This document shows, one piece after another, positions 1 through 61,239 of a DNA stretch of 61,239 nt. The translations under genes were made by a program, and so were the position numbers. Under the pieces are notes generated by a model. The model ran no database searches. It saw only the letters and a program-made list of their open reading frames with translations, and had not been told where the DNA came from. The stretch is from an uncultured Pirellulaceae bacterium. Its GTDB lineage: Bacteria; Planctomycetota; Planctomycetia; Pirellulales; Pirellulaceae. The number at the start of each line of letters is the position of its first letter. The stretch's first letter is position 1. The stretch lies in contig CALCJM010000050.1 of the NCBI GenBank assembly GCA_937967505.1, positions 1 to 61,239 on the forward strand. Reading direction: 5' to 3'.

Positions 1-81
1 GGAGCCGTATACGAGAACCGTACGTACGGTGCTGTGAGAGGGGTGAATCACGGGGCGTACCCGTGATTCACCCTACTCGAT
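1..81 (+). mobile_element. 3' end of a group II intron (domains V and VI)
   Basis: Bases 2-33 fit domain V of a bacterial group II intron: GAGCCGTAT, a short stem and loop, then ACGTACGGT closing the conserved helix. Bases 41-54 and 60-73 form a perfect 14-bp stem with a 5-base loop. CTACTCGAT follows, which is the usual shape of domain VI with its branch-point A and a 3' terminus in AT at 80-81. The body of the intron and any reverse transcriptase lie to the left of the window, so class and mobility cannot be judged. The call rests on recognising the domain V consensus by eye. Confidence 0.75.
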
Positions 82-179
82 GCCAATTTTTATCGATACT
101 GGTTACGCAGATACCGTCAGAGATAGATTCGCTCACGTTCCTGTCGCACACAAAGATAGAATATCCGGAAGCGGTGCGT

Positions 180-285
180 TAGGTGATTGGCAGTTGAAAG
201 CTTGCCGTTGGCGATGCTGCCAGCTTCGCTCCGACGCTGGCAGCGTCGCCAACGGATGGTAAATTCCTTACAGCCAGTCGCCTTA
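180..285 (-). repeat. Dispersed palindromic element, copy 1
   Basis: This is a nearly complete copy of the element of about 105 bp found seven times in the window, here inverted relative to the copies at 28925 and 59053. It has ends of the AGGCGA(C/T)TGGCAG type and an inner palindrome built from CCGTTGGCGATGCTGCCAGC and its inverted partner. It lies just past the 3' end of the oxidoreductase gene and about 100 bp from the group II intron end. No coding capacity is apparent. Confidence 0.85.
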
Positions 286-366
286 TTGCGCGACGTATTT
301 AAAACCGAAACCGTAAGTAAAATATTAATTCCGCGTGATAATGGCAGTATCCTCGACATCCCACCT

Positions 367-1725
367 CTACATCTCAATTTCGAAGCCTGCACGGTAAGGT
401 CTGTGCAGCATGCTGGCCGCAACCGTATCGCCGGTAATCTGTTCGGTTGCTTGATCCCAGAAGATTGTTCGATTCAGCCGGCAGCAGATCCCGGCAAGGT
501 GGCACACATTGAGCATCTTCATGTGCGAATGCACATCTGATATGGGCAGCGTTCGGTGTTCGATCGAGTGCATGAAATTTGCCCAGTGAGCATCGCGATC
601 GTTGCCAACCATTGGCATCGAACGATAGATTTTCCCGATCGAATCTTCCGCTAACGGATTTTCGGTGAGTGCCTCGATTGGCTTGCCAACCAATTTACCA
701 CGGTTAACAAAGATGCGACCGGCCTCCCCCTCAAACAGAATTCCGTTATCAACATCGTGGCGAATATTGATGACAACATCACCACCGGCAAATTCAACCT
801 TCAGATCAAAGGCTCGCGCGGTATTGTACCGGTCTTTCTGAACAGGCACGCCGTCTTCAAATTCAACCTCATGTTTTGAGGTGCCGCCCACCGATACCGG
901 GTCATTATTTTGCCCTGCCGCTGCAATACCAAGCATCGCGATGTCGATATGATGAGCGCCCCAATCGGTCAGCTTTCCACCCGAATGTTCGTACCACCAT
1001 CGAAAATGCGTATGCCCATTGGTGTATCCCTTGTCATTTTTGGGATTCTCTAGGTACCGGAAATCCATTTTGGGCGTGGGGCCTAACCAACGGTCCCAGT
1101 CGAGCCCCTCCGGCACCTCTGCTACGGGTATTGGAGGACTCCAGCCGCCAGCATTGATACCGACGGTAATTTTCTTTAGCTTTCCCAGACGCCCCTCAGC
1201 GATGACTGCGAGAGCTTTGTTGAATTTGTCAAAACTGCTGCGTTGTTGAGTGCCCACCTGTACCACGCGTCCGGTCTGTTGCTGAACCTTGCGTACCCGT
1301 TTCCCCTCATCGATTGTCAACGTCAGCGGTTTCTCACAGTACGCATCCTTACCAGCCAGCATCGCTTCGATCAAGATTTTGGCGTGCCAATGGTCGGGCG
1401 TGGAGATTTGCACAATGTCGATGTCCTCCCGCGCCAGGATCTCCCGATAATCACCGTATAAATCTGCTTTACCCGCACATAGTAACTGATTCCCCTCTTC
1501 CAAATGGGTTTTATCCACATCACATAGGGCGACCAAATCAGCAAACTTTTGCCCGACAGGTGCGGTGCGTGTCCCGTTGCCCCCCACTCCGATCAGTGCG
1601 AACCGCATCGGGTTGTCCTTTGCAGACGTAACCACCGATGCGGCCTTAAGTGGCGAGGAAACCGCAGCAGCAACTGCCGCTGCGCTTGTACCGGCAATAA
1701 ATTTACGGCGTGTAGTTTTAGGCAT
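367..1725 (-). CDS. Tat-exported Gfo/Idh/MocA family oxidoreductase
   Basis: A 452-residue NAD(P)-dependent oxidoreductase of the Gfo/Idh/MocA family. The N-terminus has a twin-arginine signal (TTRRKFIAG followed by an Ala-rich stretch), so the enzyme is probably exported folded with its cofactor. The Rossmann motif GVGGNGTR follows the signal, and the family motif CEKPLTL lies near residue 135. Planctomycetes encode many exported members next to sulfatase and DUF1552/DUF1592 genes, where they are assumed to act on sugars or polyols; the substrate here is unknown. The ATG at 1725 was chosen over a TTG three codons upstream because it places the arginine pair close to the start. The gene stands alone, and a palindromic repeat lies beyond its stop. 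Confidence 0.9.
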   Translation of the reverse strand: MPKTTRRKFIAGTSAAAVAAAVSSPLKAASVVTSAKDNPMRFALIGVGGNGTRTAPVGQKFADLVALCDVDKTHLEEGNQLLCAGKADLYGDYREILAREDIDIVQISTPDHWHAKILIEAMLAGKDAYCEKPLTLTIDEGKRVRKVQQQTGRVVQVGTQQRSSFDKFNKALAVIAEGRLGKLKKITVGINAGGWSPPIPVAEVPEGLDWDRWLGPTPKMDFRYLENPKNDKGYTNGHTHFRWWYEHSGGKLTDWGAHHIDIAMLGIAAAGQNNDPVSVGGTSKHEVEFEDGVPVQKDRYNTARAFDLKVEFAGGDVVINIRHDVDNGILFEGEAGRIFVNRGKLVGKPIEALTENPLAEDSIGKIYRSMPMVGNDRDAHWANFMHSIEHRTLPISDVHSHMKMLNVCHLAGICCRLNRTIFWDQATEQITGDTVAASMLHRPYRAGFEIEM

Positions 1726-1870
1726 GAAAAACAACGGGCAAAAAACAAATTGATGGTGAGTTTATATTGTAATGATTCAAATATCTTGTTGAAGACAGAA
1801 GTGTAGCGCAGTATTGAAAATCAAAATAAAACTGAGCGCGGTCGGGCGTGGGGGAGCCGGTTTTTATCAT

Positions 1871-1910
1871 TCGCATGGGCTCGCTTGGGCTCGCATGGGC
1901 TCGTATGGGC
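1871..1910. repeat. Four tandem 10-bp units
   Basis: Four consecutive copies of TCGCATGGGC (variants TCGCTTGGGC and TCGTATGGGC) lie between the oxidoreductase and the TetR/DUF1348 promoter. They end directly at a 14-base string identical to the end of a common sequencing adapter. No function is apparent. Confidence 0.85.
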
Positions 1911-1924
1911 TGCTCTTCCGATCT
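1911..1924 (+). other. 14-base match to an Illumina adapter end
   Basis: TGCTCTTCCGATCT equals, as I remember it, the last 14 bases of the Illumina read-2 adapter. A chance match of this length is unlikely in 61 kb. It may mark residual adapter or a chimeric join between the block to the left and the TetR/DUF1348 block to the right. It could still be genuine genomic sequence. Confidence 0.5.
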
Positions 1925-1970
1925 CCTGACGCACCGCACGAAAATCACTCCAACCCAACCCAGCTCTAAC

Positions 1971-1999
1971 TTGACTTGCTCTGTACCGATCGGTACAAT
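1971..1999 (+). promoter_or_regulatory. Sigma-70-type promoter of the DUF1348-TetR unit
   Basis: TTGACT (1971-1976) and TACAAT (1994-1999) are separated by exactly 17 bases, an almost consensus housekeeping promoter. Transcription would begin near 2006, leaving a leader of about 80 bases before the DUF1348 start. The spacer and -10 box are overlapped by a perfect palindrome, so promoter and operator occupy the same DNA. Confidence 0.75.
1982..1997. promoter_or_regulatory. Palindromic operator, likely for the local TetR regulator
   Basis: TGTACCGATCGGTACA is a perfect 16-bp inverted repeat. It covers most of the -35/-10 spacer and four bases of the -10 box. TetR-family repressors commonly bind such palindromes, and the only regulator encoded downstream is a TetR-family protein in the same transcription unit. 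The sequence therefore suggests negative autoregulation. Binding itself is inferred. Confidence 0.7.
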
Positions 2000-2084
2000 A
2001 GCTATGCCGCCACAATTGTTCTTACAACCGTTGCGGCAATTAGTATTGGCGTCAATTTTTATGCAGGATGAAAAGAGCTCCGAA

Positions 2085-2549
2085 ATGAACAAACCTCCTT
2101 TACCTCCGTTTACGAAAGAGACTGCGACTGCGAAGGTCCGGGCAGCAGAAGATGCTTGGAACACGCGCGATCCGGAGAAAGTGTCAATGGCCTACACAGA
2201 AGACAGCCGTTGGAGAAACAGGGCTGAAATTTTCTCGGGCCGGGAAGCGATTGTGGAGTTCCTCACACGCAAATGGAACGTGGAGCTGGAGTATCGACTT
2301 GCGAAGCAACTATGGACCTTCGCGGAGAATCGGATCGCTGTCAGATTCCAGTACGAGTATAACGATGATTCGGGAAACTGGTTCCGGGCTTACGGGAACG
2401 AGAACTGGGAGTTTTCCGAATCCGGGTTGATGCGACGCCGGGAGGCCAGTATCAACGATGTTCGCATTACCGCCGCCGAACGCAAGTTTCATTGGCCCCA
2501 GGGGCCACGACCGCTGGACCATCCGGGGATCGGCGAGGAAGTAGGGTAG
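2085..2549 (+). CDS. DUF1348 (NTF2-like fold) protein
   Basis: A 154-residue cytoplasmic protein of the DUF1348 family within the NTF2-like superfamily. The family features are visible: an N-terminal helix with AEDAWNTRD, the segment [14 protein letters not shown], a [11 protein letters not shown] stretch, and the C-terminal RREASINDV followed by a Pro-rich [11 protein letters not shown] tail. Its reaction is not established. The genes often sit next to TetR regulators, as here, where the regulator starts six bases after this stop. ATG 2085 has an AGAG-like ribosome site; a longer start at 2061 is possible. The unit is probably switched by a TetR ligand acting on the operator at 1982-1997. 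Confidence 0.85.
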
Positions 2550-2555
2550 CGCTCC

Positions 2556-3134
2556 ATGGTAAAATCACCTGTCAGCCGCGCGGAGGTTCTGCCCAAGCTT
2601 GCCGAAGTATTTCGGGAGTTTGGCTTTGACGGGACGACTCTCGCAATCATCACCAAGAGAACCGGGCTTGGCAAAGGCAGCCTTTATAATTTTTTCCCGG
2701 GTGGCAAGGATGAGATGGCCGAAGCGGTGCTGAACCACATCAGCGTCTGGTTTCAGACTCAAATCTTTGTTCCTCTGAAGGACTCGCAGTCGCCGACTGA
2801 GGCCTTGCGCAACATGTTCAGGAATGTCAGGTTATATTTTGAGTCTGGCCAGCGCATTTGTATCGTCGGGATGTTTGCGCTGGATGAGTCGCGCGACCGG
2901 TTTGGTGATCAGATCGAAGAATTCTTCGCCTCATGGCGAAGGGCGATTGAGAAGACGCTGCGGCGCGCGGGGCTATCAAGAAGCAGCGCGGAGAATCACG
3001 CTGTCGATGCACTGGTTGTCATTCAGGGTGCACTGGTGCTTGCCAGAGCTTCAAGTGATACCAGTGTGTTTCGCAAGAGTATCGCTCGTCTGCAACAGGC
3101 GATCGAAACCGACATCAACAATCATTTGCGCTGA
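2556..3134 (+). CDS. TetR/AcrR family transcriptional regulator
   Basis: A 192-residue one-component repressor. Residues 10-55 form the TetR helix-turn-helix, with TTLAIITKRTGLGKGSLYNF as the recognition region and FPGGKDEMAEAVL as the following helix. The remainder is an all-helical ligand-binding domain of the expected length with a Cys at about position 103 (ICIVGMFAL). It follows DUF1348 after six bases and is co-transcribed from the promoter at 1971-1999. It probably represses that promoter through the 16-bp palindrome. The ligand is unknown. The pair looks like a self-contained transferable module among planctomycete-specific genes. Confidence 0.9.
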   Translation: MVKSPVSRAEVLPKLAEVFREFGFDGTTLAIITKRTGLGKGSLYNFFPGGKDEMAEAVLNHISVWFQTQIFVPLKDSQSPTEALRNMFRNVRLYFESGQRICIVGMFALDESRDRFGDQIEEFFASWRRAIEKTLRRAGLSRSSAENHAVDALVVIQGALVLARASSDTSVFRKSIARLQQAIETDINNHLR

Positions 3135-3297
3135 CAAACTTTCGCTCTGCCGGAAATTCCCGGTGTTTTCTATCGCACTTCCGACTTTGTCAGTGATGGC
3201 AACCACAACCAACCGCTCGCCCCAATAACTGGGCGATCGGCGCGGGAAATAGCCGTCAGGACTCTAAAAACGCACATCACCAACGATTACGCAAACA

Positions 3298-4596
3298 TCA
3301 CGCTTCGAACAGTTCGTCGATGACACCAGTTGAATCCCCGAACGACTCTGCCGCAATTCCGGCTCCGCGAAGTGTACTTAACCAGAGATTACAAAGCGGC
3401 GTCTTGGGATTTTTCATCACCAAATGACGGCCTTGTTTGAACCCGGCGCCGCCACCGGCAATCAGAGTAGGGCAATTCTTGAGTGTATGAACGGAGCTTA
3501 AGTTGGTGCCAAAAGTGATCGCACAATGGTCGAACAGGCTTGACCCGTCGGGCTCTTTGGAAGCTTTTAATTTATCAAAGAACTCTGCCAGTAGTTTTGC
3601 GTGTGTCACATCGCGCTTCTCTGAGACAACGCGGCGTTCGCCTTTGGAATAATGGCTCATACTGTGAGCACTCATTGTGGCACCCAAGCTTGCGATCATC
3701 GAATTCACCGGCATGCGATAGGTAAAGACGCGCGAGGCATCAACCTGCATCGCTGCCACAATCAGGTCATACATCATGCGAATCTCGGCCACGCCTTCCA
3801 GCTCTCCCGGTTCGCTAATCAAATTCGCGGGCACTTTTTTGTCGATGTGCAACCATTTTTCCTCCTTCGCCAAACGAACTTCAATCTCGCGGATAGATTG
3901 AAGGTACTCATCAAGCTTCTGGCCATCGGTTTTGTTTAGTTGTCTATTCACCGATTTTGCCTCGGACAATACAGTGTCCAAGACGCTACGCTGATCCTTC
4001 AGCAACCGCTGGCGTTGTGACAACGGGGTTTTCTCGGAAGAAAACATCTTGTGAAACGCGGCAACCGGGGTTTCGATACCGGCCACAGGTTTTCCGGATC
4101 GATTCCACGCCAACGAGCCTCCGGGCCCATGCCCATCATTCTTTGCACCCAATGCTGCCAGTTGAATCGAGGTGAATCGCGTCTGTTCTCCCAGCACTTC
4201 GGCGGCAACCTGGTCGACTGAAATGGAGTTGAAGAAATTCTGGCCCGGAACGGCGTATCGATTTGCCCCGGTCAGCCAAAATGTACTGCCACTGTGTCCG
4301 TCGGCGGAATACTGATGCATCAGATTCTGAATGATCGACACATCCTTCTGATGCCTCTCCAGAGGCCTTAAAATCCTAGGTAATTTAAAATCACTACCTG
4401 TCTGCTCAACGTCGGGATACCAAATGTCGGCGGTAACACCAAATCCCATCCCGAGGAACACCATGCGCTTGGGGGGCGCTTCCCCGGTGATGGCTCTGGG
4501 GGATGCTGCCTGTGCCATCTTTAATGACTCAAGGAATGGCAGTGCAACTAGGGCACTGCTGCTGCGCAGAAAAAAACGACGGCTAAAAATCGACAT
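3298..4596 (-). CDS. DUF1552 domain protein, Tat-like signal
   Basis: A 432-residue exported protein of the DUF1552 family, abundant in planctomycetes and almost always paired with a DUF1592 protein, as here (the next gene upstream on this strand). The N-terminus FSRRFFLRSSSALVALPFLES resembles a twin-arginine signal ending before the alanines of AQAASP. Typical family segments are seen: KRMVFLGMGFG, the HSGSTFWLTGAN stretch and FGTNLSSVHTLKNCPTLIAGG near the C-terminus. The fold resembles the DUF1501/sulfatase-like group, but no catalytic role is proven. The ATG at 4596 was preferred to a GTG two codons upstream. Confidence 0.9.
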   Translation of the reverse strand: MSIFSRRFFLRSSSALVALPFLESLKMAQAASPRAITGEAPPKRMVFLGMGFGVTADIWYPDVEQTGSDFKLPRILRPLERHQKDVSIIQNLMHQYSADGHSGSTFWLTGANRYAVPGQNFFNSISVDQVAAEVLGEQTRFTSIQLAALGAKNDGHGPGGSLAWNRSGKPVAGIETPVAAFHKMFSSEKTPLSQRQRLLKDQRSVLDTVLSEAKSVNRQLNKTDGQKLDEYLQSIREIEVRLAKEEKWLHIDKKVPANLISEPGELEGVAEIRMMYDLIVAAMQVDASRVFTYRMPVNSMIASLGATMSAHSMSHYSKGERRVVSEKRDVTHAKLLAEFFDKLKASKEPDGSSLFDHCAITFGTNLSSVHTLKNCPTLIAGGGAGFKQGRHLVMKNPKTPLCNLWLSTLRGAGIAAESFGDSTGVIDELFEA

Positions 4597-4686
4597 GGTC
4601 ACATACTCTCCGTTGGTTGCCGCGAAAACAAAACGCTATCTTCTACGGCGATTCCAATCTTTATTTTCGAATTTTTGTTTGATGGA

Positions 4687-7545
4687 CTATTTCGTGTTGA
4701 ATGCGTCTGATTGCACTAAAGCATGGATGCATTCGCGTATCGCATACTGGCTTGGCCGAGCCTTATTCAGGATCTTGTCGGCTAAATCCTCGTCACTAAA
4801 GCCAAAAGGCCTTCCCAATCCATAGGCGATCAGCGATTCGGTTAATCCTCTGGCGAAGTCATCGGATCGCTCACCGATGACTTCCCGCAGGTCAGCGAAA
4901 TTCTCAAAAGACACTCCACCGGGCAGCTTTCCGGATGTGTCAATCGCGAATTCCTTTTTGATTACTTTCGGTCGGTGAGCCTTACCGGGTGCGTTCTTAC
5001 CGGGTGCGTTCTTACCCTTTTTCCCCTTTGCTTTTCCTTTGCTCGATTCTCCTTTGCCCGTCTTTCCCTTACCCGCTTTGCCTTTGCTCCCTTTACCTTT
5101 GTTTGCTTTTCCCGCGCGGGCATTTCTTCGTTTGCCAGCTTTGGATTTTGAATTACTGCGGGAGGGAATGTCATCCTGATCTTTGAGTTTACGTTCCGAA
5201 CTCACAACAACGATCTCGGAATCTCGCCACAAACCGGCGGCGTCGAAATTCTCCATTGCAAACCCAATAGGATCAATCTTTCGATGACACTGCGCACACT
5301 GCGGTTGTTCTTGATGGGCTGCCTGAAGCGTGCGCCCCGAAAGCGGTTCGCCATCGAGCCGGGATAATTGGGGGACATTGGCCGGCGCTGGAGGCGGAGG
5401 GCTGTTCAACAAATGCCGCAACACCCATGCTCCACGTTCAACCGGAGATGTCCTTACTCCATCAGACCCCATCGCCAGCACCGCCGCAGTGCTCATTAAT
5501 CCACCTCGAAGTGAATCCGCAGGCAAATTGACCTTGCGAAACTCATGCCCCGTCACTCCCTCAATTCCATAGTAGTCCGCCATTACATCATTGATCACGA
5601 CAAAGTCAGACTTCAACAGCGTCTTCAGCGGCCAATTCTTGTCCAATGCGAACCGAACGCTCTGGTAGATTTCCTGTCGAGCGTTGTTGCGAATTGCGTT
5701 GTCGAACGTGGGGTATTGAACTCCGTTAAACTGGAACATTTCCAACCGTTCCATCTCCAACCACTGGTGCACAAAACCGTCGATAAAACGATTGGACTTG
5801 TCATCAGCAAGCAAACGATTGGTCTGTTGCTTCAGCACAGCCGGATCGGATAATTTCCCGGATTCAGCAATCTCCATCAGTTCGGCATCGGGCATCTCCG
5901 ACCACAGGAACTGGGACAATCGCACTGCCAGTTCCGCGCCTGTTAACTTACTTTTAGATACTCCTTCCGAAGCTCCGGCAGCATTTGTCTTTGCCCCCTT
6001 CTTCGAGTCCACGCCCGCTGAGCTCTCGACCATGTAGAGGAAACTGGGAGAGGAGAGCACGATCGCCAACGGATCCACCAGCGCGTGCTCCAAATCCAAC
6101 CCGCGTTTTCTTCCCATCCGATAGCGCTCAAACAGTTTTGCCAAATAATTTCGAGGAGGTTCGACGCCCCGAAAGGCTCGCTTCACAAACCGCTCAAGCA
6201 CCGCTGCGACGTACTTGGTCTCGCCATACCCCGCTGGACGTTTAAACAAAATTTCATGCCCTGCGTCGGCACGGGGTAGTGGAAACGGGCCTTCGATCTC
6301 CGCCCAGTCGATCCAGACACCCGCAGGAGTGCCTAATCCATTTTGTTTCTGGTGCAACGTCCATAAATTCTTATCGCCCCGATCCTGATGTGTGCGTTGA
6401 GTGATGCTGACAAATCCGGTGACGCCAGGAAGATGGTCATACGAAAATGTAATGATCTCGGGATCATCCAGGGTGCCCGTTACTTTACGCCATCCCAGAT
6501 GCTTGATCTCTTTCGAAAAACCGGATCGGAACTCGATATACTGAAAGCGATCAGGTGCGTCTTTGAAGGCTGCGGCCCGCAGCCGAATCTTGTATCGTCC
6601 GGCATGATGAGGTTGCATCAGCGGGAATTTTATCCTCGTGTATCCGCCATCCTTAATGGTAAGAACTAGGGTTGCGCCCGTTTTATTCTCCGGAGCAGCA
6701 AGATAGCGTTTGAGCTGAGGCAACCATTTCGGGTAGTTGGAAAGATTCTTTTCTACCTGATACTCATCCAAAAAACCAAATTCGGAGGGTGGCTTTTTAT
6801 TCTTTTGAGCCTGCCACTTCCGTGCACGAGAGAGCGTTTCCTCCATACGGTTGACAGCCTTAATATAGTGCTTCGTATACTTTTCTTCCGGCTCAATCCG
6901 GGTTGTCTTCACTTTCTTCCGCTGTACCGGAAAGAACGACAGCTCCAGATTGCGACGCGCCAATGCAAGATACTCTTCCAACTGGTCGCTTGAGAAAAAC
7001 AGCGATGCACCCGCTGTGTCAAAACCGGCGGTTGCCTGATCATCAGGCAAGGTACTCACATCCGGGCGGATTCCGGTCAGCTGCTCAATGGTATTTTGGT
7101 ACTCGCGACGATTAAGTCTTCGCAACGGAATCACGCCGCCACTGTCGCTGAGGATTTTTCTCGCCAGCACCATCTGATTGGACAGCGCATCAAGAAATTC
7201 AAGTTTATCTGCATCCTCGATGGGGGCGCTGTCCTCGGGGGGCATTTCGCCGGAATTGACCGCATCGAGTACCTTGGCCCAACGTTGAGCCGTTTCAACA
7301 TCGGCGCTGACCTTAAAATTGATACTCTCAAGGTCTACGCTGCCCTCTTGCGTGGACGAGTCGTGACAGTCATAGCAATACCTCTGAAGAAATTGCAAAT
7401 GTTGGGTCGGCATCACCGCGTCAGGTTGCCGCTCGGGCGTGGCATTTTTCTGGCCCATCGCCAAGGTGGGAAAACCGAACAGAGCTGCCAAAGCGAGGAT
7501 CTGGAATTTAGTAAGCATTTCGGTAACGCGTATTTTTGCTTTCAT
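4687..7545 (-). CDS. DUF1592 multidomain cytochrome-like exported protein
   Basis: A 952-residue exported protein with the planctomycete order DUF1587-DUF1592-DUF1588-DUF1585. After a signal peptide (residues 1-31) come a c-type heme-like CYDCH motif at 57-61 and the LRRLNRREYQNTI segment of DUF1587. The middle region contains SQFLWSEMPD and VHQWLEMERLE. A second CxxCH (CAQCHRKIDPIGFAMENFD) belongs to DUF1588, and the C-terminus is DUF1585. Between the last two domains lies a Lys/Gly-rich insert of about 60 residues (roughly 798-856) of near-repetitive KGK and GKG units that other members normally lack. It probably acts outside the inner membrane with the adjacent DUF1552 protein. Other in-frame starts exist at 7569, 7560 and 7518. 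Confidence 0.88.
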   Translation of the reverse strand: MKAKIRVTEMLTKFQILALAALFGFPTLAMGQKNATPERQPDAVMPTQHLQFLQRYCYDCHDSSTQEGSVDLESINFKVSADVETAQRWAKVLDAVNSGEMPPEDSAPIEDADKLEFLDALSNQMVLARKILSDSGGVIPLRRLNRREYQNTIEQLTGIRPDVSTLPDDQATAGFDTAGASLFFSSDQLEEYLALARRNLELSFFPVQRKKVKTTRIEPEEKYTKHYIKAVNRMEETLSRARKWQAQKNKKPPSEFGFLDEYQVEKNLSNYPKWLPQLKRYLAAPENKTGATLVLTIKDGGYTRIKFPLMQPHHAGRYKIRLRAAAFKDAPDRFQYIEFRSGFSKEIKHLGWRKVTGTLDDPEIITFSYDHLPGVTGFVSITQRTHQDRGDKNLWTLHQKQNGLGTPAGVWIDWAEIEGPFPLPRADAGHEILFKRPAGYGETKYVAAVLERFVKRAFRGVEPPRNYLAKLFERYRMGRKRGLDLEHALVDPLAIVLSSPSFLYMVESSAGVDSKKGAKTNAAGASEGVSKSKLTGAELAVRLSQFLWSEMPDAELMEIAESGKLSDPAVLKQQTNRLLADDKSNRFIDGFVHQWLEMERLEMFQFNGVQYPTFDNAIRNNARQEIYQSVRFALDKNWPLKTLLKSDFVVINDVMADYYGIEGVTGHEFRKVNLPADSLRGGLMSTAAVLAMGSDGVRTSPVERGAWVLRHLLNSPPPPAPANVPQLSRLDGEPLSGRTLQAAHQEQPQCAQCHRKIDPIGFAMENFDAAGLWRDSEIVVVSSERKLKDQDDIPSRSNSKSKAGKRRNARAGKANKGKGSKGKAGKGKTGKGESSKGKAKGKKGKNAPGKNAPGKAHRPKVIKKEFAIDTSGKLPGGVSFENFADLREVIGERSDDFARGLTESLIAYGLGRPFGFSDEDLADKILNKARPSQYAIRECIHALVQSDAFNTK

Positions 7546-7780
7546 GGTGTCATGATGCATCGGGGGCACTGTTTATTGTTCCATTATTTATAATACCATA
7601 CCAGCACATTTTTACCGACAATGGAACCGTCGGCACAGGTTTTGTCATTTTTCTGAATAAGTTGAGACCAACGGGATCCTGATGTTCAGGATGCCTCTGC
7701 AACATCGCCATTGGGACAACTTGTGGTCAGCCATACGCCGTAATGTCGCCCCAGCCAACCCTCTAACTGGAAAAACTACT

Positions 7781-8596
7781 ATGAACCCCCTATCCCGTAC
7801 CGCGTTTGTCCTGACGATCGCCATATTTGCCCCCACTTTTGCTCTCACGGCCCAGGTCGCTAACGGACAGCAGGCGGCTGACAGCGTTTTACCCCCCGCG
7901 CCGCCCGCAGGAGCGAAATTATTGTTTGAGGATGATTTTGAACGGAGTGAATCACAGGAAACCTCTGATGAACCCGGCAATGGCTGGACCACCAACAGCA
8001 AGAAACGGGCCGCCGGAAATAAACAAGTCGATTTAAAAGATGGTGCTTTGAACATCTACATTCATCCGGCCGCAGACCACGGCGTTTCGGTCGTGCACGA
8101 TGCTGCCTTCGAGAATGGACTCATTCAGCTCCGTTTTCTACTTCCCGAGAAATCATCCTCGCTCACCCTAGATTTCGCCGACCAAAAGTACAAAAAAGTC
8201 CACGCGGGCCATCTTGCCAAGGTCGCGTTTAAAACCAGCCGGGTCGAAATAGCCGACCTCAAAACAGGTATCTTTGATAAAGAGATACGAGATGCTCGCC
8301 TGAAAAAAACGCTTACCGATCAACAACAGGCGATGCTCAAGACAAAGACCATGAAGTTCAAGCATAACATTGCCCCGGGCGTCTGGCATTCTGCCACGAT
8401 CAAGATCCAAGGCGATACCATCGCAGTTTCGGTTAACCAAAAATCCATCGGCGAATTTTCCTCGCCGGGAATCGCTCACCCTACCAAGCGCGTTCTGCGT
8501 TTGGCGGTCCCTAAACAGGCATGGGTGGACGACCTCAAGGTCTACGCACTGCCCACCGCACCATTATCGCCCTCGCCGCAGGCAACCGGGCAATAA
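7781..8596 (+). CDS. Exported DUF1080-like (concanavalin-type) protein
   Basis: A 271-residue secreted protein. The signal peptide runs over the first 29 residues and ends near ALTAQVANGQ. The mature part starts with LLFEDDFERSE, the beginning typical of planctomycete DUF1080/LamG-like beta-sandwich proteins. It continues with alternating strands such as SSLTLDFAD and WHSATIKIQGDTIAVSVN, and ends in WVDDLKVYALP. Such domains bind or cleave sugar polymers in some relatives, but I see no catalytic motif. The ATG at 7781 was chosen because it begins the signal peptide; the frame is open further upstream. It is divergent from the DUF1592 gene and convergent with the sulfatase. Confidence 0.75.
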   Translation: MNPLSRTAFVLTIAIFAPTFALTAQVANGQQAADSVLPPAPPAGAKLLFEDDFERSESQETSDEPGNGWTTNSKKRAAGNKQVDLKDGALNIYIHPAADHGVSVVHDAAFENGLIQLRFLLPEKSSSLTLDFADQKYKKVHAGHLAKVAFKTSRVEIADLKTGIFDKEIRDARLKKTLTDQQQAMLKTKTMKFKHNIAPGVWHSATIKIQGDTIAVSVNQKSIGEFSSPGIAHPTKRVLRLAVPKQAWVDDLKVYALPTAPLSPSPQATGQ

Positions 8597-8651
8597 ACCA
8601 AAACCAAACCGCGGCCACGCTGCCCCGACAAACTCTGGCACCTAATGCCTT

Positions 8652-10259
8652 TTATTTTTTGCGGCGCTGTGGCTTGCGTTTTGATTTTTTCTTCGCAGCT
8701 TTGGAATATTTCCCCATCCATTGATGCGTCTCCATCAGTTCGCCACCTTCCAGGCGATCCCAAAGTTCTGGTTCGTTGGCTTTGACCCCCGCGCGAGCCA
8801 ACTCGGCCGCCAAGCCAACCTCCGGCTTGCGGGCTCCCAGATCCTCGAGGCCAAAATCATCGTTGTTTGTCTGCCATTGATTTTCCAATGCACGCATTCT
8901 GGCCAATACGTCTGCATACCCGGGATCGGTTGCCAGGTTGTTCAATTCGTCCGCGTCAGTGTCAAGATCGTACAATTCTTCGACCGGTTTTTTATCCCGA
9001 AAGAAGGTCATTTCAGCATCCGTCAGCTTCCCCTGCTTCTTTAATCGCCGCATCACATGCAGCGCGGGGCGATTGAGTTCTAGGTAAGCCTGATTGGTCG
9101 CCCAAGGTACCTCCGGCATGTGATTTTTGATGTATTTGAAACGGCGGGTGGTCACACTGCGCGAGCATTCGTCAATCTCGTCCCAAATATCCCGTGCCGA
9201 ACGTACGTATTGGCGGTACTGCACGTCCTCCACTCCCATCAATGGCTTTGATGTCATGTAATCCGGAATTTCAGCATTCGCCACCTTCAGAACCGTCGCG
9301 GAGATGTCCGTCGTGCACACCAGATCTTCAACGACCGTCCCCGCTTTGACGCGCCCGGGTGCCCAAATGATCATCGGTACATGAATACCGGGTTCCTGGA
9401 GATAGCCCTTGCCACGCAAGTTACAACGCCCATTATCGGCAATAAAAATGACGACCGTGTTGTCCGCCAACCCCTGATCGCGCAGGTTCTTCATCAGCAG
9501 TCCCACCTCGTTGTCCATATACTCAACCGTGTCCAAATACGCGGCCCAATCATGCCGAATCTCCGGAGTATCCGCGAAATACGGGGGTAACTGAATCTCG
9601 TCCAACGAAACAGGGTGTGCCGAATCTCTTCTCACGTCGTTCCACCAATCGCCACGATGGGTGACCTTCAGTTGGATCTGGCTGAAAAAGGGCTGATCCT
9701 CAGGCGTGAAGTCGGCTCTTTTGTCAAACAATCCAAATGTTGTGACCCCGTCGTATTGGCCCACCGGTTCGTGTTTGAAATTACAGTCCGTTTTCGTTCC
9801 CCCCTTCAGCACCAATGAATGGCCCAACAAACAGGTGTACCCGGCATCTCTCAAATACGATGTAATCGGTTTATAAGGTGCGGCAAGTGGCACATCGCGG
9901 TTACTCCGATGGTGATGTGCGTTGATAATCGTTTGGTGCATCCCAACCATCATTGCAGATCGATTGGGTGAGCAAATCGGATTGGTGCAATACGCCCGAT
10001 TGTACAGCGCTCCCTCTTTGGCCATCTGGTTTAGATTCGGCGTCTTTACGCCCGCCATGCCGTTGCACTGCAAATCCGGGCCCATGTCTTCCGCCATCAA
10101 CCAGATGATATTGGGTTGTTTTGATTCAGTTTGAGCAAAACAAAGAGACGACAGCAGCACCATCGACGCCAGGCAGGCCAGCAGACAGATCGGTTTAGCG
10201 GAACACACCATTTTCAGTACCATCTTGAACACCATCTTGAACACTATCATGAGGACCAT
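8652..10259 (-). CDS. Exported formylglycine-dependent sulfatase
   Basis: An arylsulfatase-type enzyme of up to 535 residues. The catalytic signature CSPNR at about 96-100 fits C-x-P-x-R, whose Cys is converted to formylglycine by a separate maturation enzyme not seen here. Metal and sulfate ligands are suggested by NIIWLMAEDMG at the start of the fold and IFIADNGRCN in the middle. A signal peptide (ICLLACLASMVLLSSLCFAQ) precedes the domain. The C-terminus is Lys/Arg-rich (KKKSKRKPQRRKK). Five in-frame ATGs lie in the first 17 codons because of a 12-bp tandem repeat; the last, at 10211, gives the most ordinary signal peptide. The natural substrate is probably a sulfated polysaccharide. Confidence 0.9.
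   Translation of the reverse strand: MVLMIVFKMVFKMVLKMVCSAKPICLLACLASMVLLSSLCFAQTESKQPNIIWLMAEDMGPDLQCNGMAGVKTPNLNQMAKEGALYNRAYCTNPICSPNRSAMMVGMHQTIINAHHHRSNRDVPLAAPYKPITSYLRDAGYTCLLGHSLVLKGGTKTDCNFKHEPVGQYDGVTTFGLFDKRADFTPEDQPFFSQIQLKVTHRGDWWNDVRRDSAHPVSLDEIQLPPYFADTPEIRHDWAAYLDTVEYMDNEVGLLMKNLRDQGLADNTVVIFIADNGRCNLRGKGYLQEPGIHVPMIIWAPGRVKAGTVVEDLVCTTDISATVLKVANAEIPDYMTSKPLMGVEDVQYRQYVRSARDIWDEIDECSRSVTTRRFKYIKNHMPEVPWATNQAYLELNRPALHVMRRLKKQGKLTDAEMTFFRDKKPVEELYDLDTDADELNNLATDPGYADVLARMRALENQWQTNNDDFGLEDLGARKPEVGLAAELARAGVKANEPELWDRLEGGELMETHQWMGKYSKAAKKKSKRKPQRRKK
10219..10254. repeat. Three tandem 12-bp units at the sulfatase start
   Basis: ACCATCTTGAAC occurs twice, followed by a diverged third unit. 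On the coding strand each unit supplies an ATG in frame, giving the repeated MVFK/MVLK tetrapeptides at the N-terminus. It is a length-variable start region. Confidence 0.8.
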
Positions 10260-10276
10260 TAGCTTTGAAAAAAATC

Positions 10277-10325
10277 CTGTTCAAAAAGAACAGCTGACCT
10301 GACAGGTTTCAGTGGCTGAAACCTG
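10277..10325 (-). terminator. Two hairpins between phoD-like gene and sulfatase
   Basis: CAGGTTTCAG (10303-10312) and CTGAAACCTG (10316-10325) make a perfect 10-bp stem with a 3-base loop. CTGTTC/GAACAG (10277-10293) makes a second 6-bp stem whose loop is T5 on the minus strand. Both lie just past the end of the minus-strand PhoD gene and before the sulfatase. They may terminate PhoD transcription, although there is no classic T-run directly after the strong stem. Confidence 0.4.
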
Positions 10326-10399
10326 CCAACTGCCATCTGTTACAATTACAAAATCACGCATCAGGCAAGTTCGATCGCAAGCAACATCAGTGCCCCGGA

Positions 10400-12250
10400 T
10401 CAGTGATCAACAGAGATCGTTTCGGCGTATGCCAGTTCGCCGGTTCGACCATCATAGTATTGAAAAATCACTTGTGGGTGTGGATACGCGACCAATCGCT
10501 TTTCTCCCAATTTCTTGGGCATGTTAAACACGTTGTTGACTTGGACGACGCAGTAATACGGATATAAACGCTCCAGTCGCTCCAAATCCGGCAGGATGTA
10601 ACTGCTCCAGCGAATATCGCACTCGCGCGGCCCGAACTTGAACTTGCCTGTGGCCGGTCGATCCATTTCATCATTTTTGGGAACGTGATTGACGCTATTG
10701 TGTGGACCGCAGCAAAATTCCCACACATTGTCGGTTACTTTGATCGCGAAACTGTTGTGCAGATCGCCTGTCATGACAAACACTTTTTTGCCAATCTTCT
10801 CCCACTGTTCAATCAGTTCCTCGCGCTCCTCAAAGAATGCCGTCCAAGCTTCTTCCTTGTTTTCCGCCATCTCAAATCCCCCCGCGCCGCTATGAGGCAC
10901 CATAAACGGGACAGTCGAAATAACAAAAAAGAAATCGGCATCACTTTTGCGCATCGAGTCAAGCAGCCATTGGCGCTGCGGTGCCCCCAGCATGGAAATT
11001 CCTTTGCCTTCTCTCCGGGACACGTCATGCATGTCTCTATCGCCGCGCGTATCCAATAAAAAATACTCGCAGTTCGCAACACGAAAACTGGCGTAGGAAC
11101 GACGGCCAATCGAGTAACTGACTTCATCGGTTACCTTCGCCGGCATGTGCAACCGCAGCGTATGGGCATCGACCACCTCGACAATATCGTAGACGAAACT
11201 GTTGGGGTGCCCGCCATCACCATCGAAACGAATGTCATTGACACCGGCCTCTGGCGTCCCCCAGTGGACGTGCAAGTTCAACATTTTGTCCAAAGGAAGT
11301 GCCGTGAAATCAGCCGCTTTATCGACCAACAGGTCGGATCCTTCCTGCATTTTCGCACGTCCGAAATGCACACGCTGGTTGTGCACCGTGGGGTTGGCCC
11401 ACCCCAAATAGTTGAACCACGCATACGTCCCGATATCCCGAAAAACCGTACGTCGATTGCGTTTTCCCGCACTCGCGGCCCCCCAGATATCGTTGACCAA
11501 CTCATGGTCATCAAATGTGAAATACGACGGTACATTGCGATGCCACGCCGACAGATCCGTATTTCGTGACAAATACAGTTTGTAATTTTCCCAAACTCCA
11601 ACCATGGTCGGCATCACCTCCACGTTGCGGGGCAAAGTATCGATGCCCTGAACCAGTCGCCACGCTTCAGCGGGATAGGATCTCAGTTCCTCGTACAACC
11701 AGTCGCCGTTCATGATGTGAAAGTGAACTTTGTCAGCCCAGTCCCGATTCAGATGTTCGTAGGTTGGCGAGTGATGGCCAATCCCGTGCAGCGGGTTCTG
11801 GTTGGCACATGAACCAATCTCAAAACGGAAATTGAACAGTCCGTCAGGATTGTGTTCCGCATTTCGCGATTGATCGGCGCTGGGCAACGTCAAAAAAGTG
11901 CCCTGCAAACCATGCGGACGCTCGTTGACCCAGATCTGATAGTGATACCGTGTGTCAGGGGACAATCCGGTTAAAGTCACGGTGCCTGTGAAATCATCTT
12001 CAACCAACGTTTTGGCAACTTCAGACACCTGATCCATCGGTTTCCCGGAGTGTCCGTATTTGACGACGAATTCACCGGCGTCTGAAGTCCTCCCCCAAAC
12101 TTTCATGGTGGTCGCGGTTGGATTGCCCAGCATCGGCCCTGCGGTCAACCGGATCGGGTCACGCGCGGGATCATCCGCCAAACCGATCTTGCAAATTGTT
12201 AACATCGCGAAAAAAAGAATGACATTGCGGGACGCAGTTTGTATTTTCAT
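10400..12250 (-). CDS. PhoD-like metallophosphatase, exported
   Basis: A 616-residue alkaline phosphatase D-type protein. A signal peptide (FFAMLTICKIGLAD) leads into an Ig-like N-domain with AGPMLGNPTATTMKVWGRT. The metallophosphatase core follows: RFEIGSCANQNP, MNGDWLYEE, TFDDHELVNDIWG and the C-terminal FVMTGDLHNSFA, which holds Asp, Asn and His metal ligands. Family members hydrolyse phosphodiesters outside the cytoplasm using Fe/Ca and assist phosphate scavenging. No Pho-box-like site was recognised upstream. The neighbouring sulfatase suggests a block of exported ester-cleaving enzymes rather than one dedicated pathway. Confidence 0.87.
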   Translation of the reverse strand: MKIQTASRNVILFFAMLTICKIGLADDPARDPIRLTAGPMLGNPTATTMKVWGRTSDAGEFVVKYGHSGKPMDQVSEVAKTLVEDDFTGTVTLTGLSPDTRYHYQIWVNERPHGLQGTFLTLPSADQSRNAEHNPDGLFNFRFEIGSCANQNPLHGIGHHSPTYEHLNRDWADKVHFHIMNGDWLYEELRSYPAEAWRLVQGIDTLPRNVEVMPTMVGVWENYKLYLSRNTDLSAWHRNVPSYFTFDDHELVNDIWGAASAGKRNRRTVFRDIGTYAWFNYLGWANPTVHNQRVHFGRAKMQEGSDLLVDKAADFTALPLDKMLNLHVHWGTPEAGVNDIRFDGDGGHPNSFVYDIVEVVDAHTLRLHMPAKVTDEVSYSIGRRSYASFRVANCEYFLLDTRGDRDMHDVSRREGKGISMLGAPQRQWLLDSMRKSDADFFFVISTVPFMVPHSGAGGFEMAENKEEAWTAFFEEREELIEQWEKIGKKVFVMTGDLHNSFAIKVTDNVWEFCCGPHNSVNHVPKNDEMDRPATGKFKFGPRECDIRWSSYILPDLERLERLYPYYCVVQVNNVFNMPKKLGEKRLVAYPHPQVIFQYYDGRTGELAYAETISVDH

Positions 12251-12895
12251 CAGCTGGTTTGTGCCCGGGGGGGAGGTTGGAGGTTTTAAGTTGCATCAGA
12301 TTTTTAACCGAATCTCCAATTGCTGGCCGCGACAGAAACGATTTATGATCTATCTAAGTGGCTTTGCAAGCAATTTGCAATTGGGTTTCAGTAAACAAAA
12401 CCCGCCAACAGGTCGGACGGTTTTATCACCCGTTGCGGCTGGATTTGGGGCCATGATAGCCGAACAGAAAGAAGATTGCCAGCTTTTTCTGGCGTCAGCG
12501 CTTGCGCGTCATCGGTTTGCGCGATGGCGTGGAGGCTGCACCACGCTTCAACGTGACGCGCGAATACGTTCTGCAGACTCCAAGCATTGGAGTCCGGATA
12601 AAGTGCTCCGGAGGCTCGCTTGTGACCAACCTCCCGGTCATCCACAGCACCTTCGAACGGACCGATGCCCGTCCTGCAATATATTCTTTGACTTCGTGGT
12701 CAGTAAAATCTTGGCAGCATTGAAATTGTTAGGCGACATGCTTCCTTCAGCAAGGCATGTCGAACTGGAACAGGTTTTTTGTTTCCAACTGATCCGGGCG
12801 CTCAAAACAGGGCTGGCGTCAGCACAATTTTCCAATCATCCACAAGCCTGACGACTCAATCGCAATCACTCGCACCGGCAACAAAACCACCGCAA
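12251..12895. other. Intergenic region without a recognisable gene
   Basis: About 650 bases between the PhoD start and repeat copy 2. Several short frames are open on both strands, including a minus-strand stretch around 12500-12730 with a basic C-terminus, but none has a convincing start, domain or ribosome site. I see no RNA gene. It may contain eroded remnants. Confidence 0.4.
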
Positions 12896-13008
12896 AGGCG
12901 GCTGGCAGACCGGCAGACCGGCAGTTAGGAATTTACCATCCGTTGGCGACGCTACCAGCGTCGGAGCGAAGCTGGCGGCATCGCCAACGCTACGCTTCCG
13001 ACTGACAA
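12896..13008 (+). repeat. Dispersed palindromic element, copy 2
   Basis: The left end is AGGCGGCTGGCAG, followed by an extra tandem GACCGGCA that lengthens this copy. Next come the conserved GTTAGGAATTTACC, the inner palindrome CCGTTGGCGACGCTACCAGC with its partner GCTGGCGGCATCGCCAACG, and a degenerate right end. It lies downstream of the minus-strand cyclopropane-synthase operon. Confidence 0.8.
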
Positions 13009-13042
13009 ACGCTCAAAAGGTCAACGATAACACGACATCAGA

Positions 13043-14395
13043 CTACATTTCCGACTGGTTCTTTGCAAACATTACCTGCAAACTGTTGCAGCGGCGTTCT
13101 GCAAAAGCAGCCTCGCAATAGCATAGATAGAAATGCCACAGCCGAATAAACGCGTCGTCGAAACCCAGCGCCTTCACGTCATCCAGTCGCTTCATGAATT
13201 CCACTCGCCAGTGACATAACGTGTCGGCGTAATCTTGGGAAAAATCCTCCAGACCAATCATCCGCATAGTGGTTGCGCGACCGATCGACCGGTTGATCGA
13301 ACTGATCGATGGCAAACAGCCACCGGGGAACACATAAGCCCGGATAAAATCAACGCCTTTACGATAGGCATCGTGGTTTTGTTCGCTGATCGCGATCGCC
13401 TGAATCAGCATCGCTCCATCATCCTTCAACAGAGAATCGCATTTTGTAAAATATGTATCCAAGAATTTGTGGCCCACCGCTTCGATCATCTCTATCGAAA
13501 CCAGTCGATCAAATTTTCCCTCCAATGATCGGTAATCCTGTTGAAGCACAGTTACCTGTTCTTCCAACCCCTTGGCCCGCACGGCCGCCACCGCGTGTCG
13601 GTGTTGCTCTTGTGAGATCGTTGTGGTGGTCACGTGCACACCGTAGTGCTCCGCCATAAAAATTGCCAGAGCGCCCCAGCCAGTCCCGATCTCCACCACT
13701 TGCTGGCCGGGCTTCAGTTGCAACCGTTCGCAAATGTGCCTCATTTTCACCAGCGATGCGGCATGCATCGGGGACTGGGCGTCGGGAAACCGTTCCTCAC
13801 TAACGGATTTATTGAAAATTCCGGCCGAATAATTCAGCGTTGGGTCGAGAAACAGTTTGTAAAACTCGTTGCCCAGATCGTAGTGCTCATGGATATTGCG
13901 GCGACTGCCTTCGACGGTATTTTTACGTCCCATGTGCCTGAACCGGTGGAAAGCTGACCGCATCCGCGACCAGCGTTTTTCCATCGCGCTGACAGAATCC
14001 ATATTGCGGATCATTATCCTGATCAGGTCCGTCAGGTTATCGCAGCCCCAGTCATTGTCGATGTAGCTTTCGGCGGAACCAATTGTGCCGCTGGCAAGTA
14101 ATTTGCGAAAGAACGCCTGATTGGAAACCGTAACGGTCGCCTGCAATCGGTCCTTTGCCGTTTCGCCAAAACTCACCGCACTGGCACTTTCAATCACGTT
14201 GACGCGCCCTCCATCGAGCGACGAAAACTTCTTCAGTACGACATTCCGCGCGAGGGTGTTGATTGACCAGTTACCCGAGGACTGCCGATTTGTTTTTCCG
14301 TGCGAGTCTCCGGATCGACTTTCAACCGGCTCCGGTAGTGGCAGTTCGGTTTGGATATTGAAGGTGGGGCTGCTTGGGTTTGGGAAGTGATTCAT
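13043..14395 (-). CDS. Cyclopropane-fatty-acyl-phospholipid synthase-like methyltransferase
   Basis: A 450-residue SAM-dependent methyltransferase of the CFA synthase family, acting on unsaturated acyl chains of membrane phospholipids. The SAM site EIGTGWG is at 235-241, and HYDLGNEFYKLFLDPTLNYS at 171-190 and IEMIEAVGHKF are diagnostic. The box that reads YSCAYF in E. coli Cfa reads YSAGIF here, so the bicarbonate-binding Cys is missing, as in the branch that travels with DUF1365 and FAD oxidoreductases. Its ATG overlaps the DUF1365 stop as ATGA, pointing to translational coupling. It is last in a four-gene operon. The product may be a cyclopropane or other methyl-modified acyl chain. Confidence 0.88.
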   Translation of the reverse strand: MNHFPNPSSPTFNIQTELPLPEPVESRSGDSHGKTNRQSSGNWSINTLARNVVLKKFSSLDGGRVNVIESASAVSFGETAKDRLQATVTVSNQAFFRKLLASGTIGSAESYIDNDWGCDNLTDLIRIMIRNMDSVSAMEKRWSRMRSAFHRFRHMGRKNTVEGSRRNIHEHYDLGNEFYKLFLDPTLNYSAGIFNKSVSEERFPDAQSPMHAASLVKMRHICERLQLKPGQQVVEIGTGWGALAIFMAEHYGVHVTTTTISQEQHRHAVAAVRAKGLEEQVTVLQQDYRSLEGKFDRLVSIEMIEAVGHKFLDTYFTKCDSLLKDDGAMLIQAIAISEQNHDAYRKGVDFIRAYVFPGGCLPSISSINRSIGRATTMRMIGLEDFSQDYADTLCHWRVEFMKRLDDVKALGFDDAFIRLWHFYLCYCEAAFAERRCNSLQVMFAKNQSEM

Positions 14396-15255
14396 CGGTT
14401 TTGGGGGCTCGGATGGGGAACAAACGGAACGCGTTTAAGATACAACTTGAGGGCTTGGAAATAAATCCCGGCAAACACCTTGACACTGTACAGAGGATAC
14501 TTCACCACAACTTTCGCCAGTTGCAGCGCGTTAAGCGGGCGATTTCGCAACGACAGAGAAACATCGAACACCTTTTGGCCACGTTGGTGATTCTCCATTT
14601 TGATTCCAATCGTCTTGCCCGGATGGTTGAACAGAAATCGGTAATGCATGTCCATTTCCATGAACGGAGAAACATGAAAATTTTTCCGGACACGATCCGC
14701 TACGATGATTTTTTTGCCGGGCTGAACAGGCATTACATAGGTGTGTTGTTCGCCCCATGGCGTATTGTTTACCTCAGCAACGATGGCCACAATCGTCGCA
14801 CCGTCTGAACCGTAACAGTAATAAAAACTGACGGGATTCATCTGGAATCCGCAGTAACGTAACTGAGTCAGCAAACGAATTTTTCCGATCGGGCGGTCAA
14901 TGCCGTTTTGGCTTAACAGATCAATCACGCACTGTTTCAGCGGCCGGTCAGCATGATATGTTTTCAAGTAGTCAGATCGTCGGAAACTGCCATACCGCGT
15001 TTTCCGGGTCGACCATAGCCAGTGTCCGTCAAAAACGGTTTCAATCTCGTCCAGATCCAACAGAAACATAAAGACTGAAAACTTGAATTCGTTGCGGACG
15101 TGCTGCTTCCTGCGATGTCGCACGGTACCTTCGTAGATGTGGCTACCAACGCCATTGATTGGCTCCAGCAGAGGTGGTATCCAATCGCGTGTCCCGGGCG
15201 AGTCTTCCGTCGTCGCGGTGCCGGCGTCAGCGGCTGCTGAAATCGTATCTAACAT
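14392..15255 (-). CDS. DUF1365 family protein
   Basis: A 287-residue protein of the DUF1365 family, which regularly accompanies cyclopropane-synthase-like and FAD-dependent oxidoreductase genes. Typical segments are IYEGTVRHRR near the N-terminus, YCGFQMNPVSFYYCY, EVNNTPWGEQHTYV and HVSPFMEMDMHYRF. The biochemical role is unsettled; involvement in fatty-acid modification is inferred from context. The ATG at 15255 overlaps the end of the preceding gene by seven bases, and the next gene begins inside this stop. The open frame runs further upstream but only as an overlap of the oxidoreductase. Confidence 0.88.
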   Translation of the reverse strand: MLDTISAAADAGTATTEDSPGTRDWIPPLLEPINGVGSHIYEGTVRHRRKQHVRNEFKFSVFMFLLDLDEIETVFDGHWLWSTRKTRYGSFRRSDYLKTYHADRPLKQCVIDLLSQNGIDRPIGKIRLLTQLRYCGFQMNPVSFYYCYGSDGATIVAIVAEVNNTPWGEQHTYVMPVQPGKKIIVADRVRKNFHVSPFMEMDMHYRFLFNHPGKTIGIKMENHQRGQKVFDVSLSLRNRPLNALQLAKVVVKYPLYSVKVFAGIYFQALKLYLKRVPFVPHPSPQNR

Positions 15256-16583
15256 AACACCGGTACCTGCTGCAGTTGGTTGACGACCGCCAAAGCCGAT
15301 TTCACTCCGTCCTCGTGAAAACCGTTCCCCCAGTAGGCACCGCAAAACGAGGTCGAATTGACGTTCAATAACTCGACATGGCGGTCCTGCATGGATTTGC
15401 GTTTGATGTTGAATGTGGGGTGATGGTACTGCCACGAACCGATGATGTTTTCGTCTCGAATGCGATCGCGGTCGTTCAATGTAACGCAAAAGACTTGCTG
15501 GCTGTTGATCGACTGCAAAATATTCATGTTGTAGGTCACGGTCGCCGATTCTGTCGGCGCGAGGGGATTGAAGTAATTCCAACTGGCCCACGCGCGGCGG
15601 GTTCGGGGCAGAACGTCGTGTTGCGTGTGCAGAATAGCCGTATTGGGTTGGTACGGAAACGCCCCAAGGATCTCACGTTCGGTGTCCGTCGCCTCGGCCC
15701 CGAGAATACGCAACGCCTGATCGCTGTGACAGGCAAACACCACATGATCGAAAGACTGAAATTCCGTGTCACCATCGACCAACAGCTCCACTCCATCCAC
15801 CGATCCTTCCACGCGATGCGCGTGGTTCGCGATATTCGTGCTGCCCGACCGGGAGCCAGTGCGACGCCGAATCTTGCTGATCGGGCTGGATGTTTTGATC
15901 CGCTGCACAAACGATGCGGTCAAAGGAGGCAGGTAGCTGCGCGAGCCCCCTTTGATGACGCGCCACTGCGGCCGGTTGGTGATCCCCAACAAACCGTGGT
16001 TTTTGTAGAACTCGCAAATAAACGCAATCGGAAAGTCACGAAAGCTGGCAAAAGAAGCCGACCAAATCGCAGCGCCCATCGGCAGGAAGTACTGGTTGAT
16101 AAACGACTTGGAAAATTGGTGACGCTCGAGAAAACAGCCAACGGTTTCTTCAGATGCCGGGTTCGAGTCATGCTGCGATTCCAACAACTGATTGCCAAGT
16201 TTGTTGAAACGGACCAGATCATAAAGCAGCCGATAGAACCGGGGATTGACTAGGTTCCTGCGTTGGGCGAACAATCCCTGTGGGTCGGCCCCCCGGTACT
16301 CCAACCCGGTTCGTTCGCATTTGACGCTGAAACTCATAATGGTCTCTTGCGACGTGACTTTTAGTTCATCCATTAACTGGATGAAATTTGGGTAGGTCCG
16401 GTCATTGAAGACGATGAATCCCGTATCAACGGCAAATTCACCCTCGTCGGTTTTGACATCGATGGTATTGGTGTGGCCTCCAATTCGCGGTGCCGCCTCG
16501 AACACGGTCACTTCGTGGTCGCGGCTGAGTTTATAAGCGGTGACCAGCCCCGATATCCCCGCTCCAACGATCGCAACTTTCAT
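15249..16583 (-). CDS. FAD-dependent amine-oxidase-like oxidoreductase
   Basis: A 444-residue flavoprotein with an N-terminal dinucleotide-binding motif (GAGISGL at 7-13, acidic residue at the end of strand 2 in VFEAAPRIGGHTNT). It resembles the amine oxidase/phytoene desaturase superfamily. The branch next to DUF1365 and CFA-like genes is predicted to oxidise or desaturate modified acyl chains. Internal features include DTGFIVFNDRTYPNF and a C-terminal CGAYWGNGFHEDG. Its ATG overlaps the stop of the DCC gene by four bases, so the operon appears tightly coupled from its first gene. Substrate and product are inferred only. Confidence 0.87.
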   Translation of the reverse strand: MKVAIVGAGISGLVTAYKLSRDHEVTVFEAAPRIGGHTNTIDVKTDEGEFAVDTGFIVFNDRTYPNFIQLMDELKVTSQETIMSFSVKCERTGLEYRGADPQGLFAQRRNLVNPRFYRLLYDLVRFNKLGNQLLESQHDSNPASEETVGCFLERHQFSKSFINQYFLPMGAAIWSASFASFRDFPIAFICEFYKNHGLLGITNRPQWRVIKGGSRSYLPPLTASFVQRIKTSSPISKIRRRTGSRSGSTNIANHAHRVEGSVDGVELLVDGDTEFQSFDHVVFACHSDQALRILGAEATDTEREILGAFPYQPNTAILHTQHDVLPRTRRAWASWNYFNPLAPTESATVTYNMNILQSINSQQVFCVTLNDRDRIRDENIIGSWQYHHPTFNIKRKSMQDRHVELLNVNSTSFCGAYWGNGFHEDGVKSALAVVNQLQQVPVLC

Positions 16584-17017
16584 TTGTTCTCCGGGAAAGA
16601 TGCCACGGGCAGTTCGCAGCTGCCATTGTTATAACGCCTTAACGCCAAACGGTAGCGGAAGCTGGCGAAAATTCGATAGGCCAAATCCATTGGCCAACGA
16701 ACCATTGCCCAGCGCGTGGGTTTCACCAACATCGCAAATCCCAACCGGCTGTAGATCTCCCGAAAGACTTCGACACCGACCACGACGGTGCCGTCAGCAA
16801 AGCGGCCGTGAATTTCACGCATCAGCTGATCAAGTGTTTTTCCAGTGTCGGTGGGATCAAAATTGGTGGCGGCGATGTCGGTCAGCTTCATGCGCCCCTG
16901 CTTGTCCTTGCGGCGGATCATTTCAATCTCGGCCTTGCACATGGGGCAATGACTGTCGTAGAAAACTTCAAAGGGAGCCGCTGCAAACGTGTTGATCGGG
17001 TCGGTGGGGGACGTCAT
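16580..17017 (-). CDS. DCC family thiol-disulfide oxidoreductase-like protein
   Basis: A 145-residue DUF393 (DCC) protein with the defining FYDSHCPMC motif, with Cys24 and Cys27 in a CxxC arrangement. The second half contains the family's helical segment with RLGFAMLVKPTRWAMVRW and FRYRLAL. Members are thioredoxin-like and often co-occur with lipid-modifying genes. Here it is the first gene of the operon that continues with the FAD oxidoreductase, DUF1365 and the CFA-like enzyme. It may supply reducing power or maintain a redox state, but this is not shown by the sequence. Confidence 0.85.
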   Translation of the reverse strand: MTSPTDPINTFAAAPFEVFYDSHCPMCKAEIEMIRRKDKQGRMKLTDIAATNFDPTDTGKTLDQLMREIHGRFADGTVVVGVEVFREIYSRLGFAMLVKPTRWAMVRWPMDLAYRIFASFRYRLALRRYNNGSCELPVASFPENK

Positions 17018-17385
17018 GTGCGCTCCGGCGAGGTGCCATCCAGCAAAGGGGGATTAATCTGGTTCGATCTATCTCAATTAGCTGACAAAACCGGACATTA
17101 TGTCTTGCCATAACCCAATTTGTGCGTTGAGCTTCATGAAGATCTCATTTGCGTGCGCATTGAAGCTGAAATCCCATGAAAATGGGCAATCTGCGATACA
17201 GACAGGGATTTCCCAATAGTCGGTTACCAAAGCGTCGCTAAACTAGATCCCTCAAAACGCAGCTTGCGCCCCACCCTAACATGGTTCCCTACACCGCGCG
17301 TGGGGGCAGCGTATTGGCACGCCATTGGTGTTGCTGCGTTCGTCATCTGTGCTAACGACATCGCGAGATTTTTACGGATTATTTT
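17018..17385. other. Divergent intergenic region
   Basis: About 370 bases between the DCC-led operon (leftward) and a methyltransferase (rightward). It must contain both promoters, but no strong -35/-10 pair or palindrome stood out. The small frames crossing it look like noise. Confidence 0.4.
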
Positions 17386-18231
17386 ATGGGAAGCAAAGAC
17401 GCACGAACCGGAAAAAAAAAGGGCAAGAAGACAATGGCGGAAACGGCGGATAAATTTCGCTGTTACGAAAAATCAGTCCAGTCGCCGGAGCACGAGATTG
17501 AGTTTTTTGAGCGCGCCTACAAAGATTGCTTTCGCAGGAAAGCTTACACCTTGCGGGAAGATTTTTGCGGAACATTTGCGATCTGCTGCGATTGGGTGGC
17601 CAGCGACAAACGCCGTACCGCAGTCGGCGTCGATTTATGCCCTGAGACACTTCAGTGGGGCCGTGACAACAATCTGGTCAAACTGGACGACGAACAGCAG
17701 GCGCGCGTCCGGGTTTTGGAGCAGGATGTCCGCAAGAAAAATCGCCCCCAGGTTGATATTCTTGCGGCACAGAATTTTTCCTTTTGGATTTTTAAAACCC
17801 GCCGGGAAGTGGTCGATTACTTCAAGATCGCGCGGTCCAACCTCCAGTCGCAGGGAATCATGGTGATGGACATGATGGGCGGCGGCGAATGTTTGACGGA
17901 GGGACAAACCGACAAACGCAAGATCAAGAAGGGCAAAAAAGGATTCAGTTACCACTGGACCCAGCACAGCTACAATCCAATTAACCACAATTGCGAGTTT
18001 TACATCAGTTTCAAATTCGCCGACGGCAGCAAGATGAAACGCGCGTTCACCTACCAGTGGCGCTTTTGGACGTTGGCTGAAGTACGCGAGATGCTGGCCG
18101 AAGCCGGCTTCAGTGAGAGCTACGTTTATTGGGACGTGGAAGAAGATGAGGACGAGGAAAGCAAATACGAGCGCAAGGAAGTCGCCCCGAGTGATCCGAG
18201 CTGGGTCAGTTACATTGTCGCGAAAAAGTAG
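17386..18231 (+). CDS. Class I SAM-dependent methyltransferase
   Basis: A 281-residue protein with a Rossmann methyltransferase fold. EDFCGTFAICCDWV replaces the usual Gly-rich SAM loop, VGVDLCPETLQWGRDN supplies the acidic residue that holds the ribose, and VDILAAQNFSFWIF and GIMVMDMMGG continue the core. The C-terminus has an acidic EEDEDEESK stretch. The substrate cannot be named. An alternative start at 17434 (MAETADKF) would remove a Lys-rich leader (GKKKGKK) and may be the true one. It is divergent from the lipid operon and convergent with the TPR gene. Confidence 0.75.
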   Translation: MGSKDARTGKKKGKKTMAETADKFRCYEKSVQSPEHEIEFFERAYKDCFRRKAYTLREDFCGTFAICCDWVASDKRRTAVGVDLCPETLQWGRDNNLVKLDDEQQARVRVLEQDVRKKNRPQVDILAAQNFSFWIFKTRREVVDYFKIARSNLQSQGIMVMDMMGGGECLTEGQTDKRKIKKGKKGFSYHWTQHSYNPINHNCEFYISFKFADGSKMKRAFTYQWRFWTLAEVREMLAEAGFSESYVYWDVEEDEDEESKYERKEVAPSDPSWVSYIVAKK

Positions 18232-18250
18232 CAACCCACTTTAAACTCTC

Positions 18251-19468
18251 TCAATTCTCCTCCAAAGGCTCCGGCAATTCTTCCAAGACGCTGTGCTCGG
18301 CGTCCAAGGCATCTGGAATTACCGCAGCCTCCGCCGGTCCGTCCAACTGAGGAATGAAAACCTCGCCGGGAGCCTCGATCAGTTCGTCGCCGGACATTGG
18401 CCCTTCAAAGCGCTGCGCGCCGAACGGTGGTGGGGTGAACTGGGACGTTAGATAGATCCGTTTAACGCGCGTGCGGTTTGCGTGGTAGTTGTAGTTTTGA
18501 ATTCTGGTGGACGCAAATTTTGGTGACGGTGCCTCGATGGAATTCCCTGCCGCCATCGGCAAGTGCGGATCGCCGATCGCCGGAACCAGACGCTGTGTCA
18601 GGGCGTCCTGAGGATTCAGGCGTAGCGCCTCGTGAAAATACTCCGTTGCCGACTGCCGATGGCCGGCAATCCCGTAATGATAGCCCAACAGCACTTTCAG
18701 TTGATAGTCGTCCGGACGGCGTTGAGCCTGTTCCAGCAGCGCTTCGGTTTGTGTGACGTAGTCATTGCGTCCGTAAAATGCCCGAAAGTGCTGTCCAAAG
18801 AAGTCCCACTCATCAGGATCTAATAACCTTGTCGCAGCATCCAGTTCCCTTGCCGCGATCCGGTATCGGCGCGACGCGAAATTCGCCTGAGATGAGAACA
18901 GCTTTAGCAGACCGTTCAGCGGATCCACCTTGATCGCCTGCTCGACCAGCGTCAGCGCATCCCGATAGCGTCCTGACCGAAATGCCGTTTCCGCATCCAG
19001 CTGAAACCTTCGCGCCGGTTCCAGTGTGTGAATGATGGGAAATTGAATCGCTTGGCCAACGCGCTTCCCACCGGACGTACCCGGAGTATTACGCGCGTCG
19101 GATACACTATCGTAAAAGGCGGGGTTGAGCACACGCACCGGACGAGGGCTGTGGGAGGTTGGGCTCTGGTACTGACTGTCTACCGCGGTAACCATCGCAG
19201 GACGATCGGTGGCAAGTTCAACACCGGCCGCACCAATGTGCGGACCAACAAACAGCGGCAGCGCGTAGTACAAATCTCCAAACGGTACGGCCGGGAGCTG
19301 GTGAGGATTTCGAATCGTCGCGCGCCCACCGAAACAACTTACCCGGCGCTTTCGGGACTGCAGCAGCTGCGCCTCCGCCGGATTCGGACAGACAGCACAG
19401 CAGACAATCGTGGACACGACAACGCAGACGATCGAACTCGACCGGATCAGACTGTTCACGGCAAGCAT
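18251..19468 (-). CDS. Exported tetratricopeptide-repeat protein
   Basis: A protein of about 405 residues with a signal peptide (SSSIVCVVVSTIVCCAVCPNPAEAQ) and a central TPR array. At least three repeats are visible, for example ETAFRSGRYRDALTLVEQAIKVDP, QAQRRPDDYQLKVLLGYHYG and ATEYFHEALRLNPQDAL. TPRs mediate protein-protein contacts; no enzyme domain is seen. The N-terminal third is Pro- and Val-rich and the C-terminus acidic. The frame is open to a GTG at 19558, but the ATG at 19468 gives the better signal peptide. It is divergent from trkA, with a palindromic repeat between them. Confidence 0.75.
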   Translation of the reverse strand: MLAVNSLIRSSSIVCVVVSTIVCCAVCPNPAEAQLLQSRKRRVSCFGGRATIRNPHQLPAVPFGDLYYALPLFVGPHIGAAGVELATDRPAMVTAVDSQYQSPTSHSPRPVRVLNPAFYDSVSDARNTPGTSGGKRVGQAIQFPIIHTLEPARRFQLDAETAFRSGRYRDALTLVEQAIKVDPLNGLLKLFSSQANFASRRYRIAARELDAATRLLDPDEWDFFGQHFRAFYGRNDYVTQTEALLEQAQRRPDDYQLKVLLGYHYGIAGHRQSATEYFHEALRLNPQDALTQRLVPAIGDPHLPMAAGNSIEAPSPKFASTRIQNYNYHANRTRVKRIYLTSQFTPPPFGAQRFEGPMSGDELIEAPGEVFIPQLDGPAEAAVIPDALDAEHSVLEELPEPLEEN

Positions 19469-19671
19469 CCACAGGGACAGACAACGACAGGAAATATAAC
19501 CACTAATGTTTAAAACGGCAAAACCACGATTTGAATTGATATCGCTTGCCGCTGGCACAACAACCCAAATGACCGAAACACACCCACTGAATCGCGCGCA
19601 CCAATCAATCGATTCTGTTGATTAAACCAGTCGTCAGGGATCACGGGTCACCTACACCCGTTTTGACCTTA

Positions 19672-19775
19672 AAGCGCTTGGCAATTGAAAGCTTACCGTT
19701 GGCGATGCTGCCAGTTTCGCTCCGACGCTGGCAGCGTCGCCAACGGATGGTAAATTGCTAACTGCCAGTCGCCTA
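19672..19775 (-). repeat. Dispersed palindromic element, copy 3
   Basis: A full-length copy in the same orientation as copy 1, with CCGTTGGCGATGCTGCCAG, GCTCCGACGCTGGCAGCGTCGC and ATGGTAAATTGCTAACTGCC. It sits between two divergent genes, about 100 bp before trkA, so it may fall within an upstream regulatory region or an untranslated leader. Confidence 0.85.
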
Positions 19776-19879
19776 ATCCATCCTCTCGCCTCGCCCGCAA
19801 CGCTTGAATTGGCTAAGATTTAATCGGATGCCGGGGTTGCTTCGCCGGCAATTGAGTTGGTTTTGTTGAAAAGTGTTTG

Positions 19880-21223
19880 ATGAATATTGTGGTTTTGGGT
19901 GCCGGAAATGTTGGCCATTCGATCGCGGACCTGCTGTGTCGTGCCGAACATAGCGTGACTGTTGTGGACACAGATTCCGGACGCGTCAATCGAATTAACG
20001 AGGAACTGGATGTGCGGGCCATCACTGGTTCTGCGTCCCAGTCCAGCGTCCTGTTTCAGGCCGGCATCAGTACAGCGGACCTTTGCCTGGCGGTCACCGG
20101 GTCCGACGAAGTCAATATCGTTGCTGCCAGCATGGCCAAAGCAATGGGGGCTCACCGCGCGATCGCCCGTGTGTATTCGCCCGTCTTTCGTGACTTGAGC
20201 ACTTTTGACTATCAGCGGCATTTCAAGATTGACCGCATGATGTCCCTAGAACATTTGTCAGCGCTGGAACTGGCGCGAGGCATCCGCGGACCGGGGTCGA
20301 TTGTCGTTGAACAGTTCGCGCGTGGTGAGTTACAGGTGCAGGAGTTTATCGTGGGCCAGGAGGGAAAGTTGACCAGTTCACCGGTTCGTGAGCTGGGGCT
20401 GCCTTCCAATGTGCGCATCGGCACCATTCAGCGCGAGCAGCGTATGTGGATCGCGTCTGCGGACGACCAACTGCAGATTGGTGACAAAGTGACCGTGTTT
20501 GCGAGGCCCGGCGACATGGGGCCCATCAAGACGCTGTTCAAGATGGGGGATGGCACGGTGAGGCGGGTTGTCATCGCTGGCGGTGGCGAAACGGGCCTGC
20601 ACTTGGCACGAATGCTGGAACGAGAGACCTTTAAAGTCACCATTATCGAACACGACGAACAACGCAGCAACCTGCTGGCCAATCTACTGGACCGGGCGAC
20701 CGTCATCCGAGGCGATGCCAAAGGACGTGAGTTTCTCGAAGAGCTGCGGGTTGGTACCGCAGACGTTTTCGTGGCGGCAACCGGCGAAGACGAGGTCAAT
20801 ATGATGCTGGGCGTGGAGGCTCATGATCTCGGGGCGCACCAGGTCATGGCCATCATTGGCAAACCCGACTACGTTTCAGTACTCAGCCGGCTGGGGATTG
20901 GAAAGGCCGTCAGTCAGCGCGAGGTGATGGCAAAACAGATCGTGGGGTACCTGAACGAAGGCGTGATCATCTCCCGCGCTAAATTACCGGGTGGGCTGAT
21001 CAATATTTTGGAACTGGAGATTGCCGAAGATTCCGCTGTGACCCGGTCCAAAATCATGGAGATGGGATTGCCCGAACGCTGCTTGATTGTGGCCATCGTC
21101 CAGCAGGAAATGGTGCGTGTACCTTCAGCCAACGACCGCTTAAATGCCGGAGATAGTGTGATCGTGATTGTCGAGGACGACGTGATGGGGGCCTGCGTCG
21201 GCATGTTTATGAGGCAGTCGTAA
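19880..21223 (+). CDS. trkA: Trk potassium transporter peripheral subunit TrkA
   Basis: A 447-residue cytoplasmic gating subunit of a Trk/Ktr potassium uptake system. It has the full double arrangement: RCK-N domain 1 with GAGNVGHS at 7-14 and VVDTD, RCK-C domain 1 around residues 140-215, RCK-N domain 2 beginning RRVVIAGGGETGLHLA near 227, and a second RCK-C at the end. The NAD(H)-binding glycines are intact in both halves. The membrane subunit TrkH is not in the window. The ATG at 19880 is preceded directly by an in-frame TTG. Confidence 0.93.
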   Translation: MNIVVLGAGNVGHSIADLLCRAEHSVTVVDTDSGRVNRINEELDVRAITGSASQSSVLFQAGISTADLCLAVTGSDEVNIVAASMAKAMGAHRAIARVYSPVFRDLSTFDYQRHFKIDRMMSLEHLSALELARGIRGPGSIVVEQFARGELQVQEFIVGQEGKLTSSPVRELGLPSNVRIGTIQREQRMWIASADDQLQIGDKVTVFARPGDMGPIKTLFKMGDGTVRRVVIAGGGETGLHLARMLERETFKVTIIEHDEQRSNLLANLLDRATVIRGDAKGREFLEELRVGTADVFVAATGEDEVNMMLGVEAHDLGAHQVMAIIGKPDYVSVLSRLGIGKAVSQREVMAKQIVGYLNEGVIISRAKLPGGLINILELEIAEDSAVTRSKIMEMGLPERCLIVAIVQQEMVRVPSANDRLNAGDSVIVIVEDDVMGACVGMFMRQS

Positions 21224-21368
21224 TGCCAATGGCTTAAATGACACCACCCGGTAACGCCCCTCGAGACGCCGTCCTGTTCGATGGTTGGCCCCAAGCCGAC
21301 CGGTCTCCAAAACGAGGAGAATTCCCGCGGGATTCATACCGACCACGCGATTTCTCCCATTCGGCCGG

Positions 21369-23648
21369 TCAATCTTGCGGTTCAGTTTGCTGATCCGCCA
21401 GCCAGGACTGGTTATTCGCCGGCCCAAACAGCTTCGCGACACTTTGCGTGCTGTTCTGGAGTGTGCGATTGACCAACCACCACATACCGAATGCGACGCT
21501 TGCCAGAATCAACAGCGCTGCCAACAGCAGTTTCAACAGCTGGTTCTTCAACAGATCCACCGGCTCGATCACACTGTGGTAGTCTTCGACCGCCAACACA
21601 ACCAACCCGGTGTCGATTTTTACAATTGCATCCGGATCGGCAACCGTATCTGTCGTGGGAATATTTTGCGTGGACACGGGCTTGCGTTCGATGATTACCG
21701 GGGCATGGGCTGCGATCGATTGTTGTCGATAACCGGTCCCCTCGCGCTCCTGTCCCATCGGATCGTAGAAAAATTGATCCGCCACGCTTTGCGGATTAGG
21801 GACCATTTTTTCCGTCAACCGAAAAGGGATTGGGGCTGGGCCACCAGAAAGTTCCTCCAAGAGTGGGTGTTCAAGGATCGTGCCGGTTTTATCACCGTTG
21901 CGATCATCGACCATCATCACATACTGCTTTTCCTCGTTTCTGAATTGAATAAAGTCACCCAATTCCACCGTGACCGCCACGATCCCGCGTGGTTTTCCGG
22001 CCCGTACAATCGGCGCGGAGAACGCCACCTTCCAGGTGTTGGTGGCTTGGGAAAGAAAGATGGCGGACAGATGAGGTTGCTGGATGATCCGTCGTTCGTT
22101 GACAGATTCGGGCAGCCGTTCGCGCCCCGCAGCGCTGTCACGGCCGTACGCCAGATCCGTATTGTCACCGGTGAAATACGTTCGAAACGCATAATTGTTC
22201 AATCGCGTGTGGTTGTCGGAACGGAACACGGAACAGACCTGATTGCCCGCGCGATCGGTAATAAACCAGCTACTGGCCGGCGGGTAATCTTGATCGGCGT
22301 TAACCAGTCGCTTGGCCAGCATCGGTTCCATCGCCTTGCGATCAGGATGATCCAACAGCAATTGTCGGGCTCGGGCCACGGCCGGATTGGTCTCGATTCG
22401 CTGGCCGGCCTCCCAGCGCGTGTTATCGATCGGAGCGGCGATCATCCGACGCGCCTTCTGAAGTTCCGGGTTGGCATCAAATCGATCGAATGCGGCGACG
22501 AATTTTTCATCTTTTGCCAGATGTTCGACCACACGGAAGTATTCAAGGATCTGTTCGGCCGCTGATCTGGCGGCCAGTTGCGCCTTGAAACGATTGCTCT
22601 CGTTGGCTTTGTTGATCACCGCAGTGGTGGTTTCTGACGCGGCCTGGTTGAACGCCCACCCACCAAAGGCACTCATTACGCCCATCAACAACAGCGGTCC
22701 GAAAATGCCCAGCAACAGTAGCGGCCGCCGTTCCCGCCGACTCTCGCGTTGTCGCAACGCGAACAGAATACTCTGCACACTGGGAAAACGATCGTCAGGA
22801 TCAAACGCAATGCAGCGACTGATGATATCCGCCAGCGACCGGTCTACGCCAGCCAAGGTTCGATGGTCCGTTGGCGACGGTGCCGTTTTCAGCGCTGTAC
22901 GATACGCGGCCAACCGGTCGCCGATCTGCGCTGAGGATTCAATTTTTTCGGTTAACGCCTGATCCCGATAGGGCGGTGCCCCCGTCAGCATCCGATACAA
23001 AATTGCGCCAAGTGCGTAAACATCCCATCGTGAATCGGGCACCGCGGCCAGATCCGCCTGCTCGGGAGCCATATAGTACAACGTGCCCAGGGCACCGCTG
23101 CGATCGTTGCTCAACCGTGACTGGCCAAAATCTGCCACGCGCGGTTTGCCGTCCTCATCCAGCAAAATATTGGCCGGCTTGAGGTCGCAGTGCAGGATCC
23201 CCTTGCCGTGCAAATGCATCATTCCTTGCGCGATCTCCCGGAACAAATCAACCGCCTCATCCGGCGAATAGACGCCATGCCGCTGCAACTGGTTCTCCAA
23301 CGAGCCCTGTTCGATGAAATCCATCACATAATAGGGTGGCTGTGCGTTCCAACCAACATCCAGCAGCTGCACCACGTACCGATCGGCCGAAAGCACTACC
23401 AGTTTTTCCACTTCCTGGGCCAACTGTTGAACATCTGCCGCCGATCGTTGCGTATAGAACTTGACCGCCACTGGCCGCCCCGTTTTTTGATCGGTCGCCC
23501 GCCATACCTCGCCATATGCGCCGCTGCCCAAAAAGTTCTCCAGTACATAACCCGGAATGTTTGCCGGTGGGCGCGTTGGCTCAAGACTCAACTCACGCGC
23601 CTTGTCCAGCGCTTCCTGGGACTGATGTTGGGTTTTATCAGCTGCCAT
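21369..23648 (-). CDS. Transmembrane Ser/Thr protein kinase with Cache-like sensor
   Basis: A 759-residue receptor-like kinase. The cytoplasmic kinase domain has GSGAYGEV (41-48), the ATP Lys in AVKF (63), the catalytic loop HCDLKPANIL (153-162), DFG (173-175) and MAPEQAD. The loop is HCD rather than HRD, so it is a non-RD kinase not expected to need activation-loop phosphorylation. A membrane span at about 309-333 is followed by an extracytoplasmic region of roughly 360 residues resembling a double Cache ligand sensor (WFITDRAGNQV, FRTYFTGDN, VAVTVELGDF). A second span lies at about 698-724. Kinases of this plan are frequent in planctomycetes. ATG 23648 was chosen over an upstream TTG. Confidence 0.9.
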   Translation of the reverse strand: MAADKTQHQSQEALDKARELSLEPTRPPANIPGYVLENFLGSGAYGEVWRATDQKTGRPVAVKFYTQRSAADVQQLAQEVEKLVVLSADRYVVQLLDVGWNAQPPYYVMDFIEQGSLENQLQRHGVYSPDEAVDLFREIAQGMMHLHGKGILHCDLKPANILLDEDGKPRVADFGQSRLSNDRSGALGTLYYMAPEQADLAAVPDSRWDVYALGAILYRMLTGAPPYRDQALTEKIESSAQIGDRLAAYRTALKTAPSPTDHRTLAGVDRSLADIISRCIAFDPDDRFPSVQSILFALRQRESRRERRPLLLLGIFGPLLLMGVMSAFGGWAFNQAASETTTAVINKANESNRFKAQLAARSAAEQILEYFRVVEHLAKDEKFVAAFDRFDANPELQKARRMIAAPIDNTRWEAGQRIETNPAVARARQLLLDHPDRKAMEPMLAKRLVNADQDYPPASSWFITDRAGNQVCSVFRSDNHTRLNNYAFRTYFTGDNTDLAYGRDSAAGRERLPESVNERRIIQQPHLSAIFLSQATNTWKVAFSAPIVRAGKPRGIVAVTVELGDFIQFRNEEKQYVMMVDDRNGDKTGTILEHPLLEELSGGPAPIPFRLTEKMVPNPQSVADQFFYDPMGQEREGTGYRQQSIAAHAPVIIERKPVSTQNIPTTDTVADPDAIVKIDTGLVVLAVEDYHSVIEPVDLLKNQLLKLLLAALLILASVAFGMWWLVNRTLQNSTQSVAKLFGPANNQSWLADQQTEPQD

Positions 23649-23810
23649 TTTGGGCGACAATGAAGGTTAATGTAGGATGACGTACGTTGGCCATGACAGG
23701 GATTCGAAACTGCCAACGGCAACTCATTCAGTTTAACCTTCCTCCGCCGGCGCTTCCATGACAGAATCCGGATTCTCCAGCGGTTCCCCGATCCCCGGAC
23801 GGACGATCTT

Positions 23811-24494
23811 GTGAAACAGTCAATCGATGCGGTCGTGTTCGACATGGACGGCCTGATGTTCAACACCGAAGATCTTTACGATCAAGTCGGTGATTCGATA
23901 TTAATGAAACGAGGCCGGCGGTTCACGCGCGAATTAAAACTGGCAATGATGGGATTGCCCGGCCAACAGGCATTTCAGGTCATGATCGACCGATGTGGAC
24001 TGGATGATTCGGTAGAACAGCTACAGGATGAAACCGAGGCGCTATTTGTCAAACTGCTACCGCGCGAGATTCGCACGATGCCCGGACTGTTGGCGCTGTT
24101 GGATCGACTGGAGCAGCAAAATATCCCCCGGGGCATCGCCACCAGCAGCCACCAGCGCTTTGCCGCCGTGGCGCTGGCGCAGTTTGATCTGGCCGATCGA
24201 TTTGATTTTGTCCTGACCGCCGAAAGCGTCAAGCAAGGAAAACCTCACCCCGAAGTCTATCAACTGGCGGCTGAAATGATGCGACTGCCACCCGAAGCGC
24301 TGCTGGTATTGGAGGACAGCCACACCGGCAGTACAGCCGCCGCAGCAGCGGGAACGTGTGTGATTGCAGTGCCGACCGAACACAGCCGGGAGTGTGATTT
24401 TTCGCATGTCCATGCCATTGCCGATGGGCTGCATGACGAGATCATTTGGCGAACGATCCGGCACGGCTATCACCGGGAGGTTAAAGAGGCATGA
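23811..24494 (+). CDS. HAD-superfamily hydrolase (phosphoglucomutase/phosphatase-like)
   Basis: A 227-residue HAD subfamily IA enzyme. Motif I is FDMDGLMFNTE (nucleophile Asp11, acid/base Asp13), motif II GIATSSHQR, motif III the Lys in KQGKPHPEVY and motif IV VLEDSHTG. The helical cap between motifs I and II is of the beta-phosphoglucomutase/phosphoglycolate phosphatase type. It probably cleaves a small phosphorylated metabolite. The start is GTG at 23811, with a weak ribosome site. Its 3' end overlaps the convergent membrane-protein gene by 14 bases. Confidence 0.87.
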   Translation: MKQSIDAVVFDMDGLMFNTEDLYDQVGDSILMKRGRRFTRELKLAMMGLPGQQAFQVMIDRCGLDDSVEQLQDETEALFVKLLPREIRTMPGLLALLDRLEQQNIPRGIATSSHQRFAAVALAQFDLADRFDFVLTAESVKQGKPHPEVYQLAAEMMRLPPEALLVLEDSHTGSTAAAAAGTCVIAVPTEHSRECDFSHVHAIADGLHDEIIWRTIRHGYHREVKEA

Positions 24495-25266
24495 CTCCTG
24501 TAACCTCCATGACCAACTGCCACAGCCGTACGTAGGCGTTCTCAAATGGATTTTCCCTGAGGAAACTGATGGCCACCTCCGGGGATCCGATAAACGGTCG
24601 AAGCACGTATCCCATTTGAGTTCCTACAAACGCGTAGATGAAAATCCAGATAAGCATCATCCGTTTGTGACGGACATTTTTTTTAATCAGGGGCGCGTAC
24701 CATTTCGCCAACAGGCGCTGCGCCGTAACACTGGCGGTGCCAAATATAAACGCATTCACCAAAATCGCATGTGGGTAGGATTTTTCAGTGGCGTTTGACA
24801 CATAGAAAAACGATATCAGTGGAGCAAATGCGGCAAGGATCACTACCAATCCCGCCTGCGCAGACACCACCGCGCGGAGCGCTTGGGCAAAATCATCCCG
24901 CAAGCCAAACAACGAATTCAACACAAAAAAACTGGGCAGCGAAACGATCACCGTCAGCACGATCAGCAACGGCAGTTTCACTCCCGAGTAAATCATTTGC
25001 AGTATCTGTGCGTTGAAACTGCGATGCCCGTCGATCCACCCGTAACTTCCCATCGCGATCCCATACAGCGGGCCTGCAAGACAGACGATCAAAATGGTTT
25101 GCCTAACCCCGTCCAGCGCGTGGCTCTTTTTCGCCGCTGGTTTGTGCCACGGTTTGGACGCGCTTTCTTGGTCATCGCCACCGGGGCGCAGAACGTGGTC
25201 AACGGTGTTAAACCCTTGAACCACGCCCTGCAGGCCGCAGCGAAGTTGTTCTTTGATATGTCGCAT
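24481..25266 (-). CDS. Polytopic membrane protein, paralogue of the next gene
   Basis: A 261-residue integral membrane protein with about six spans. It shares with the gene at 25299-26189 the segments KLPLLIVLTVIVSLPSFFVLN (there KVPLLFVLTLVVTFPSLYVFN) and TQMGYVLRPFIGSP (there CQMGWVLRPFIGSP), so the two are tandem paralogues. The motif after the last long span is the most conserved point. I do not recognise a functional family. ATG 25266 was chosen because it begins MRHIKEQL; the frame is open upstream, but only as an overlap of the paralogue. It follows the paralogue after 32 bases and is probably co-transcribed with it. Confidence 0.75.
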   Translation of the reverse strand: MRHIKEQLRCGLQGVVQGFNTVDHVLRPGGDDQESASKPWHKPAAKKSHALDGVRQTILIVCLAGPLYGIAMGSYGWIDGHRSFNAQILQMIYSGVKLPLLIVLTVIVSLPSFFVLNSLFGLRDDFAQALRAVVSAQAGLVVILAAFAPLISFFYVSNATEKSYPHAILVNAFIFGTASVTAQRLLAKWYAPLIKKNVRHKRMMLIWIFIYAFVGTQMGYVLRPFIGSPEVAISFLRENPFENAYVRLWQLVMEVTGVMPL

Positions 25267-25298
25267 GGAAAACTTTGACGGGGCAGAGAAAGCAGCGT

Positions 25299-26189
25299 TT
25301 AAAACAACAGGCTGTAAACCGCTTCGAAAAAATTCGAATGCCGAGGACGCAGCCACTGAAACGGTAGACCCGGCGATCCAATAAAGGGCCGCAATACCCA
25401 ACCCATCTGACAGCCCACCAGACAAAACACGGTCAGCCAACAGTAGAACACGCGCCAAACCGATGCATTAAACTTCATATCGCGCGGCCGGTCCAGCGGA
25501 CCGCTGTCCTTCCGCCGATAGGTGCTGGTTGGCCGCGGTGGTTTGGACAGTTCCGACGTATCACCAGCCTCGGTGACGCTTGGGGTGGCGCTGGGGGTGT
25601 CGACGGCGATCGTACTGGTGGAGACTGAAACGCCCTTGGCTTCGATGACCGACAATCGCCCCAACGTCTGGATCAGAAAAAGGAGCCCCAGCAGTCCCGC
25701 CACTGCAAACACAATCACATTCAACAGCACGATGAACGAGTAATTGGGTGTGCTGAGACTAAAGAAGGCCAAAATCGGGCCCATCGACGCCAGCACCGCA
25801 ATGTTTACCGACAATGATGCCACCAGCAATTTGAAAACAGGGAAAATTCTCAACCGGGATCCTGCTAACGCGTTGAAGACGTACAACGACGGAAACGTAA
25901 CCACCAACGTCAACACGAACAGCAATGGCACTTTGCACATCGACGCACTGGTTTGCAAGACGGCTGTTTGATACGCAGCATTCTCAAAACCACGCACCAA
26001 CGCAAACACTCCCATGCAAAACCCGTACACCACGGCCAGGCAGATGATCGTTACCGAGATTCCCACGACCGGAATTTCAATTTCCGCTTTGGAAAGATGC
26101 TCTGGACGTGTCGCATCGCCACGCAGGATACGATCCAGTTGATAAAGTTTCTCAAAGAACGCTCCCCGTTTTGCAGTGACTGGTTTCAT
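25299..26189 (-). CDS. Polytopic membrane protein with internal soluble linker
   Basis: A 296-residue membrane protein with spans at VVGISVTIICLAVVYGFCMGV, PLLFVLTLVVTFPSLYVF, IAVLASMGPILAFFSL, FIVLLNVIVFAVAGLLGLLFLI and FYCWLTVFCLVGCQMGWVL. A polar Ser/Thr/Pro-rich linker of about 60 residues (around 200-260) precedes the last span. It shares the LRPFIGSP motif and general plan with the next gene, from which it differs by this linker. Function is unknown. A winged-helix regulator gene lies 160 bp upstream on the same strand and may control the pair. Confidence 0.75.
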   Translation of the reverse strand: MKPVTAKRGAFFEKLYQLDRILRGDATRPEHLSKAEIEIPVVGISVTIICLAVVYGFCMGVFALVRGFENAAYQTAVLQTSASMCKVPLLFVLTLVVTFPSLYVFNALAGSRLRIFPVFKLLVASLSVNIAVLASMGPILAFFSLSTPNYSFIVLLNVIVFAVAGLLGLLFLIQTLGRLSVIEAKGVSVSTSTIAVDTPSATPSVTEAGDTSELSKPPRPTSTYRRKDSGPLDRPRDMKFNASVWRVFYCWLTVFCLVGCQMGWVLRPFIGSPGLPFQWLRPRHSNFFEAVYSLLF

Positions 26190-26352
26190 AACTTGCCTCT
26201 GTTGGTAACTTTTGTAATTGCCGTTGTATTGATGCTGATGATCAGCCCGGTTTGGCCCGTCAATTGATCAGTTAATTTTGCTCTGCATTGCAGAGCCAAT
26301 TGACAGGAATGTCAGTGTGTCTGGTTGTTTAAAAAAGCCAAAAGCCCAAATC

Positions 26353-26790
26353 TTATGACGTCATCAGTCCGTCGCCCGGTTTGGGCCGCGCATCGCGTGT
26401 TAGCGTTTGCGATGTCTTCGTCTGTGCGGCTTTGAGAATGGTTTCCAGTGCGTCCAAGTATTGGGAAAACTGACGGCGGCCCTTTTCGGTCAGACGATAC
26501 TGACTGTTGGTGTTACGACCGCTACCGGTTTTTCGAACCGCCAGAATTTTACTGTCCAGCAACACTTTGAGGTGTCGGTTCAGGTTGCCGTCGGTCAGTC
26601 CGCATAATTCCTTGATCTCGTTAAAATTGAGTTCTTCCGGCGTAGCGATGACCGTGGTCAGGATTCCCAACCGCGCTTTCTCATGAAAGATGCGGTCCAG
26701 TTCTTCCATGGCGGCCCGGGTTGTACCGGGGGAAACTGGCTGACTGGCGGACGCTCTGGCCGGTTTGGTCTGTTTTTTATTTTTTCCCAT
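26353..26790 (-). CDS. Winged-helix transcriptional regulator
   Basis: A 145-residue protein with a basic N-terminal tail, then an ArsR/MarR-like winged helix: LGILTTVIATPEELNFNEIKELCGLTDGNLNRHLKVLL forms the first helices and recognition helix, and RKTGSGRNTNSQYRLTEKG the wing. A C-terminal helix (QYLDALETIL) is likely to dimerise. Such regulators in planctomycetes are often encoded directly after a small membrane protein of the kind found broken at 26777-27466, with which this gene overlaps by 14 bases. That overlap indicates a formerly coupled pair. Its target is unknown. Confidence 0.85.
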   Translation of the reverse strand: MGKNKKQTKPARASASQPVSPGTTRAAMEELDRIFHEKARLGILTTVIATPEELNFNEIKELCGLTDGNLNRHLKVLLDSKILAVRKTGSGRNTNSQYRLTEKGRRQFSQYLDALETILKAAQTKTSQTLTRDARPKPGDGLMTS

Positions 26791-27466
26791 CACGACGCTC
26801 CATATTCCAGAACAGAATCGCTCCCAACAACATTTGCCCGCCGCCGAACAGTATTGCCATCTGTTGGTTCAATCGCATGACCGAACGCTGTTCCAGCGCG
26901 ACACAAATAATGCCACCTAAAATAAACCAGGCCGCGACCCACCGGGCAGCCACCGGCAAATGTTGTACACAGGAAACGATCCCCAATCCGTAGACCATCG
27001 ACCACATCGCCGGAAGTAAGTGGTAAAGGCAACCGGCAGCGGAAGAAGAAACGGGAGGGACAAGCGAACGGTGCGCTGCCCAATCATGATCCTGCCCTCC
27101 GGAAAGCATGGGCCACTGGTTGCCGCAAAACACCCAAGTCAGCACGGCCCCGACAACCAACGACGGCAGCAGTTGGCGGCCAAGGTTGAAGTGCATTTTC
27201 CAATGCAGTTGACTCGCACCCGATCCGGCACGGATCTTCATTTCAAGGATCGCAATGGCAGTCGACGCCACCGCTACCAGCGACTAGGCGTTCACAAAAA
27301 CAGTGTTTGAATCCGCACCGGGCCATCGGTTGAGGACGATCGCCACGGCAACAACACCCATAGCGCATACAATCGTGGCCGCCGAACGGAACCCGCGCGA
27401 TGTTTGCGTGCGGTCCAACTGCGCCTTGATTTCCGAAATCTCGGATAGTGCTTTGTGTAGATTCAT
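26777..27466 (-). pseudogene. Membrane protein gene interrupted by an in-frame TAG
   Basis: One reading frame encodes MNLHKALSEISEIKAQLDRT, a span (AATIVCAMGVVAVAIVLN) and PGADSNTVFVNA, then a TAG at 27284-27286. It continues in the same frame with SLVAVASTAIAILEMKIRAG and at least three more spans to the stop at 26777. Without the TAG it would be one membrane protein of about 229 residues. From memory it resembles planctomycete proteins that begin with a DISEIRRQ-like helix and are encoded next to a winged-helix regulator. The downstream half could restart at an ATG near 27241. A mutation, a sequencing error or readthrough would all explain it. Confidence 0.7.
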
Positions 27467-27681
27467 CAATACCACCTGTGGATACTTCAAGGCCAACGAT
27501 TTCGATCCCAAATCGCGGGACGGTTGCCACGCAAACACTCAGTCATTAACTCTGCGATGTAGAGTATACGGCGGCCGTTTACTTTGCAATACAGAGCACT
27601 CGTGATTTTCCAAAATTTTACAAAACCGATGATCATGCTTTCACCTGCGGCGATCAGCGTGCTGGCTTCGGTGAATAGCCC

Positions 27682-27786
27682 GGTGCGACTGGCAGTTAGG
27701 AATTTACCACCCGTTGCCGGCGCTGTCAGCGTCGTAGCGAAACTGGCAGCATTGCCAACGATAAACTTTCAACTGCCAATCACCTA
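27682..27786 (+). repeat. Dispersed palindromic element, copy 4
   Basis: A diverged full-length copy: GCGACTGGCAGTTAGGAATTTACC, CCGTTGCCGGCGCTGTCAGCGTCG, GAAACTGGCAGCATTGCCAACG and AACTGCCAATCACCTAA. It lies upstream of the interrupted membrane gene. The mismatches fall on both arms of the inner stem, suggesting an older insertion than copies 5 and 7. Confidence 0.8.
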
Positions 27787-28019
27787 ATAAAAAGCCTTGG
27801 CCGTGTGAATGAGTTTAAAAGTGGCAGATCAGCATCCGACCCTGAAGGTGCTGCTGAAAGCAAAGCCGCGTGCGGCTTCGATCGACGGAAGCTGTTCATG
27901 TACTGAAGGGCAACCGCGCGAAGCAAAGCCCTTGTCAAACTGACCAACGGGGACAAACCGCTTTCGGCCTGCTGGAACAGAACGCTTGACGTACCTCGTC
28001 CATTCTATTTGCGTTGAAA

Positions 28020-28372
28020 TCAATCGTCGGCGCGGGTTCCTTTTACGTGGATAAATCGTGCGGCAATCAGGATTAGGGTGGCAATTGCCCATTGAACGAT
28101 AAAGGTGATGATGCCAAACCGTACTGCATCGGCATTCGATACGGTTACCCATTTATTTCGATGTCGTAAATTGCGCGACGGGAATTCCACAGCTGCAGAT
28201 ACTCTTGGTTCGCCAATTCAAGGGTGTGCCAGCCCACTGGAAGTGAAAAGAGAATAAGCATTGCTGCAAGAGCAAGAAGCACCCAGCGCGCAATTTTGAA
28301 TCTACATAGAAGTTGTCCAATCGCAACGGGGGAGTCGTATGGATTCGCAGGCGATTCGGGGTCAGTAACCAT
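28020..28372 (-). pseudogene. Frameshifted small two-span membrane protein
   Basis: The first frame (from 28372) gives a 75-residue protein starting MVTDPESPANPYDSPVA, the kind of leader common on small planctomycete membrane proteins, then a span (WVLLALAAMLILFSLPVGW). It ends abruptly after AIYDIEING. In another frame the sequence continues NKWVTVSNADAVRFG, then a second span (IITFIVQWAIATLILIAARF), and stops at 28020 after KGTRADD. Joining them near 28150 would give a two-span protein of about 115 residues. The intact family is not known to me, so the repair is a proposal. Confidence 0.5.
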
Positions 28373-28924
28373 ACTGAAAATTCATTTCGCTGGGCAACAT
28401 AACAAATTGTAATTTTTCCGTGTGTCGTTCAGATAACTTTGGACTGATTGCAAGCTGACAAGAAAACCAACAGGTCGTGCGTTCGCCTTTTCTCGCAGGT
28501 CTCCACTTAATTCAACATCATGGTAGTCGATTGGGGAAGTGACTACCAGCTTTCTCTGCGTTGTTCTGCGTCAACCAAAGCGATACCAGACTGAGTAGGG
28601 TAATGAAGTGTTACCAGCAGGCGGCTCCGCGTCCAAGTACGTCCAAGTACGTCCAGTATGGGCGTGTTGTCGTGAGGTGCGTTGATGTTTGTCGCAGACA
28701 AAGGTCAATCAGTCCCCTGTACTTCGTTCCCGTAGTTTGAAACCGGAAGCGGTATGCCCAATGTAAAACCGAAAATCAAATTTAATACGAGGCGAGGACA
28801 ACCGCGATTTCGGTAAGGAATCGTGGGGAGGAAGCCTGCGAAGATATGCGTAAACGCCGTTTTTTGTATTCGCCACCCGGACTTCTTTTCGCTAAGACTC
28901 GCTAGGTTACCAGCAGAAACTTCA
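28373..28924. other. Non-coding stretch with a 10-bp triplicate
   Basis: About 550 bases with no believable reading frame. At 28631-28660 GTCCAAGTAC occurs twice followed by GTCCAGTATG. Several short inverted segments suggest RNA structure or an eroded mobile element, but nothing can be named. Confidence 0.4.
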
Positions 28925-29031
28925 TTAGGCGACTGTCAGTAAGGAACCTACCATCCGTTGCCGATGCTGCCAGCGTCGGAGCGAAGCTGGCAGCATCGCC
29001 AACGGTAAACTCTCAACTGCCAATCACCTTA
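28925..29031 (+). repeat. Dispersed palindromic element, copy 5
   Basis: One of the best preserved copies. The ends are TTAGGCGACTGTCAGT and AACTGCCAATCACCTTA. The inner arms CCGTTGCCGATGCTGCCAGC and GCTGGCAGCATCGCCAACGG differ at one position and flank a GTCGGAGCGAA loop. The RNA of either strand could fold into one long hairpin. Confidence 0.87.
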
Positions 29032-29288
29032 GTCCGGCGATTTCGGGTGAGCGTGCTTGACAACGCGAAACTGAACCGGAAATATCGGGGCTCAGGTAGA
29101 TGGAGTGCTTAGGCGGGGGGATACGATACGTTGTTTCGATAGCGTTGAGTGGTCAGCCAAAATCGAAGCCCCTTGTCTGGGGAGATCCGCTTGGCGTACC
29201 GGTGAGTAGGGCTTGCCCGGAAGGTGGGGCCGTGCATGTATCTGGAATAGGCTCGGTCGAAGCCGCCCCCTATCCCCAAGTTATTTGG
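29032..29288. other. GC-rich stretch, origin unclear
   Basis: The region contains runs such as GGCGGGGGG and several self-complementary segments. A frame is open across it from 29100 on the plus strand, but it then runs antisense through the DUF1353 gene and lacks a domain or ribosome site. It may be a structured RNA or a remnant of an intron or mobile element. Confidence 0.35.
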
Positions 29289-29668
29289 CTAGCTCAGCGG
29301 AACCCAAAACTTGTCACCAAGAATGTGAACGGCATAGTAGGCAATAGTTCGCCTCCAAAAGGACACGCCCTCACGAGTCATCAAATCAAGAAAGACTAGA
29401 TCTGCATCAGATCGACTCAACACTGCTGACTGGTCAGTTTCCAAACTTGTTTCCGGTCGCGTCCGTCCGCTGTTTACGTACGAATAATCATGAACGAGGG
29501 GGCAACCACAGACAGTTCCATTGGCCCAATTATGGGCCAAAGAATTCGAGGAATGGATGCCAAGTTGAACGTGAAGCCTTCAGGGATTACGAATTTTTTG
29601 CCTTTAGATTCAATTGAATATTCTGCCGCCAATTTCCATTCCTGATTACCCTGATCCCATGAGAACAT
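29289..29668 (-). pseudogene. DUF1353 family protein, frameshifted
   Basis: The N-terminal frame (from ATG 29668) has the DUF1353 signature KKFVIPEGFTFNLASIPRILW. After SVVAP it runs out of frame. The C-terminal part appears in the next frame as PLVHDYSYVNSG, RSDADLVFLDLMTREGV and AYYAVHILGDKF, which are the remaining family motifs. Adding one base to the run of five G/C at 29498-29502 joins both into one protein of about 126 residues. DUF1353 genes are often found in prophage or mobile regions, with no assigned role. Its start overlaps the end of the equally broken upstream gene. Confidence 0.75.
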
Positions 29669-30039
29669 GAAAGACAGTCAGGTTGTTGCTCCCTTCCCTG
29701 AGCAGCCCGAGTATTGGTTCCAAATATTTTTCTTTAGAGCTGTCTTCGCCGAACGTATCTTGTGCGTAATTGATTAACTGGTCTTTTTGAAAGTGCACGT
29801 CGGTCAAGTTTTTCCAATTTACAGCTGCGAATCCCGCGAACCCAACGATTAAGAGCAATCTCACGAGAATAGACGAGCTTGTCGATGCAGTAGCCGCAAT
29901 ATAACGATGCAGTAGCCGCAATATAACCAAGGATTCCAATGACTACGGTGATATACATTGTCCATAGCGTTTGGGTTTGAGCTGATCGTTCGAAAATCAA
30001 TCCGAGAACATTCTCAATTGCTATTTGTGAATTTTCCAT
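29646..30039 (-). pseudogene. Small membrane protein broken by a 22-bp tandem duplication
   Basis: The frame from ATG 30039 reads MENSQIAIENVLGLIFERS and a first span (YITVVIGILGYIAATAS), then switches to a basic non-membrane sequence. The overlapping frame carries on as TSSSILVRLLLIVGFAGFAAVNW and a polar tail ending FHVLMGSG. Deleting one copy of the 22-bp direct repeat at 29883-29926 fuses the two exactly at IAATAS, giving a protein of about 123 residues with two spans. The stop overlaps the DUF1353 start by 23 bases, so the two genes were coupled. The family is not recognised. Confidence 0.75.
29883..29926. repeat. 22-bp perfect tandem duplication
   Basis: CGATGCAGTAGCCGCAATATAA is present twice back to back (29883-29904 and 29905-29926). 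As 22 is not a multiple of three, it shifts the frame of the membrane-protein gene on the minus strand. Confidence 0.95.
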
Positions 30040-30147
30040 TTGTTTGGTGCAGTTCCAATGCTAAATAATGTTCGCCGTCACCGGGCATGGAGAGGCGATT
30101 TTCCATTTGTGAAAACTTGCAAGCTGTGCTCCGCGTGCACGGCATGG

Positions 30148-30615
30148 TTATCCGACGATTTTGGGTAGCGATTTACGAAAAACAACTTTGTCGACTCCAG
30201 CCTCGTAGAAGTCTCGAATCCGAGCCTCCGCCTCAAACCCGTTGTCGGCGTAGAATTTCCGGACATAGTCAAAGTCGTCAACACCCGCGGTTTCGACAAG
30301 GAGTATCCGTTGCTGTTTTTTGACAAGCCAATTTTGAACATGTTCGAGAATTGCCTTGCCACGCCCCTGCCGTTGGTGGTCAGGATCAACTGCAATCCAA
30401 TATAAGTTCCACGTTCCATCCGTCATCTTTTCTGGTGCCATGTACGCGACGCCAACCGGAATGTCACCGTTTTCATCGGTGAACCAAACGTCGTTTACTT
30501 CGGGTGAACGCAGCATGCCAGAAAGCATGTCGGTTTGGTCGGGCTCGAATAGTCCTGAAGCGGTCGCCAATGCAATCAATGCATCAAAGTCAGTTTCGTT
30601 TGTGGGGCGAATCAT
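30148..30615 (-). CDS. GNAT family N-acetyltransferase
   Basis: A 155-residue acetyltransferase using acetyl-CoA. The start MIRPTNETDFDAL is the normal GNAT strand 1. Motif A is present as YWIAVDPDHQRQGRGKAIL (residues 72-90), with the QRQGRG pyrophosphate loop. RKFYADNGFEAEARIRDFY forms the C-terminal part. The substrate (small molecule, peptide or protein amine) cannot be told. The frame is open upstream to 30675, but 30615 matches the family start. It lies 80 bp downstream of fhcC on the same strand. Confidence 0.88.
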   Translation of the reverse strand: MIRPTNETDFDALIALATASGLFEPDQTDMLSGMLRSPEVNDVWFTDENGDIPVGVAYMAPEKMTDGTWNLYWIAVDPDHQRQGRGKAILEHVQNWLVKKQQRILLVETAGVDDFDYVRKFYADNGFEAEARIRDFYEAGVDKVVFRKSLPKIVG

Positions 30616-30695
30616 TGCGAGTCCATTCGTCTGGGAGTGTGTGAGGTAATTCTGCGTGACACATGCGTCAACCAAAGGTTCGACGCCGCCAAGTT

Positions 30696-31532
30696 TTACG
30701 CCTGCTGGGCCACGAATATTTCACCGCGCCCACCTTCGTTTAGATCACCGTGGAATTGAAGGAATCTGGGCGCTAACAAGCGCTCATCGATCACCCTGTC
30801 TTCCATCTGGCAGGCACCGCTCTTCAGCCACGCAGCGATCATGGCGATGGTCTGGCAATGCCGAAGCGTTCCCTTGGCGACAAATGGAGTCGGCTGATAC
30901 GAATCGATCCGCATGCCGGCAAGGATGATCGTCCCGCGTTTCATATCCAAACCCGTCTGCATTCCGGCCTTGCCAAACACGACGATCGTTCCCGCCAGCA
31001 TTTCCCAGCCGCACAGCGCTCCGACATCACCGGCAACAACGATCATCCCGCGCCGCATTCGGCGACCGACCGATTCCCCTGCCGATCCGCCGATGTAAAT
31101 CTCTCCGCGATTCATACCGTATTTGCTGCCCTGCCTGTGCGCTCCAACATAGTTCCCGGCATTACCGAACACGGTGATCCGACCGCCGGTCATCTCTGCT
31201 CCAAGATAATCGCCGGCATTCCCTTCGATGGTAATCTCCCCGGCAGACATTGCGTGTCCGACCAAAGGGCCGGCGTTTCCCTGTACTTTGATCCATCCAC
31301 CATTCAGTTGGCTGCCGATACCGTGAACGTTGGACAAATCGCCAGAGAAATAAATCGTATTGTCCTCTTCTGACGAACCTGAAATCTCGAAAACGTCCGC
31401 TGCAGACAGCGTTTGATTCCCCGCATAAACGGAAATCGTATGAGGTGCTTTCCCCCTGATTTGGTTCGGCACAAGATGGGCCACATCCAATCCGTGTGCA
31501 GGTCGAGTTTTCAAATGGAGTTTTAAGGGCAT
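30696..31532 (-). CDS. fhcC: Formylmethanofuran dehydrogenase/formyltransferase complex subunit C
   Basis: A 278-residue homologue of FwdC/FhcC, which in bacteria is a subunit of the formyltransferase/hydrolase complex that converts formyl-tetrahydromethanopterin to formate. The C-terminal two thirds are a right-handed beta-helix made of Gly-rich turns (GNAGPLVGHAM, GNAGDYLGAEM, GNAGNYVGAH, GSAGESVGRRM, GDVGALCGWEM), each about 19 residues apart. Planctomycetes are known to carry this C1 pathway. The partner subunits A, B and D and the pterin dehydrogenases are not in the window, so the gene is detached from them. ATG 31532 was chosen over a TTG at 31598. It is divergent from mobA. Confidence 0.87.
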   Translation of the reverse strand: MPLKLHLKTRPAHGLDVAHLVPNQIRGKAPHTISVYAGNQTLSAADVFEISGSSEEDNTIYFSGDLSNVHGIGSQLNGGWIKVQGNAGPLVGHAMSAGEITIEGNAGDYLGAEMTGGRITVFGNAGNYVGAHRQGSKYGMNRGEIYIGGSAGESVGRRMRRGMIVVAGDVGALCGWEMLAGTIVVFGKAGMQTGLDMKRGTIILAGMRIDSYQPTPFVAKGTLRHCQTIAMIAAWLKSGACQMEDRVIDERLLAPRFLQFHGDLNEGGRGEIFVAQQA

Positions 31533-31658
31533 CTTGCGAGAGTGCTCCGGAGCTCGGGTTATTTTTTCTGCGGTTCGGGATAAGCTATTTCTGGTCAAAC
31601 TATGTTACAGCCGGGGCCAGAGGTTTCCAATAGCCTGCCTCAACACCAGAATATCGCT

Positions 31659-32345
31659 ATGCCTGAGTCAGATGAAAATCCCGGGGTGCTGATCCTTGCC
31701 GGCGGCCAGAGCCGCCGCATGGGCGTTGACAAAGCATTGCTGCCGTTCCAGGGCGGGACCTTTCTCGAAACCATCGTCAATCAGTGCCTGCCATGGAGCC
31801 CTCACATTGTCATCTCGGTCGGAATTGGCCAACAAAGCGCTTACGTCAACCGTTTTGGTTCTCAAAACTTATTTCGTGACGTGACCTGGGTGGAGGACAC
31901 GACATTCAACAAGGGGCCGCTGTCAGGAATCGAAGCCGGGCTGAAAACCCTAGAACGGAACTGTCGGTACGCCTTCGTAACCGGGTGTGACGTTCCTGTG
32001 GTCAAAGTCGATCTGGTCCGTGAGCTGTATCGACGCGCGATTGATACTGACGCAACTGCCGTGACGCCGGTGGATGGAAAACGCTTGTTTGGCATGACGT
32101 CTCTCTACCGTACGGACAGCTGGCCAATCGCCGGGCAACTGATTCAACAAGATCGTTTGCGCGTTTCAGCCCTGTGCGAAATACTCGACACCGAACGCAT
32201 TGAGCTGGATCACTTGCGGGCATTCGATCCGGATTTAGAAAGCTTTTTGAACATTAACCATCCGCAGCAGTACCTAGATTTTTTGCTAAGCCGCGGGTGC
32301 CGGCCAACACAGGATCTTCTGAAGAAACTTGACATCGCCCGTTGA
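31659..32345 (+). CDS. mobA: Molybdenum cofactor guanylyltransferase
   Basis: A 228-residue nucleotidyltransferase that attaches GMP to molybdopterin for bis-MGD enzymes. The signature LAGGQSRRMGVDKALLPF (13-30) binds GTP, and FVTGCDVPVV contains the metal-binding Asp of the family. The C-terminal FLNINHPQQYLDFL is the usual NxNTPxDL-like ending. The ATG at 31659 was chosen to match the family start; the frame is open 19 codons further. It is divergent from fhcC and shares a short intergenic region with it. Confidence 0.88.
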   Translation: MPESDENPGVLILAGGQSRRMGVDKALLPFQGGTFLETIVNQCLPWSPHIVISVGIGQQSAYVNRFGSQNLFRDVTWVEDTTFNKGPLSGIEAGLKTLERNCRYAFVTGCDVPVVKVDLVRELYRRAIDTDATAVTPVDGKRLFGMTSLYRTDSWPIAGQLIQQDRLRVSALCEILDTERIELDHLRAFDPDLESFLNINHPQQYLDFLLSRGCRPTQDLLKKLDIAR

Positions 32346-32374
32346 TCGCATGCCATGAGCGCGCGGATGGATCA

Positions 32375-34600
32375 CTACTGGCCCGACTGTCCCGGCAGAT
32401 CAATCTTTCCCACCACCAGTCTTTGGCCGGCGTGAATCGTGTCACCTTTTTTGATTTTGACCATCGAACGTGACGGCGGCGACCACATTCCCAGTGTCAC
32501 CACAGAAGCATCGTTATATTTTTCCGGTCCCACCACGATCCGGTCGAGATAGAGGGTTGATGCCTGCCCCTTCATTTTTCGCACGAACTGAAACAGCGTG
32601 ACATCGCCATAGTTTCCGACGATCAATCCGTCGCGATCCAGAAAATTAAGGACACGCCGATCGGTCAGTCCCGGTTCCAAACGCCAAACAAAGTTAATTT
32701 CAAGATTACCATCGGGCAATCTCACGCACTCATAACCGCACAACGTCGCATGATCGCCAAACGGAATGCTCCCCCCTTCGGTCATCATTTTTTCGATCAA
32801 ATCACGTGTTTTCCCGGGCGGCTGAGCGAAGATGTCGAGATACGCATCCGCGGGATCCTGGCAAAACAGTTCCAACTGTTTCAAACGCGCACGCTGCCCA
32901 TTCTTCGATAGTGCGGCGCGTTGCCCGTTCCCGTCCTCCCATGACAGAAAGATCTTGTGCAGGTCGGGGAACCGGGCGCGGTCAAACGCAAGCCGTTCGT
33001 GGGTCACATGAGGGACAAGAGAGCTAGTTGGCGTCGCTGGTGCCGACGATGGCGAAGACGCCAAATGCAAAAACCATCTGATCTTATCCGTGGCCAGCGT
33101 TTCCCCTTGGCGGTTGAGCAACCGAATCGTTCGGCGCTGTTTCGAGCGAATCTCCTGTGCCGTCCAAGCCAATTCCAGCACAACTTCCTGGTCTTCAACG
33201 GTTACCAGGCAGCCATTGAGCGTCGCCGCTTCACCAAAGCAGACCTGTTGGTGCATCTGTCGGCTTTCTTGAACAATGACACCGACTCTCGACTGTTGAT
33301 ACTTTGCCAGACTGTTGAAATGTACGACCGCACCAACAATTACCAATGCGACCATGGCCAACGCTGTCTTGTGGCAGGGCCGCCCTGACCGAATTCCTCC
33401 CCATAGGCGCTGTGCGGCTTCTCCCGGTTGCCCATTAAGCAACGCAAGCATTGACTCCTTTCCCGGCAATTCAACCAGTTTGTACATTAGCTGCGACAGC
33501 GCCAAAGCGCCTCCCAAGGTCATCGCGATTGCCAGTGGCCCTGTGATCACGGTGGGGTCTGATTCAACCGTGATCACGCGAATTACCAGCATATGTGTCA
33601 TGTAAAACGCAAAACTAATTTCGCCCAAATGGACCATCACCGGCCCTGACAGCCAACGCGCAAACAGGCCTCGGGACCTTGCCATGATCCAGACACCAAA
33701 AGCACAAAATGGAGCCGCGCTGCTGAACCAAATCCACGTACTGAGTGACTCACCAACTCCGGGGATCGTCGATACTTGGGCTATCAAGCTGTAGTGAAAG
33801 ACGATTGTCCACCAACCGACGATGACTCCCAGCGCAACTATCTCGAACAGGGTATCCACAACTCCACCGCGCCCTGAAACACCCTTGCTACGGGTAAACA
33901 GATAGCCCGCCAATACGCCTGTCGAAAACTCCCAAAACCGCATCAGAGGATTGGCGTGAACCATCAAACGCAACCAGTTCCTGTCCCCCCATTGAATAAC
34001 AAACAGATAATTCAACAAAACTAGGCCGGCGATTGTTACGCAAATCAATACCGCATACCGCCAGAGAAACCCGCGAAACCCGCGCATGACCAACAGCGGA
34101 AATGCCGCGTAGAAAAACAGCTCGGTCGAGATGCTCCAGCTGACATTATTAAGTGAAAAAACGTAAAGCGAGTTCGGGAACCAGGCGTGCACTAGGAACA
34201 GGTTGGTTACGACCTTATCGATATCCGTGTTCAGATACCGCACTGTCGCCACACACAGCAGCAGGCATACCACATGCAGTGGCCAGATTCGGGCCACGCG
34301 TTTTTTCAGGTAGGGCAGAATCGCCGAAATTCTCTGGCCGCGGTTCTGGTCAAGTTTTTCTCCATAGACGATTGTCAGGATGAACCCGGAAAGCACAAAG
34401 AAAAAGGTGACCGCCGTATTGGCCAACGGCAGATGGTAGCCGGAGTAGCCAAAGTGACCATCAAGATGATGCACGAACACCAGAAGCGCCGCGACAAACC
34501 GCAACCCGGTGAGTGCGCGAATTTGAATAGGATTTGAAGGGCCGGCGGGATCCGCAGGGCGCGAAACGGACTTCGGTGGCATGACTTTAAGCGTGTGCAT
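32375..34600 (-). CDS. Acyltransferase 3 family protein with long C-terminal domain
   Basis: A 741-residue OafA-like membrane acyltransferase. The N-terminal half has about ten spans and the family motifs: RALTGLRFVAALLVFVHHL near residue 28 (with the conserved His), FFFVLSGFILTIVY, KKRVARIWPLHVV and SWSISTELFFYAAFP. It transfers acyl groups to surface or secreted carbohydrates. From about residue 415, after GAVVHFNSLAKY, comes a soluble region of 320 residues with beta-strand-like segments and no recognised domain, presumably outside the membrane. A start at 34582 is an alternative. It is separated from the YceI unit by about 100 bases. Confidence 0.85.
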   Translation of the reverse strand: MHTLKVMPPKSVSRPADPAGPSNPIQIRALTGLRFVAALLVFVHHLDGHFGYSGYHLPLANTAVTFFFVLSGFILTIVYGEKLDQNRGQRISAILPYLKKRVARIWPLHVVCLLLCVATVRYLNTDIDKVVTNLFLVHAWFPNSLYVFSLNNVSWSISTELFFYAAFPLLVMRGFRGFLWRYAVLICVTIAGLVLLNYLFVIQWGDRNWLRLMVHANPLMRFWEFSTGVLAGYLFTRSKGVSGRGGVVDTLFEIVALGVIVGWWTIVFHYSLIAQVSTIPGVGESLSTWIWFSSAAPFCAFGVWIMARSRGLFARWLSGPVMVHLGEISFAFYMTHMLVIRVITVESDPTVITGPLAIAMTLGGALALSQLMYKLVELPGKESMLALLNGQPGEAAQRLWGGIRSGRPCHKTALAMVALVIVGAVVHFNSLAKYQQSRVGVIVQESRQMHQQVCFGEAATLNGCLVTVEDQEVVLELAWTAQEIRSKQRRTIRLLNRQGETLATDKIRWFLHLASSPSSAPATPTSSLVPHVTHERLAFDRARFPDLHKIFLSWEDGNGQRAALSKNGQRARLKQLELFCQDPADAYLDIFAQPPGKTRDLIEKMMTEGGSIPFGDHATLCGYECVRLPDGNLEINFVWRLEPGLTDRRVLNFLDRDGLIVGNYGDVTLFQFVRKMKGQASTLYLDRIVVGPEKYNDASVVTLGMWSPPSRSMVKIKKGDTIHAGQRLVVGKIDLPGQSGQ

Positions 34601-34701
34601 TGATGGAGTATCGTTGACAAAGAACGAAAATCAACCGGCTGTTGACCGCTGCGTCACAGACCAGTCAGCTCTATCTGGCAATAGACGCTGGCCTGTATCG
34701 A

Positions 34702-35142
34702 CTATGCCGCCTGGGAAGACAGTTTTCGATAGATGATCCAAAACGGGATCAGATAAATCCCGTCGGCAAAAAACAGCACGGCCAACATCATGATCGGAAG
34801 ATTGCCCGCCACGATATGAGCGATCGCCAGCAACGGCCCCAGCAGCTTGCTGAAAAACCCCAACAGCAACAGGTTCCGGTTCTCAACAGGAGACCGCGCC
34901 ACCAACAGGTAGCCCACTCCAAAAATCGCCACCAGCACACCCACCAGCTGAATCGGCATCACAAATTCCGGTTTGGGAATTCCCAGCGCTCGGAACCCTT
35001 CGTGGTAAAAAGCAACCATGCAAATCCCGGCAATAATGTTGTACACGCCGGCAAACTTCAAAACAAAACGCATCCCCTCACTCAATGGAGAGGGGGCGAC
35101 TGCTACCGAACTCTGGCCGGGTTGAATCGTATCGTTTGGCAT
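34702..35142 (-). CDS. Small four-span membrane protein
   Basis: A 146-residue protein with a short polar N-terminus and four predicted spans (VLKFAGVYNIIAGICMVAFY, IQLVGVLVAIFGVGYLLVA, GFFSKLLGPLLAIAHIVAG, IMMLAVLFFADGIYLIPFWII). No family assignment is possible from sequence alone. It starts eight bases after the YceI-family gene and is probably co-transcribed with it. Confidence 0.75.
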   Translation of the reverse strand: MPNDTIQPGQSSVAVAPSPLSEGMRFVLKFAGVYNIIAGICMVAFYHEGFRALGIPKPEFVMPIQLVGVLVAIFGVGYLLVARSPVENRNLLLLGFFSKLLGPLLAIAHIVAGNLPIMMLAVLFFADGIYLIPFWIIYRKLSSQAA

Positions 35143-35150
35143 GATGCGGT

Positions 35151-35870
35151 TTATGGATTACCCGTTGTGGTGGGTGCGGGTTGGGATGCAACGACTTCCG
35201 GTGCATCGGAAAGAATGCCTTCGAAACTGAAAGTAATCGCAATTTGATCACCGATGATTTTGGGCATGGCATCGATCCCAAAGTCACTGCGATTGATCGT
35301 GAACCGGGTCATAAATCCGCCGCGTGTTTTTCCCAGCGGTCCTTTCCCGATGCCTGTCAGGGTGACCGGCATCCGGACGTTGCGTTCAACGCCATGCATC
35401 AGCATTGCTCCTGTCACCGTGTAGTCTCCAGACACCGGATCGATTTCCACCGAAGTGCTGGAAAATTTTATTTGGGGGTGTTTGGCTGCGTCAAAGAATT
35501 CTTCGCCACGCAAATGGTCGTCGCGCAGGCGACTGTTGGTGTTGATACTCGCAACATCAACCTCAAAATCGAAACGTGATTTTTGTCGGTCTTCGTGCAG
35601 CAGGATTTGCCCGCCACATTTTTCGAATCGACCGTAGGTGTAACTTATCCCGGCATGGCTAACCGCAAAAATTAATGACGAATGATCGTTGTCAACTTCA
35701 AAGAACTGCGTTTCTGCTTGCCCGGCGACGTTAGTGACGCTGGGGACGCGCGAGACGTTGGCATCCTCCTGTAACGCAAATACGGGGGCAGCAACGGCGA
35801 TTGGAAAAAACGCCAGCAGTAGTAAGATGACCATTTGAGAAAATTTGGATTCAGAAACAGAATACTGCAT
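35151..35870 (-). CDS. YceI family exported lipid-binding protein
   Basis: A 239-residue protein with a signal peptide (MVILLLLAFFPIAVAAPVFA) followed by a YceI lipocalin-like beta barrel. Diagnostic segments are FFEVDNDHSSLIFAVSHAG at the start of the barrel, LRGEEFFDAAKHPQIKFSS and the closing RSDFGIDAMPKIIGDQIAITFSFEG. YceI barrels bind long-chain isoprenoid or fatty-acid-like molecules in the periplasm. It is the first gene of a two-gene unit with the small membrane protein. Confidence 0.9.
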   Translation of the reverse strand: MQYSVSESKFSQMVILLLLAFFPIAVAAPVFALQEDANVSRVPSVTNVAGQAETQFFEVDNDHSSLIFAVSHAGISYTYGRFEKCGGQILLHEDRQKSRFDFEVDVASINTNSRLRDDHLRGEEFFDAAKHPQIKFSSTSVEIDPVSGDYTVTGAMLMHGVERNVRMPVTLTGIGKGPLGKTRGGFMTRFTINRSDFGIDAMPKIIGDQIAITFSFEGILSDAPEVVASQPAPTTTGNP

Positions 35871-36127
35871 ATTGCCGGGCGGGTTGGAATGAGGATTGAG
35901 CAGGAAGGTTGGCTACCGCCCCATAAGAGCGTTTGCACACCCTCTTCTTTGATGATGTGCTTTGCCAGACGCTGGTTTTATGGAACAGGCGCGCTTCGGG
36001 CAATAGCTATCATCTGAAGTGGGCAGAACAGAGTCGGATCGTTTCGCAAACTGCCCAAATGGCGCATAATGTTCCATCACCTTGTGTTGCACAAACTTCA
36101 TTGCCCATTTAGCAATTCCCCACCGCT

Positions 36128-38491
36128 ATGCACTCATTCCAACGGTTTTTTATCTTTTGTCTCGCCTTCGCGGTTAGTTTTCTCGCACCAATGCCCCTCG
36201 GATTGCCTCAAATCGACGCCCAAGGCGGCGGCCTCCCAACGACGCCGCAGACGATCCCGCAGACCATCCGGCTGACACCAAAGCTACTCTGGAAGCTTGC
36301 GAGGCTTGGCGAAGCTGCGGTCTCCAATGACGGCGGTACGATTGCCTACACTGTGCGCAGCTACAACCTGAAAGACAATCGGGGGAAAACGGCGCTTCAT
36401 TTACTGGATTTGAAATCGGGCAAGGACATCACCATCATCGAGAACTGGGATTCGATCGCATCCATTCAATGGCACGGCCAAACAGGCAACAGCAGAATCT
36501 ATTTCGAGGGAACAGGCGGTGACGATCCGGCTGCTGACGCCATCGTCGATTCGGAGGACCTAACCGGCCTGACCGCTCCAGCCCCCTCCGAACCCGAAGC
36601 TGGAAAAACCAAACAGGAAAACGACCAGAATCTGGCAAACTCCAATCAGGCGTGGTACCTGGATGTTCAGACAAGAGCAACCGTTCAGGTCACCTCCATC
36701 GCGGATGGAATCTCCAATCTGAAGGTGTCGCCCGACGGAGAGCGGCTGGCGTTTACCGCGCGGGTCAAGATGCGCCCCAAAACAACTGACATCTACCCGG
36801 ACCTGCCCAAAGCACAAGCCCGAATTATCGATGGTCTGATGTACCGGCACTGGGACCAATGGTCCGATTACAAATACAGCCACATTTTCATTTCGCAGAT
36901 CAACGAAAAGGGCTGCTGTGGTGCGACGTTCGATTTGATGAAAGGTATCGAGGCGGACTGTCCCGTCCCTCCTTTCGGCGGCAGCACACAATTTGCATGG
37001 TCACCGGACGGAAACGAGATTGCTTTTACGCTCAAAGATGCCGCTGATTGGGCGCAGTCCACGGACAGCAACATCTATGTGGTCAAGGCTTCAGCAGACC
37101 AGCAACCGATCAACCTTACTGCGGCAAACAAGGGATACGATCTTGAACCGGTTTACTCTCCCGACGGGAAATCCATCGCATTTCTTTCCATGCAACGGGG
37201 GGGCTTCGAATCCGATCGCGCGCGGGTCATGCTTTACGATCGCCGGACAAAACAGACCACGGAACTGACTGCCGGCCTGGACCAAACGGCACATGGATTG
37301 CACTGGAGCGCCGACGGGCAACAGGTGATCTTTGGTTCCGAGACCAAAGGAACCACGCAGATTTTTGCAATTGATATCCCCGGCACACTCAACCGCGATG
37401 CCAACCCGGCAGTACCGCTTCCCGACACCGAAAACCCCGTGCTCAGGCAACTTTCTGAAGGTCGATTCAACTGGTCGGTTGCGGATGTTGTACCCGACAA
37501 TCGTTTTCTGTTGGTCAAGCGCATGGATATGATGCGGCCCCACGAGTTATTTTTGCTTGACACGCGCGACCGCAGTGCGAAACCTCTGACAAAACTCAAC
37601 GATAAAATATTCTCGCGACTGGAACTGCCAATCGTTGAAGAGCGTTTTGTCGAAGCGACCGACGGGGAAAAGATCCACACGTGGGTCATCTATCCACCCG
37701 GATTCGACCCGCTCAGCAAGAAGAAATGGCCGATGTTGACCTATTGTCAGGGAGGTCCGCAAAGTCAGGTTGGACAGTGGTTTTCATATCGCTGGAACTT
37801 TCATCTGATGGCGGCGCGTGGATATGTCGTGGTTGCCCCCAATCGACGCGGCCTGCCGGGGTTCGGTCAAAAATGGAATGACCAAATCAGCAAGGACTGG
37901 GGCGGACAGGCGATGCAGGATCTCCTGTCGGCGACTGACAGCATGACGGCCGAACCCTACATTGACAAATCCAAAGTCGCGGCAGTGGGTGCCAGTTTTG
38001 GTGGCTATTCGGTTTACTGGTTAATGGGGCATCACGAAAAACGATTCAGCGCGATGATCGCACACTGTGGTGTATTCAATCTTGAATCCATGTATGGATC
38101 GACCGAAGAACTATTCTTTGTAAATTGGGATATGGGCGGACCCTACTGGCAGTCCAGCCAGCTGAAGGACCGCTATCAGAAGTTTTCGCCCCATCAGTTT
38201 GTACAGAACTGGGATGCGCCGCTGTTAGTCATTCACGGACAAAAGGACTTTCGCGTTCCCGTCACGCAGGCGATGGAAGCCTTCACGGCGGCTCAGGTGA
38301 ACAAAATCCCGTCGCGCTTTTTGTATTTTCCCGAAGAAGGCCATTGGGTTCAGTCACCGCAAAACAGCGTGCTGTGGCACCGGGTATTTTTTGACTGGCT
38401 AAAACGGTACTGTCCGCCGCGCGAGCGCGGGTTGCCCAAGACATCCGCCAGAATACTGCCCAATGTCCATGGTACCGCTGCAATGCCCTAA
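36128..38491 (+). CDS. Exported S9 family peptidase (prolyl-oligopeptidase type)
   Basis: A 787-residue peptidase of the acylaminoacyl/dipeptidyl peptidase type. The signal peptide (FFIFCLAFAVSFLAPMPLG) is followed by a seven-bladed propeller with WD40/TolB-like strands such as FAWSPDGNEIAFTL, YSPDGKSIAFLS and HWSADGQQVIFGS. The alpha/beta hydrolase domain has the nucleophile Ser at about 623 in GASFGGYS, the Asp in HGQKDFRVP and the His in EEGHW. It cleaves short peptides outside the cytoplasm. It stands alone, with about 250 bases before it and a convergent aldo/keto reductase after it. Confidence 0.92.
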   Translation: MHSFQRFFIFCLAFAVSFLAPMPLGLPQIDAQGGGLPTTPQTIPQTIRLTPKLLWKLARLGEAAVSNDGGTIAYTVRSYNLKDNRGKTALHLLDLKSGKDITIIENWDSIASIQWHGQTGNSRIYFEGTGGDDPAADAIVDSEDLTGLTAPAPSEPEAGKTKQENDQNLANSNQAWYLDVQTRATVQVTSIADGISNLKVSPDGERLAFTARVKMRPKTTDIYPDLPKAQARIIDGLMYRHWDQWSDYKYSHIFISQINEKGCCGATFDLMKGIEADCPVPPFGGSTQFAWSPDGNEIAFTLKDAADWAQSTDSNIYVVKASADQQPINLTAANKGYDLEPVYSPDGKSIAFLSMQRGGFESDRARVMLYDRRTKQTTELTAGLDQTAHGLHWSADGQQVIFGSETKGTTQIFAIDIPGTLNRDANPAVPLPDTENPVLRQLSEGRFNWSVADVVPDNRFLLVKRMDMMRPHELFLLDTRDRSAKPLTKLNDKIFSRLELPIVEERFVEATDGEKIHTWVIYPPGFDPLSKKKWPMLTYCQGGPQSQVGQWFSYRWNFHLMAARGYVVVAPNRRGLPGFGQKWNDQISKDWGGQAMQDLLSATDSMTAEPYIDKSKVAAVGASFGGYSVYWLMGHHEKRFSAMIAHCGVFNLESMYGSTEELFFVNWDMGGPYWQSSQLKDRYQKFSPHQFVQNWDAPLLVIHGQKDFRVPVTQAMEAFTAAQVNKIPSRFLYFPEEGHWVQSPQNSVLWHRVFFDWLKRYCPPRERGLPKTSARILPNVHGTAAMP

Positions 38492-38589
38492 GTCGCCAAT
38501 ACAGTGGTAATAGAGTCGTGGAGAAGAAACCTGTGCTCCACCTTGGGCCACATGAATCCGCGAAGATTAAGATTATTAACGCCAGATTT

Positions 38590-39543
38590 TTAGGCCCAGA
38601 TCTCATCGGCCAAATAAGGGCTTCCTTCCATCTCCCAGAACTTCCCGTTGACGAACCGCCAGTTTCGATTGACGCTGGCGATTTGTGCCAGTTCGTCCTG
38701 TGTCAGAGAGATATCAGCTGCCGCAAGGTTTTCTTTCAGACGCGACGCGTTGGCTGATTTGGGAATCGGGACCGTGCCCCTGGCAATCGCCCAAGCCAGC
38801 ATCAGTTGCCCGGGGGTGATTTGTCGGGCAGTGGCCAGCGATTTAATCAACGGATCATCAAACAGGCTGGGATCAGTATCTAACTTCATCCGATCCGGTC
38901 GATCACCCGATCCCAGCGGCGAATACCCTGTGAACACGATACCCTGGTCATTGCAAAATTTCAGCAAGTCATCCTGAGGGAAAAATGGATGTGCTTCCAC
39001 CTGGTTGACTGCCGGCTGGATGGCGGCCACTTTCATCAACGACTGTAGTTTGGATTGGCTGAAATTGGAGACGCCGATCGACTTGCACAGCCCCTTCTGG
39101 ACACAATTCTCCATCGCCTGCCAGGTGGCATCGATCGGTACCGTGCTGATCGGCAGAAAATCGGCCCCGGATTGCACCCGAATCACACCGTGTTTCTGCG
39201 CGATTGGCCAGTGAATCAGATACAAATCCAGTTCGTCAATCTGCAAGTCCGTCAGCGACTTTTTTATCGCGTCTTCGACATGTTCCGGCTGGTGGCAGTC
39301 ATTCCACAGTTTGGAAGTAATCCATAAATCATCCCGGTTCCCACCACGGGAAAACCAATCAGAAAATGCGCTCCCAATATCGTGTTCATTCAGATAGATT
39401 GCCGCACAGTCAATGTGTCGGTAGCCAATCTCCAAGGCCGTTTTGACCGCACCGGTGGCGACACCGTCATCCATTTTCCAGGTACCCAGTCCCAGCACGG
39501 GCATATTCAGATCAGGATTGGACGCGACATTAACGGTTTTCAC
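38590..39543 (-). CDS. Aldo/keto reductase
   Basis: A 317-residue NADPH-dependent reductase with an (alpha/beta)8 barrel. The catalytic Asp and Tyr are in HIDCAAIYLNEHDIG, Lys in WITSKLWND and His in YLIHWP. The cofactor end has PIPKSANASRLKENL. The AKR1/AKR5-type length is normal. No ATG precedes the conserved start NMPVLGLGTWKM at a sensible distance, so GTG 39543 (or GTG 39552) is taken as the start. It follows a SAM methyltransferase gene on the same strand after about 100 bases. Confidence 0.88.
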   Translation of the reverse strand: MKTVNVASNPDLNMPVLGLGTWKMDDGVATGAVKTALEIGYRHIDCAAIYLNEHDIGSAFSDWFSRGGNRDDLWITSKLWNDCHQPEHVEDAIKKSLTDLQIDELDLYLIHWPIAQKHGVIRVQSGADFLPISTVPIDATWQAMENCVQKGLCKSIGVSNFSQSKLQSLMKVAAIQPAVNQVEAHPFFPQDDLLKFCNDQGIVFTGYSPLGSGDRPDRMKLDTDPSLFDDPLIKSLATARQITPGQLMLAWAIARGTVPIPKSANASRLKENLAAADISLTQDELAQIASVNRNWRFVNGKFWEMEGSPYLADEIWA

Positions 39544-39644
39544 AGCAAGCACCTCGATGACAACATTTGAACTCGATGAGATCCATCTTACCGCTGTCCA
39601 CCGGGCACGCAACCATAGCAAAAATTGCCGAAGGCAATACTCCG

Positions 39645-40277
39645 CTATGCGCCAACGACGCCGGGAAACAGCGCCGCATCACCGCCCGGTGTGCGTTTCC
39701 AGATCATCAACTGTTCGCGCATCCCATCCCACGTGGCGCGGTCAGGGCGGGTCGCCTCAATCCACCAGTCAATACTTCTGACCGTCCGGTGCAGGTTATC
39801 ACCGAATTTGTCATCAATACCTGATTTGCGACAGGACACCGCACCGTAGAACGTCCCGTTGGGACGAAGCACGCGCCCGATCTCTTTCAAGGTGGCGTTG
39901 ATGTCAGTTTCGTCCAGATGCTCCAGAACGTCGAAACATGTCACCAGCGAAAAATAATCATCCTCAAACGGCAGTCGCTGGTCCGCAATCGTCTTCAACC
40001 GGTCGTCGATATTCTTCATCGGCGCGAGCCTTTGCTTGGCCTTTTCAATGGCCTGGTCGCTGATATCGACGCCATAAGTGTGAAAATTAAACTGACGCCC
40101 GGACAGGTACTCCAGTGCAAATCCCACCCCGCAACCGACATCCAACGAGCGCCCCGAAAGCTGAACCAAGGTGGGTTCCGCCTGCAAGATCGAGCGAAAC
40201 CCGGGTGAGTTCTGCGCTAGTCCGTATCGGGCGTCGGTGTTAACGACGTCATTGTAAATGTCTTGATAGTCTGGCAT
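39645..40277 (-). CDS. Class I SAM-dependent methyltransferase
   Basis: A 210-residue methyltransferase with the SAM motif LDVGCGVGFALEYL near residue 44, the acidic YGVDISDQAIEKAK, and the motif VTCFDVLEHLDE typical of the methyltransferase-11/UbiE-like group. The substrate is unknown. The ATG at 40277 lies three bases after the stop of the PpiD-like gene, so the two are likely co-transcribed. Confidence 0.85.
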   Translation of the reverse strand: MPDYQDIYNDVVNTDARYGLAQNSPGFRSILQAEPTLVQLSGRSLDVGCGVGFALEYLSGRQFNFHTYGVDISDQAIEKAKQRLAPMKNIDDRLKTIADQRLPFEDDYFSLVTCFDVLEHLDETDINATLKEIGRVLRPNGTFYGAVSCRKSGIDDKFGDNLHRTVRSIDWWIEATRPDRATWDGMREQLMIWKRTPGGDAALFPGVVGA

Positions 40278-40280
40278 CAA

Positions 40281-42671
40281 TTACTTCATGAAATCGAAGT
40301 TCATCGAATCCACGTATTCGCGATTCCAGTCTTTTTGCTTCTCACTGTAGTAGTGAGCATTCACCATTCCGACATCGGCGGGCATACGCTGGAATTTAAA
40401 CAAGTGATCTTTCAGATACTCTCCACCGTAATCAGCCACCGATTGGGCAGCCTTGGTCGCCTGAATCACGTAAACGATATCGCGACGAGTGTTGGGTGCG
40501 ACGCCAGCTTCCCCCTGTTGAAGGGAAAATGCCATCTCCATAAAGGCTTCACCGGCCAGTTCCACTCCAATAGGGCTGGAAAACTGAGTCCGGCGACCGC
40601 GCGCCTGAAACCACGAGAATTCACCCGTTGGGCCAGCCTTGTCCGGATCGATGTCGGTCAGCGCTTTGTCCGCACCAGCTTTGGCGGCGATCGCCTGAGC
40701 CGCTTCGGTGGCTTTTTCGAAAGCTTTTTGCTGACGCCAGAAACTGACAACTTTATCCTTGCAATCCGCCAGTGCGGGGACCTCGGTGTCGCGCTTCTCA
40801 GTGGCCCAATAGACAAACGCTTTCGTCGGATCACTGTAAGTCGTTGGAGCGTACACATCGGTCGTGTTGTATCGGTCGAAAATAATATCCGCCAACCGGT
40901 CAACCGATCGTTGCGTGAAATTGAGCGTCTTGCCCAGCTCTGTTTCCCGTAATTCGTCGTTATTGACCAACTCGGTTTCCCCCAACCGCAACCCGTTATT
41001 GTCAGCGATCGCCTGAAAATCAGGAGCCTCCGGTTTGGGTTTTTCGGTGCTATTGTCCCATAGCAACAGTTGCTGGTTGTAGGTTTCCACCTGCGTTTCG
41101 GCAGTCACCAGTGCAACGCGCATCGCCTCGGTTGCGTCAGCGCCTTTCAGCTGTCGGCGAATAACGTCAGCGACTTCTTTGAGCGGCTTGGCTCGCTTGA
41201 CAACCTTTTCCTCTTCGTCACCCAGCAGCGGCCCGATCGCAGCGTCATCGTCATCGGACTGATCCGATTTGTCGGCAGAATTTAGCATGTCCACCAAACC
41301 ACCGGCTTCATTGTCGCTGTCTTCATCAGCCGGATTGCCCTCCGCTGATTCCTGTTTTAAAGAATCACCGTCGGCACCTGCCGGGGCGGCCTCCGATTTC
41401 ACTTCGGGGGTTTCGGTTTCGGTGGTTTTAGTTTCAGTGGTCGCAGTTTCGGTTGTTGTCGTTTCAACGGATTCACTCGTGTCAGTTGCTTCGTTGTCGG
41501 CATCGGCTTGCGGCACTTCCGCGTCACCCTCTGATCCGCCTTCGGCCTCTTCCTGTCCCTCCTGAGCCCGTGTCGAAACAAAATGGAACTTACGGGTCCC
41601 GGTCACGTTGATCGAGTTATCGGGTGTTTCGGTTGACGGGACCGGTGCCGGGTCGTCAGATTCATCTGCGGATTGAGCATCGGATTCCTTGGCGGCATCA
41701 TCGTTGCCGGTTTCTACAGCGGGCGTGTCATCCAGTTCTTCGCCGGGAATGATCTCCATCACCAGATCCGACTCCTGTTCCACCAGTTCGTCATATTGAG
41801 CCTGGATTTCCTTGTCGGTCAAATCTGCGGAGACCTTCGTCAGGAAGCTTTCAAAATTTGCGGCGAAATATTGCATCTTCAGGCGGCGAGGCATCTTGAA
41901 ACCCGGCATTTCCCCGCTGGGGTCCCTGAATTCCAGTTTTCCATCCTCGTAGATCGCGCGAAGCTCCGATTGGGTTGGCGAAAGAGAATCATCCACGTAA
42001 TCACTAACCGAAACGGGGATGACCTGGCATTCAATTTTTCGCGCCGTCTTGCCAAAATGTTCAACCGATTCGGTCAGGTTGGGGACACGCGGTAACCCCG
42101 AATTGGACAGCAACATCATCTTCTGGCTTAACAGTTCGACTTCCATCTGCTGTCGAATCGCGGCCATCGGTACGCGTCCACCATTGACCTCGCGATTAAC
42201 GTCCTTAATGACCTGCGGCGTCACGGTTGCACCGCCGGCCGACATTGACAGATAATCGGTGATCATCGCATCACTGACCAACAGGCCCTCTTCACGTGCT
42301 TTTTCAGCCATCAAATGGCGACTGATTACCTGTTCGTCAATATAGTCTTGTTGACCATCCTGAATGGGTGTCAGCGGCATCACGAGACTCACGTACTCAT
42401 CTTCGCGCTCGGATCGTCCATACTCCTCAAGCCCACGCAACAGCCTGGACATCCCAAAGTGACGCTGCGTCCATTTGCTGATCTGATTGCGCGTGTAGGT
42501 GCCGTTTTTCCAGGTGGCCAATACTGGATTCTCGCGCGTTCCACCGGTTCGGATATCGGTTGCAAACTGCTCGAACACTGCCCCCAGGCCAAAGAAGGCC
42601 ATACAGAAAATACCGACGGGCACCATGATCCAGATCGCGTTCCTGCGAAACCAATTGAGAGGCGAAGCCAT
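40281..42671 (-). CDS. PpiD/SurA-N-like membrane-anchored protein with acidic insert
   Basis: A 796-residue protein beginning MASPLNWFRRNAIWIMVPVG, a single N-terminal membrane anchor as in PpiD, followed by a SurA-N-like helical region (VISRHLMAEKAREEGLLVSDAMI). I do not see a clear parvulin domain. A stretch of about 230 residues between roughly 330 and 560 is extremely acidic and Thr-rich (TTTTETATTETKTTETETPE). The C-terminus is globular. Periplasmic chaperones of this plan assist folding of exported proteins. It is divergent from the ClpB-like locus. The start at 42671 was chosen because it begins the anchor. Confidence 0.75.
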   Translation of the reverse strand: MASPLNWFRRNAIWIMVPVGIFCMAFFGLGAVFEQFATDIRTGGTRENPVLATWKNGTYTRNQISKWTQRHFGMSRLLRGLEEYGRSEREDEYVSLVMPLTPIQDGQQDYIDEQVISRHLMAEKAREEGLLVSDAMITDYLSMSAGGATVTPQVIKDVNREVNGGRVPMAAIRQQMEVELLSQKMMLLSNSGLPRVPNLTESVEHFGKTARKIECQVIPVSVSDYVDDSLSPTQSELRAIYEDGKLEFRDPSGEMPGFKMPRRLKMQYFAANFESFLTKVSADLTDKEIQAQYDELVEQESDLVMEIIPGEELDDTPAVETGNDDAAKESDAQSADESDDPAPVPSTETPDNSINVTGTRKFHFVSTRAQEGQEEAEGGSEGDAEVPQADADNEATDTSESVETTTTETATTETKTTETETPEVKSEAAPAGADGDSLKQESAEGNPADEDSDNEAGGLVDMLNSADKSDQSDDDDAAIGPLLGDEEEKVVKRAKPLKEVADVIRRQLKGADATEAMRVALVTAETQVETYNQQLLLWDNSTEKPKPEAPDFQAIADNNGLRLGETELVNNDELRETELGKTLNFTQRSVDRLADIIFDRYNTTDVYAPTTYSDPTKAFVYWATEKRDTEVPALADCKDKVVSFWRQQKAFEKATEAAQAIAAKAGADKALTDIDPDKAGPTGEFSWFQARGRRTQFSSPIGVELAGEAFMEMAFSLQQGEAGVAPNTRRDIVYVIQATKAAQSVADYGGEYLKDHLFKFQRMPADVGMVNAHYYSEKQKDWNREYVDSMNFDFMK

Positions 42672-42984
42672 TGAGAGATCTCTATAAATGTAAAAACGGT
42701 GATTTTTGAGTTTTGAAGAAGCCCGCGCCCGGATCAAAACCGAATTCGCGCTTCACTTGCGCTGATCGCGAAACAGAAAATCTATCTATGCGAGTGCCCG
42801 GGTTCAATGCCAATCCTCCGGCATTTCCCCGAATTCCCCGCGAAACCAGAGGCCAAGTGCCCATCGTGGCCGTCCAGCACTCACCACAGCCCACCAACCG
42901 CTCGCAGGGGCTTTTGATTTCGCTAATATGAGGTGTCGGTCGGCCTTTTCCCGAACCTCCAGCGCCCCTTCCAATCGTATTGAT
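42672..42984. other. Divergent intergenic region before the ClpB-like locus
   Basis: About 310 bases between the PpiD-like gene (leftward) and the three-ATPase locus (rightward). It should contain the promoter of the locus, but no strong -35/-10 pair or heat-shock CIRCE-like palindrome was recognised. A longer start for the first ATPase at 42928 would extend into it. Confidence 0.4.
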
Positions 42985-45900
42985 ATGCAATTTGAACGCA
43001 CCAAATTCGACGCCGATAAAACCTTCCTACCCCACAAGGTCTATCTTGCGCGTCAGACCCTAGACGACGAGTACTATTTCTTCCGGCCGCTTCGATATCG
43101 CGAAATAACCCATCTGACATTCGATAATGTTCCACCGCAGGCATTGGTCGATCTTGTCCAAGCAGCCGGGAATACAACCCAACCGCAATCTTTCCACCTC
43201 CGCACACCGCCGCCGGCCCCGGAAGTCAGTTCTGTGAAACTCACGGTCAATCCTCCCAAGCCGATGCGCGACAAACGACTATGGCAACAACCGCTGGACG
43301 TTACGTTTGAGTACCTCGCGTGGCAGCGGCATGACGATCTGGCGGTCGCCTTTGTGCCGACGCTGGAGCTGTTCGTGCTGCGACGCGGTTTGGTCGATGC
43401 CAATTTTGTCGGACAACTGAAAAAAGAAATCCGGCAATCGTTGGTGCGCTCTGACGCACTGACCAGCTTGTCAAAACTGGTTTGGGTTGCAGGACGCGCC
43501 GACGATCTTGAAATTCAACAGGTCGAAGTCTTCGTCGATCTAAAATCACCGCGGCAATTGCATATCGCACAGGACGCTGACCTGGTCGAAGAGTCGACGC
43601 TGTCCAAAGTTGCCCAACCGCTGGAACTGAAACAACTCCGCCAATTTCGAGGATCAAAAAAACAGGATGGCCGGACGACATTTTGCGACCTTCAACCACT
43701 GCGGCTGTATGAATTTGATGACCAGGTGGAAAAACTGGCGGACTTGCTGTCCTCACGCAATCGCAGAAGCGTCCTGATCACCGGAGCGGCCGGCTGCGGG
43801 AAATCGTCACTGGTCAGCGAACTTGCCCAACGCAAATCGTTGCTGAATCTTGAAGAGACAGAATTCTGGGGCACTGACGGATCGCGAATCGTTGCCGGCA
43901 TGTCGGGCTACGGACAGTGGCAGGAACGCTGCACCAATTTGGTGAACGAACTCAAAAAAAGATCGGCTGTCCTGCATCTTGGCAATCTGGTCGAACTACT
44001 GGAGGTCGGGAAATCGGTTTCTCAATCCGAAGGGATCGCTTCTTTTTTGCGAATCTTTATGCAACGCGGCACGCTTCAGGCAACCGCCGAATGTACCACC
44101 GAACAACTGGCCATCGTTGAACAACGTGACCCTCAGTTGCTTCAGGTTTTCGAGCGACTCCCAATGAAAGCCCCCAATCAGGGCAAATCATTGCGAATCT
44201 TCCGCACCGTGGCCGATAATACGATCCGTGATGCGCCGCGTTTGTCCATCAGTGAACCGTCGCTGGCAACCATCTATCGACTGCACCGGCGCTACGCCAC
44301 CTATTCGGACAACCCCGGACGCCCCATTCGGTTCCTTCGCAACCTGATTCAGGATACCAAACTTCAGCTGAAACTTTCTGCCTCAAACGAGGAGCAATAT
44401 CAAATCACTTCGGACGACGTGCTACGTGCCTTTGCCGTGGAGACCGGTCTGCCCTATTTCCTGCTTGGTGACCAACAACCTCTGGACCTGACCACCACAC
44501 GCGACTGGTTTGCCCAGCGCGTCATCGGGCAAACTCAACCGGTTCAATTGGTCTGCGATCTGCTGGCGACGGTCAAGGCTGGCCTGACTCCGACCGGGCG
44601 TCCCGTCGCATCCTGCCTGTTCATCGGTCCAACGGGCGTTGGCAAAACCCAAATGGCGAAATCACTGGCGGAATTCATGTACGGCGACCAGAGACGGTTG
44701 ATCCGATTTGACATGAGTGAATTTCGCGACCGGTTGAGCGTGGAGCGTCTGATCGGCGGGGTTGGCCAATCCAAGGGTTTACTGACCAGTCAGGTACGAC
44801 AGCATCCATTCTCGGTCGTCTTGTTTGACGAATTTGAGAAAGCAGACCGGTCTTTCTTCGATCTGCTGCTACAAGTGCTCGGAGAGGGCCGGTTAACCGA
44901 TGGAGCCGGTCGCACTACAGATTTTTCCACCGTGATCGTGGTCATGACGTCAAACCTTGGCGTTGAATCATTCAAAATGACCTCCACAGGATTCTCGGCG
45001 ACCGAACCAGTTGGGGGCACACAAACGAGCCAGATGCAAACCATGCAGCGTTTTACAGCACATTTTTCTGACCAAGTCGAAAAATTTATCCGCCCTGAAT
45101 TGTTCAATCGCATCGATCGTATTGTTCCCTTTATGCCACTGTCCGAGGCGACCGTGGAAGCGGTCGTGCGCAGCGCGATCGAACAGCTAAAAAAACGCGA
45201 GGGCATCTGGTTTCGCGCTGTTGACCTGTCTGTAGATGACGCCACTGTCAAATTGATCGCCGCACAGTCACGCGATCCACGTTACGGCGCGCGACCAATC
45301 CAGCGTCACCTGCAACAGCACCTGGCAACGCCGCTGTCCGATCGCATCAACAAATACAAATTCACCGATCGATTGACAGCGCAAGTGAGCGTAGTGGGGC
45401 GGCGACTCAATTTTGAGGTCAAAGCAATTCCCGGCGAACCGGCCATCAATAACGTGACAGATCAGGAGATTGGCAACTTGCGCAACGAACGGCGTCGCGC
45501 GCAAAACCTGTTCCACTCGGCTGTCGCACAACGTTTTCGAAACCAGTATTTTCGCGAAAAGCAATTGATGGACCGGAAAATCAAAAAACTGAAAAAACAC
45601 CACCGGCAGAAAAAATTGCCGGGCGGCCAGTTTGCGTTATACGATGAAATCGGCGCAATCCAATCCAGCTACGAACGAAAGCTCGCGCCCTTGCGTGAAC
45701 AAATTGACAGTCTGGACGATCTGCTCAAGCAGGTTTGTGACCACGAGGACCAAATCATGCAGCAGTATTTCCAAAAACAGACAATCGATTCGACACTTTT
45801 AACCCAGACCGTCAAACACCAGAAGCAACAGGTCAACGAGATGATCTATCGCATGTTTCTGGCGGACACAGGCAACGCAAACACAATTAACCTGATCATT

Positions 45901-46482
45901 TACAGTCGGTATCGGGAACTGGCCAACCATTTGATCCGGGGGTACGTTGCTTTTGCGAAAGAAAAATCATTCTCGATCCGCAGTCTCGAATTGGCTCGCC
46001 ATCGCAAGAATACCGACCGGAAACCAATCTTTTCGTTGGCTAGTACATCACAGGAAAACGGCCAGCGCGGCCCGATTGTCGCGGACGTGGTTCCGGTCGA
46101 GCTAGACCAACTGTATTCGAATCACTCACCGGACCGATTGGGATGTGCCTTGCAAATTAAAGGTCAGGCGTGCTTTACCATGCTGTCCCCTGAACGTGGT
46201 CTGCATTTATTCAAAAAGGCCAACACACGCTCGGTTGCAGTAGAGGCTGTCGGTGGACCGTTGATCAAGCATGACCTGATGCCGGAATTGGAAAGCCTGA
46301 CGTTTGACCGTTTTGAAAAACGTCGAACTTACAATCTTGATGACGGGCACATCACAGACGAATTACTCGACCGCAAACAACTCCGGTTCCACGCTGCGGT
46401 GGTCGGACAGGATTTTCACACTGTCGTTGAAGAATGTGTCGAGGCAAATTTCCAACAGCTGCTGGCGAGGTTTGTCACATGA
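42985..46482 (+). CDS. ClpA/ClpB-type AAA+ ATPase 1 with release-factor-like C-terminus
   Basis: A 1165-residue double-AAA+ protein. Residues 1-240 form an N-domain unlike the Clp N-domain but shared with the next two genes. D1 has a Walker A GAAGCGKS near 267, a pore segment AGMSGYGQW, and no acidic Walker B (LHLGNL) or Arg finger. D2 is complete: GPTGVGKT at 548-555, FDEFEKA, TSNLG, FNRIDRI and YGARP. Its pore loop is short and reads GGVGQSKG, lacking the aromatic residue. STGF at 667-670 aligns with the ClpP-docking loop of ClpA/ClpC. A charged coiled coil (about 830-925) follows. Residues 910-1165 resemble a class I release factor without its GGQ domain (IKGQACFTMLSPERGLHLF, RRTYNLDDGHITD). 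ATG 42985 was chosen for its match to the paralogues. Confidence 0.85.
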   Translation: MQFERTKFDADKTFLPHKVYLARQTLDDEYYFFRPLRYREITHLTFDNVPPQALVDLVQAAGNTTQPQSFHLRTPPPAPEVSSVKLTVNPPKPMRDKRLWQQPLDVTFEYLAWQRHDDLAVAFVPTLELFVLRRGLVDANFVGQLKKEIRQSLVRSDALTSLSKLVWVAGRADDLEIQQVEVFVDLKSPRQLHIAQDADLVEESTLSKVAQPLELKQLRQFRGSKKQDGRTTFCDLQPLRLYEFDDQVEKLADLLSSRNRRSVLITGAAGCGKSSLVSELAQRKSLLNLEETEFWGTDGSRIVAGMSGYGQWQERCTNLVNELKKRSAVLHLGNLVELLEVGKSVSQSEGIASFLRIFMQRGTLQATAECTTEQLAIVEQRDPQLLQVFERLPMKAPNQGKSLRIFRTVADNTIRDAPRLSISEPSLATIYRLHRRYATYSDNPGRPIRFLRNLIQDTKLQLKLSASNEEQYQITSDDVLRAFAVETGLPYFLLGDQQPLDLTTTRDWFAQRVIGQTQPVQLVCDLLATVKAGLTPTGRPVASCLFIGPTGVGKTQMAKSLAEFMYGDQRRLIRFDMSEFRDRLSVERLIGGVGQSKGLLTSQVRQHPFSVVLFDEFEKADRSFFDLLLQVLGEGRLTDGAGRTTDFSTVIVVMTSNLGVESFKMTSTGFSATEPVGGTQTSQMQTMQRFTAHFSDQVEKFIRPELFNRIDRIVPFMPLSEATVEAVVRSAIEQLKKREGIWFRAVDLSVDDATVKLIAAQSRDPRYGARPIQRHLQQHLATPLSDRINKYKFTDRLTAQVSVVGRRLNFEVKAIPGEPAINNVTDQEIGNLRNERRRAQNLFHSAVAQRFRNQYFREKQLMDRKIKKLKKHHRQKKLPGGQFALYDEIGAIQSSYERKLAPLREQIDSLDDLLKQVCDHEDQIMQQYFQKQTIDSTLLTQTVKHQKQQVNEMIYRMFLADTGNANTINLIIYSRYRELANHLIRGYVAFAKEKSFSIRSLELARHRKNTDRKPIFSLASTSQENGQRGPIVADVVPVELDQLYSNHSPDRLGCALQIKGQACFTMLSPERGLHLFKKANTRSVAVEAVGGPLIKHDLMPELESLTFDRFEKRRTYNLDDGHITDELLDRKQLRFHAAVVGQDFHTVVEECVEANFQQLLARFVT

Positions 46483-49400
46483 ACATCACCTTTCCCGTGT
46501 ACATCCGACAGATCAAAGGGACAGCGACCCGCCGCGTAAACTACCACACATCCCTGCTGTTTTTTCCGGAGTTCTGTACAGAAAACGAATCGTTGCAACG
46601 CGCGCTGTCCCGACTGCGATCGACGGTGAAAAAGCAGACCGACCTGTCAGGATCCCTGCTCAATCACGAGCGTCTTGCCGGGATGGTGTTCAACCCGGAT
46701 CTCAAGACAGTCAAGCAAAAACTGACACTAAAAGTAGGGGGCGATTATGTCACCTGCAAGTTCTTCTTTGTGATTGTGGACTGTATGGGTACCCGGTTTG
46801 CCTTTTGCCCCGATACGCAGTGTGGTTGGTTTGAGATTAATCAGTCTCGAAGCGATTCTCTTGAACCCCGCGCTTCGGAAGTTCTCACCTCATACTTCAA
46901 TCAGGCAATCAACGATCACCGGCAACACATGGTTAACCCTCAAGCGTCGGCCTATGACAGCGCGCGGTGGATTACGACCATTGGCGTTGACGTGCGGACC
47001 CGCCAAGTGACTCAAGATGAAACCGCCAGCAAAATGCAGGCGTTATGGAGCAACGAGGAAGTAAACGGCGCGCAGGAACTGAACAAAACCGGGCGGTGCC
47101 TGGATACTCTGTATCCGGATGATCTGGGCCACGCGATTGGCAGAGACCGGCAAGCCGAACTGTTGCAGCAGTTACTGGAATCAGACGACCGTCGTCCAGT
47201 GTTGCTACTGGGCGGTCATTTGGTGGGCAAGACGGCGCTGGTCCATGAGGTTGTTCGTCGTCGAATTGAAGCGCGTGGCTCAGAACGCCAACAGATTCGT
47301 TCGTCCTCCAAACGTAACGTTTGGTTGTTGGCACCGCAGCGATTGATCGCCGGCATGTCCTACGTGGGTCAGTGGGAAAACCGAGTGCTGGCGATTCTCT
47401 CGGAGGCGGCGCAGCGCGACCACGTCCTTTACTTTGATGATCTTATTGGCCTGTTTCGCGCCGGGCAATCGCGCGATTCCAGCCTGTGTGTGGCAGACCT
47501 TTTGAAACCCGTTCTTCAGGACCGCGCGGTAAGGGTATTGGCGGAAATCACTCCTCAGGCATTCGATGTGCTGTCTGAGCTTGACCGCTCTTTCGCAGAA
47601 CACTTCCACGTCGTGCGCGTCGAACCGACCTCGCGCGAACAAACCTGGCAGGTCGCAACCAGCGTCGTACGCGACCTTGAATTTCACCACAACTGTGTCC
47701 TCGGTCCCGCGGCGATTGCAAAATCAATTGAACTGCAACGACAGTACGCACCCAACGCCAGTTTCCCCGGCAAGGCCGTCAGATTCTTGCGGCAACTGGC
47801 TATCAAGTTGGACCACGTGTCCCCCTCCGATGTGATCCGTGAGTTCTGTGAAACTGCAGGCGTCGCGCAGAACATGGTGGACGACGAACGAAACTTTGAC
47901 CGCGCACATATCCACGATTTTTTCCAGTCCGCCCTAGTAGGACAACGCGCTGCGGTGGAAGCCTGTGCAGATGTAATTCTGACCGCCAAAACACGCCTGA
48001 ATCCACCCGGCAAACCCTTGGCGACGTTGCTGTTTCCCGGTCCAACGGGTGTGGGAAAAACCGAATGTGCCAAACAGCTGGCGAAATTTCTCTTCCGGGG
48101 CAGTGAACGCCTGCTACGTTTTGATTTAAACGAATTCAAAACGTCTTACAGTGCGGCACGATTGCTGGGAACCTGCGATCAGCCCGAGGGGCTTTTGACC
48201 GGTGCGGTTCGACGGCAGCCTTTCTGTGTGGTTTTGTTGGACGAGATAGAAAAAGCCCATCCGGATGTTTTTGATATTCTGTTGCAGGTCATTGGTGAAG
48301 GGCGACTGACCGATTCTCAGGGCCGGACCACCGATTTTAGCAACGCGCTGATCATTATGACTTCCAATCTCGGCACGCGTCGCGCGGGACAGGCACCCGG
48401 ATTCATCGATTCCGGAGAACCACACGATTACATTGCAGCAGCGGAGAAGTTCTTTCGCCCGGAATTCTTCAATCGCATTGACCGGATTGTCCCGTTCCAT
48501 CCACTCGACCAACCACAGATCAGCCGTATCGCCGGAATGCTGATGAACAAGGTCGTCGCGCGCGAGGGGATCGTGCGGCGACGATGCATTTTGCAGGTCG
48601 GTGCGGGGCTGATCAATCGACTGGTCGAACAGGGATACCACCCGGACCTTGGTGCGCGGGCAATGAAACGCGCTATCGAGGCAGAATTTACCCAACCGGT
48701 CGCCAACCGACTGGCGATGATCCGTAGCGATGTGCCGACCGTCATCGAAGTTAACACCGTTGAAGGTGGCGACAATGTCCTGAAGGTCCAGGTCCACGAA
48801 CTGAACCATGTTGAACCGACAAAACGTCCTGCGTATACGCCGGACTACCCGGAACTGATCCGCGCGGCCCGGCAATGCGTCGATCGTTTACGCGATCAGT
48901 ATTTTTCCCGGCGTCCCCAAGGAGAAATCTCAACGTCCGGTATGAATGCCGAATTGATTCGCCATTTCGCGTTGCGCGAACAGGCTGATTCAATCACAGA
49001 TCTGACGCGCGGCATGCTGGAATCCATTAAACAAAACCGTGCAGATAAAGGACGACCGGCAATTTTAACCACCACCCGTAAACGCAGTCGCAACAAAGGG
49101 CGCTACGGAGGCGTCGATACACGACGCGTACTGGTGGAGATTAACTCGGTCGATGACGTCCACCAGTTCGTCAACGAAACCTTCGCCGCCATGGAACAAC
49201 CCTCATCAACACTCGATCCTGTCGCCCAAAAACTGATCGATCAATGTGCAATGTTGCAATCCATGTGTCAAAACAACATTGATCAGGCAATGTTTTTTCT
49301 GCAAATCTTCGACAGCGATACCCGGCGGCAATCGCCAACAGCAGACGATCTCCATTCGGCCGCCGCCTTGTTGAAGGAGTTCACCCACCGTGTCACGGAC

Positions 49401-49877
49401 GTCAACAGCGTGTTTCGCTACTTCGACTATACCCAGTTCGAGAAAATGGGATTTGAAAAGGGGACGGTTACCACGGCTTTCGATCCACTGGCGACCTGTT
49501 CGATCGTGCACCTCAAAGGCGACGGACTGGGGGCGGTGTTGGAACAACAGACAGGCACCAGCCTCTATTGCGACAGTTCAGGAAAACTGAGTTTGATCAA
49601 GACCGGGTTCATACCGCCTTCTGACCCCGGGTTCGCAACCCTGGTCGAAATGACAGACGGTCGCGACAAATGGCAGGTTGACGAACTGCCCAAACCGGTA
49701 TTCGATTCGATGACGCGCAACAGCAGCTGGAATACTCTGCGCATGTTTGACTATCGGGATCGTGTGATCGACTTCCGCACCGGGACGACCTGCAAAATTT
49801 CCACCCCCGACGGCATGACCAATCTGATCCACGGCGGGCTGACACTGCCGGATGAATTTTCGCAGTTCTGCCAGTAA
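46479..49877 (+). CDS. ClpA/ClpB-type AAA+ ATPase 2 with release-factor-like C-terminus
   Basis: A 1132-residue paralogue whose ATG overlaps the previous stop as ATGA. The N-domain (MNITFPVYIRQ, FAFCPDTQCGWFEI) matches those of its neighbours. D1 has GGHLVGKT at 245-252, the pore segment AGMSYVGQW with its Tyr, and a partly kept Walker B (YFDDL), but AEHF instead of the Arg finger. D2 is complete (GPTGVGKT at 521-528, LLDEIEKA, TSNLG, FNRIDRI, LGARA). GTCDQPEGLLT replaces the GYVG pore loop, and APGF lies at 639-642. Residues 935-1132 look like a release factor without GGQ: HLKGDGLGAVLEQQTGTSLY and LRMFDYRDRVIDFRTG, the latter close to the RF2 segment around RIKDLRTG. It probably forms a mixed ring with its neighbours. 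Confidence 0.85.
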   Translation: MNITFPVYIRQIKGTATRRVNYHTSLLFFPEFCTENESLQRALSRLRSTVKKQTDLSGSLLNHERLAGMVFNPDLKTVKQKLTLKVGGDYVTCKFFFVIVDCMGTRFAFCPDTQCGWFEINQSRSDSLEPRASEVLTSYFNQAINDHRQHMVNPQASAYDSARWITTIGVDVRTRQVTQDETASKMQALWSNEEVNGAQELNKTGRCLDTLYPDDLGHAIGRDRQAELLQQLLESDDRRPVLLLGGHLVGKTALVHEVVRRRIEARGSERQQIRSSSKRNVWLLAPQRLIAGMSYVGQWENRVLAILSEAAQRDHVLYFDDLIGLFRAGQSRDSSLCVADLLKPVLQDRAVRVLAEITPQAFDVLSELDRSFAEHFHVVRVEPTSREQTWQVATSVVRDLEFHHNCVLGPAAIAKSIELQRQYAPNASFPGKAVRFLRQLAIKLDHVSPSDVIREFCETAGVAQNMVDDERNFDRAHIHDFFQSALVGQRAAVEACADVILTAKTRLNPPGKPLATLLFPGPTGVGKTECAKQLAKFLFRGSERLLRFDLNEFKTSYSAARLLGTCDQPEGLLTGAVRRQPFCVVLLDEIEKAHPDVFDILLQVIGEGRLTDSQGRTTDFSNALIIMTSNLGTRRAGQAPGFIDSGEPHDYIAAAEKFFRPEFFNRIDRIVPFHPLDQPQISRIAGMLMNKVVAREGIVRRRCILQVGAGLINRLVEQGYHPDLGARAMKRAIEAEFTQPVANRLAMIRSDVPTVIEVNTVEGGDNVLKVQVHELNHVEPTKRPAYTPDYPELIRAARQCVDRLRDQYFSRRPQGEISTSGMNAELIRHFALREQADSITDLTRGMLESIKQNRADKGRPAILTTTRKRSRNKGRYGGVDTRRVLVEINSVDDVHQFVNETFAAMEQPSSTLDPVAQKLIDQCAMLQSMCQNNIDQAMFFLQIFDSDTRRQSPTADDLHSAAALLKEFTHRVTDVNSVFRYFDYTQFEKMGFEKGTVTTAFDPLATCSIVHLKGDGLGAVLEQQTGTSLYCDSSGKLSLIKTGFIPPSDPGFATLVEMTDGRDKWQVDELPKPVFDSMTRNSSWNTLRMFDYRDRVIDFRTGTTCKISTPDGMTNLIHGGLTLPDEFSQFCQ

Positions 49878-49908
49878 CCGAACGACACTTATAGCTGACA
49901 CATTTACG

Positions 49909-52191
49909 ATGTACAAAAAATACCCTGTTGCCATTTGGCGAGACAACGAATCGATTTTTTCGGTTTCCACGGTCAGCGGTACCTGCGCGGTCGCGCGCGG
50001 ACCGGACAAAAAGAAATGCATGGAAGACCTGAAGAAATATATCGCGTGGCGAAAACGCGAATCATGGTTCGCCTGCCCCGATTTTGAAAATCCCAACGCC
50101 GATGTGGTAGATGTCCGTGTGCGTACCGAGGTGCACGCCGGCGGACGCGACTACCCTTCGGCAGAACCGATTCACCTGAAAGTGCCCTACGTCTGGGGTG
50201 AGTTACCCAATGGGTCGATTAGCTGCTGTTTTCCACTGCTGGACCAGACATTCTACTGTTACAGCACAGCGGAAATGAAAACAATCGTGCGTGAGCAGGC
50301 CGAGCGTTTCCTGCGCGGGATGTCGCCTGAAGATTTGCTGACGTGCCTGCCGCCTTCGGCGATGGAGGTGGACACGATCAACGTACGACTGCCCAAAGAC
50401 AAGCAACCGGAAACGACCTTTCACTATCCTGCACTGGAGAAGGTCGGCACCTCTCTGGCCAGCCGTGATGTCCGGCGCACCTTCAGTCGTAACTGGCAAC
50501 GCGGTCTCGTAACGAACAATCTTGCCGAACGCTTGGCCAGCGGCACCGGAAACATCATGCTCGTTGGTAAACGGGGTGTCGGAAAAACGACAGTGCTGGT
50601 CAACGCGATTCGGCAACGACTTAAATCCAAAAGATTAACCGACAAATCCCGTTCCGCCGATGCGGCCCGAGACCTGAAACAGACACATCGGTTCTGGATG
50701 ACATCCGCCGATCGACTGGTTGCCGGTATGCAGTATCTTGGGCAGTGGGAAGCACAGGCGGAATTGGTTATTGAGGAATTGGCAACGATTCAGGGAGTCT
50801 TGTGCGTCGAAAGCCTTGGACCACTCCTGCGACTTGGCGGCAACGACGCAGTGGATAGCTGCGCGGCGTTCTTCCAGGCATTTTTACACAACCGTGAACT
50901 GAGGATGATCGTCGAAGCCACTCCGCAGGAGCTGGATGCCTGTCGCCGATTGCTGCCGAATTTTGAAAGCCTGTTCCAAGTAGTAACGATTGATCCAATG
51001 AACGCCGACAGTGCGCGAAGGGTCCTGTTGGCGATCGCGGAACAATCTCTCAAGCAACGCGCGTTGGGGGCTGAACCAGAGACGGCCGAATTATGTTGCC
51101 AATTGTTTCACCGCTTCCTGCCTTACGAGCGTTTTCCGGGCAGCTGCGTCGATTTCTGGAGCAACCTGTTCGAAAGAGGTTATCTGGAGCGGAAAAAGAC
51201 TGTCTCGCGCGACAACGTGATTGATTGCTTTATACAAAAAACGGGATTGCCCGAAGCGCTGATACGGGACGACTTTTGCTTGGCTGCAGAAGAAATCAAA
51301 AACTGGTTTTGCGGACGCGTGATCGATCAACCGGCGGCCTGTCACAGTTTGACCAACGTGGTAACCACCTTTAAAGCCGGTTTAAATGATCCGGGGCGGC
51401 CTGTGGGGGTCCAATTATTTTGCGGTCCGACAGGCGTTGGAAAAACCGAACTGGCCAAAGCTCTCGCGGATTACATGTTTGGATCCGGCGATGGCAAAGA
51501 CCGCCTGGTTCGACTGGATATGAGCGAGTACGGTGGGCTACTGGCGGGTGAGCGTCTGGTAATGCAGCCCGATGGTCAACCCAGCGATTTTATCAAAAAA
51601 ATTCGCGCGCAGCCCTTATTGGTTGTGTTGCTGGATGAAATCGAGAAAGCATCCCCAGCGGTGTTTGATGTCTTGATGGGAGTGTTCGATGAAGGGCGGC
51701 TGACTGATCGGTGGGGCCGCACGACCGACTTTCGCAGTACGGTGATCGTGATGACGTCTAACTTGGGCGTTCGCAGGACCGCTCCAGTCGGGTTTGATGG
51801 TCGGGACCGGGATGAGTTTGAGTCGGAAGTGCGCAGGTTTTTTCGTCCGGAATTTTTTAACCGAATTGACAAAGTTATCTCATTTTCCCCATTGAAGAAA
51901 AATTCGATCGCAAAAATTGCAGAACTTGAACTGGCAAAGATTCAGCAGCGCGAAGGATTGGAGAAACGCGGCCTGAAATTTCAATGGACGCCGGCGGTGG
52001 TGGACTTCTTGGCGATCGAGGGCTACGACGTGCGTTACGGTGCGCGCCCACTGCAGCGCACGATCGAAAAATTGATTGTCACCCCCATGGCACGCACCAT
52101 CGCCCAGTCACCCGGATTAGGCAACACAACCTTGGCGTGCGACCTAGTAGCAGGAACCATCGAATTTCAAGTTGGAGAGGGCACAGGATGA
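49909..52191 (+). CDS. ClpA/ClpB-type AAA+ ATPase 3, core form
   Basis: A 760-residue third paralogue that ends directly after the D2 small domain. It starts MYKKYPVAIWRD, like the N-domain of ATPase 2. D1 has GKRGVGKT near 220, the pore segment AGMQYLGQW with its Tyr, a Walker B reduced to CVESLG and no Arg finger (ESLF). D2 has GPTGVGKT at 506-513, LLDEIEKA, TSNLG, FNRIDKV and YGARP, and no GYVG loop. PVGF at 626-629 contains VGF, the tripeptide with which ClpC docks onto ClpP. It lies 31 bases after ATPase 2. Lacking the release-factor-like tail, it may be the shared engine of the complex. Confidence 0.87.
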   Translation: MYKKYPVAIWRDNESIFSVSTVSGTCAVARGPDKKKCMEDLKKYIAWRKRESWFACPDFENPNADVVDVRVRTEVHAGGRDYPSAEPIHLKVPYVWGELPNGSISCCFPLLDQTFYCYSTAEMKTIVREQAERFLRGMSPEDLLTCLPPSAMEVDTINVRLPKDKQPETTFHYPALEKVGTSLASRDVRRTFSRNWQRGLVTNNLAERLASGTGNIMLVGKRGVGKTTVLVNAIRQRLKSKRLTDKSRSADAARDLKQTHRFWMTSADRLVAGMQYLGQWEAQAELVIEELATIQGVLCVESLGPLLRLGGNDAVDSCAAFFQAFLHNRELRMIVEATPQELDACRRLLPNFESLFQVVTIDPMNADSARRVLLAIAEQSLKQRALGAEPETAELCCQLFHRFLPYERFPGSCVDFWSNLFERGYLERKKTVSRDNVIDCFIQKTGLPEALIRDDFCLAAEEIKNWFCGRVIDQPAACHSLTNVVTTFKAGLNDPGRPVGVQLFCGPTGVGKTELAKALADYMFGSGDGKDRLVRLDMSEYGGLLAGERLVMQPDGQPSDFIKKIRAQPLLVVLLDEIEKASPAVFDVLMGVFDEGRLTDRWGRTTDFRSTVIVMTSNLGVRRTAPVGFDGRDRDEFESEVRRFFRPEFFNRIDKVISFSPLKKNSIAKIAELELAKIQQREGLEKRGLKFQWTPAVVDFLAIEGYDVRYGARPLQRTIEKLIVTPMARTIAQSPGLGNTTLACDLVAGTIEFQVGEGTG

Positions 52192-52352
52192 AAGTACAAA
52201 TCAACCGCGACGCGCTGGACGAAATGCGGACAAGCACAACCACAGAAAGCGTAGCCTTATTCAAAGTGGCATCGCGCAACCGACCGGCCCCCAGCGCGAC
52301 CATGACGCTTCCATTATTCTCCTCTGTGGACCTCGGCGTCCTCTGTGGTTAA
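52188..52352 (+). CDS. 54-residue ORF coupled to ATPase 3
   Basis: The ATG overlaps the stop of ATPase 3 as ATGA, the same coupling seen between ATPases 1 and 2. The product begins MKVQINRDALDEMRTSTTTE and has no membrane span or known motif. The first 30 residues look protein-like. The last 20 (around LPLFSSVDLGVLCG) are less convincing and may be chance coding. It could be a small subunit or adaptor, or a non-functional overlap. Confidence 0.45.
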   Translation: MKVQINRDALDEMRTSTTTESVALFKVASRNRPAPSATMTLPLFSSVDLGVLCG

Positions 52353-52458
52353 CACCCACGACCACTTTCCAACCGGGAATGACAATATATCTCGGCCCGC
52401 ACATTCACGGGCAGCCTGATCCATTTGCGTCAGTTCGGCACGATGGTACGATGGCCCC

Positions 52459-53826
52459 ATGCGTTCAACCAATCAGTCATGGCTCTATCTTTTCGCTGCG
52501 TCAATCTTGACCGCTGTGATGTGCGGCTGCCAAGAATCAGCTGAAATTGATTGCCAGATCGTCGGTCACTCGATGGCCAGCGCCTTCAAAAGCGCACACG
52601 AACTGGTCCAATGCGAACAATGCGGTTTTGAATACACCTTCAGTCGCAAAAACAACGGTGGTCCGCCGGCAAAAATTATGTGCAGAAACTGTGCCTGCCA
52701 AATCAAATCACAGCCTGACGTGCGCCCCGCCGACCTCGTGAAATTGCAGCCGGATCGGCCGGCCAAACGTTGGGATGCCGTCGCCTTCAGAAGATCCGAC
52801 CGCATTCTGGTGAAACGCGTGATCGGGCTTCCCGGGGAAACCGTTGATTTTCAAAACGGTAATCTGGTGATCAACGGAGCCATCAAACACAAACCGCAAA
52901 CCACTTGGCACCAGCTCTCCACACACGTCTTTGACTCCAACCCTAACCCTAGATTTCTCCCCGAAAATAGAATCGGAACGTTAATGCAAGCGGACGATCG
53001 ACTGGTGCCGCGCAATAAATCCGCATGGAGACTGTCGGGAAAAACATTGATACATGTGGCCGGAACACCGGGCACAGTATCAGGCAGAGCGGCCAGCGAT
53101 AAATCAAAGTTTGATTTTATTGATTATCGGCACTGGCGATGCTACCCGTCATCTGCCACCAACAGGGTTCCGGCGATAATTGAGGATGTTTATCCCTTCA
53201 ATCAGTCCATCCGCCGCCTGCCCCATCGCGTCGATGAATTGGATGTACAAGTAGAAGTCGATCTCAAAGCGCCGGGCTCTATGCGGTTGGTACGGCGGAT
53301 ACGCCCTGCTCAAATTTCGGTAATTCTTCGACGGCACGCCGATGGTTCAACCTTCGTGCAGCTGGATCCCGGCATTGCTGCCGCGCCTGAAAAATTAACC
53401 ATTGTGAAACTTGCCAAACTCACTAGCTCCGCTGAACTGCCCAAAATCGCCGGGAACGCCAATTCATTGATCATCAGACTGGTCAACTACGACCAACAGG
53501 TGCATCTGTTTGTCAACGGCATAGAAGCTATCCCCCCCATCGAACTCGAATCCTTTCAAACTTTTCAGCGCTCTCCCCCGCAAGTAAACCAACCGGAGAT
53601 CAGTATTGGAATCGCCAGTGCAACCGAAGCGCGGGTCAAACGCGTACGGATCAAACGCGATCTGTTTTTGTTTCAGCAATCGCCCAAGCCGGCGATGCGG
53701 CTACCGATCACATTGGGTTCGGACCAATACTACGTCATTGGCGACAATCTGCCGGTCTCCGAGGACAGTCGTCACTTCGGCCCTGTGAAAGACATCATGG
53801 GCGTCGTGTATCACGCCACAAATTAA
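52459..53826 (+). CDS. Signal peptidase I-like lipoprotein with zinc ribbon
   Basis: A 455-residue S26-type protein. The N-terminus MRSTNQSWLYLFAASILTAVMCGCQ is a lipoprotein signal with Cys22 or Cys24 as the lipidated residue. The catalytic Ser38 is in VGHSMAS and the general base Lys119 in ILVKRVIGLPGETVDF. The conserved GDN..SEDSRHFGPV is near the C-terminus. A CEQC (52-55) and CRNC (75-78) pair between Ser and Lys forms a zinc-ribbon-like insert. A large beta-rich region (about 200-420) is inserted before the last box. It may be a specialised leader or membrane-protein peptidase anchored by lipid rather than a transmembrane helix. Confidence 0.8.
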   Translation: MRSTNQSWLYLFAASILTAVMCGCQESAEIDCQIVGHSMASAFKSAHELVQCEQCGFEYTFSRKNNGGPPAKIMCRNCACQIKSQPDVRPADLVKLQPDRPAKRWDAVAFRRSDRILVKRVIGLPGETVDFQNGNLVINGAIKHKPQTTWHQLSTHVFDSNPNPRFLPENRIGTLMQADDRLVPRNKSAWRLSGKTLIHVAGTPGTVSGRAASDKSKFDFIDYRHWRCYPSSATNRVPAIIEDVYPFNQSIRRLPHRVDELDVQVEVDLKAPGSMRLVRRIRPAQISVILRRHADGSTFVQLDPGIAAAPEKLTIVKLAKLTSSAELPKIAGNANSLIIRLVNYDQQVHLFVNGIEAIPPIELESFQTFQRSPPQVNQPEISIGIASATEARVKRVRIKRDLFLFQQSPKPAMRLPITLGSDQYYVIGDNLPVSEDSRHFGPVKDIMGVVYHATN

Positions 53827-53972
53827 TCGCTGCAAAGTCCCCCATCGGCCCCCACCTGAGCGCACCCGGTCCAATGATCTCAATGAATCGCAATTGGCCA
53901 TTGCGTTACCAGATCGATTCCATTTTCGATCGGAAACGGTCGAAAATGAATGCTTGTCCTGATTGAAATTTC

Positions 53973-55694
53973 TCACTGCTGACGATGGACATCCAAGTCC
54001 GCTGAAGGGGCGCCGTTTACCGTCTCCGGCACCGGGTATTTGTTTCGAATTTCGTTTGTTAGCCCGTGGAAGTCATCTTGAAATCGTGCGGCCAGCCCGG
54101 CCTTCAGACAACTGACTAGCACTCCCACACAGAAGCAAACCATTCCAATGGTCCCGAACAGCAATAGTTGGTAGTGGTCCGGTGCGACGGTGCCTCGCAA
54201 GCTGACCAAGGTCGCCATGGCGGCCACGCCCGTTGTCAACCAAGCCGCATAAATGAACAGGCGAAAGCCAAGAAACCAGCCCACCGCCGCAGCACAGATG
54301 GCAACGGTAGACGCGTACCCAATCGCCAACGGTTCATTGCCTTCATGGATTGCGTTCCCCCAATACAGCGCGGCAACAACCGGCAGGCAGACTCCCGTCA
54401 CGATTCTTATGTGAATCGCAAACCTGTCCGAGAACCAAAATCCGACTGCCACGGCTCCCAGCAAAACCCAATGAAACGCAATCGGTGCCACCCACGTTGG
54501 CCCGACCCATTCCCCCATGTTTCCAATCGGGACCGACAGCAGAACCAGCGCGGTCAGCCACCGCCAACTGAGTGATCGACGTTTGGCGGACGCCAGCTGA
54601 ATCGCGGCCAGGACACAGCATGGCCAAATGACCAACTGGTCGAACTCCCAAGCCACTCCGCCGGTGCGGCGCACCATTACCAATGCCAACCATGGCCACA
54701 CGCCGTACCAATCCGCATCCCGGACGGCGCGAATCGCTGCGTAACCATACAATGCCGCCAATGCGACCAGCGTGAGCCAAAACGGCGTTCCGAAGGTTGT
54801 CGACAACAGCCGGACGAAGTGATCCTGCCCGACTTCGTGACTCCAGTTCAATGACAGCAGCAGCCCAACCGGGCACAGCAGCATCACGCCCGCACACAAA
54901 CCATCGCGCTGTTCGACCATTCCAATCTCAAGCAGCAACAGCATCACCGCGAGAAAGACTGGCACCGTAAAATAGCTTCCGAAAATTGATCCCACGCCAG
55001 GAGATGGGTCAAACGCCATGCATAACAGTGCCGACCGGCCGGTTAAGCCGATGATCAACAGCAGGAACACCGAAAAGGGAAACATCGGCCAGGTCCATGG
55101 TGTGCCGTTATTGTCAACGTAGCTTGCGGTTTTTCGTACTGCCGCCACCAGACACAGGATCGTACCGGCGCTGACCAAAGGAAAACCGGCCAACAACCAG
55201 CGCGTGTCCATGTCTGCCCAAAAAACCTGTTTGAATGTGATCAGCAGCGGATAGAAAAAACTGACCGCCAGCATCAGATAAAACGGTAATCGAAACAGTG
55301 ACGGAAACTTTATCTTCAGACTGCGTAGGAGAGTTTCCGTTACCAAAACGGTGAAGCAAAAGCCACTGCCGAGCATGGTGACGGCCGTCAGTGGGGCCGA
55401 GATGCACAGATAATCAAAGCTGACCGATAGTGCGAAAAACAATAGCAACAGCACCATCAAGATAGATCTGGCATCGTCCCAAACCTGTCCGATCCGCACG
55501 ATCAACCAAGCAGTCAGAGCCAATAAAATCGTATAGGCGGCAATCAAACCAGCCAGCATCCACGGTTCGATGCTTGCCTGTTTCGAATCCAGTGTGGTAC
55601 GAATTCCGTACAGTACCAAACCGGCGCTGATCAGGTAAAAAGGGTTGTGATTGTAAAGAAAAGAAACAAAACCGGGGCTTTTGACATGCTGCAT
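53973..55694 (-). CDS. Large polytopic membrane protein
   Basis: A 573-residue integral membrane protein with roughly 14-16 hydrophobic spans almost end to end, beginning FYLISAGLVLYGIRTTL. The C-terminal tail is soluble. I recognise no transport or enzyme signature; the spans contain many Trp and Gly. It converges with the signal-peptidase-like gene. A single-gene unit is likely, because the upstream region toward cas3 is non-coding. Confidence 0.7.
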   Translation of the reverse strand: MQHVKSPGFVSFLYNHNPFYLISAGLVLYGIRTTLDSKQASIEPWMLAGLIAAYTILLALTAWLIVRIGQVWDDARSILMVLLLLFFALSVSFDYLCISAPLTAVTMLGSGFCFTVLVTETLLRSLKIKFPSLFRLPFYLMLAVSFFYPLLITFKQVFWADMDTRWLLAGFPLVSAGTILCLVAAVRKTASYVDNNGTPWTWPMFPFSVFLLLIIGLTGRSALLCMAFDPSPGVGSIFGSYFTVPVFLAVMLLLLEIGMVEQRDGLCAGVMLLCPVGLLLSLNWSHEVGQDHFVRLLSTTFGTPFWLTLVALAALYGYAAIRAVRDADWYGVWPWLALVMVRRTGGVAWEFDQLVIWPCCVLAAIQLASAKRRSLSWRWLTALVLLSVPIGNMGEWVGPTWVAPIAFHWVLLGAVAVGFWFSDRFAIHIRIVTGVCLPVVAALYWGNAIHEGNEPLAIGYASTVAICAAAVGWFLGFRLFIYAAWLTTGVAAMATLVSLRGTVAPDHYQLLLFGTIGMVCFCVGVLVSCLKAGLAARFQDDFHGLTNEIRNKYPVPETVNGAPSADLDVHRQQ

Positions 55695-56154
55695 TCCATC
55701 ATCTCCTGTGAGAAAGGGACAATTGAAAGTGGAGCGCGAGGGTCGTGGCAGTCGTTATCGTTGCTTTCGCTGCGGCAGTTTTAAAAGGCAATGGTTGCCG
55801 ACGCGCATTTCGATTATTTCAGCCTGCCGAAAAAGTAAATAGACGAAAATACCAAAACACTGTATTTAAAATCAATCGCGTGAGAAGGCAGATTTGAAGC
55901 GCTGACGCCACGTCGCGATCGCACCAAATTTCCAATGCTCCCCCGGCAGCAGGACACTTTCCTCTTTCCTTGATCAATCGGTAGACAACCCGACGCCACC
56001 CGGAAGCCTTCGCGCGAGGACGTTGCGGGCGCGTGTGCTCAGACCCAACGGCGCTATCGAATCGCAAGAAGATTTATGGGAGGTTCACAAGCAGCGTGCA
56101 AGCGCGCAGGTGATTCTTATTGAACACCACCGGAAGATACACTCGTTACGCCGG
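55695..56154. other. Intergenic region between membrane protein and repeat copy 6
   Basis: About 460 bases without a convincing gene. Short frames on the minus strand lack starts and conserved motifs. No promoter or hairpin was recognised. Confidence 0.4.
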
Positions 56155-56241
56155 TTAGGCGATTGACAGTTATGAATTTACCATCCGTTAGCGAGGCTGG
56201 CAGCATCACTAACAGTAAGCTTTCAACTGCTAACCGCCTTT
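56155..56241 (+). repeat. Dispersed palindromic element, copy 6 (internally deleted)
   Basis: It has both ends (TTAGGCGATTGACAGTTATGAATTTACC and TTTCAACTGCTAACCGCCTTTA) but lacks about 20 bases of the inner palindrome: ATCCGTTAGCGA joins directly to GGCTGGCAGCATC. The remaining arm has also changed (CACTAACAG). It lies 350 bp upstream of cas3. Confidence 0.82.
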
Positions 56242-56597
56242 ACTTTGTAATGAATCGTTGGGAATGCATGTTTTCGTGGCTCGGCGACGGTACCGTTGGT
56301 GCCCAATGCGCTGATCGATCAAGGGCCAACCAGGCATCGCCCTTGAATTGTTGCACCACCCGAGCGCAGAGAGTAACAGGCGCATTGTGAAGACGCACCT
56401 TGAGGAGTTGTGAGGTTGCTCGAAAACCCGCCCGAATTATTTCAGGAGAAACTTGCATTGCGTACGAGAAACCGTCACAATCACATTTACCTAATCGCGT
56501 TGGTCGTCTTACTTTTCGTCCAACCACCCTTTGGGGTGGCTATTCCATCTTCTCATTTCCTTCTCCGAATCACAATTCGGACCGCTAATCAACCTCC
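56242..56597. other. Upstream region of cas3
   Basis: About 355 bases. CCACCC and GGGTGG at about 56521-56538 make a 6-bp hairpin. A frame starting GTG 56410 could encode a short peptide with one hydrophobic stretch (IYLIALVVLLFVQPPFG), but it overlaps the cas3 start and is not supported further. The cas promoter should be here; none was recognised. Confidence 0.4.
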
Positions 56598-58910
56598 ATG
56601 CCCATTTTCGCTCACTCACTCAAAAACCAGCCGCAGGCCAACTGGGAAACCATGCGTCAGCATGAAGACCTCGTAGCACGATACTGCGCTAGTTTTCTTA
56701 GACGGATCCATCCGTCCTTGGAGCCATGGGGCGATTTACTGGGAAGATGGCATGATTTGGGCAAATATCACCCGGACTTTCAGGCGAGAATCAAAGGTAA
56801 ACGAATACAAATTGAACATGCGGGCGCGGGAGCACGTCTAGCGCTCACGAAGGATCAGCATAGCGCTTTGCCTTTGGCGTTTGCGATTGCAGGTCATCAT
56901 GCGGGACTGGCCAACCTAGAACAAAATGATCCTGATTTCGGGCCCGTGACGCGAAAGCCATTGTCACAGCGATTGGTAGACAACGAGCCTCTCCTAAACC
57001 GAATCGTGGGCCTTCTTCCAAAAGAATTGATGGCGTTGTCAATTCCCGATCTCCCTCCCTGGATCTGTGAAACCGGAACGGTGGAGGAGTCGAAGCGCCA
57101 GTTTTCTTTTTTGACACGTGTTCTACTGTCTGCGCTCGTCGATGCTGATCGGATTGCAACTGGTGAATACTATAGCAAGGCAGAGGGAAATACACCGTCG
57201 CAAGAAAGGTTGGCGTACGAACCGCTACATATCCTGCTTGAGCGATTGGATAGATATATCGACGGCTTGGCCAAACCCGAAAAAGGTTCCGCCCCCACTC
57301 CAGTTAATCTGTTTCGGGCGGAAGTCTTAAAGGCCTGCCGCGCTTCCTCTGCACTTTCCCCCGGTTTATTTGCGCTGACCGTGCCTACCGGTGGCGGGAA
57401 AACTCTGTCCGCCATGAGTTTCGCGCTCCGTCACGCAATCGAACATGAGCTCGACCGTGTGATCGTGGTGATTCCGTATACCAGCATTATCCGGCAGAAC
57501 GCAAACACATATCGTGAGGCTTTCGGGGTTGATGGGGAATCAGATCGATTTAATGTTGTCGAGCACCATTCTGGAGTAGATGAACAAAAAGCGCTTGATG
57601 GTTGTCATGATTCGAGAGAAGCGGAGGTCAGAAGGAGGATCGCCGTTGAGAACTGGGACGCGCCAGTTATTGTTACGACATCGGTTCAATTTTTTGAGTC
57701 ACTCTTTACCGACCATCCGTCGCGATCTCGCAAGTTACACCGAGTTGCCAATAGCGTTGTGATACTTGACGAGGTACAGACGCTACCTCCACACTTGATG
57801 CATCCGATTCTGGATGGAATCCGCGAATTGACTGACAACTACCGAACAACAATGGTGCTTTCAACCGCGACTCCTCCTGCGCTGTCGCAGCGCGAGGATT
57901 TTCCATTGGGATTAACGGGGGTTCGCCCAATCGTCCCTGAAGCCAGGAGGCTTGCCGCGTCTCCTGCTGCGAGGCGCGTGCAAGTCAGCTGGCGTATTAA
58001 TGAGCCATTGACTTATGCGCGGTTGGCCGAAGAGCTTCGCGATATAGAGGGACAACAATCGCTTACTGTCGTCCATCGTCGGAAAGACGCGCGGCAACTG
58101 GCAGAACTGTTGCCTGAAGAAAAAAGGATACACCTGTCTGCCCAAATGTGCCCGGCCCACCGGGTAGCAGTGGTTGAGGAAATTACCCGGCGCCTCCATG
58201 CCGGAAAGGAATGTCTTGTCGTAGCGACTCAGCTGATCGAGGCGGGAGTGGATATCGATCTGCCTGTTGTCTATCGAGCTTTGGCAGGTGTCGATAGCTT
58301 GGCCCAAGCTGCGGGACGCTGCGACAGAGAAGGCAAACGCACCGCCGCTGCGGGGAAACCCGCCGGCAGATACACAGTATTCTTGGCTGAGACTTCTCCG
58401 CCAGTGGAGACTTTGAAGAAAGCGATGTCGACGACTCAGGCGCTGTACAACCAGATGCAGGAGGAAGGAAAGCAGTTAGATATTTTTGACCCGGACCACT
58501 GCCGGTTATTTTTCAAGCGGTTCTATGAACTCAATGCAATGGATTCGAAAAATATTCAGCGCGAAAGAGCGAATTTTAATTTCGCCAATGTCGGAGAAGC
58601 GTTTCAGATGATTGAAAGTACCTGGAGTTTCCCAATTGTCGTTCCGTGGCCAATGTCAGGTAACGATGCGGGGGAAGGAATGCGGCGGGCGGAAGCATTT
58701 CGTGCGAGCCCCAATCTTGATACTAACCGCGCTCTGCAACCCTATATTGTTCAGATTTCAAAGTCTCAGGCTGCCGAAATGGTGTCGGCCGGAGCTATTG
58801 AGTTATGGGAAAACTCGATAGGACTTCCGTATTCTACTTTTAATTCGAGCTGGTACCACGAAGAGTTTGGGATAACCGAGGGGAATAGTGTGACGATTTC
58901 CATTACGTGA
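56598..58910 (+). CDS. cas3: CRISPR-associated helicase-nuclease Cas3
   Basis: A 770-residue type I Cas3 that degrades the DNA unwound after Cascade binding. The HD nuclease has WHDLGKYHPDF (HD at 52-53), His74 in EHAGAG and GHHAGL (99-104). The superfamily 2 helicase follows: VPTGGGKTLS (GGGKT 265-269), DEVQ at 391-394 in place of DEAH/DEVH, STATPP, and QAAGRCDREGKR as motif VI. It starts a type I-C operon with cas5 and cas8c. Unusually, about 610 bases separate it from cas5, holding a lone CRISPR repeat, a palindromic element and an antisense ORF. All catalytic motifs appear intact. Confidence 0.95.
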   Translation: MPIFAHSLKNQPQANWETMRQHEDLVARYCASFLRRIHPSLEPWGDLLGRWHDLGKYHPDFQARIKGKRIQIEHAGAGARLALTKDQHSALPLAFAIAGHHAGLANLEQNDPDFGPVTRKPLSQRLVDNEPLLNRIVGLLPKELMALSIPDLPPWICETGTVEESKRQFSFLTRVLLSALVDADRIATGEYYSKAEGNTPSQERLAYEPLHILLERLDRYIDGLAKPEKGSAPTPVNLFRAEVLKACRASSALSPGLFALTVPTGGGKTLSAMSFALRHAIEHELDRVIVVIPYTSIIRQNANTYREAFGVDGESDRFNVVEHHSGVDEQKALDGCHDSREAEVRRRIAVENWDAPVIVTTSVQFFESLFTDHPSRSRKLHRVANSVVILDEVQTLPPHLMHPILDGIRELTDNYRTTMVLSTATPPALSQREDFPLGLTGVRPIVPEARRLAASPAARRVQVSWRINEPLTYARLAEELRDIEGQQSLTVVHRRKDARQLAELLPEEKRIHLSAQMCPAHRVAVVEEITRRLHAGKECLVVATQLIEAGVDIDLPVVYRALAGVDSLAQAAGRCDREGKRTAAAGKPAGRYTVFLAETSPPVETLKKAMSTTQALYNQMQEEGKQLDIFDPDHCRLFFKRFYELNAMDSKNIQRERANFNFANVGEAFQMIESTWSFPIVVPWPMSGNDAGEGMRRAEAFRASPNLDTNRALQPYIVQISKSQAAEMVSAGAIELWENSIGLPYSTFNSSWYHEEFGITEGNSVTISIT

Positions 58911-58922
58911 ATTTTAAAAAAT

Positions 58923-58950
58923 GAAAGGCGCAACATCGGTTACGCCTTTC
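58923..58950 (+). terminator. Hairpin directly after cas3
   Basis: GAAAGGCG (58923-58930) pairs with CGCCTTTC (58943-58950) across a 12-base loop, 12 bases after the cas3 stop. There is no following T-run, so it may be a weak terminator or an RNA-stabilising hairpin that reduces readthrough into cas5. Confidence 0.4.
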
Positions 58951-58990
58951 GGAAAGTAAAGAGCAAAACAGTCAACTCATCAGGAACAAA

Positions 58991-59022
58991 GTTTCAATCC
59001 ACGCGTCCGTGAAGGACGCGAC
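58991..59022 (-). CRISPR. Solitary type I-C CRISPR repeat
   Basis: The 32 bases on the minus strand begin GTCGCGTCC, have a TTCACGGACGC centre and end TGGATTGAAAC. This is the length, GTCGC start, GC-rich hairpin (GCGTCC/GGACGC) and TGGATTGAAAC end of type I-C repeats. No second copy occurs within the window, so it is not a functional array here. It lies between cas3 and cas5 and reads opposite to them. It could be a leftover of an array, an off-site integration, or a solitary regulatory crRNA-like unit. Confidence 0.85.
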
Positions 59023-59052
59023 ACAAGCTTATTCAAATGCTCAAAGAAGCGT

Positions 59053-59159
59053 TTAGGCGACTGGCAGTTAGGAATTTACCATCCGTTGGTGACGCTGCCT
59101 GCGTCGGAGCGAAGCCGGCAGCATCGCCAACGGCAAGCTTTCAACTGCCAATCGCCTTA
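59053..59159 (+). repeat. Dispersed palindromic element, copy 7
   Basis: A full copy close to consensus: TTTAGGCGACTGGCAGTTAGG, CCGTTGGTGACGCTGCCTGC, GCCGGCAGCATCGCCAACGG and AACTGCCAATCGCCTTA. It lies 30 bp from the solitary CRISPR repeat and splits the cas3-cas5 gap. It may have inserted there or marked a recombination point. Confidence 0.87.
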
Positions 59160-59196
59160 CTCAATTTGTCGCCATGAAATCAATGCGAATGTCTCT

Positions 59197-59358
59197 TCAA
59201 TTATCTTCAGATTCTTCAGGATTCCCTTGGGAATCCCCGGTTCGAAACTCAATTTGCTCACGAGAGCCCCGCACGGTAAACGACCGATTGAGCGCGAGCG
59301 CAAAAACCACGACCAAAGCGACGATTCCAACAATCGCGACAATTGAAGGACTGTCCAT
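59197..59358 (-). CDS. 53-residue single-span membrane protein
   Basis: ATG 59358 is preceded by GGAG at seven bases' distance. The product starts MDSPSIVAIVGIVALVVVFA, one membrane span, followed by RSFTVRGSREQIEF and an acidic tail (NPEESEDN). Composition and ribosome site argue for a real gene. It is antisense in the gap between cas3 and cas5. The family is not known to me. It could be a small toxin or regulator tied to the cas locus, or unrelated. Confidence 0.6.
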   Translation of the reverse strand: MDSPSIVAIVGIVALVVVFALALNRSFTVRGSREQIEFRTGDSQGNPEESEDN

Positions 59359-59519
59359 TATTCATCTCCGTGTTCTATGTACCTGAAAGTTTATATGTTT
59401 GATTTTACTTCAGCTCCCATATCCAGTACACTGAGTCTATCGACTTTCCAGTGAACTGCAACTGGCGATCTTTGGTGCCCGTATCGTCGGGTGTATTTAA
59501 AGAATAATGAAAGTACTAA

Positions 59520-60188
59520 ATGGCGAAAATCATAGTTTCCGGTCCAAGGGCCATCTTTACTCGTCCTGAACTCAAGGTGGAGCGGATTTCGTATCCGGTC
59601 ATCACGCCATCTGCGGCGCGTGGTGTCTTTGAAGCAATCCTTTGGAAGCCAGCGATTCGCTGGCGAATCCACCAGATCGCTGTTCTCAATCCTGTTGAAT
59701 GGACCTCGTTTCGTCGCAACGAGGTCAGTAACCGTGCCGTCGCTCCCGCCATGGCGGTCGTGGATTCCGGAGGTCTGGCACCAGTTCAGTTTTCAGACAC
59801 AGATCGAGCTCAAAGAAATACCGTCGCGTTGCGTGATGTGGCCTATGAACTTGAAGCGACGTTTGAAATGACAGATCGCGCTGGCAAGGGGGATTCCGAG
59901 GCAAAATTCGCAGACATGTTCCAGCGTCGCGTTGCAAAAGGTCAGCACTTTCACCAACCTTATTTGGGATGCCGCGAATGTATTGCCGATGTTGAGCCGT
60001 CCGATGGCAAGCTCACTCCGATTTCCGATACCAAAGATCTGGGACTGATGTTGTACGATATCGATTTCTCGACGCCGGACCGCAGACCGTACTTCTACCA
60101 GGCAAACATGGTTTCTGGAGTGATCAAAGTCCCACGATTTGAAGATTTGAAAAAGGCATTTGCGGCGAAAGCGAGGAAAAAGAAATGA
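59520..60188 (+). CDS. cas5: Type I-C CRISPR-associated protein Cas5
   Basis: A 222-residue Cas5 of the I-C (Cas5c/Cas5d) kind, which in this subtype processes the pre-crRNA in place of Cas6 and caps the 5' handle in Cascade. Family segments are the start IIVSGPRAIFTRPELKVERISYPVITPSAARGVFEAI (split here by eye only), FRRNEVSNR, FADMFQRRVAKGQHFHQPYLGCRE and the ending LMLYDIDF with PYFYQANMVSG. The His/Tyr/Lys-rich surface expected of the active enzyme is present. Its stop overlaps the cas8c start as ATGA. Confidence 0.92.
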   Translation: MAKIIVSGPRAIFTRPELKVERISYPVITPSAARGVFEAILWKPAIRWRIHQIAVLNPVEWTSFRRNEVSNRAVAPAMAVVDSGGLAPVQFSDTDRAQRNTVALRDVAYELEATFEMTDRAGKGDSEAKFADMFQRRVAKGQHFHQPYLGCRECIADVEPSDGKLTPISDTKDLGLMLYDIDFSTPDRRPYFYQANMVSGVIKVPRFEDLKKAFAAKARKKK

Positions 60189-61239
60189 TCCTTCAGGCTC
60201 TAACCCAATTGACCGCGCATGAGAAACTCAACGAGGACCCCGACTACGAATTTCGCCGCATTTCCTGGCAAGTAGACCTCAACGTATCCGGAAAACTACT
60301 GGGGGTCCATTCTTTTCGTATTAACCTTAACGAAGGTACCGACCGGAAACCAAAACACATTGGACGCTGGTCTTCGGTTCCCAAGCAACCCACCAGAACG
60401 AGTGGAGCCAAGTCGTTTTTTCTGGTCGACAAAGCGGAGTACTCCCTTGGTCTGGATCCAGCGGGCAAACGGAAGGCCAAAGACCGGAGTGAGCGTCAGG
60501 GACTTTTTCAGGAACAAGTCCAAGCCCTAGCTGACGAAACGAAAAGTAAACTTGCAAGTTCTGTATTGAAGTTTCTTGCGAATCTCAAAGAACATCAGAA
60601 AACGATCCGGGCGTTGCCCGCGTTCGCTGAGATGGAACCCAATGACTTGCTTGGCTTCGCGGTGAAGGGTGAGTGGGTTCATTTAGACAATACGGTCAAA
60701 GAATATTGGTCAGCACTTCGCGCGGCAGGTGAAGCGGAATCGGATTCAGAAGAAGTTCCGCCATTTCAATGTCTGATAACGGGCGACGAAGTTGGTGACA
60801 TACCGCTCTTTCCCTTGTTGAAAAAAGTGCCGGGCGGAACATCAAGTGGTGTTGCTTTGGTCTCCCACAACGCCAGAGCGTTCTATTCCTTTGGACTCGA
60901 CGGCGGGGAGAACGCACCTGTTTCCAGATCTGCCGCTGAGTCCTGCGGCGTTGCGCTGACGCGTTTGTTGGATGTCACCTTTCCGAACCCCAAGAACTGG
61001 GAAGAAGCACTGCCACGACGAGTCATCAATCTGGGGGCAAACACAGCCGTTTGCTTTTGGGCCAAGAGCGCTGACAAAAAGTCGACCGGTTTTTTGAACT
61101 CATTGCCAAATCTGCTGAGCGGAGACACCGATAGTGCTGACAAGGTAGCATCGACGTATCAATCCGTGTGGCAAGGTCAACCAGTGAGCTTGAACAAACC
61201 AAACGAGTTCTACGCGTTGACAATTTCGGGGACTCAAGG
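60185..61239 (+). CDS. cas8c: Type I-C Cascade large subunit Cas8c (truncated by window edge)
   Basis: An open frame of 351 residues from ATG 60185 to the right edge, with no stop. The start MILQALTQLTAHEKLNED, FRINLNEGTDRKPKHIG, QCLITGDEVGDIPLFPLLKKV and SSGVALVSHNARAFYSFG match Csd1/Cas8c, which recognises the PAM and recruits Cas3. The normal protein is about 600 residues, so the C-terminal part is outside. It overlaps cas5 by four bases. cas7, cas4, cas1, cas2 and the array are expected further right. Confidence 0.93.
   Translation, partial: MILQALTQLTAHEKLNEDPDYEFRRISWQVDLNVSGKLLGVHSFRINLNEGTDRKPKHIGRWSSVPKQPTRTSGAKSFFLVDKAEYSLGLDPAGKRKAKDRSERQGLFQEQVQALADETKSKLASSVLKFLANLKEHQKTIRALPAFAEMEPNDLLGFAVKGEWVHLDNTVKEYWSALRAAGEAESDSEEVPPFQCLITGDEVGDIPLFPLLKKVPGGTSSGVALVSHNARAFYSFGLDGGENAPVSRSAAESCGVALTRLLDVTFPNPKNWEEALPRRVINLGANTAVCFWAKSADKKSTGFLNSLPNLLSGDTDSADKVASTYQSVWQGQPVSLNKPNEFYALTISGTQ

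What the first reader, a model, noticed from the sequence alone, without database searches (positions are those of the whole stretch)
45712..49877. Two ClpB-like ATPases end in a release-factor-like domain without GGQ
ATPase 1 (residues about 910-1165) has a helical lead-in, a region like the PCRF core with IKGQACFTMLSPERGLHLF (compare the release-factor pattern I-x-G-x-x-A-Y-x-x-L-x-x-E-x-G-x-H-R), and RRTYNLDDGHITD near its end (compare RTYNFPQ..VTDH of RF1). ATPase 2 (935-1132) has HLKGDGLGAVLEQQTG and LRMFDYRDRVIDFRTG (compare RF2 around RIKDLRTG). In both, the segment that should hold the GGQ domain is replaced by a short linker and the codon-reading SPF/PxT motif is absent. I know of no AAA+ unfoldase fused to such a domain. 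Inference: the tail docks the ring on a ribosome or mimics a tRNA-like factor without releasing peptide.
Basis: partly seen in the sequence, partly recalled or inferred. Interest (0 to 1): 0.95.

Follow-up and report, generated by a model that had tools for sequence, protein, structure and literature searches.

The report
Unfoldases carrying a dead release factor
Two neighbouring protein-unfolding motors in this planctomycete end in a domain related to the translation-termination factor RF2 that lacks its peptide-releasing and codon-reading parts, and they would likely use it to reach ribosomes.

Summary
ATPase 1 (42928-46482) and ATPase 2 (46434-49877) are Clp-type AAA+ proteins whose last 330-360 residues are homologous to release factor RF2. 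Single-sequence Pfam scans miss this in the window, but tail profiles find RF2 in the PDB (ATPase 2: E 6e-7, first 24 rows all RF1/RF2), profile-profile comparison gives E 5e-8 over 230 columns (60 shuffles at background), and AlphaFold models of both tails match release factors above other folds. RF domain 3 (GGQ) is deleted and the SPF/PxT loop is gone. In Planctomycetota the pair recurs, mostly as ATPase1-ATPase2-ATPase3 (27 of 40 loci examined). Single-gene relatives elsewhere in the phylum carry a fuller RF2 (E 3e-40 as a profile), without GGQ in 23 of 23, linking RF2 to the window's tails. The ATPases resemble ClpA/ClpC more than ClpB: no M-domain, and an xGF tripeptide where ClpP docks. 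Most likely mechanism: a pseudo-release-factor docks a Clp unfoldase, possibly with ClpP, on ribosomes. Ribosome and ClpP binding are inferred, not shown. The literature searches I ran found no paper describing the fusion.

The parts
42928..46482 (+). ATPase 1 (longest frame 1184 aa; likely start 42985, 1165 aa): N-domain, two AAA+ modules, RF2-like tail
   Evidence: 42 percent identical over residues 34-1144 to a relative in G015
42985..43713 (+). N-terminal domain of ATPase 1, homologous to the N-domains of ATPases 2 and 3
   Evidence: hhalign probability 87.5 (vs ATPase 2) and 85.9 (vs ATPase 3)
43777..43815 (+). D1 Walker A of ATPase 1; the D1 Walker B at 43966-44019 reads AVLHLGNL (acidic pair lost)
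44617..44862 (+). D2 Walker A (44617-44658) to Walker B (44812-44862) of ATPase 1, both intact
44986..44994 (+). TGF tripeptide after sensor 1 of ATPase 1, at the place of the ClpP-docking loop
45481..46479 (+). RF2-like tail of ATPase 1 (residues 852-1184)
45484..45870 (+). helices at the place of RF domain 1 (contains the off-site GGQ, residues 899-901)
   Evidence: AlphaFold model aligned to RF2 from model residue 1
45871..46479 (+). RF domain 2/4-like part of ATPase 1; ERGLH (ExGxH) at 46192-46206; conserved R, Y and D of RRTYNLDDGHITD within 46324-46359
46434..49877 (+). ATPase 2 (longest frame 1147 aa; likely start 46479, 1132 aa, whose ATG overlaps the stop codon of ATPase 1)
47202..47243 (+). 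D1 Walker A of ATPase 2 (D1 Walker B reads HVLYFDDL)
48027..48071 (+). D2 Walker A of ATPase 2
48396..48404 (+). PGF tripeptide at the place of the ClpP-docking loop of ATPase 2
48804..49874 (+). RF2-like tail of ATPase 2 (residues 791-1147); degenerate ExGxH (QTGTS) at 49548-49562; R..DFRTG at 49740-49784
49852..52191 (+). ATPase 3 (likely start 49909): related N-domain and two AAA+ modules, no tail; VGF tripeptide at 51787-51795

Best explanation
The two ATPases are Clp-type unfoldases whose C-terminal tails are related to release factor RF2 but lack its peptide-releasing GGQ domain and its codon-reading loop, and the tails likely dock the ATPase ring on ribosomes, where it would unfold ribosome-bound proteins and probably pass them to ClpP. 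Shown here: homology and predicted RF2 fold (domain-1 helices plus domain 2/4), loss of GGQ and SPF/PxT, intact D2 ATPase motifs in all three proteins, an xG[FL] tripeptide at the ClpP-docking position, and recurrence of the cassette. Inferred: (1) an ancestral Clp unfoldase acquired a whole RF2 at its C-terminus, lost the catalytic Gln, then lost domain 3, as the single-gene relatives suggest; (2) the retained RF shape targets the ribosomal A site or factor-binding centre without a stop codon, as the inactive eRF1 paralogue Dom34/Pelota does in eukaryotes; (3) ATPases 1, 2 and 3 form a mixed ring, in which ATPase 1 has a degenerate D1 Walker B; (4) the ring extracts or unfolds stalled nascent chains or stuck factors, with or without ClpP. 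My confidence by step: RF2-derived tail 0.97; ribosome docking about 0.5; ClpP partnership about 0.45.
Against: No experiment or computation here shows ribosome or ClpP contact. The basic RF residues beside the decoding site are mostly lost with the loop: ExGxHR is kept in only 9 of 34 ATPase 1-type tails, 0 of 36 ATPase 2-type and 0 of 23 single-gene tails against 48 of 48 RFs. The tail leaves from D2, the face on which ClpP would sit (recalled geometry), so tail and ClpP could clash. The window's ATPase 1 has TGF, not a strict (L/I/V)G(F/L) motif, and ATPase 2 has PGF. The canonical GYVG D2 pore motif is absent in all three types; many type-1 and type-2 members keep a Phe there, the window's ATPases 1 and 2 do not, so D2 threading may be weak. 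Clustering found no neighbour gene shared by more than 3 of 20 loci, so no ClpP or translation partner is pointed to. In one search a coiled-coil protein (2.2e-4) outranks RF2.
Confidence: 0.5

Rival explanations
1. The RF2-derived tail has been fully repurposed as a protein-protein scaffold: it pairs ATPase 1 with ATPase 2 or binds a client adaptor, and no longer touches the ribosome.
For: Both RF functional sites are gone, the Arg of ExGxHR is mostly lost, the tails are divergent (15-26 and 15-30 percent identity to the window's), and ATPases 1 and 2, the two with tails, lie together in 33 of 40 loci while the tail-less ATPase 3 can be missing.
Against: Domain-1 helices as well as domain 2/4 are kept, and single-gene relatives with no second such ATPase in the fetched stretch keep the RF shape, so pairing cannot be its only use.
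Confidence: 0.3
2. Integrated decoy: the dead RF2 module is bait for a toxin or phage factor that attacks release factors or the A site, and the ATPase unfolds or signals the attacker.
For: Pseudo-RF with lost activity but kept shape; patchy distribution, 22 and 25 of 397 class genomes; type I-C cas genes lie downstream in the window.
Against: PADLOC finds only partial AAA-domain matches; no neighbour is shared by more than 3 of 20 loci (the neighbours were clustered, not annotated); no hits in plasmids, phages or viral contigs with a type-2 tail.
Confidence: 0.12
3. The resemblance to release factors is chance or a common fold found by eye.
For: Pfam and NCBIfam single-sequence scans of the window proteins and Pfam scans of the tails alone give no RF hit (for ATPases 1 and 3 the lists were cut at 25 rows); a coiled-coil protein outranks RF2.
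Confidence: 0.01

Closest known systems
Bacterial class-I release factor RF2 (prfB)
   Same: Fold and sequence of domain-1 helices and domain 2/4; single-gene relatives align end to end as a profile.
   Different: Fused to a two-module AAA+ unfoldase; GGQ domain deleted in the window, degenerate or deleted in single-gene relatives; SPF loop gone.
ClpA/ClpC unfoldases (ClpP partners)
   Same: Two AAA+ modules matched in one stretch by the ClpA model, no M-domain-sized gap, xG[FL] tripeptide at the ClpP-loop place.
   Different: Own type of N-domain (no Clp_N among the 22 Pfam rows of ATPase 2), 330-360-residue RF2-like tail, no canonical GYVG D2 pore motif, D1 Walker B degenerate in ATPase 1.
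ClpB/Hsp104 disaggregase
   Same: Similar AAA+ core (NCBIfam ClpB model).
   Different: No M-domain; LGF-type loop present, which PMC10149685 (passages seen) gives as the marker separating ClpC from ClpB.
Dom34/Pelota
   Same: Works like, by analogy: a release-factor paralogue that lost the catalytic Gln and acts in ribosome rescue (PMC6514570, passages seen).
   Different: eRF1 superfamily, unrelated fold, not fused to a motor.
Vms1/ANKZF1 with Cdc48/p97
   Same: Works like, by analogy: RF-like protein coupled to a AAA+ unfoldase in ribosome quality control (PMC5989216, start of abstract and passages).
   Different: Separate proteins, eRF1-type fold, keeps a functional GxxQ.
PrfH
   Different: Lacks domain 1, is thought to release peptides, neighbours RtcB (PMC6514570, passages); weaker match than RF2.

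Membership tests
Class-I release factor (RF1/RF2) | Domain 1 helices and domain 2/4 of the RF fold | tested here: met
   Predicted models and profiles of both window tails; single-gene relatives
Class-I release factor (RF1/RF2) | Domain 3 with GGQ | tested here: not met
   Domain 3 missing in window-type tails; GGQ in 0 of 23 single-gene tails; the GGQ strings in 3 type-1 and 2 type-2 tails are off-site; 48 of 48 RFs have GGQ (the RF set was picked by GGQ)
Class-I release factor (RF1/RF2) | Stop-codon motif SPF or PxT after ExGxHR | tested here: not met
   0 of 23 single-gene tails; 1 of 34 and 3 of 36 window-type tails match a loose pattern, printed and by eye not SPF/PxT loops; 48 of 48 RFs match
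Class-I release factor (RF1/RF2) | Binds the ribosomal A site | not testable with these tools
   No binding data
ClpA/ClpC (ClpP-dependent Hsp100) | Two AAA+ modules with active-looking D2 and no ClpB-type M-domain | tested here: met
   ClpA model in one stretch; D1-to-D2 Walker A spacing medians 270, 286, 280 against 414-423 in 9 of 10 ordinary Clp frames; D2 motifs intact
ClpA/ClpC (ClpP-dependent Hsp100) | (L/I/V)G(F/L) ClpP-docking tripeptide | tested here: inconclusive
   Window: TGF, PGF, VGF. Family by the looser [LIVMP]G[FL]: 19/33, 25/33, 24/24, single-gene 12/16; ordinary Clp controls 0/12
ClpA/ClpC (ClpP-dependent Hsp100) | Clp_N N-terminal domain | tested here: not met
   No Clp_N among all 22 Pfam rows for ATPase 2 at E up to 1; the lists for ATPases 1 and 3 were cut at 25 rows
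ClpB | M-domain and no LGF loop | tested here: not met
   Spacing leaves no room for an M-domain; tripeptide present; criteria from PMC10149685 (passages)
Known anti-phage defence systems | Match of the whole protein to a PADLOC model | tested here: not met
   Only partial AAA-domain matches such as DolB and PDC-M37B

The most novel reading that the evidence does not exclude
Planctomycetota have a ribosome-addressed Clp machine, a bacterial counterpart of Pelota plus Cdc48: a release factor that lost its catalytic glutamine and then its whole catalytic domain became the built-in address label of a AAA+ unfoldase, which duplicated into a conserved three-ATPase cassette that dismantles stalled translation complexes or degrades their nascent chains with ClpP.
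Probability: 0.4. Interest if true: 0.93.

Novelty: new variant of a known kind. Interest (0 to 1): 0.88.

Why it matters
No AAA+ unfoldase fused to a class-I release factor turned up in my literature searches. Relatives of ATPase 2 in databases carry, where named, mostly Clp ATP-binding-subunit or AAA-ATPase names. The family gives a readable series from RF2 to a release-dead, domain-3-less tail, and suggests that bacteria evolved, independently of eukaryotes, the pairing of a dead release factor with an unfoldase. It makes a possible new form of ribosome quality control directly testable in culturable Gemmata-type planctomycetes.

Tried and rejected
Single-sequence Pfam and NCBIfam scans of the window proteins, and Pfam scans of the tails alone up to E 10, gave no RF family: had I stopped there I would have called the idea unsupported; only profiles and intermediates show it. 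A first scan of genome contigs with ATPase 1 found nothing. L248 (G523), first listed as a fused frame, is an ordinary RF2 with GGQ and SPF in a long open frame and was dropped. L103 and L129 were dropped from the RF set because their longest GGQ-containing frame did not look like an RF; L154 gave no frame. In the profile comparison of window-type tails, pieces shorter than about 100 residues, L050t (same genome place as L092), and L060t, L074t and L080t (fragments) were left out and L032 was added. P0002, L055 and L066 were left out of the alignments for structure prediction. The single-gene relatives scored only weakly with the ATPase 2 tail profile. An RF-like origin of the N-domains was tested and rejected (probability at most 2.4). 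A HicB-like N-domain remains a weak lead (E 0.1-0.9). A mobile-element explanation found no support: no plasmid, phage or viral-contig hit with a type-2 tail. A defence-system filing was rejected. The ClpP-loop control first caught one frame only and was widened to 12. PMC7159879 (passages seen) covers planctomycete NTPase conflict systems; the passages and the zero count for 'release factor' show nothing of this kind.
Full report
What is there. The window is from a planctomycete (inferred: G000, contig 50; relatives of the same class bear Gemmataceae and other Planctomycetota names). Three AAA+ genes lie head to tail on the + strand: ATPase 1 (42928-46482), ATPase 2 (46434-49877) and ATPase 3 (49852-52191). 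If ATPase 2 starts at 46479, its ATG overlaps the stop codon of ATPase 1, which suggests translational coupling. Each has two AAA+ modules (AAA_2 plus ClpB_D2-small in Pfam; ClpA and ClpB models in NCBIfam). Only ATPases 1 and 2 have a long C-terminal tail, the object of the finding.

Is the tail a release-factor domain? Database scans with one sequence say nothing. I therefore collected relatives. Searches of 397 genomes of the class with three-sequence tail profiles gave matches in 22 (ATPase 1 tail; one of these, G140, is a doubtful 197-residue frame) and 25 (ATPase 2 tail). With 19 type-1 and 20 type-2 tails, profile-profile comparison to 21 planctomycete RF2 sequences gave probability 94.8, E 5.2e-8, 230 aligned columns spanning RF2 positions 82-390 with the break at domain 3; type 2 alone gave 6.1e-6 and type 1 alone 6.7e-5 (these E-values are for one comparison). 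Sixty column-shuffled RF2 alignments scored at most 18.8 and the reversed one 17.8, against 64.5. The N-domains of the same proteins, a real-sequence control, scored at background against RFs.

Searches of whole databases agree. hmmsearch of all PDB sequences with the 19-sequence ATPase 2 tail alignment returned RF2 first at 6.2e-7 and RF1/RF2 in the first 24 of 28 rows. The 17-sequence ATPase 1 tail alignment returned a coiled-coil protein first (2.2e-4), then RF2 (3.3e-4) and, further down, RF1 (0.026). In 392 genomes of the phylum the ATPase 2 tail profile also picked up frames of RF size: of six such loci looked at, four (L194-L197) hold a clear RF2 with GGQ and ExGxHR, and two (L192, L198) were not resolved by my frame filter.

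Missing links. Relatives in other lineages of the phylum are single genes: a Clp-type ATPase with a different N-terminus (HEAT repeats in L218) and a tail that is plainly RF2. One tail sequence (L218) hits E. coli RF2 at 1.8e-13, Pfam PCRF exceeds its curated cut-off in L216, L217 and L218, and NCBIfam prfB matches L218 at 1.6e-16, well below that model's whole-protein cut-off. In a search of 392 genomes of the phylum with these three tails, 380 genomes match. Most listed rows lie in frames of RF size (about 290-510 residues; not checked one by one), and 33 genomes have a listed row in a frame of 979 residues or more; the list was cut, so this is not a census. I fetched 20 of those 33 loci; with L216-L218, also among the 33, that makes 23 fused frames, each with AAA+ and RF2-like matches in one frame. 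These 23 tails align to RF2 over 322 columns, E 3.3e-40, to RF1 at 2e-20, and to the window-type tails at 5e-14. None of the 23 has GGQ in the tail; the one GGQ printed (L260) precedes it. Several keep a domain 3 recognisable by its LTHxPT-like segment (L222, L233, L242, L243, L247 by pattern; L236 and L240 by eye) but with other residues where GGQ stands; L216 and L217 have lost domain 3. ExGxH-to-end lengths run 182 (RF, n=48), 149 (single-gene, 19 of 23), 101 and 96 (window types 2 and 1, 25 of 36 and 33 of 34); tails without an exact ExGxH were left out of this count. The simplest reading, an inference, is fusion of a whole RF2, loss of the catalytic Gln, then deletion of domain 3.

What was lost. 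SPF/PxT-type loops and ExGxHR are present in 48 of 48 RFs; the tails have SPF/PxT-like strings in 1 of 34, 3 of 36 and 0 of 23 (types 1, 2, single-gene), and ExGxHR in 9, 0 and 0. The string GGQ occurs in 3 type-1 and 2 type-2 tails, always off-site: before ExGxH, or in the C-terminal segment next to D-x-R. In the window's ATPase 1 it is at residues 899-901, in the helical lead-in. A D.RTG-like string near the end is found in 34 of 36 type-2, 5 of 34 type-1 and 10 of 23 single-gene tails, and by the same pattern in only 23 of 48 RFs.

The motor. D2 Walker A, Walker B, sensor 1, Arg finger and sensor 2 are conserved in all three types. D1 Walker A is kept, but the D1 Walker B mostly reads HLG.L in ATPase 1, FDDL in ATPase 2 and CVE.L in ATPase 3. 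The aromatic D1 pore loop is kept. The canonical GYVG D2 pore motif is absent; many type-1 and type-2 members have a Phe there, the window's ATPases 1 and 2 do not. In a quick tree of 58 D2 domains the three types are each one group (SH-aLRT 99, 99, 97) and ATPases 1 and 2 are neighbours (89). The D1-to-D2 Walker A spacing has medians 270, 286 and 280 (types 1, 2, 3) and 261-313 in 17 single-gene frames, against 414-423 in nine of ten ordinary Clp frames of relatives and 337 in the tenth, so there is no ClpB-size M-domain. The stretch after sensor 1 carries an xG[FL] tripeptide where ClpA/ClpC dock on ClpP: [LIVMP]G[FL] in 19 of 33, 25 of 33, 24 of 24 and 12 of 16 distinct loops of types 1, 2, 3 and single-gene; of the 26 others 19 are FGF, AGF or TGF; ordinary Clp frames of relatives have it in 0 of 12, one of these with FGF. 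Frames in which my pattern did not find the loop are not counted. In the window the tripeptides are TGF, PGF and VGF. PMC10149685 (passages) gives the loop as the marker of ClpC versus ClpB; PMC8745299 (passages) gives (L/I/V)-G-(F/L). The genome has two ClpP genes. I therefore call the proteins ClpA/ClpC-like rather than ClpB-like; ClpP docking itself is inferred.

The cassette. Among 40 loci examined (the window, G015, G028 and 37 others, 17 plus 20, all chosen because a tail profile matched there), 27 show ATPase1-ATPase2-ATPase3 in that order, 6 show 1-2, one 2-3, two only type 2, and four only a type-1-like frame, of which three are the single-gene relatives. The 27 include the decayed G028 locus, two loci cut by a contig end within ATPase 3 (L097, L206) and two with a split frame (L098, L200). 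Among 20 loci clustered, no neighbouring gene is shared by more than 3. Of 82 database relatives of a type-2 protein none lists a PCRF or RF-1 Pfam domain.

How it may work. Established knowledge: RF domain 1 contacts the factor-binding centre, domain 2/4 the decoding site, and domain 3 carries GGQ to the peptidyl transferase centre (recalled). A protein with the first two but not the third can in principle occupy a ribosome without releasing the chain, as Dom34/Pelota does in eukaryotes (PMC6514570, passages), and the Vms1-Cdc48 pair shows that an RF-like factor can work with an unfoldase in ribosome quality control (PMC5989216, passages). The best-supported mechanism is therefore docking of a Clp ring on ribosomes by a pseudo-release factor. 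The main rival is a scaffold that lost all ribosome contact; the loss of most basic residues by the decoding loop and the position of the tail on the ClpP side of the ring count in its favour. A decoy role is possible but has only circumstantial support.

Verdict. The fusion is real and recurs across the phylum, and no description was found in the library searched (listings; passages of PMC6514570 and PMC7159879; no bioRxiv preprints and few subscription papers are held). Function remains to be tested.

Noticed in passing
window 56598-60188 (+): Type I-C CRISPR genes (Cas3c 2.8e-184, Cas5c 3.5e-66) lie downstream of the cassette, towards the window's end.
   Followed up: partly
window 52459-53826 (+): A peptidase S26-like protein with CxxC pairs near its N-terminus follows the three ATPases; no relative of it was found in the 19 other loci.
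   Followed up: partly
L032 (G028 contig 267): The cassette of G028 is broken up: truncated ATPase 1, a remaining 290-residue ATPase 2 tail frame, several ATPase 3 pieces with other genes between.
   Followed up: partly
window 42985-43713, 46479-47135, 49909-50484: N-domains: ATPase 1's is homologous to those of ATPases 2 and 3 (2 versus 3 directly only probability 6.2), with weak hits to HicB antitoxins and TTHA1756 (E 0.1-0.9).
   Followed up: partly
G030 contig 1, nine places: Nine 318-residue frames in one genome match the PCRF model weakly (20.7-24.3 bits) over about positions 16-121; a multicopy element or chance.
   Followed up: no
G168 contig 68, 11470-11712 (L154): A 291-residue frame matching PCRF from position 93 only, PrfH-like in extent.
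   Followed up: no
D2 pore loop of all three ATPase types: The canonical GYVG D2 pore motif is missing in all types although D2 ATPase motifs are intact.
   Followed up: no
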